Assembly: GCA_002686195.1 (NCBI GenBank)
Contig: NZAS01000192.1
Coordinates: 1-6,556 of the forward strand
Reading direction: 5' to 3'
DNA length: 6,556 nt
From: Candidatus Pacearchaeota archaeon
GTDB taxonomy: Archaea; Nanoarchaeota; Nanoarchaeia; Pacearchaeales; GW2011-AR1
Below are positions 1 through 6,556 of this stretch, piece by piece; within the stretch, counting starts at the first letter, position 1; each line of letters begins with the position of its first letter. A model generated the notes under the pieces. It was not told the origin of the DNA and did not search any database. It was given only the letters and a program-made list of their open reading frames with translations. A program made the translations under genes and the position numbers.

Positions 1-1740
1 GATGAAGCGCTCGGCAGGGTCCAGATACTCGGTGGTGATCGTGCCCGCTTCCTTTAATGCCTGGTTGTATTCCTTCAATGCTTCAGCCTGCTCCAGGGTC
101 TTGCTGGCATCGAAGGCAATGCCCGCCTGCATGCCCAGGCGCTGCAGGTTTATAATCAGGCCAGCAAACTCGGCAGCCCTGCGGTAGTTAGCCTCCAGGT
201 TGGCCGCATGCTGCCGCTGATTCTCGAAGTCGGGGGGATGGATATCCGGCGCTCCCTCTCGTGGCTTGGCCGCTTTGCGAGCCTTTGTCTTCTTCTCGAT
301 CTCTTCGAGCTGGCCGTTGATGAGGGACCACATGTGGCGGAGAGGCCCCAGGATGGTGGTCTCCGTGGAGGCGGCGGCGTTGTTTATCCGGTTCTCGACG
401 TTTTTCATTATGTCGTCGAACAGTTTTGTATTCTCGTCCGTCTCCGCCTTGACCGCGGCGGCCAGTTTCTTGCGGGCCTTGAGCGCAGCTGGCATAGCCT
501 CTTCCCTCAGAGCCTTAATCCGCTTTACATCCTTCTCCAGCTTGCGCATAAGATCGCTCGCTATCCTCAACTGGTTATCCAGGTCGTCACCGTGTCCGGA
601 TGGGATATCGAACCGTGACGCCTCCAGCTCGGCGGCGAGCGTTTTTGTGTCCCGCAGCCTTACCTGCACGATCCGGAGCTCGTCGGTCAGCGTTCGCACC
701 TTCTCGGAGCTGGCGAGCAGCAGGGCCTCGCCGATCTTTTCCGGGATGAACTTGGCGAACTCTATCAGGCCATAGAAAAACGGTTTCCAGAAGTCCTTGG
801 CGTGGTCCTTTGCGATGACCGCTGCCGTCGCAATGCCGCCTCCTATCATCCTGGGAATGGCCGCCCGCATCTCCGCCAGGAAGCCGGCCATGGCTGCCCG
901 CTTCTCGTCCGCATCCAGGAACTCCATGGCCTCGTTTATGCGCCGGCCAACGTTGAAGATCTCGGTCATCGTGTCCAATACAAATTTGAGCGTGGGCAAG
1001 GCCTTTTTGCCCATGCTGCCCGAAAACTCCATGAACGCAGATTGCATGACCTTCATCCTCGCCGAAAATCTCGATGTCGCTTTATCGATGGCCTGGCCGA
1101 ACTTTTCATCCCAGATTTCCAGCAGCGCGGCCCGGATCTCTTTGGCGTCGTTGCGCACGTGTTTGACCAGGTCGCCGCTCTGGATGATGGCCTTGTCTTT
1201 TGTCCGCCTGGCCTCGATGCCCAGCCGGCGAAGACTCTCGGTCTCAAACGAGACGTAAGCGCCTATAACGTCACGCAGATCCCTATTGAACGCCAGGGCC
1301 ACCCCGGCGAGGGCTTCGGTGACCCGCTGGGTCTCCTTCTCGCCCACCGCACCCAGGCGGATAAACGACTGAACCACCTCTTCCGTGGAAAGAGGCGAAG
1401 CGATGGCGAACTCTCGGATCGCATCAAAGGCTTTGTTCGCTTCGTCCAGATCGTCAATAAGAATCTGGATCTGGCTGTGATAGGTCTCCAGCCGGCCCGC
1501 GTCCTCGATGAACCTCCGCCCTAGCTCGATGGCCTTGTAGATGCCCAGTGCGCTCGCGGCCCCCAGGATGGCACCTTTCAGGCTGAGAAACCCAGCGGTC
1601 ATGCTGGCCGTGCCGGTGAGGGTGGCCTTGCTGGCTGCTTTGCTCTCCCCCTTCAGGTTCCGCATAGCGTTCCGGAATTCCGGGGACATCTGGTCCTGCA
1701 GGCGGAGGAAGATCTGGAGGGTGTTGCGTTTGGAGGGCAC
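1..1740 (-). CDS. Tape measure protein, N-terminal part (3' end outside window)
   Basis: The minus-strand frame stays open for 580 codons from a GTG at 1740 to the left edge, so the gene is cut at its 3' end. Tape measure proteins set tail length and fill the tail tube lumen. The beginning (residues 7-35) resembles the usual short amphipathic start with ASPVLRK-like spacing. A hydrophobic stretch lies at about 48-71. Residues 81-260 look like the conserved N-terminal tape measure region, with FAIASPLSTEEVV (111-123), a kL-like FIRLGAVG (126-133) and GIEARRTKDKA (174-184). Later parts are helical and charged (341-490), and 297-345 is mildly hydrophobic. Position directly after the chaperone pair matches gene H of lambda. 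No Shine-Dalgarno precedes the GTG, because a 12-bp repeat lies there. An ATG at 1689 (codon 18), preceded by AGGA, is an alternative start. The family call is confident, the exact start is not. Confidence 0.88.
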   Translation of the reverse strand, partial: MPSKRNTLQIFLRLQDQMSPEFRNAMRNLKGESKAASKATLTGTASMTAGFLSLKGAILGAASALGIYKAIELGRRFIEDAGRLETYHSQIQILIDDLDEANKAFDAIREFAIASPLSTEEVVQSFIRLGAVGEKETQRVTEALAGVALAFNRDLRDVIGAYVSFETESLRRLGIEARRTKDKAIIQSGDLVKHVRNDAKEIRAALLEIWDEKFGQAIDKATSRFSARMKVMQSAFMEFSGSMGKKALPTLKFVLDTMTEIFNVGRRINEAMEFLDADEKRAAMAGFLAEMRAAIPRMIGGGIATAAVIAKDHAKDFWKPFFYGLIEFAKFIPEKIGEALLLASSEKVRTLTDELRIVQVRLRDTKTLAAELEASRFDIPSGHGDDLDNQLRIASDLMRKLEKDVKRIKALREEAMPAALKARKKLAAAVKAETDENTKLFDDIMKNVENRINNAAASTETTILGPLRHMWSLINGQLEEIEKKTKARKAAKPREGAPDIHPPDFENQRQHAANLEANYRRAAEFAGLIINLQRLGMQAGIAFDASKTLEQAEALKEYNQALKEAGTITTEYLDPAERFI

Positions 1741-1776
1741 GGAGAGACGGGTGGGGAGACGGGTGGGGAGACGGGT
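1741..1776. repeat. Three tandem copies of a 12-bp repeat before the tape measure start
   Basis: On the plus strand GGGGAGACGGGT occurs at 1753-1764 and 1765-1776, with a one-base variant (GGAGAGACGGGT) at 1741-1752. The array ends exactly at the proposed GTG start of the tape measure gene and runs into the heptamer array at 1773. It occupies the place where a ribosome binding site would be expected and contains none on the minus strand. Confidence 0.9.
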
Positions 1777-1800
1777 GTCTGGTGTCGGGTGTCAGGTCAG
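1773..1800. repeat. Heptamer repeats, forward orientation
   Basis: Consecutive heptamers GGGTGTC, TGGTGTC and GGGTGTC at 1773-1793 are followed by a degenerate AGGTCAG. Their complement appears at 1884-1904 with a single mismatch over 21 bases, so the two runs form an inverted repeat around about 90 bases of other sequence. That inner segment contains a small perfect palindrome, GAGAGA TTA TCTCTC, at 1800-1814. Confidence 0.85.
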
Positions 1801-1869
1801 AGAGATTATCTCTCGAATCTGCGGAACCGTTGGGGAGAATGATATGGTTGTAGGTCGAACTAAGAGTGT

Positions 1870-1998
1870 CCTTGTCCCTCCCTGACACCCGACACCTGAC
1901 ACCCGACCCTTGTCCCACCCTGACACCTGACACCCGACACCTGACACCCGACCCTTGTCCCACCCTGACACCCGACACCCGACACCACCTACCACCTA
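1870..1998. repeat. Heptamer array in reverse orientation with CCTTGTCCC spacers
   Basis: The plus strand carries runs of CCYGACA heptamers grouped in three blocks. Each block begins with CCTTGTCCCWC, at 1870, 1908 and 1953. The first block is 38 bases and the second 45, a difference of exactly one heptamer. The array ends with two CCACCTA units at 1985-1998, the last of which contains the complement of the TAG stop of the chaperone extension. It fills most of the gap between the chaperone and the tape measure gene. The pattern resembles the short tandemly repeated heptamers known from cyanobacterial genomes, but the motif differs and I infer only the type. Confidence 0.88.
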
Positions 1999-2379
1999 CT
2001 TCTTCCTCTCCTTCGCATCCAGCACCTCGTCGATCTTGACCTTCAGATACTGGCTGGCCTCGACGAATATGTTGGCCTGCTGGTTCAGGCCGCCGGGGAC
2101 GGGGGGGAGATCGGGCCAGGCACGGTAGGCGGTGAGGAAGGGATCGCCGAGCTGGCGGGCGCAACGGTTGGGGCAATCCCGTATGTCCTCTCTCCCAGTT
2201 CCGGAGCAGACGGAGCAATCGGGATCACCCATGCCGTTGCAAGACGTGCAGTCTATTTCCATGAAAGGCGCTGCCGCCGGGCCATCGCAGCCCCAGTCTG
2301 CCCGGTATTTCGGGTCATTCCAGCAGAGCCGGCAGGTAACGTTTAAGTCGCCACAGCTTGCCACTGCGGCGAGTGTCAG
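1996..2379 (-). CDS. Tail assembly chaperone frameshift extension (T-like, cysteine-rich)
   Basis: This frame is reached by a -1 shift at the end of the preceding G-like gene and adds 127 residues after Asn163, giving a 290-residue fusion. In lambda, gpG and gpGT made this way assist tail tube assembly around the tape measure; I infer the same role from position, order and size. The extension holds ten cysteines at extension residues 9, 16, 19, 31, 44, 47, 55, 58, 69 and 73. It includes CRLC, CTSCNGMG, CSVCSGTG and CPNRC. The second and third are strict CxxCxGxG motifs as in the DnaJ zinc-binding domain, so metal binding is likely. The C-terminal 50 residues are cysteine-free and end in a charged helix. 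No start with a ribosome binding site lies at the frame's beginning, so separate translation looks unlikely. Stop is TAG at 1996-1998. Confidence 0.8.
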   Translation of the reverse strand: MTLAAVASCGDLNVTCRLCWNDPKYRADWGCDGPAAAPFMEIDCTSCNGMGDPDCSVCSGTGREDIRDCPNRCARQLGDPFLTAYRAWPDLPPVPGGLNQQANIFVEASQYLKVKIDEVLDAKERKK

Positions 2380-2396
2380 TTTTTTCGGTCTTCTCC
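2350..2396 (-). promoter_or_regulatory. Programmed -1 ribosomal frameshift signal
   Basis: Read on the minus strand, the zero-frame codons CGA AAA AAC TGA contain the canonical slippery heptamer A AAA AAC (2385-2379) with the stop immediately after it. Eight bases later comes a stem-loop, GCCGCAG (2370-2364) pairing with CTGTGGC (2356-2350). It has seven base pairs, one of them G-U, around a 7-nt loop. A Shine-Dalgarno-like GGAG (2396-2393) lies seven bases upstream of the heptamer, comparable to the stimulator in dnaX. All parts of a bacterial -1 signal are present, and the shifted frame continues for 127 codons. Confidence 0.87.
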
Positions 2397-2867
2397 AGTG
2401 AGGGTATTCGCCTCGATGATTTTCTTCCCCAGGTCCGCCCGCTGGCGCACGGAGAGTAAGGAGAGCCGTTCTGCTGTGGTGCCGGTCATAAAGGGAATAT
2501 CCTGGCCGTCCGGCGCTTTGAAGTTCTCCCACCCCATCAGATATTTCTCTATTAAACTGGTGTAAAACGGGGTGAAGACCTCGGTAGCGCTTACGCTCCC
2601 GGCCTGGCTCATCAGCTCCTCGGACTTCTCCTCGAAATCCGGGTCATCTTCATCCATCTCCTCCAATTGCTGCCGGAGCCTCATAGCCTCTCTAAATGGC
2701 TTCTGAAAATCCTCGGCGGCTTTCTGCTGGGCGGGTATCAGCTCCCCGTTTACCTTCTCTACGCTCAAGACCCGGACCTTAAAGATGGTCTGGTCCTCAG
2801 CTTCCAGCTCTTTGTCTTCTTCGAGAATGACGTCGGTCGTCTTGTCGGGCGTGGTGGCAATAGCCAT
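2376..2867 (-). CDS. Tail assembly chaperone, short form (G-like)
   Basis: This 163-residue acidic protein sits between the tube gene and the tape measure gene, the normal place of the G/GT chaperone in siphophages. An extended N-terminal part (about 13-45) could be the strand-rich core. Residues 45-90 are helical and highly charged, and 97-155 contain FYTSLIEKYLMGWENF and a basic tail. The ATG at 2867 is preceded by GGAGGA with a 9-base spacing, the best ribosome binding site in the window. The reading frame ends in a slippery A AAA AAC TGA, so a fraction of ribosomes should produce the longer 290-residue form. The two products are expected to coat the tape measure and recruit tube protein. 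The function rests on context, size and the frameshift; I do not recognise a specific sequence family. Confidence 0.82.
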   Translation of the reverse strand: MAIATTPDKTTDVILEEDKELEAEDQTIFKVRVLSVEKVNGELIPAQQKAAEDFQKPFREAMRLRQQLEEMDEDDPDFEEKSEELMSQAGSVSATEVFTPFYTSLIEKYLMGWENFKAPDGQDIPFMTGTTAERLSLLSVRQRADLGKKIIEANTLTGEDRKN

Positions 2868-2898
2868 GGGCGTTGTCCTCCGGGTTGAAGAAAGTGGT

Positions 2899-2925
2899 CA
2901 GGTGTCTGGTGTCAGGTGTCGGTCA
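2899..2925. repeat. Short heptamer repeat between the membrane protein and chaperone genes
   Basis: Three heptamers (AGGTGTC, TGGTGTC, AGGTGTC) at 2900-2920 are flanked by TCA/GGTCA edges. The complement of the right edge contains the TGA stop of the membrane protein gene (2925-2923). The chaperone's ribosome binding site lies outside the repeat and is intact. Confidence 0.82.
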
Positions 2926-3195
2926 GGGATTCCTCCGCAGGTCGTCCACTTCTTTCCTGAGCCGCTCCAGTTGGATGGAAAGGGTGTGATGAATGGCAGG
3001 GTCGGCGAGGTGAGAAGTCAGCTCTCCCCTTACATCCTCGCTAACGTCCAGCTTGGCTTGAATGCGTGCCAGGGTCATAGAGACCCAGCACGCCCAGGGG
3101 ATTACGAGCATGAGAACAAAGGCCGCCGCTGCGATAAACCAGTTGGGGATCTTGTAGTAGATGGTGCTTGATGCGGATTCAGAGACTTCAGACAT
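2923..3195 (-). CDS. Small single-pass membrane protein, function unknown
   Basis: The 90-residue product has a short polar N-terminus, one strong hydrophobic segment at about residues 19-41 (NWFIAAAAFVLMLVIPWACW), and then a charged helical tail. The end of the tail (72-88, SIQLERLRKEVDDLRR) has a coiled-coil-like pattern. The protein-like composition and its place in the tail operon support a real gene. It could be a membrane-anchored accessory, a holin-like protein or a superinfection-exclusion factor, but nothing in the sequence decides this. A membrane protein between the tube gene and the chaperone gene is unusual. The ATG at 3195 has no recognisable Shine-Dalgarno; the preceding bases, ACACCTG, look like a fragment of the heptamer repeat. 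A stop lies 30 bases upstream in frame, and no better start exists. Its TGA stop touches the next heptamer repeat. Confidence 0.7.
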   Translation of the reverse strand: MSEVSESASSTIYYKIPNWFIAAAAFVLMLVIPWACWVSMTLARIQAKLDVSEDVRGELTSHLADPAIHHTLSIQLERLRKEVDDLRRNP

Positions 3196-3218
3196 CAGGT
3201 GTTGCGTGCAAATCGGGG

Positions 3219-3253
3219 CGTTTCATGCTGCAGGGTACCAGCGACCCTCACCC
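3219..3253. repeat. Inverted repeat copy A, downstream of the tube gene
   Basis: The complement of this 35-base segment matches 4710-4745 at 32 of 36 aligned positions, with one single-base gap. The shared core includes GGGTGAGGGTCGC and ACCCTGCAGCAT. The two copies face each other across the tube gene. On the right this copy joins directly to the REP-like hairpin. Confidence 0.85.
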
Positions 3254-3279
3254 CGGCCCTCTCCCAGAGGGAGAGGGGG
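3244..3279. repeat. REP-like hairpin after the tube gene
   Basis: A perfect 9-bp stem, CCCTCTCCC (3257-3265) and GGGAGAGGG (3269-3277), encloses a 3-base loop. It is preceded by CCCTCACCCCGG. This composition matches the widespread family of extragenic palindromes whose accidental translation reads HPGPLPEGEG. It starts a few bases beyond the TAA stop of the tube gene. It could slow polymerase or protect the mRNA 3' end, but no T-run follows on the minus strand, so it is not a typical intrinsic terminator. Confidence 0.82.
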
Positions 3280-3284
3280 ATTTG

Positions 3285-4682
3285 TTAGAACAGATAGAAA
3301 CAGAGCTCCAAGTCATCCTCTCTGGAATGCGTTTTTGTGAAGCGGCAGGCGTGCTCGCCGGTGGCGATGTTCTCCCGGTTGCCTTCGGTGATGCCCTCGA
3401 TCTGCATGCCCTTCGCATAGACTCCGAACTGGTTGCCGGCCACCGATCCCCAGGTGCAGTCGAGCTCGATGGTGGTCTCGTTTTCTGCCGAGCCCTGGAA
3501 ATCGAATGTCCCCTTGTGAACCGAGTCGAGATTCATCGTTCCCCGCCAGTTGCGGGCGCCGATCTCGTATCCCAAAATGCCGGAGGCGGCCTGGGAGTCC
3601 TCGATGGCGGCCAGGGCGTTCTCCAGGCTGAAGGACATAGCGCCGATGCGCAGGCCGGTGGTGCTGTCCAGGGCGAAGCTGATACCCTTGAACCGCGGGC
3701 CGGCGACTCGCTCCTCGCTGGTGCCGCTGAAAGCGGCGACATCGCTATCGCCGCCGTTCGCTCCCATGGCGGAAAAGTTGAGCCGCCCCTCTCTGCCGGA
3801 GCGTAGCTCGATGTTCGGGCTCACCCGGCAGCCGATGGCCGTGTGACGGTGACCGTGGCGGTTGCGGTAGATCGTCAGGCTGGGGATCTCGCTCTGGGAT
3901 GGGTCGGTCGAGCTGGTAGCCGATGCGCTCGAATCCGCCCCGGTCAGGGTCTCGGCGTTCTGGAATGTGCCATCCACGTGCATCAGGAAGATTTTGGCGT
4001 CCCCGTCTGCCGTGGCCTGGTAGGCGTAGCCGATGGCGGCGCTCGTGCCGCCGGTGACCTTCTCGCCCGCCGTGTAGGGGCCGCCTGCTACCGCTCCGAT
4101 GGAAAGCTCGATAAGCGGGTCAGTGTGGGGCATCAGCACCCGGCCATAGTTGCTGTCTGTGGTCGAAGGGGTGGCCGTGGCAGCGCTGTCCGCACCGGTC
4201 CAGACATTCGAGTTGTCGGTCGAGCCTGTCACGTCATAGACCAGCAGGGTGGTTGTGCCGTTGGCGGTGTCCTTGAACACCTTTGCCGTGGCTCCGGTGA
4301 CGGCCTGAGAGATCGATTCCCCGTGCAGGTAGGGGCCGCCGGTGACCGCCCCGATGGTGATCTGTTTGAGCGCCTTTACCCTCCATCCGCCGGCCCTCAT
4401 CAGCAGGTACCAGTTCGGGTCAGAGGTGATGAGCCCATCGGCAGGGCCGGCCAGGTAGGAGCCGAAGTTGATGCCCCGGCTCAGCGCCCCGGAGTTGGCC
4501 CCGGTATCGCTGAGGGTGAGGGACTGCTCTTCGTCGTCCTCCATGTCCATCTCTTCCTCTTTGCCGATGCCGAAGCAGCGCAGGCCCACATCGGCGGCGT
4601 CGAGTGTCTCTTCCGTGCCGAATACTGCCTCCTGAGCGAAAGCGATTTGCTGTAGCTGGTCGAGTTGTGAGCCGAATGCCAT
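3285..4682 (-). CDS. Probable major tail tube protein with duplicated inserted domain
   Basis: The 465-residue product has the order and size expected for the tail tube subunit, upstream of the chaperone pair and tape measure. The start FGSQLDQLQQIAFAQEAVFGT and the later region 284-465 (SPNIELRSGREGRLNFSAMG, then FKGISFALD and MSFSLENALAAI) resemble tube proteins made of a beta-rich core. Between them sit two related units, at about 108-176 and 193-263. Each begins with a S/T-IGAV-x-GGPY motif followed by G-E and TG, and ends with a TGADS-(A/S)-ATAT-like segment. They look like tandem surface-exposed decoration domains inserted into the core. The ATG at 4682 is preceded by AAAGGA with an 8-base spacing. 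Five cysteines are present. Function is inferred from position and architecture. A structural decoration protein is less likely because no other tube candidate is visible. Confidence 0.78.
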   Translation of the reverse strand: MAFGSQLDQLQQIAFAQEAVFGTEETLDAADVGLRCFGIGKEEEMDMEDDEEQSLTLSDTGANSGALSRGINFGSYLAGPADGLITSDPNWYLLMRAGGWRVKALKQITIGAVTGGPYLHGESISQAVTGATAKVFKDTANGTTTLLVYDVTGSTDNSNVWTGADSAATATPSTTDSNYGRVLMPHTDPLIELSIGAVAGGPYTAGEKVTGGTSAAIGYAYQATADGDAKIFLMHVDGTFQNAETLTGADSSASATSSTDPSQSEIPSLTIYRNRHGHRHTAIGCRVSPNIELRSGREGRLNFSAMGANGGDSDVAAFSGTSEERVAGPRFKGISFALDSTTGLRIGAMSFSLENALAAIEDSQAASGILGYEIGARNWRGTMNLDSVHKGTFDFQGSAENETTIELDCTWGSVAGNQFGVYAKGMQIEGITEGNRENIATGEHACRFTKTHSREDDLELCFYLF

Positions 4683-4709
4683 AGGTAGAATCCTTTAAAA
4701 AGTTTTTCT

Positions 4710-4745
4710 GGGTGAGGGTCGCCTGGAACCCTGCAGCATTTAACG
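4710..4745. repeat. Inverted repeat copy B, upstream of the tube gene
   Basis: This segment is the partner of 3219-3253 in opposite orientation. It retains the GGGTGAGGGTCGC edge of the REP-like unit but not the hairpin. It lies 14 bases upstream of the tube gene's ribosome binding site, so the transcript could in principle pair over a long range with its own 3' region. Confidence 0.83.
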
Positions 4746-4786
4746 CTAATTATCTTCGGATCTGCGGATGTGCTAGGTCGGGGGAG

Positions 4787-4869
4787 GGGTGTCAGGTGTC
4801 GGGTGTCGGGTGTCTGGCTCGGAAGGGCTGGCGATGGCTCTCGACACTGACACCCGACACCCGACACCT
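4787..4869. repeat. Heptamer repeats arranged as a perfect 21-bp inverted repeat
   Basis: Four forward heptamers fill 4787-4814. The last three (4794-4814) are perfectly complementary to three reverse heptamers at 4849-4869, leaving a 34-base loop. A degenerate heptamer (GACACTGA) borders the right arm. The right arm overlaps the stop codon of the neighbouring gene: the AG of its TAG belongs to the last heptamer. RNA from either strand could form a very stable hairpin between the 112-residue protein gene and the tube gene. No T-run follows the stem on the minus strand, so a termination role is uncertain. Confidence 0.9.
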
Positions 4870-5206
4870 AGATGACTTCCTCGATCACCACCGAAATATC
4901 GACGGCCGTAGCGGTCTTGTGGGCGAGCCGCACGGGGGCGGCGAAGCGGTAGTTGCCGCTGCTCTCGCCGGGTCCTGGGGGTGTCCAGGTGAAGGTCGCC
5001 GATCCGCCGAGCTGGTCGTGATAAAGATCTTCTACGGCCTTGGCGTGAAACCGCGATCGATTCGGCCAGGTGATGCTCCACCTACGGCCCTTCAGGGGAG
5101 AAACCCTGGTCGCAATCGCTACCCCGCTCTCCGGATCGGACCGGCGCTGGCGGTAGGTGTGGCGGACCGTGTAGCGGAGTGGGTTTGCGATGGGGAACGA
5201 AGCCAT
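4868..5206 (-). CDS. Probable phage tail protein of 112 residues, specific role unknown
   Basis: A compact protein between the terminator-like and tube genes. The sequence FPIANPLRYTV, a WSITWP motif (43-48) after a basic stretch, AVEDLYHDQLGG (57-68) and FTWTPP (72-77) recall small minor tail proteins that begin MxFPxLSP. In those, a W-x-L-x-W/F strand is followed by a helix and a second strand entering a GxxF-x-W/L-P segment. I infer a tail role from this pattern and the position but cannot name a family. The ATG at 5206 has no Shine-Dalgarno: the heptamer repeats end directly before it, and its first codons overlap a degenerate heptamer. The stop TAG is completed by the next heptamer repeat, so the natural C-terminus may have been altered at that boundary. 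Confidence 0.72.
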   Translation of the reverse strand: MASFPIANPLRYTVRHTYRQRRSDPESGVAIATRVSPLKGRRWSITWPNRSRFHAKAVEDLYHDQLGGSATFTWTPPGPGESSGNYRFAAPVRLAHKTATAVDISVVIEEVI

Positions 5207-5230
5207 GGCGTCAGGTGTCAGGTGTCAGGG
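5206..5230. repeat. Heptamer repeats touching a start codon
   Basis: TGGCGTC (degenerate, overlapping the start region), AGGTGTC and AGGTGTC occupy 5206-5226. They lie between the start of the 112-residue protein gene and the stop of the terminator-like gene. The minus-strand leader therefore reads CCTGACACCTGACGCC before the ATG, with no purine-rich ribosome binding site. Confidence 0.85.
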
Positions 5231-5233
5231 TTG

Positions 5234-5265
5234 AACTACGTGTATGGATCGTCATACACGTAGTT
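5234..5265. other. Perfect 13-bp palindrome over the stop codon of the terminator-like gene
   Basis: AACTACGTGTATG (5234-5246) and its exact complement CATACACGTAGTT (5253-5265) flank a 6-base loop. The stem covers the last codons and the TAG stop of the tail-terminator-like gene (5238-5236). No T-run follows on the minus strand, so this is a strong RNA hairpin or DNA palindrome rather than a standard terminator. Confidence 0.85.
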
Positions 5266-5748
5266 GTATTGCATCCGGATCGAGATGGGGACGATGCACC
5301 AGGGCTCGCCTTCATCATCCTCGGCCTCCATGACCATCCAGTCTCTTACCTGGGTCCAGACTACTGCCCCGCCCAGGGGGGGGTCGGCCATGATGGCTTT
5401 CTCGATGTCGCTCACAAAATCATCGGCCAGGTCGTCGGTCTCGGTGTCTGAATCGTCCTCCTGGTCGTGAACGAAATAGAGGATGGCCAGCACGTCTAGA
5501 AACCTTTCGGTTTCGTTGGCGATGCTTTCCTCTCCCTCGACTTCGACCATGGCGTTGCCCTCGGTGGTGAGTATTACCAGCGGGAGGGTGTTGAAGTCGT
5601 TTACCTGGAATTCCGTATCGCCGGTAACCTTGCGCTTCCGGTATTTCTGCACGCTGTTAATGTCCCGCTGGTACCCGTTGGCGACGGTGACGGTGGCGAT
5701 GCGGGTCTGAAGGGCGTCTGTGGCGAGGCGGCGTTTTGAGGAGGCCAT
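5236..5748 (-). CDS. Tail terminator-like protein (lambda U-type position)
   Basis: This 170-residue protein begins MASSKRRLATDALQTRIATV, a pattern common in phage tail terminator proteins, whose first helix is followed by short strands. A strand block lies at 46-72 (TEFQVNDFNTLPLVILTTEG and MVEVEG), then an acidic stretch at 95-111 (DQEDDSDTETDDLADDF) and a helix that may include 112-121. The end, IRMQYNYVYDDPYT, matches the aromatic YxYxYDDPY end seen in many such proteins. Tail terminators cap the tube at its head-proximal end and stop polymerisation. The order tail completion - terminator - tube supports this. The ATG at 5748 is directly preceded by heptamer repeats and lacks a Shine-Dalgarno, but no better start exists and the N-terminus looks natural. 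Acidic residues 95-111 may be an extra loop. Confidence 0.77.
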   Translation of the reverse strand: MASSKRRLATDALQTRIATVTVANGYQRDINSVQKYRKRKVTGDTEFQVNDFNTLPLVILTTEGNAMVEVEGEESIANETERFLDVLAILYFVHDQEDDSDTETDDLADDFVSDIEKAIMADPPLGGAVVWTQVRDWMVMEAEDDEGEPWCIVPISIRMQYNYVYDDPYT

Positions 5749-5749
5749 G

Positions 5750-5772
5750 GGGTGTCAGGTGTCAGGTGTCGG
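5750..5772. repeat. Heptamer repeats between the 65-residue and terminator-like genes
   Basis: GGGTGTC, AGGTGTC and AGGTGTC fill 5750-5770 directly next to the ATG at 5748. The complementary leader of the terminator-like gene ends GACACCCC before the ATG. It contains no recognisable ribosome binding site within the usual distance. Confidence 0.86.
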
Positions 5773-5784
5773 GGAGACCAGCTT

Positions 5785-5982
5785 TCAGAGCTTTTTAATC
5801 AGCGGGGCGAGGTAGTAGGAGAGGATCAATCCTTCGAGAGACTCGGGTAGGCCGGGCACATCTACCATTCGGTTCAGGGCTTTCTGAACTCGCTGCTTCC
5901 TTAAAAAGCGTTTGAGCTGTTTACGGGTGACTTGTCCCAGTTTTTCGATCTCTTCCAGCAGGATGTCTTCGGGGTCTTTCAT
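5785..5982 (-). CDS. Small basic protein of unknown function (65 residues)
   Basis: The start ATG lies one base after the stop of the upstream tail-completion gene, with GAGAG about eight bases before it, so translation is likely coupled. The product is rich in Lys, Arg and Leu, has helical segments at about 5-37 (DILLEEIEKLGQVTRKQLKRFLRKQRVQKAL) and a more hydrophobic end (51-65). I see no known motif. The position between tail completion and terminator genes suggests an accessory of tail or neck assembly, but that is inference only. The TGA stop lies 37 bases before the next start, the gap being filled by a heptamer repeat. Confidence 0.72.
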   Translation of the reverse strand: MKDPEDILLEEIEKLGQVTRKQLKRFLRKQRVQKALNRMVDVPGLPESLEGLILSYYLAPLIKKL

Positions 5983-5983
5983 A

Positions 5984-6556
5984 TTACGCTCTCTTTCTTA
6001 GTCCTTGATTCCAGATCCGGATGGCCTTTTGGGCGGCTTGCTGGATCCGCTGGTTCGGAAATTGCCCCAGGGCTCGCCAGGTCTTGTAGAAGTTCAAACC
6101 GGGGTTGCGAAGGGTGACCTTTTTCCTCAGCACAAAGATCGGCACTATCTCAGTGCCACGGATGCGGGGCTTATAGAAGACCACCCCGTCACGGATGAAG
6201 GATTTTCGCTTATCGAGGTCGCTCCATTCGGCATAGGGCTTTTTGAACTTCTTACGGGTCTTCCCCCGCATGGTCTGCACGATCGGCCCTGGGATGGGCA
6301 CTCGGAGGTATCTGGCCTCCTGCGGGTATATTGTCCCACCGAATTCCTGATATTCCGCCACGTTGCTGCGGGAAAGGATGTTCAGGGACATGTCCAGGGC
6401 GTTGGCCTGGGTGAGGGCCAGCCGCTCGACCAGGCCCTTGCGCTCGTCCGATTGCTTTCCCACCCCTACCCCACGGTTGCCCACGTTCACGTATCCCCGG
6501 AATTTCCCGTAAAGGGATTTCCGGAACGGCCGGGCCAGATTCAGATCCAGATTGGA
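5984..6556 (-). CDS. Tail completion / virion morphogenesis protein (HK97 gp10-like), 5' end cut
   Basis: The frame is open to the right edge: 22 codons without a stop precede the GTG at 6490, so the real start is outside the window and 190 residues are visible. Residues 69-89, including YQEFGGTIYPQEARYLRVPI, fit the 'hxFGGxIxPKxAkxLxIP' pattern of phage virion morphogenesis and HK97 gp10-like proteins. IVPIFVLRKKVTL (137-149) corresponds to the 'plFvLkrxVtiP' strand before the final helix. The last 45 residues are helical and basic. Such proteins join the head or neck to the tail. Position upstream of the terminator-like gene fits lambda Z. The stop TAA is followed one base later by the ATG of the next gene. 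An internal start at 6490 is possible but has no good ribosome binding site. Confidence 0.8.
   Translation of the reverse strand, partial: SNLDLNLARPFRKSLYGKFRGYVNVGNRGVGVGKQSDERKGLVERLALTQANALDMSLNILSRSNVAEYQEFGGTIYPQEARYLRVPIPGPIVQTMRGKTRKKFKKPYAEWSDLDKRKSFIRDGVVFYKPRIRGTEIVPIFVLRKKVTLRNPGLNFYKTWRALGQFPNQRIQQAAQKAIRIWNQGLRKRA

Follow-up and report, generated by a model that had tools for sequence, protein, structure and literature searches.

Gene order and features of the locus

The window, i.e., the whole stretch of 6,556 nucleotides that was analysed, lies within an IMG/VR record of 32,219 bases, and its sequence is that of a virus of bacteria. The order on the minus strand is tail terminator, an ORF of 112 aa, tail tube, an ORF of 90 aa, G, T and tape measure, and the parts of the locus are the following:

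5236..5748, minus strand: tail terminator protein (PHROG 4204 tail terminator, E 5.3e-6)
3285..4682, minus strand: tail tube protein, 465 aa (Pfam Phage_tube_2, E 4.1e-4, 20.5 bits against a cut-off of 27)
2376..2867, minus strand: G-like tail assembly chaperone, 163 aa, zero frame (ORF between the tail tube and tape measure genes)
2393..2396, minus strand: Shine-Dalgarno-like GGAG upstream of the slip site (from the sequence)
2379..2385, minus strand: slippery heptamer A_AAA_AAC, then the zero-frame stop TGA at 2376-2378 (from the sequence)
2348..2372, minus strand: hairpin of 10 bp, starting 6 nt past the slip site (RNA fold)
1996..2379, minus strand: Cys-rich extension in the -1 frame (T domain), 127 aa plus stop (alignment A2; AF2 pLDDT 88)
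2173..2334, minus strand: outer cysteine tetrad, with C18 at 2332-2334, C21 at 2323-2325, C33 at 2287-2289 and C71 at 2173-2175
2206..2250, minus strand: inner cysteine tetrad, a DnaJ/anti-TRAP-like pair, with C46 at 2248-2250, C49 at 2239-2241, C57 at 2215-2217 and C60 at 2206-2208
1..1740, minus strand: tape measure protein, N-terminal part (Pfam TMP_3 and PHROG tape measure families)

The complete tape measure protein in the 32 kb record has 820 aa. Pfam TMP_3 matches it at E 1.8e-4, with 21.8 bits against a cut-off of 41, and among the PHROG tape measure families the best match is at 1.6e-5. Further upstream, the same record has genes whose translations read by eye as terminase, portal, protease and capsid proteins.

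Some further features of the surroundings may be recorded here. The 90-aa ORF between the tail tube and G (2923-3195, minus strand) has an apparent membrane segment by eye and a weak PHROG holin match (E 0.2). The gene borders at 1748-1986, 2882-2917, 4776-4868, 5188-5223 and 5732-5767 are occupied by runs of repeats of the GTGTCAGGTGTCGGGTGTC type, which occur in either orientation; two of the copies, at 1881 and 1926, are perfect over 45 nt. A GC-rich palindrome-like stretch (CCCTCACCCCGGCCCTCTCCCAGAGGGAGAGGG) was noticed by eye at the border at about 3247-3280. In the locus L002, two ORFs resembling DNA methyltransferases by eye (DPPYG motifs; 9322-11169, minus strand) lie between the tail and capsid genes.

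Between the tail tube and tape measure genes, two ORFs overlap, the second of them in the -1 frame. The G-like ORF (2867-2376) ends in CGA AAA AAC TGA, which places the X_XXY_YYZ heptamer A_AAA_AAC (2385-2379) at the very end of this ORF, accompanied by stimulators and with TGA as the next codon, and the extension (2379-1996) would be entered from there by a -1 slip. The earlier note had read this extension as the part of a tail assembly chaperone that is made by frameshifting, in agreement with the slippery site, the -1 frame and the gene order. Its count of ten cysteines in 127 residues was confirmed by the reading frame, and the motifs CTSCNGMG, CSVCSGTG, CRLC and CPNRC are all present in the translation. 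The relatives described below share eight of these ten cysteines (C18, C21, C33, C46, C49, C57, C60 and C71, counted from KKL). The two outside the conserved columns are cysteine 11 and the second C of CPNRC, which is cysteine 75.

Relatives of the extension and their frameshift signals

Searches with single sequences found no relatives, and the family is described here from scans of DNA patterns. The first scan of viral contigs, for a slippery site and two CxxCxG motifs, gave at least 120 stretches. Where, among the 120 matches listed, an ORF of at least 100 codons precedes the motifs, these are in the -1 frame in 24 cases, in the zero frame in 5 and in the +1 frame in none; without such an ORF, the -1, zero and +1 frames account for 12, 5 and 17 cases, and the other 57 fall into none of these classes. 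A chance motif is ruled out by this frame census (24 : 5 : 0) and by the shuffles of the window, where the pattern A_AAA_AAC ... CxxCxG ... CxxCxG is found once in the real sequence and in 0 of 200 shuffled ones. A scan of genome contigs on the same principle, with AAAAAACTGA, gave 27 stretches, three of which have an upstream ORF of at least 90 codons: L127, L136 (from a Phycisphaerales bin) and L141 (from an Ignavibacteria bin).

The second viral scan was blind to the slippery site and required CxxCxG, CxxCxG and CP at fixed spacing, which gave at least 120 stretches; 111 loci were analysed, the remaining nine of the 120 listed being already known from the first scan. Among these listed matches, the motif is in an open frame in 105 of the 111 and interrupted by a stop in 6, and 60 of the 105 pass a filter for a slippery heptamer and an upstream ORF of at least 80 codons; the other 45 comprise 18 T-like loci with no listed heptamer, some of them at a contig end, and 27 others. 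Of these 27, 24 encode, together with L160, unrelated small free-standing proteins of the type CxxCxGGLxxCTVCxGxExSLPTDCPG, with no slippery G ORF before them, a class which includes L151, L156, L160, L174, L185 and L206.

T domains with no classical heptamer occur at L165, L198, L204, L217, L228, L231, L233, L240, L246 and L251, where G ends in GGGGGAGTGA, or in GGGGGAGTAA at L231 and GGGGACTGA at L228.

The pooled scans gave 82 rows, from which L063 and L160 were dropped by eye, leaving 80 loci, among which seven have the same T as another locus; 64 rows remain at 70 percent identity, and alignment A2 (63 relatives and the window) omits the truncated L028. At least 80 further loci, nearly all from uncultured viruses, were thus found by the DNA-pattern scans to have a G-like ORF, a slippery heptamer and a -1 extension. 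Their heptamers are AAAAAAC (38), GGGAAAC (19), AAAAAAA (13), GGGAAAG (6) and four others found once each, and among these listed matches the zero-frame stop follows the slip by 0-2 codons in 68 of 80. PHROGs identify the next ORF as a tape measure protein in nine of ten cases tested, the tenth being a fragment of 107 aa at a contig end. Many other phages have the same design, a common feature that had gone unrecognised, and the relatives of the extension in the protein collection are unnamed or hypothetical.

The usual determinants of a frameshift are a slippery site, a Shine-Dalgarno-like word and a hairpin. Across 65 loci (the window included), words of the GGAG type peak at -12/-11 from the heptamer, the SD-like pairing is slightly above that of the shuffles (p 0.044), and the hairpins are stronger than in the shuffles (mean z -0.83, p 2.8e-4). 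The hairpin of the window itself (2372-2348) has -17.3 kcal/mol, with a z of -4.3 when cut out and of -1.47 in the uncut 50-nt window. Given these signals, which can be read directly from the DNA, the window virus would be expected to produce both G and GT through a -1 frameshift.

Cysteine conservation, separable tetrads and fold comparisons

The earlier note had made its proposal depend on the conservation of the cysteines across relatives, and they are indeed conserved. In A2 (64 rows), C18, C46, C49, C57, C60, C71 and P72 are found in 64/64, C21 in 60/64, C33 in 55/64, P95 in 62/64 and Q103 in 61/64, where the conservation of the inner four cysteines is by construction in both A1 and A2 (the scan patterns required them); the same holds for C71-P72 in those rows that the second scan contributed. 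C18, C71 and P72 are invariant in A1, which is drawn from the first scan alone, although its pattern did not require them. Both TGC and TGT are used at all eight Cys positions. Of 13 close pairs, partly non-independent, 12 have a dN/dS of 0.03-0.24, and the pair L158/L181 has 0.61. Both tetrads provide the four conserved candidate ligands expected of a zinc site; C21 is absent from four of the 64 rows and C33 from nine. A His is present in 3/3 of the Cys-poor members and in 25/61 of the others, and the replacement of Cys by His was rejected as proof of a metal site, the difference being not significant (p 0.079).

The cysteines form two nested sets: the outer one has the form CxxC...C...CP, and the inner one, CxxCxG...CxxCxG, sits inside it as an insertion between C33 and C71. 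The bias of a search by cysteines was avoided by using a profile of the G proteins (A3) for the genomes, which matched 6 of 392 genomes in the phylum to which the Phycisphaerales locus belongs (E <= 1e-3), 0 of 247, 2 of 299 and 0 of 199 genomes in three other phyla (E <= 1e-5), and one of six handle genomes, this one being itself found by the pattern. Both sets occur in four of the eight genomes obtained with the G profile (G001, which is the pattern-found seed, G055, G099 and G248), with a CxC in place of one CxxC at the G099 locus (L267) and C33 absent from the G248 locus (L263). The other four (G036, G053, G941 and G1093; loci L265, L268, L272 and L273) keep CxxC...C...CP, and the inner pair is absent from them as a block. 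The reverse arrangement is found in L262, a match of the T profile with an AAAAAAA slip, which has the inner CxxCxG pair only and no outer cysteine.

The outer-only kind is also found in cultured phages. A tblastn search with the extensions of L272, L265, JP1 and P24 returned 13 cultured-phage records, with one phage listed twice, and eight phages were examined: Rhizobium vB_RleS_L338C, RHph_I4 and RHph_TM16, Rhodobacter RcZahn and RcTiptonus, Agrobacterium JP1, Alteromonas P24 and Microcystis Mae-JY22. All eight have the outer CxxC...C...CP and none has the inner pair, but these phages are a non-independent sample, because they were found by their similarity to outer-only extensions. They share with the window the slippery heptamer (AAAAAAC in five, GGGAAAC in two and AAAAAAG in one), the -1 extension (103-144 aa) and the outer motif, and differ from it in having no inner CxxCxG pair. 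The tape measure gene is annotated directly after the extension in 6/8, with one ORF between them in L338C and a position beyond the stretch examined in RHph_TM16.

None of the eight records annotates a fused G-T gene, and several annotate separate genes; the T-frame gene is hypothetical or unannotated, except for gp28 of RcZahn (tail assembly chaperone), while in RcTiptonus the name "tail assembly chaperone" sits on the G gene. For RcZahn, the available portion of PMC8601537 describes the frameshift sequences as being without clear evidence, contrary to which AAAAAAC is found at position 2330 of the locus of this phage (L275), with an open -1 frame of 139 codons.

In alignment A5 (21 rows, of which 9 are two-site and 12 outer-only), C18, C33, C71, P72 and Q103 are invariant. 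The two-site and outer-only kinds are interleaved in the tree of the G proteins, in which many forks are weak and five changes are needed; the inner module may have been gained or lost several times, and it may also have had a single origin. An all-four-or-none pattern of cysteines is what would be expected of two metal sites, and the T domain probably binds metal, given that its cysteines are conserved in tetrads which come and go as units.

This does not extend to every frameshifted tail chaperone. The N-terminus of the tape measure protein is common to 45 matched records, and in the nine phages examined among them there are four with slips of the TTTTTT type and Cys-free extensions, one of the TTTTTT type with two cysteines, one human-gut contig with AAAAAAC and five cysteines, and three with no candidate heptamer. 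The idea that all T domains are Cys-rich was thus rejected, by the four Cys-free extensions and the one with two cysteines. The gut contig (L285, MT836000.1) has its AAAAAAC slip at 1942 and an extension of 99 aa with CAGC...CPFHKC, which is possibly a further variant.

The family searches gave little for either part of the protein. The window extension has no hit in Pfam, and its best matches are at E 0.02 in PHROGs and 0.76 in NCBIfam; seven further extensions have no family match below E 0.02, and the relatives have scattered short matches, such as Pfam TMEM106_N (4.1e-4, in 1/22) and PHROG 6060, antitermination Q-like (7.8e-4, in 1/22). The window G protein has no PHROG match and no relevant Pfam family. 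It aligns in A3 with 29 proteins that precede such extensions, at 19-34% identity, and these 30 G proteins match four PHROG families of tail assembly chaperones weakly (1-2 members each, E 0.005-0.17) and none of the tail assembly chaperone families in Pfam.

The DnaJ-like zinc motif proposed in the earlier note stands as a local resemblance of the inner pair, and a place for the extension among the DnaJ proteins is unsupported. In the PDB, the A1 profile finds DnaJ 1exk (E 2.5e-4) and anti-TRAP 3lcz (0.0076), through the inner pair only, below a top row of 8xku (2e-4; molecule name Embryo defective 2737), and A2 matches the same two at 0.001 and 0.02. The family DnaJ_CXXCXGXG (PF00684) has no match in the window and matches 3/22 members (best E 0.09), the window extension has two such repeats and not four, and Pfam finds no J domain in the extension or in the G protein. 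The extension was rejected as a DnaJ: only two of its cysteine pairs are of the CxxCxG form, and the tetrad common to all the cultured phages examined is of another kind, CxxC...C...CP. The DnaJ/Hsp40 zinc domain and the window share the CxxCxGxG pairs, and the window differs by having no J domain, two motifs of this type instead of four, a shorter spacing and the outer CxxC...C...CP; its arrangement of one set within another recalls the nesting of zinc sites I and II in DnaJ.

On the side of anti-TRAP, the RtpA family NF058604 matches 19/64 members at E <1 (best 1.9e-6), and the window, with 9.9 bits against a cut-off of 65, falls outside the family. Two close CxxCxG motifs are common to both, but anti-TRAP is a free regulator of TRAP, whereas the window module is part of a larger domain. 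A further comparison is offered by the DNA polymerases of HMO-2011-type phages, which are described in PMC9038755 (available in part) as having a partial DnaJ domain with two CXXCXGXG repeats; these are replication proteins, in contrast to a tail chaperone, and that part of the paper mentions no frameshift.

The extension was modelled by AF2 with a pLDDT of 88.3 and a pTM of 0.68, and the Cys core, with the 64 rows, with 92.6 and 0.71. In the model, helices at 18-21 and 25-31 precede C33, the inner cysteines lie between strands at 42-45 and 65-68, which presumably form a hairpin, and C71 is just ahead of a helix at 72-89. Foldseek gave no significant match, the best E being 0.53 (anti-TRAP) for the core and 2.9 for the whole extension; the top three rows for the core are anti-TRAP (0.53, 0.86 and 1.3), with BSD2 appearing later (3.0 and 4.6).

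Proposed role of the T domain in tail assembly

Frameshifted pairs of tail assembly chaperones were reportedly described by Xu, Hendrix and Duda in 2004. The window shares with gpG/gpGT of lambda the order tube, G, T in the -1 frame and tape measure, as well as the heptamer and the restriction of T to the minor product, and it differs in its T domain, which has one or two conserved tetra-cysteine sites in its family. In lambda, many copies of G bind the tape measure protein, and a few GT bring the tube subunits through T, according to the portion of PMC5009743 that was available.

Given this, the locus quite likely encodes a lambda-type G/GT pair whose T is a small domain held structurally by zinc, with an outer core and an inserted inner module. 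Most ribosomes would stop after G, and a minority would slip by -1 on A_AAA_AAC, adding the T domain of 127 residues. The outer site (C18, C21, C33 and C71) would connect the helices near the N-terminus with the beginning of a helix further on, and the anti-TRAP/DnaJ-type module (C46, C49, C57 and C60), inserted between C33 and C71, would be an accessory. The zinc, and the meeting of its ligands in space, are predicted from the cysteine pattern; the metal would have a structural role, and T, by analogy with lambda, would bind the tube protein and recruit the tail tube subunits to the tape measure protein coated by G.

The cysteines might instead act through disulphides, which would hold or release T in place of zinc, such that GT would work only in a reducing cytoplasm or respond to stress. 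The CxxC pairs of the extension are compatible with this, being also typical of redox sites, but cysteines joined by disulphides should be lost two at a time, whereas the tetrads CxxCxG and CxxC..C..CP are present or absent four at once, which fits a metal site, and the local similarity is to zinc modules; such a switch is very unlikely. Metal could also gate the protein, with an apo-GT that cannot recruit the tube protein and with zinc or redox setting the amount of active GT, a role that would suit sites which exist only in the rarer frameshifted form. Nothing was found pointing to a conditional signal, however, the G:GT ratio is set before the domain is synthesised, and structural zinc is the commoner role for such sites, so that gating appears highly improbable. 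The related suggestion of the earlier note, that zinc controls the ratio of the two chaperones, is likewise unlikely, because the T domain is translated only after the slip, for which a slip site, an SD-like word and a hairpin are present. Metal, the other option in that note, or redox state may still influence the activity of GT.

The inner module could be a chaperone element in its own right, which would contact unfolded tube protein or tape measure protein as proposed for the zinc domain of DnaJ, with the zinc being structural. The inner CxxCxGxG pair with its match to DnaJ 1exk, the presence of BSD2 among the Foldseek rows and the position of the protein as a chaperone all favour this, but the module is absent from relatives that keep the slip site, the outer site and the gene order, the DnaJ family tests gave no membership, and anti-TRAP, which is not a folding chaperone, matches as well or better by family profile and fold; contact with clients is thus possible, though rather unlikely. 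Finally, the extension might be a separate gene started inside the overlap, with no frameshift in the window virus. Several cultured-phage records do annotate two genes, an 88-aa entry of the protein collection (P0002) is a shortened form of the window product, and in the clade of L165, L198, L233, L246 and others the GGGGGAGTGA ending provides a T-frame GTG with no classical heptamer, which could be a start in most of these loci. Another slip is as likely there as a GTG start, because L231 has GTA and L228 has CTG in its place, and the in-frame heptamer kept in 80 loci (among the matches listed), with a nearby zero-frame stop in 68, as well as the hairpins stronger than shuffles, speak against independent initiation, which is extremely improbable for the window virus.

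Returning to the G/GT pair with a zinc-held T domain, no description of a zinc or cysteine motif in a frameshifted tail chaperone was found in searches of an open-access library of papers, including the available portions of PMC5009743, PMC8601537, PMC12846349, PMC5313236, PMC7230728, PMC7911831, PMC9038755 and PMC3091744. The tetra-cysteine T domain appears to be new; the frameshifted tail chaperone pair and CXXCXGXG pairs outside DnaJ are known.

None of the family libraries searched (Pfam, PHROGs and NCBIfam) names the T domain of the window virus, and the cysteine signature provides a handle for recognising this class of chaperones across very different viruses and for correcting annotations, such as split or missing GT genes and the published lack of a frameshift signal in RcZahn. 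The class is probably widespread and undescribed, with a zinc-binding T domain found only in the frameshifted product, an outer core across host groups and an inner zinc module that is gained or lost. The compact and probably metal-stabilised T domains are targets for structure work, and the one-site and two-site members constitute a natural experiment on the role of the second module, which, being separable, may widen what the chaperone can hold.
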